Shown here: in pieces, positions 1 to 5,702 of the stretch
Numbering within the stretch: the first letter of the stretch is position 1
Layout: each line of letters starts with the position of its first letter
Assembly (NCBI GenBank): GCA_031265345.1
Contig: JAISCU010000435.1
Coordinates: forward strand, 1-5,702
Direction of reading: 5' to 3'
DNA length: 5,702 bases
Source: Bifidobacteriaceae bacterium
GTDB taxonomy: Bacteria > Actinomycetota > Actinomycetes > Actinomycetales > WQXJ01
Notes under the pieces: generated by a model
Seen by the model: only the letters and a program-made list of their open reading frames with translations
Database searches by the model: none
What the model was told of the DNA's origin: nothing
Translations under genes and position numbers: made by a program

Positions 1-174
1 CGGCTGGTGGACCAATACCGGATGCTCCGCGAGGTCCATGGCTTCACTGACGCCGAGTTGGCCGAGCTGGCTCGGTCCTCTGTGCTGGCGTCCCGCGCCT
101 CCGATCACACCAAGCGCCGTCTCCTGGCCGGCATCGCCGACTGGCTGGCGACCCCGGACCCGGCCGCACCCTGA
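1..174 (+). CDS. add: Adenosine deaminase, C-terminal end (partial)
   Basis: An open frame runs in from the left edge for 57 codons and ends in TGA at 172-174. The visible peptide carries the pattern typical of the last helices of actinobacterial adenosine deaminase: a LVDQYRML stretch, then HGFTDAELAELARSSVLAS, a basic KRRLL segment and the closing helix GIADWLA. The family hydrolytically deaminates adenosine and deoxyadenosine to inosine and deoxyinosine in the cytosol, as part of purine salvage. All zinc-binding and catalytic residues lie outside the window, so activity cannot be judged. The identification rests on a short C-terminal segment that other members of the adenosine/AMP deaminase superfamily could partly resemble. 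The gene is followed by a gene-free region with a strong palindrome about 110 bp downstream. Confidence 0.75.
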   Translation, partial: RLVDQYRMLREVHGFTDAELAELARSSVLASRASDHTKRRLLAGIADWLATPDPAAP

Positions 175-285
175 CCTCCGGACCGCACGCGCCATCCCCC
201 CGAGCGAGGTCGACAACCCTTCAGGCCAGGCCGCCGCGATCTCTCTGCCCTCTCCCCTTCCCCCAACGTTCTGACCTGCTCCGAT

Positions 286-314
286 CACGGGTTGGTGCCA
301 GGCACCAACCCGTG
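286..314. repeat. Perfect 14-bp-arm palindrome (REP-like copy 1)
   Basis: CACGGGTTGGTGCC at 286-299 is the exact reverse complement of GGCACCAACCCGTG at 301-314, with a single A at 300 between them. It shares its outer part (CACGGGTT and AACCCGTG) with a second palindrome at 420-456, and both are followed by a similar CGGGGC(C/T)GTC stretch. It lies about 110 bp after the add stop codon. It could act as a transcription terminator, although no T-run follows, or it could be a dispersed REP-type element. Which of these applies is inference. Confidence 0.85.
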
Positions 315-419
315 TTCGGGGCCGTCGCGGCGGTCGCGCTGAATGACGGCGTGCGCGCGCGCCGCCCCGCCCCGGCCCGACGGCCGACGCCCGACAGCCC
401 GCAAGCGATAGCCCGCGCC

Positions 420-456
420 GGAACACGGGTTTGCGTCAGACGCCAACCCGTGTTCC
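420..456. repeat. Near-perfect 18-bp-arm palindrome (REP-like copy 2)
   Basis: The arms at 420-437 and 439-456 pair at 17 of 18 positions around a central A at 438; the single mismatch is T432 against C444. The outer CACGGGTT/AACCCGTG part matches copy 1 at 286-314, while the inner part differs in both arms in a mostly compensating way, so the dyad is kept although the sequence has changed. The element ends about 30 bp before the preferred murB start. It could fold in a murB leader transcript or be a protein-binding or mobile intergenic repeat. A possible TTG start for murB at 431 falls inside the palindrome, which argues against that start. Confidence 0.85.
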
Positions 457-487
457 TTTCGGGGCTGTCAACTCGGCGGTTAGCCTT

Positions 488-1666
488 GTGGGCGTGGAAC
501 GCTTCGAACTGCCGCTGGCTTCACCAGCCGGTGCCCCGGACGCCTCCTTGGCCGATTTGACTAGCTTCCGGATCGGGGGGCGTCCCGGTCGCTTGATCGA
601 CTGTTCCGAACCAGATCAGCTCATGAGCGCTGTGCGCCGGGCCGACCAGGATGGTTCGCCACTACTGGTGATCGGCGGGGGGTCCAATCTGTTGGCGGCG
701 GAGGACCTGCAGGGGCTGACAGTGGTGAGGGACCGGCGCGGGGGCGGCCGGGCAGAAACGCAGAACGGCCTGGTCCATGTCACCGTCGAGGCGGGGGCCT
801 CCTGGGACGCACTGGTGGCCCTGACCGTGGAGCGCGGCTGGGCCGGGCTGGAGGCTCTCAGCGCCATCCCTGGCTCAGTCGGGGGCACGGCGGTTCAGAA
901 CGTGGGGGCCTACGGCGCCGAGGTGGGCGAAGTGATCGAGTCCGCGCGGGCCTTCGACCGCGCCACGGACGCGGTCGTGGAATTGCGGGCGGACCAGTTG
1001 GGCTTCGGCTACCGCGATTCGGCGCTCAAGCGTTCCCTGGCCTCGGATGCGCCGACTCCCCGCTGGGTGGTCCTGGACTTGACGTTCCGGTTGGAGGCCG
1101 GGCGAGCGGCATCGGCGGTGCGCTACGAGCAGTTGGCGGCGGAACTCGGCGAGGCGGCGGGAGCCCAGGCCCCTCTCGACGCCATCCGCCGGGCGGTGAT
1201 CCGAATCCGGCGCGCCAAGGGCATGGTGCTGGACGCCGCCGACCACGACACTTGGTCGGCCGGCTCGTTCTTCACCAACCCAGTCGTGAGCCCCGGGGTC
1301 GCCGCAGCCCTGCCACCCACGGCTCCACGTTTCGCGGCGGTCGACGGCGCGGTCAAGACCTCAGCCGCTTGGCTGATCGCGCACAGCGGCGTCGAGGCCG
1401 GCCAGGGGGTGCGTCCGGGCGCGCGGGCCGCGGTCTCCACCAAACACGTCTTGGCGCTGACCAACCGCGGCGGCGCGACCTGCGCCGACGTGCTCGAGTT
1501 GGCGGCCTGGATCCAAGGCCGCGTGGAGGACAAGTTCGGGATCGCGCTGGCCCGCGAGCCCGTGCTGGTGGGCGCCGTGAGCAGGGAGCTCAAAGAACGT
1601 CGAGGGCCAGTTTGGCCTGGGCTTTGCCCAGCACCTTCTGCCCATCCAGCGTCACCGTCAAATTGA
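488..1666 (+). CDS. murB: UDP-N-acetylenolpyruvoylglucosamine reductase MurB
   Basis: MurB is a cytosolic FAD enzyme that reduces UDP-GlcNAc-enolpyruvate to UDP-MurNAc with NADPH, the second committed step of peptidoglycan precursor synthesis. From GTG 488 the protein has 392 residues. The N-terminal core begins at LADLTSFRIGG. The FAD-binding GGGSNLL is at residues 63-69 and IPGSVGGTAVQNVGAYG at about 127-143. The three expected catalytic residues are present: Arg176 in GYRDS, the proton-donor Ser260 in SAGSFFTNP, and Glu357 in AREPVLVG. This pattern is the type I (E. coli-like) form. GTG 488 is preferred because a weak GGCGG (475-479) lies 8 bp upstream; GTG 494 is possible, and TTG 431 lies inside a palindrome. 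The family normally ends near EPVLVG, but here about 30 further residues follow, encoded mostly antisense to the end of hadB. That tail is unlikely to be functional. Confidence 0.95.
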   Translation: MGVERFELPLASPAGAPDASLADLTSFRIGGRPGRLIDCSEPDQLMSAVRRADQDGSPLLVIGGGSNLLAAEDLQGLTVVRDRRGGGRAETQNGLVHVTVEAGASWDALVALTVERGWAGLEALSAIPGSVGGTAVQNVGAYGAEVGEVIESARAFDRATDAVVELRADQLGFGYRDSALKRSLASDAPTPRWVVLDLTFRLEAGRAASAVRYEQLAAELGEAAGAQAPLDAIRRAVIRIRRAKGMVLDAADHDTWSAGSFFTNPVVSPGVAAALPPTAPRFAAVDGAVKTSAAWLIAHSGVEAGQGVRPGARAAVSTKHVLALTNRGGATCADVLELAAWIQGRVEDKFGIALAREPVLVGAVSRELKERRGPVWPGLCPAPSAHPASPSN

Positions 1667-2090
1667 GGACGATGCCGTCTGGCCGGGTCTCCGCGACGCG
1701 GCCGGTCACTTGGAGCTCGACTCCGCCGTCCGCCGGGACAGGCACCGGGCGCGCGAAGCGGACCGCGTACTCGCGGACCGCGCCGGGATCGCCGCCCGCC
1801 CAACCGACCAGCGCCTGGGCCGCCAGACCCATCGTCAACATGCCGTGTGCAATCACACCCGGGAGGCCAGCGTCCTCAGCGGCTCGGTCGTCCAGGTGGA
1901 TGGGGTTGGAATCGCCTGAGGCGGCGGCGTAGCGGGCAATGTCCTGCCTGGTCAGGGCAATCGTCACGGGACCGAGTTCGTCTCCAGCCTGGGCCTGGCC
2001 GAGCCGCGCTCCGAGGTGCCGAATCCTCGAGTGAGGCCTGGTCCCGTCCGAGGATTCAGTTGCCGCCGTCGGCTCGCCGCAGTCCCGCAT
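1590..2090 (-). CDS. hadB: MaoC/HadB-like (3R)-hydroxyacyl dehydratase subunit
   Basis: A 166-residue hot-dog-fold protein of the MaoC family, closely resembling mycobacterial HadB, the catalytic subunit that dehydrates (3R)-hydroxyacyl-ACP in type II fatty acid synthesis. The hydratase-2 motif is intact: D60-S-N-P-I-H65-x-D, giving the catalytic Asp/His pair, followed by GLPGVIAHGMLTMGLA at about 76-91. Later segments REYAVRFARPVPVPADGG and GKAQAKLAL also fit HadB. The ATG at 2090 is chosen because it overlaps the hadA stop (TGATG) and is preceded by GGGGAGG at a 7-bp spacing. This gives about 25 residues more at the N-terminus than the usual HadB. The gene probably works as a heterodimer with the upstream hadA-like product. 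No hadC follows, because murB arrives convergently and overlaps by 77 bp. The natural substrate in this organism is unknown. Confidence 0.9.
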   Translation of the reverse strand: MRDCGEPTAATESSDGTRPHSRIRHLGARLGQAQAGDELGPVTIALTRQDIARYAAASGDSNPIHLDDRAAEDAGLPGVIAHGMLTMGLAAQALVGWAGGDPGAVREYAVRFARPVPVPADGGVELQVTGRVAETRPDGIVLNLTVTLDGQKVLGKAQAKLALDVL

Positions 2091-2548
2091 CAAGCTGCCT
2101 CCCCACGCACAGCGAGCGTGGACGTGACGGTGGCGAGGGGCTGCCCGGCGGCATCGGACAAGTCGACTTTCGTGGTGACCGTGGCGATCCCGCGCCGCTC
2201 CGCGACTGCAACCACGGTCAACTCGGTGCTCACGCGGTCAGCCGCCGTGATGGGGCGGTGGTGAACGAACGACTCTGCGGCGTGGACCACTCGGGTGAAG
2301 TCGATCCCGGCGGCCGGGTCGCGGATGTACTCGGCTTCCGCGCGCTGGGCGATGACGACCGCGAAGGTCGGGGCGGCCACCACGTCCGGGTAACCCACGG
2401 CCTGAGCGGCGGTGGGGTCGAAGCAGGCCGGGGAGGTCGCCTCGGTCAGACCGGTGGCGGCGGCGAACTCACGCAGCTCCTCGCGCTCGACCTGGTGCGA
2501 CGCCGCCGAACGGTAAGTCCGACCGACGAATGCTGGGTTGACCGGCAT
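2090..2548 (-). CDS. hadA: HadA-like FAS1-type MaoC N-terminal dehydratase subunit
   Basis: A 152-residue protein of the family formerly called UPF0336. It resembles HadA, the substrate-binding partner of HadB in the mycobacterial FAS-II dehydratase. Recognisable features are the start NPAFVGRTYRS, the VEREELREFAAATG segment at about 20-33, the AQAVGYPDVVAAPTFAVV segment at about 48-65 and the FVHHRPITAADRV strand at about 94-106. It lacks the D-x-N-P-I-H catalytic motif, as expected for the non-catalytic subunit. The ATG at 2548 lies 8 bp after the rpmG stop, and no strong Shine-Dalgarno precedes it, so translation may depend on ribosomes finishing rpmG. The stop overlaps the hadB start. The order rpmG-hadA-hadB is the same as the known rpmG2-hadA-hadB order in Mycobacterium tuberculosis, which supports the assignment. 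Confidence 0.88.
   Translation of the reverse strand: MPVNPAFVGRTYRSAASHQVEREELREFAAATGLTEATSPACFDPTAAQAVGYPDVVAAPTFAVVIAQRAEAEYIRDPAAGIDFTRVVHAAESFVHHRPITAADRVSTELTVVAVAERRGIATVTTKVDLSDAAGQPLATVTSTLAVRGEAA
2098..2104 (-). promoter_or_regulatory. Strong Shine-Dalgarno of hadB
   Basis: On the minus strand this reads GGGGAGG and ends 7 bp before ATG 2090. It fixes the hadB start. It lies inside the last codons of hadA, so together with the TGATG stop/start overlap it points to translational coupling of the two subunits. Confidence 0.8.
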
Positions 2549-2556
2549 AGGCCGGA

Positions 2557-2727
2557 TCAGCGTGTCTCGCGGTGCTCAGTGTGCTTGCGGCAACGCGGGC
2601 AGAACTTCGCCAGGGCCATGCGGTCGGGGTTGTTGCGGCGATTCTTCTTGGTGATGTAGTTGCGTTCCTTGCATTGGGTGCACGCCATCGTGATCTTCGG
2701 CCGAACATCGGCTGTCTTGGAGGCCAT
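2557..2727 (-). CDS. rpmG: 50S ribosomal protein L33 (bL33), zinc-ribbon type
   Basis: A 56-residue basic protein: [19 protein letters not shown] leads into [20 protein letters not shown] and ends [15 protein letters not shown]. This is bL33 of the large ribosomal subunit. The two CxxC pairs (CTQC and CPRC) form the zinc ribbon of the C+ form, the version normally used when zinc is available. The Zur-controlled zinc-free paralogue would lack these cysteines. ATG 2727 is chosen over an upstream in-frame start at 2757 because GGAAGG lies about 9 bp before it (2737-2742) and the family starts at MA-S/K. It is the first gene of the operon with hadA and hadB, and its leader contains short GCGGAC repeats. 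Confidence 0.95.
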
Positions 2728-2736
2728 TGCGCCTAT

Positions 2737-2742
2737 CCTTCC
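2737..2742 (-). promoter_or_regulatory. Shine-Dalgarno of rpmG
   Basis: On the minus strand GGAAGG lies 9 bp before ATG 2727. It decides between this start and an in-frame upstream start at 2757, which would add ten residues unlike the family. Confidence 0.7.
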
Positions 2743-2749
2743 GTCTAAT

Positions 2750-2784
2750 GTCCGCAAGCGGACGGGTGTCCTCAGCGGACGGGT
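2750..2784. repeat. Short dyad plus direct repeat in the rpmG leader
   Basis: GTCCGC (2750-2755) and GCGGAC (2758-2763) form a perfect 6-bp dyad around AA. The second arm is part of AGCGGACGGGT (2757-2767), which recurs exactly at 2774-2784, giving a 17-bp spacing. The cluster lies 23-57 bp upstream of the rpmG start codon, where a leader transcript or operator would be expected. I cannot assign a regulator, and no clear -10/-35 pair could be fixed around it. Confidence 0.5.
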
Positions 2785-2917
2785 CTGGTGCCGTCAACGC
2801 GGACCGGGACCACAGTATTCCGTGGCGCGAGGCCACATCAGTGCCGCAGGGAGTCTACCAAGTCGGCCGGGGCGGTTCGCTCACGCTCGCGCGCATCAAC
2901 GCCCTGCGGCGTTCCGA

Positions 2918-3007
2918 TCAGCGCCTGTAGACGTGGCGACGGTGTCCCAGCGTCCCCACGACGACCAACAGGACGCGATCCTCCACCTCGAGGGCCGTTA
3001 CGTGCAT
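2918..3007 (-). pseudogene. Probable RelE/ParE toxin C-terminal remnant
   Basis: A 29-codon open frame (ATG 3007-3005, TGA 2920-2918) encodes MHVTALEVEDRVLLVVVGTL followed by GHRRHVYRR. The pattern of an acidic turn, a run of Leu/Val strand residues, then a GHRRxVYRR end is what I know from the last third of RelE/ParE-family mRNA-interferase or gyrase toxins. The N-terminal two-thirds of such a toxin is absent: upstream, the same frame runs through the 3' part of the MerR gene and has no toxin-like sequence. No antitoxin gene is visible nearby. The ATG overlaps the MerR stop codon (TGATG), so the short peptide could still be translated by coupling. The likely history is a toxin gene cut off by the event that placed the MerR gene here. 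The match is short and could be chance. Confidence 0.5.
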
Positions 3008-3945
3008 CAGGCCGCGGCGATCTTGGCCTCGACCAGTTCGATCAGGCGGCGTTGGGCCGGGTTCAGTGAGTCGGCGGCATGCTCTTTCAGCAATTCGGCG
3101 GCCGCGTCCAGCGACGATTGGCCAGTTCGCGGATCGGCCGATCGGCCGCCTTGGCAGTCCCCGCGCGCGACCCGGTCCGCGCGCCCTGCCTGGTCCGCGC
3201 GCCCGGAGCGGTCCTCGAGTCCGGTGCCGTCCAGCTGCCCGGCGCGGTTCCCGTGTACGATGCCGTCCTCGTTGCCCGCGCCGCCCGCGCGTCCAGCGCC
3301 GTTCCCGTGCTCGGCGCCGTCCCAAAACCGGGCGGCCAACGGGCCCAGCACCACCACCATCTCGCTCGCCAAGGCCTCCAGTTCGGTTTCGGAAGTGTCC
3401 GGAGCGAGCTGGTCGACCCGCTCCGAGAGGTCCATGACCATCGGAAGGACCGCCGGATCGGCCATCGCCTCATACAGGCCGCCCACGCGCGCCGAGTCCT
3501 CCGGGCCGATCAAACTGGCCAACAGGACCGCCTGGTCACGATCATCCCGAATCCACTGGGACCGGGCGCCTCCCGCCAGGTAGGCCTCGAAGTGCCTGGC
3601 CCATTCGACGGGAACGTCCGGCGGCACGTGCAATTCCGCGAGTCGCGCGATCATCTGTCGCTGTTGCTGCAGGTGTTCGATCTGGTCCGCCAGTTCGCGG
3701 TCGAGCGATTCCAGCACGGAAGCCGCGTCCTGCGCCTCGTCATCCAGCAACGGTGCCATCTGATCAAGCGCCATGCCCAAGGAAGCCAGGCGGCGGATTC
3801 TCAGCACCCGCACCAGGTCATGCACGTCGTACCGGCGGTAGCCGTTGAGGTCGCGATCCGGCTCGGCCAGCACCCCGATCTGGTGGTAGTGCCGCAAGGC
3901 GCGGACCGACACCCCGGCCAGGCGGGCGAGTTCAGCGCTACGCAT
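3007..3945 (-). CDS. MerR-family transcriptional regulator with repeat insert
   Basis: A 312-residue regulator. The MerR DNA-binding domain is at residues 1-70: helix-turn-helix MRSAELARLAGVSVRALRHY, then the wing region with GYRRYD and VLRIRRLASLGMALDQM. A Gln/Leu-rich helix at about 75-105 is probably the dimerisation coiled coil. Residues 110-210 form an alpha-helical C-terminal domain whose ligand I cannot infer. Residues 211-277 are a low-complexity stretch rich in Gly, Arg, Ala, Asp and Asn, with HGN(G/R)AG twice and GRAD-type pieces, followed by a normal-looking helical end, residues 278-312. The stretch looks like an insertion into a loop. ATG 3945 has GGAAG (3952-3956 on the opposite strand) 6 bp upstream. 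MerR proteins usually control a neighbouring gene or themselves by twisting long-spacer promoters; the MFS gene upstream is the obvious candidate target. Confidence 0.88.
   Translation of the reverse strand: MRSAELARLAGVSVRALRHYHQIGVLAEPDRDLNGYRRYDVHDLVRVLRIRRLASLGMALDQMAPLLDDEAQDAASVLESLDRELADQIEHLQQQRQMIARLAELHVPPDVPVEWARHFEAYLAGGARSQWIRDDRDQAVLLASLIGPEDSARVGGLYEAMADPAVLPMVMDLSERVDQLAPDTSETELEALASEMVVVLGPLAARFWDGAEHGNGAGRAGGAGNEDGIVHGNRAGQLDGTGLEDRSGRADQAGRADRVARGDCQGGRSADPRTGQSSLDAAAELLKEHAADSLNPAQRRLIELVEAKIAAA
3115..3315 (-). repeat. Low-complexity in-frame insert within the MerR gene
   Basis: This segment encodes residues 211-277 and is biased to Gly, Arg, Ala, Asp and Asn, unlike the flanking helical domains. 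Much of it reads in five-residue steps (for example DGTGL, EDRSG, RADQA, GRADR). On the plus strand GTTCCCGTG occurs at both 3247 and 3301, followed by similar sequence through GCCGTCC, a spacing of 54 bp or 18 codons. The composition matches the pentad repeats of the neighbouring MFS gene. Confidence 0.6.
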
Positions 3946-4069
3946 GGTGTGCTTCCGTTCCTGGCTGGGCGGCGAGGCGGTCGGGCGCGACCGCTCCAGC
4001 CAGCGTATCGCTCTGGCCGGATAGCACGGTCGTCACGACCTATCCATGTCGATGCCGCGATCCGTCGGC
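3946..4069. promoter_or_regulatory. MerR gene leader with nested inverted repeats
   Basis: Just upstream of the MerR Shine-Dalgarno, CTGGCTGG (3961-3968) pairs with CCAGCCAG (3996-4003). Inside it, GCGGTCG (3977-3983) pairs with CGACCGC (3988-3994) around a four-base loop. Together they could form a stable stem with an asymmetric internal bulge. A separate 6-bp dyad, GGTCGT-C-ACGACC, lies at 4028-4040. These are candidates for a leader hairpin and for an autoregulatory operator. No clear -10/-35 pair could be fixed. Confidence 0.5.
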
Positions 4070-4349
4070 GCAACCTCCGGGGAATTGCGCGTTCCGGTCC
4101 ATCGAGTCCGCTGGTTTGACCCCTGAGACTCGTCGAGCCCGCTGTTTCCCATGCGGTTGTCCGTCGAGCCCGCTACTTTGGCTCCGGCCCTTTCGCGTTT
4201 CGCCTGGTCAGCGCGTTCCAGGTGTGTCAGGACGCGCGCAAAATCCCGGACTCGACGAACAGCGGAGCGCAAACCAGCGGACTCGACGGGGTTGAGTGCC
4301 CAAGACAGCGGAGTCGATGAACAACGGGGCGCAAATCGACGGACTCGGA
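4070..4349. repeat. Mirror-image arrays of 31-bp units
   Basis: A core related to GTCGAGTCCGCTG recurs at exact 31-bp steps. In plus orientation cores start at 4101, 4132 and 4163, with a degenerate unit at 4070. In minus orientation cores start at 4256, 4287, 4318 and 4349 (reading leftwards). Both sets are symmetric about 4209.5, and 4163 and 4256 are 93 bp (3 x 31) apart, so both arms sit on one lattice. The rest of the unit is looser, around TTTGCGC-CCG-TGTTC. Mirror partners match at roughly 16-21 of 31 positions in the ones I aligned. The middle, about 4190-4228, does not match itself. Since 31 is not divisible by 3, the arrays are not protein repeats, and open frames across them are not credible genes. 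The block lies between the MFS stop and the MerR start. Function unknown. Confidence 0.8.
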
Positions 4350-4455
4350 ACGGGCGCGCCCCTGGTGGGGGCACCGACCACCAGCCCGGCAGCGACACGG
4401 ACAGGCCCTCGGCCGTGGACGGCAGGGCCTCGGCCGGCGACGGCGGCGGAGCCTT
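4350..4455. other. Low-complexity GC-rich spacer
   Basis: This continues the gene-free region 3946-4501. It contains an imperfect 21-bp tandem duplication with CTCGGCCG at 4408 and again at 4429, each followed by a similar GAC/GGC stretch. No credible gene, promoter or terminator was seen. It is the 3' flank of the MFS gene. Confidence 0.45.
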
Positions 4456-4545
4456 GGCTGGCGGCGCAATTCTCGCTGGCCTCACACCTGCCGCTGGCGT
4501 CTCACCTGCGGCTAGCGTGACAGCTCCCGCTGGCGGCACGGTCTG
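4456..4545. repeat. Five imperfect 18-bp tandem units across the MFS stop
   Basis: Units begin at 4456, 4474, 4492, 4510 and 4528, each opening with (C/G)GCT(G/A)GC. The pair at 4474 and 4492 is closest, sharing CGCTGGC and CACCTGC. The array crosses the MFS stop codon at 4502-4504, so on the minus strand it supplies the last residues of the MFS C-terminal tail as well as 3' untranslated DNA. Confidence 0.65.
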
Positions 4546-5702
4546 CGCGACCGTCGCAGCCCCCGGTCGGCGCCACGCGCGCGTTCAGGTCGCGCAACGG
4601 CGGCGCCACCAGGGCGACAACGGCCAAGACCAACCAAATCCCGGCCGCCGTGTAAGCAGCCGCGTGGACACCAGCCTGGCTGGTCAGCACAGCCGCCCCG
4701 AAGATGCCGATGGCCGGCGCCAAGGTCATCAAGGAGTTCTGCGTCCCCATGATCCGGCCGCGCAGGGCCTCGGGAATGCGTTCAATACCGAGCACTCCGA
4801 TCAGAGCGGAGAACATCCCAGAGGACAGGCCAACCAAGGTAGCGCCCACGAACACGACCAGCGGCGAGGCCAGGGTCGCGCTGATCGCGAACCCGATGGC
4901 CGTGCCGATCAAGCCGATGGCGAACCAGGTCCGCCGCGAGCCGCGCATCCCCACCGCCGCGTAAACTCCCGCACCGATCAACATGCCGGCCGCCAGACAA
5001 CTGAGCACGAATCCGGCCAGCCCCGGTTTCCCGATGACGGTGAAATACACCGGGAACACCAGCGCTTGCAGAGCCCCGACCACGATCACCGACACCAGCG
5101 ACAACGCGGTCATCGCAACCAAGTATCGACTGGCGAGAAGAGCCTGCCAGCCCTCCCTCAGGTCCGCCCAGCCGATCCCGTGACCGGTTTCGCTACGCAC
5201 GATGCCGTGCCCCGGCCCGCCACCGCCATCGCCAGTTTCCGCGGGGCTGGCCTGGGAGCCTTGGCCCGCGGCGGGTTGGCCCGCGCCGGTTCGACGCGCG
5301 TCGGCTCGTCCTGAGTCTGGCTGGCGTGCGTCGGAGTCGCGCACATCCGCCCGCCCTGCATCGGGTTGCCTCGTATCGGGTTGCCTCGTATCGGGTTGAC
5401 GCCCGTCGGCTTGCCCGGCGTCCGGTTGGCGCCCGTCGAGTCCGTTGCCGTCGGCCTGTCCCCCGCAGGGGCGCGCGGCGGGCTGGTCGCCGTCAGGCTG
5501 GCGCACGTCGGCCGTCCCCCGGACGGGTAACGGCGGGGCCGGTCGGACCCGGTCGAGACGGCGCGCGTCAGGTTGGTGCCCGCCAGGTTGGCACCCGTCG
5601 CGGTCGCTCCCCTCGGCCCGTCCCCCGCTCGGGCGGCGCGCGGCCGGTCGCCCTGCGTCAGGCTGGCGTGCGTCGGAGTCGGGCACGTCCGCCCGCCCCG
5701 CG
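4502..5702 (-). CDS. MFS transporter, C-terminal half with expanded central loop (partial)
   Basis: The frame is open to the right edge; GTG 5686 is an internal codon choice, not a supported start. Numbering from 5686, about 190 residues after the repeats form six hydrophobic segments at roughly 190-216, 224-246, 254-272, 276-298, 317-335 and 345-362. These correspond to TM7-TM12 of a twelve-helix Major Facilitator exporter. The loop motif IPEALRGRIMGTQNS (303-317) resembles MFS drug or siderophore exporters of the EntS type. TM1-TM6 must lie beyond the window. Residues 1-145 are therefore the central cytoplasmic loop, swollen by pentad repeats such as (T/A)RQPD, AGRAD and GQADG; a Gly-rich linker and WADLREGWQALLASRY lead into TM7. 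The C-terminal tail also carries a DGRAD piece. The substrate is unknown. The MerR gene downstream on the same strand is its probable regulator. Confidence 0.8.
   Translation of the reverse strand, partial: AGRADVPDSDARQPDAGRPAARRPSGGRAEGSDRDGCQPGGHQPDARRLDRVRPAPPLPVRGTADVRQPDGDQPAARPCGGQADGNGLDGRQPDAGQADGRQPDTRQPDTRQPDAGRADVRDSDARQPDSGRADARRTGAGQPAAGQGSQASPAETGDGGGGPGHGIVRSETGHGIGWADLREGWQALLASRYLVAMTALSLVSVIVVGALQALVFPVYFTVIGKPGLAGFVLSCLAAGMLIGAGVYAAVGMRGSRRTWFAIGLIGTAIGFAISATLASPLVVFVGATLVGLSSGMFSALIGVLGIERIPEALRGRIMGTQNSLMTLAPAIGIFGAAVLTSQAGVHAAAYTAAGIWLVLAVVALVAPPLRDLNARVAPTGGCDGRADRAASGSCHASRR
5252..5702 (-). repeat. 15-bp in-frame repeats encoding pentapeptides in the MFS loop
   Basis: The DNA has a 15-nt period. 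The clearest case on the plus strand is TCGGGTTGCCTCGTA at 5361-5375, repeated exactly at 5376-5390 and begun again at 5391. A longer duplication links 5319-5360 and 5661-5702, which agree at 38 of 42 positions and are 342 bp (114 codons) apart, so the frame is kept. The encoded loop is rich in Arg, Gln, Pro, Asp, Ala and Gly. The array continues past the window edge. Confidence 0.85.

Follow-up and report, generated by a model that had tools for sequence, protein, structure and literature searches.

The block at positions 4070–4349 of a 5,702-nt stretch of Bifidobacteriaceae DNA (hereafter the window, meaning the whole stretch that was analyzed) consists of short repeats in two facing orientations, which raises the question of what such an array does and whether it belongs to the genes beside it. 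It is flanked by the start of a MerR-family regulator gene (3007–3945, minus strand) and the stop of an MFS-like frame (4502–5686, minus strand), both of them neighbors outside the element. A first reading made from the sequence alone (hereafter the sequence-only reading) had offered an operator between these two genes, a bidirectional terminator or folded RNA, and a mobile intergenic repeat as candidate roles.

Two Facing Ladders of 31-bp Units

Numbered outward from the center, arm A is composed of minus-strand units at 4226–4256, 4257–4287, 4288–4318, and 4319–4349, the last of which is degenerate, and arm B of plus-strand units at 4163–4193, 4132–4162, and 4101–4131, possibly followed by a fourth at 4070–4100, a decayed lattice position that is in register but has lost its unit start. 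These seven units and one decayed position agree with the seven to eight copies counted earlier. The unit cores start at 4101, 4132, and 4163 on the plus strand and occupy 4244–4256, 4275–4287, 4306–4318, and 4337–4349 on the minus strand, the last with 4 mismatches in 13 positions. Both ladders have a spacing of 31, and because the coordinates of partner units add up to 8419, the mirror axis lies at 4209.5. This axis cuts through a core that is conserved and asymmetric, GCTGACCAGnnnAAACG (4196–4212, minus strand), between the T and the G of its TGACC; the core motif, which reads GCTGACCAGGCGAAACG from 4212 to 4196, also centers the lattices of relatives. The core at the axis had not been described in the sequence-only reading, and neither had the make-up of the unit or its restriction to single genomes, both of which are taken up below.

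A scan for mirrored triples over the intergenic stretch 3946–4501, covering all periods of 20–45 and gaps of 0–120, returns as its best solution a period of 31 at 4100/4245 with a score of 80 of 91. The same scan on 200 dinucleotide shuffles gives a mean of 48.8 (sd 1.6) and a maximum of 55, and the exact mirrored lattice claimed at the outset thus stands far above shuffled sequence, a comparison that had been set beforehand. The units at 4101 and 4318 do both start with ATCGA, as had been pointed out.

The block is not evidently coding. Six ORFs of at least 60 aa overlap it, five of which (all but 4296–4520, plus strand) have no match in Pfam, and a period of 31 is not a multiple of 3; the rejection of a protein-coding repeat is upheld. 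So is that of a CRISPR array, given the facing orientations, the degenerate repeats, and a variable part of only 8–10 bp. We found no known structured RNA, as Rfam gives 0 matches at E ≤ 1 for the window and none for the elements of 16 loci from related genomes. A scan that knows the sigma-70 consensus only finds 0 promoter-like sites in 3940–4510, and no terminator-like site was found.

The surroundings of the lattice are themselves repetitive. Two 21-bp direct repeats lie just beyond it at 4402–4443, and tandem repeats of 15, 18, and 30 bp occur at 3157–3248, 4474–4539, and 5360–5438, within the MerR gene and the MFS-like frame. In the MFS-like frame, the first ~190 residues are low-complexity repeats, and the Pfam match spans no more than half of the profile (residues 200–363 against profile positions 8–173 of 347).

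The Same Build in Related Genomes

A pattern scan of species genomes for two cores 8–38 bp apart returned 92 stretches, only one of which (L052) carries the same mirrored 31-bp array; the remaining 91 look like chance or coding repeats. L052 belongs to the metagenome-assembled genome Bifidobacteriaceae bacterium Md513_bin114 (G001), which we guess to come from a termite gut and which contains mirrored arrays on six contigs. We define the family as the 18 genomes around G001, the nearest named match of the window element; the MurB protein of the window is 67–68% identical to those of four of its members (G006, G014, G011, and G009), which probably places the origin of the window close to this family. 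A BLAST search with the window block against the 18 genomes gives weak matches (best E 0.007; 16 of 18 genomes at E ≤ 1), many of which lie at the mirror center.

Mirrored 31-bp lattices surround the core in G014, G006, and G009 as well, each with a private unit sequence: approximately CGAATGTAGGTTTCCGTCTGG in G014, CGACCCCAACGTTTGTCGC in G006, and CCGAGTTCGACGTTCTGCATC in G009. At E ≤ 0.001, the G009 block matches only its own genome among the 18 (34 pieces), and so does the G014 block (24 pieces). Four G001 copies were compared pairwise: five of the six pairs align over 496–544 bp at 72–90%, the sixth aligns in pieces at 84%, and the copies share a left edge near a unit start. Twenty further places were fetched blind from weak BLAST matches, not all of them at the core, and two proved to be lattices with the register kept within 1 nt, one in G007 (4 + 5 units) and one in G010 (2 + 3 units, with one spacing of 30). 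With these two added, at least 6 of the 18 family genomes (G001, G006, G007, G009, G010, and G014) carry the lattice in addition to the window. The search of relatives that had been called for thus recovers the same build beside diverse genes, and the window block is very probably one copy of a dispersed, mainly intergenic class of elements, dispersal being what is seen in the relatives. Among the roles first proposed, that of a mobile intergenic repeat is in line with this distribution.

The core motif reaches farther than the lattice. With two mismatches allowed, the pattern CGCTGACCAGNNNAAACGNG occurs 816 times in the 18 family genomes, compared with 63 times for the reversed pattern, and 649 versus 206 times in 111 non-family genomes (from an order-wide draw of 119), which amounts to 45.3 versus 3.5 per genome inside the family and 5.8 versus 1.9 outside. 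The core motif thus exceeds its control outside the family too, although far less than inside, where much of the excess is due to a second class of hairpin elements described below. The G001 core reads TGACCTGnnnTTTC, and unit 1 of one arm is 46 nt away from it, as in the window; unit 1 of the other arm is at +47 (window and most G009 arrays), +48 (G014, G006, and three G009 arrays), or +58 (G001). A literature text search for GTCGAGTCCGCTG gave a sole match, a paper on Monascus, and a word search of the literature found no described 31-bp or core-and-arm repeats.

Anatomy and Spacing of the Units

Units were called with one position matrix for each of five sources (window, G001, G006, G009, and G014). 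Among 142 same-strand neighbor pairs, the spacing is 31 in 129, 41–42 in 7, 30 in 4, and 28 and 59 in one each. The first units of facing arms are 93 (8 cases), 94 (18), 95 (1), or 104 (5) apart, with 67, 63, and 20 seen once each. The larger values differ from the common ones by about one helical turn (104 = 93 + 11; 41–42 = 31 + 10–11), and the spacing exceptions are mostly one turn longer. The idea of helical phasing, put forward earlier from the 31-bp period of the window, is upheld. Arms contain up to ~six units.

In all five sources, the unit consists of ~21 conserved bp and 8–10 variable bp in the same register, with positions 3–23 conserved apart from a dip at 13–14 and positions 24–31 variable. 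The registers of the five profiles agree with a mean r of 0.55, a value reached in 0 of 5000 random shifts. In a Fourier test, conservation within the unit shows no 10.3-bp rhythm (p 0.57; power 0.6 at k = 3). From this anatomy we infer that the unit may be a bipartite site of two helical turns followed by a one-turn linker.

The G014 arrays change orientation more than once. They contain 45 back-to-back contacts, which are minus-then-plus at 30 in 27 cases and at 29 and 40 in one case each, and plus-then-minus at 1 in 16 cases; because 43 contacts survive a stricter threshold and remain on the lattice, we regard these reversals as real.

A Putative Protein-Binding Mosaic Repeat

The reading that we prefer, at about even confidence, is that of a mosaic repeat resembling the bacterial interspersed mosaic elements (BIMEs), whose arms are putative helically phased sites for a sequence-specific protein. 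Because elements of the same build with private unit letters are scattered through the relatives, the element looks like an unfamiliar, dispersed kind of landing strip on which a DNA-binding protein would settle, and not like a switch of the genes next to it. An asymmetric short core marks the axis, and ~21-bp sites, one every 31 bp (three helical turns), aim at it. A sequence-specific DNA-binding protein would sit on these sites along one face of the helix, in two rows that face each other and meet at the core; the resulting nucleoprotein node would compare with a BIME. The letters of the sites and the specificity of the protein would drift together in each lineage, the elements would spread inside a genome as non-autonomous repeats, and arms would be exchangeable at the core. 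Three observations count against this proposal: the unit has no 10.3-bp rhythm, the likeness of mirror partners and an excess of wobble-keeping differences are what a hairpin predicts, and 6 of 24 arrays overlap an ORF.

A more ambitious version, which we consider speculative and on balance improbable, is a family-wide modular system in which one shared core is combined with interchangeable arms, and in which the phased ~21-bp sites would be rewritten per lineage as a rapidly evolving DNA-binding protein and its sites across the genome chase each other; the elements might then act as chromosome-folding nodes, or recombination at the core might move them and give them new arms. Core, register, and spacing are constant while the letters of the sites vary between genomes. 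Were the protein reading true, the arrays would be a natural record of how a DNA-binding specificity and its sites evolve together, and would represent a new architecture among the interspersed repeats of bacteria, in a group that has been little studied. The consensus that each genome provides would open the partner protein to direct pull-down.

Folding and a Second Class of Elements

The main rival to a protein-bound array is a fold of the whole element, as a long RNA hairpin or a DNA cruciform: the two arms would pair along ~90 bp and leave the core as the terminal loop, and the lattice would be a by-product of tandem growth. Folding of both strands had been suggested, and in 24 elements with 60 shuffles each as controls, most whole elements outdo their shuffles on either strand (z –0.1 to –14.6). 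The cores alone (z –2.2 to +1.8) and the arms alone (z –2.4 to +2.5) do not fold on their own. Any inverted array folds, and the two strands do so about equally well. Mirror partners share more identical positions of 31 than non-partners in the window (19.0 vs. 17.1), in G001 (21.4 vs. 19.8), and, from very few cells, in G006 (18.3 vs. 17.0), hardly so in G009 (19.3 vs. 19.0), and not in G014 (17.3 vs. 17.8). The earlier argument from shared substitutions, that the mirror symmetry is old or maintained, is consequently not general. Pooled, the values are 19.15 versus 18.66 (p 0.01), and without unit 1 the p value is 0.19. Wobble-keeping differences (GU) exceed wobble-breaking ones (AC) by 175 to 138, with related copies counted. 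Since the likeness of partners is absent in G014, weak in G009, and at p 0.19 without unit 1, the hairpin is not what the arrays chiefly conserve; in addition, it leaves the exact 31-bp period across differing sequences and the register of 21 conserved and 8 variable positions unexplained and is accompanied by no Rfam match. We therefore judge it unlikely as the explanation of the lattices.

A second class of elements, ~130–150 bp long with one hairpin per side, accounts for many of the core matches in G004, G006, G007, G009, G011, and G014; in many of the copies that were folded, the core forms a hairpin as well. Such loci are abundant (L181, L185, L204, L206, and L211–L229, in G004, G006, G011, and G014), their core hairpin forming around GnTGACCnGnnGAAACGCGG. 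In G004, three subfamilies seem by eye to keep pairs with different letters. The examples tested have no match in Rfam, and the class is possibly a new structured RNA or hairpin repeat family. A covariance model built for the class detects the window core (4194–4236) at E 0.14 only, so the kinship of the class with the lattices depends mostly on the short motif that they have in common. On a mixed alignment, poor in its inner part, RNAalifold keeps 6 pairs, one with changes on both sides.

Genomic Context and Possible Exchange of Arms

No GC-frame ORF overlaps 18 of the 24 arrays, whereas the other 6 overlap one; the two largest of the overlapping ORFs, both in G006, belong to no Pfam family. 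We scanned 20 proteins near at most 20 arrays (18 encoded beside an array and 2 across one), 13 of which have Pfam families of 12 kinds, and found no transposase or integrase among them.

One G001 element (L101), the only clear chimera, joins two kinds of arm at the core. Its left 31-bp arm matches other copies until ~26 nt before the core, with the nearest unit 60 nt from the core instead of 46, and its right side, from the CTGACC of the core onward, is of another kind, with the unit CGAAAGGTCA and 82% identity over 99 bp to L203. The L203 block itself matches 70 pieces in G001, compared with 5 in G016 and a single one in G009, and those outside G001 lie at the core or are short. G001 also contains a very abundant second arm type, CGAAAGGTCAATTCCG (L304 and L307–L332), in which two units ~21 bp apart on one side accompany GCTGACCTGnnnAAACG or remnants thereof.

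Such mosaic contacts with other repeats, the genome-private units, and the variable number of units would also be expected of a neutral tandem or interspersed repeat that has no function in binding, multiplies by copying, and owes its regularity in each genome to slippage and conversion. The period, register, orientation to the core, and distance from it are nevertheless retained in seven sources despite differing letters, and we find this explanation quite unlikely. A site resembling a phage attachment site (attP), with the core as recombinase crossover, the units as arm-type sites, and core recombination swapping arms, would account for the conserved asymmetric core between facing phased arms and for L101, which unites a 31-bp arm and another kind of arm at the core; it is at odds with the many copies per genome, the lack of an integrase among the 20 scanned proteins, and the single clear chimera among the fetched loci, with its displaced left unit, and is in our estimation quite unlikely as well. 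An operator of the adjoining MerR or MFS gene is highly improbable, even though the block lies upstream of the MerR start and two G001 copies have a regulator or MFS gene on one side (a TetR gene at L096, another MFS gene at L102), because elements of the same build adjoin 12 other kinds of gene in the relatives, which makes the original proposal too narrow, and because the sigma-70 scan leaves no promoter hexamers between which a MerR operator dyad could lie.

We also rejected a phage or plasmid origin: 50,697 phage records contain no similar DNA, a plasmid search gives no match, and the 83 stretches returned by a viral pattern scan include no second array. Mobilization by a DUF222/HNH element, suggested by G048, was dropped because its distance to the core is not fixed. 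At one mismatch, the core is found at 4 of 30 DUF222 loci in the family and 0 of 18 MurB control loci, a fifth neighbor pair being G009:C56. In G048, four element copies (L284–L287) are similar from CTGACCTGGGyAAACGGGG onward, with unrelated DNA leftward, and are followed by an ORF whose product resembles a DUF222/13E12 protein; a core-like motif can thus form the end of a gene-bearing repeat.

Comparison with Known Repeat Systems

The tyrosine recombinase attP has a core flanked by arms with repeated arm-type sites. The lattices share this layout, but differ in their many copies per genome, in their far more regular arms, and in having no integrase gene beside the examined arrays. In a CRISPR array, the repeats are identical and all point the same way, and the unique spacers are about as long as a repeat; the lattices also have regular repeats with variable stretches between them, but in two facing orientations, with a variable part of 8–10 bp, ~six units per arm at most, and dispersed copies.

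Stoperators are asymmetric sites at which a phage repressor blocks transcription. Those of mycobacteriophages are numerous, are all bound by a single protein that has two DNA-binding domains, and have evolving specificities (PMC9283540). Many asymmetric sites are present here too, the binding protein being putative; stoperators are scattered in phage genomes, whereas the present lattices face a core in bacterial chromosomes and have no phage match.

Among known kinds, BIMEs come nearest to the element. BIMEs and their REP units are dispersed, extragenic, and regularly spaced, with opposite orientations around inter-repeat stretches, and are reported to bind IHF and gyrase (PMC2817692); the arrangement is found here as well, and the G014 arrays flip back and forth on the lattice. 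The lattices differ in their longer, 31-bp spacing, in units that are mostly not strong palindromes, are genome-private, and stand several to an arm in the same orientation, and in the aiming of all units at one shared core. The REP unit is an imperfect palindrome mostly starting with GTAG; the present arms are unfolded alone, and the five unit consensuses have no GTAG start and, by eye, weak partial dyads. Y1_Tnp is found in 6 of the 18 genomes and in 4 of the 6 lattice genomes (G006, G007, G009, and G014); none was found in G001 and G010, genomes in many contigs in which absence is not proof. Of 8 Y1 loci, none has a lattice by the core test and one (L365) has a hairpin-class element, in place of the RAYT gene flanked by repeats of REP systems. 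Because neither the palindromic unit nor the RAYT link was found, we do not file the element as a BIME.

Three further occurrences of these sequences are of note. At L182 (G014:C22:39558-40213), six core motifs follow one another at ~128-bp steps in a tandem array of a core-containing element. At two loci outside the family, L293 (G040) and L300 (G056), CTGACCTGCrCAAACG lies upstream of the same gene start, presumably that of a CarD-like protein. Three G009 arrays (L232, L233, and L234) adjoin or are broken up by one and the same insertion-sequence-like end, CTGTCAAGCTG.., as if they were preferred targets.
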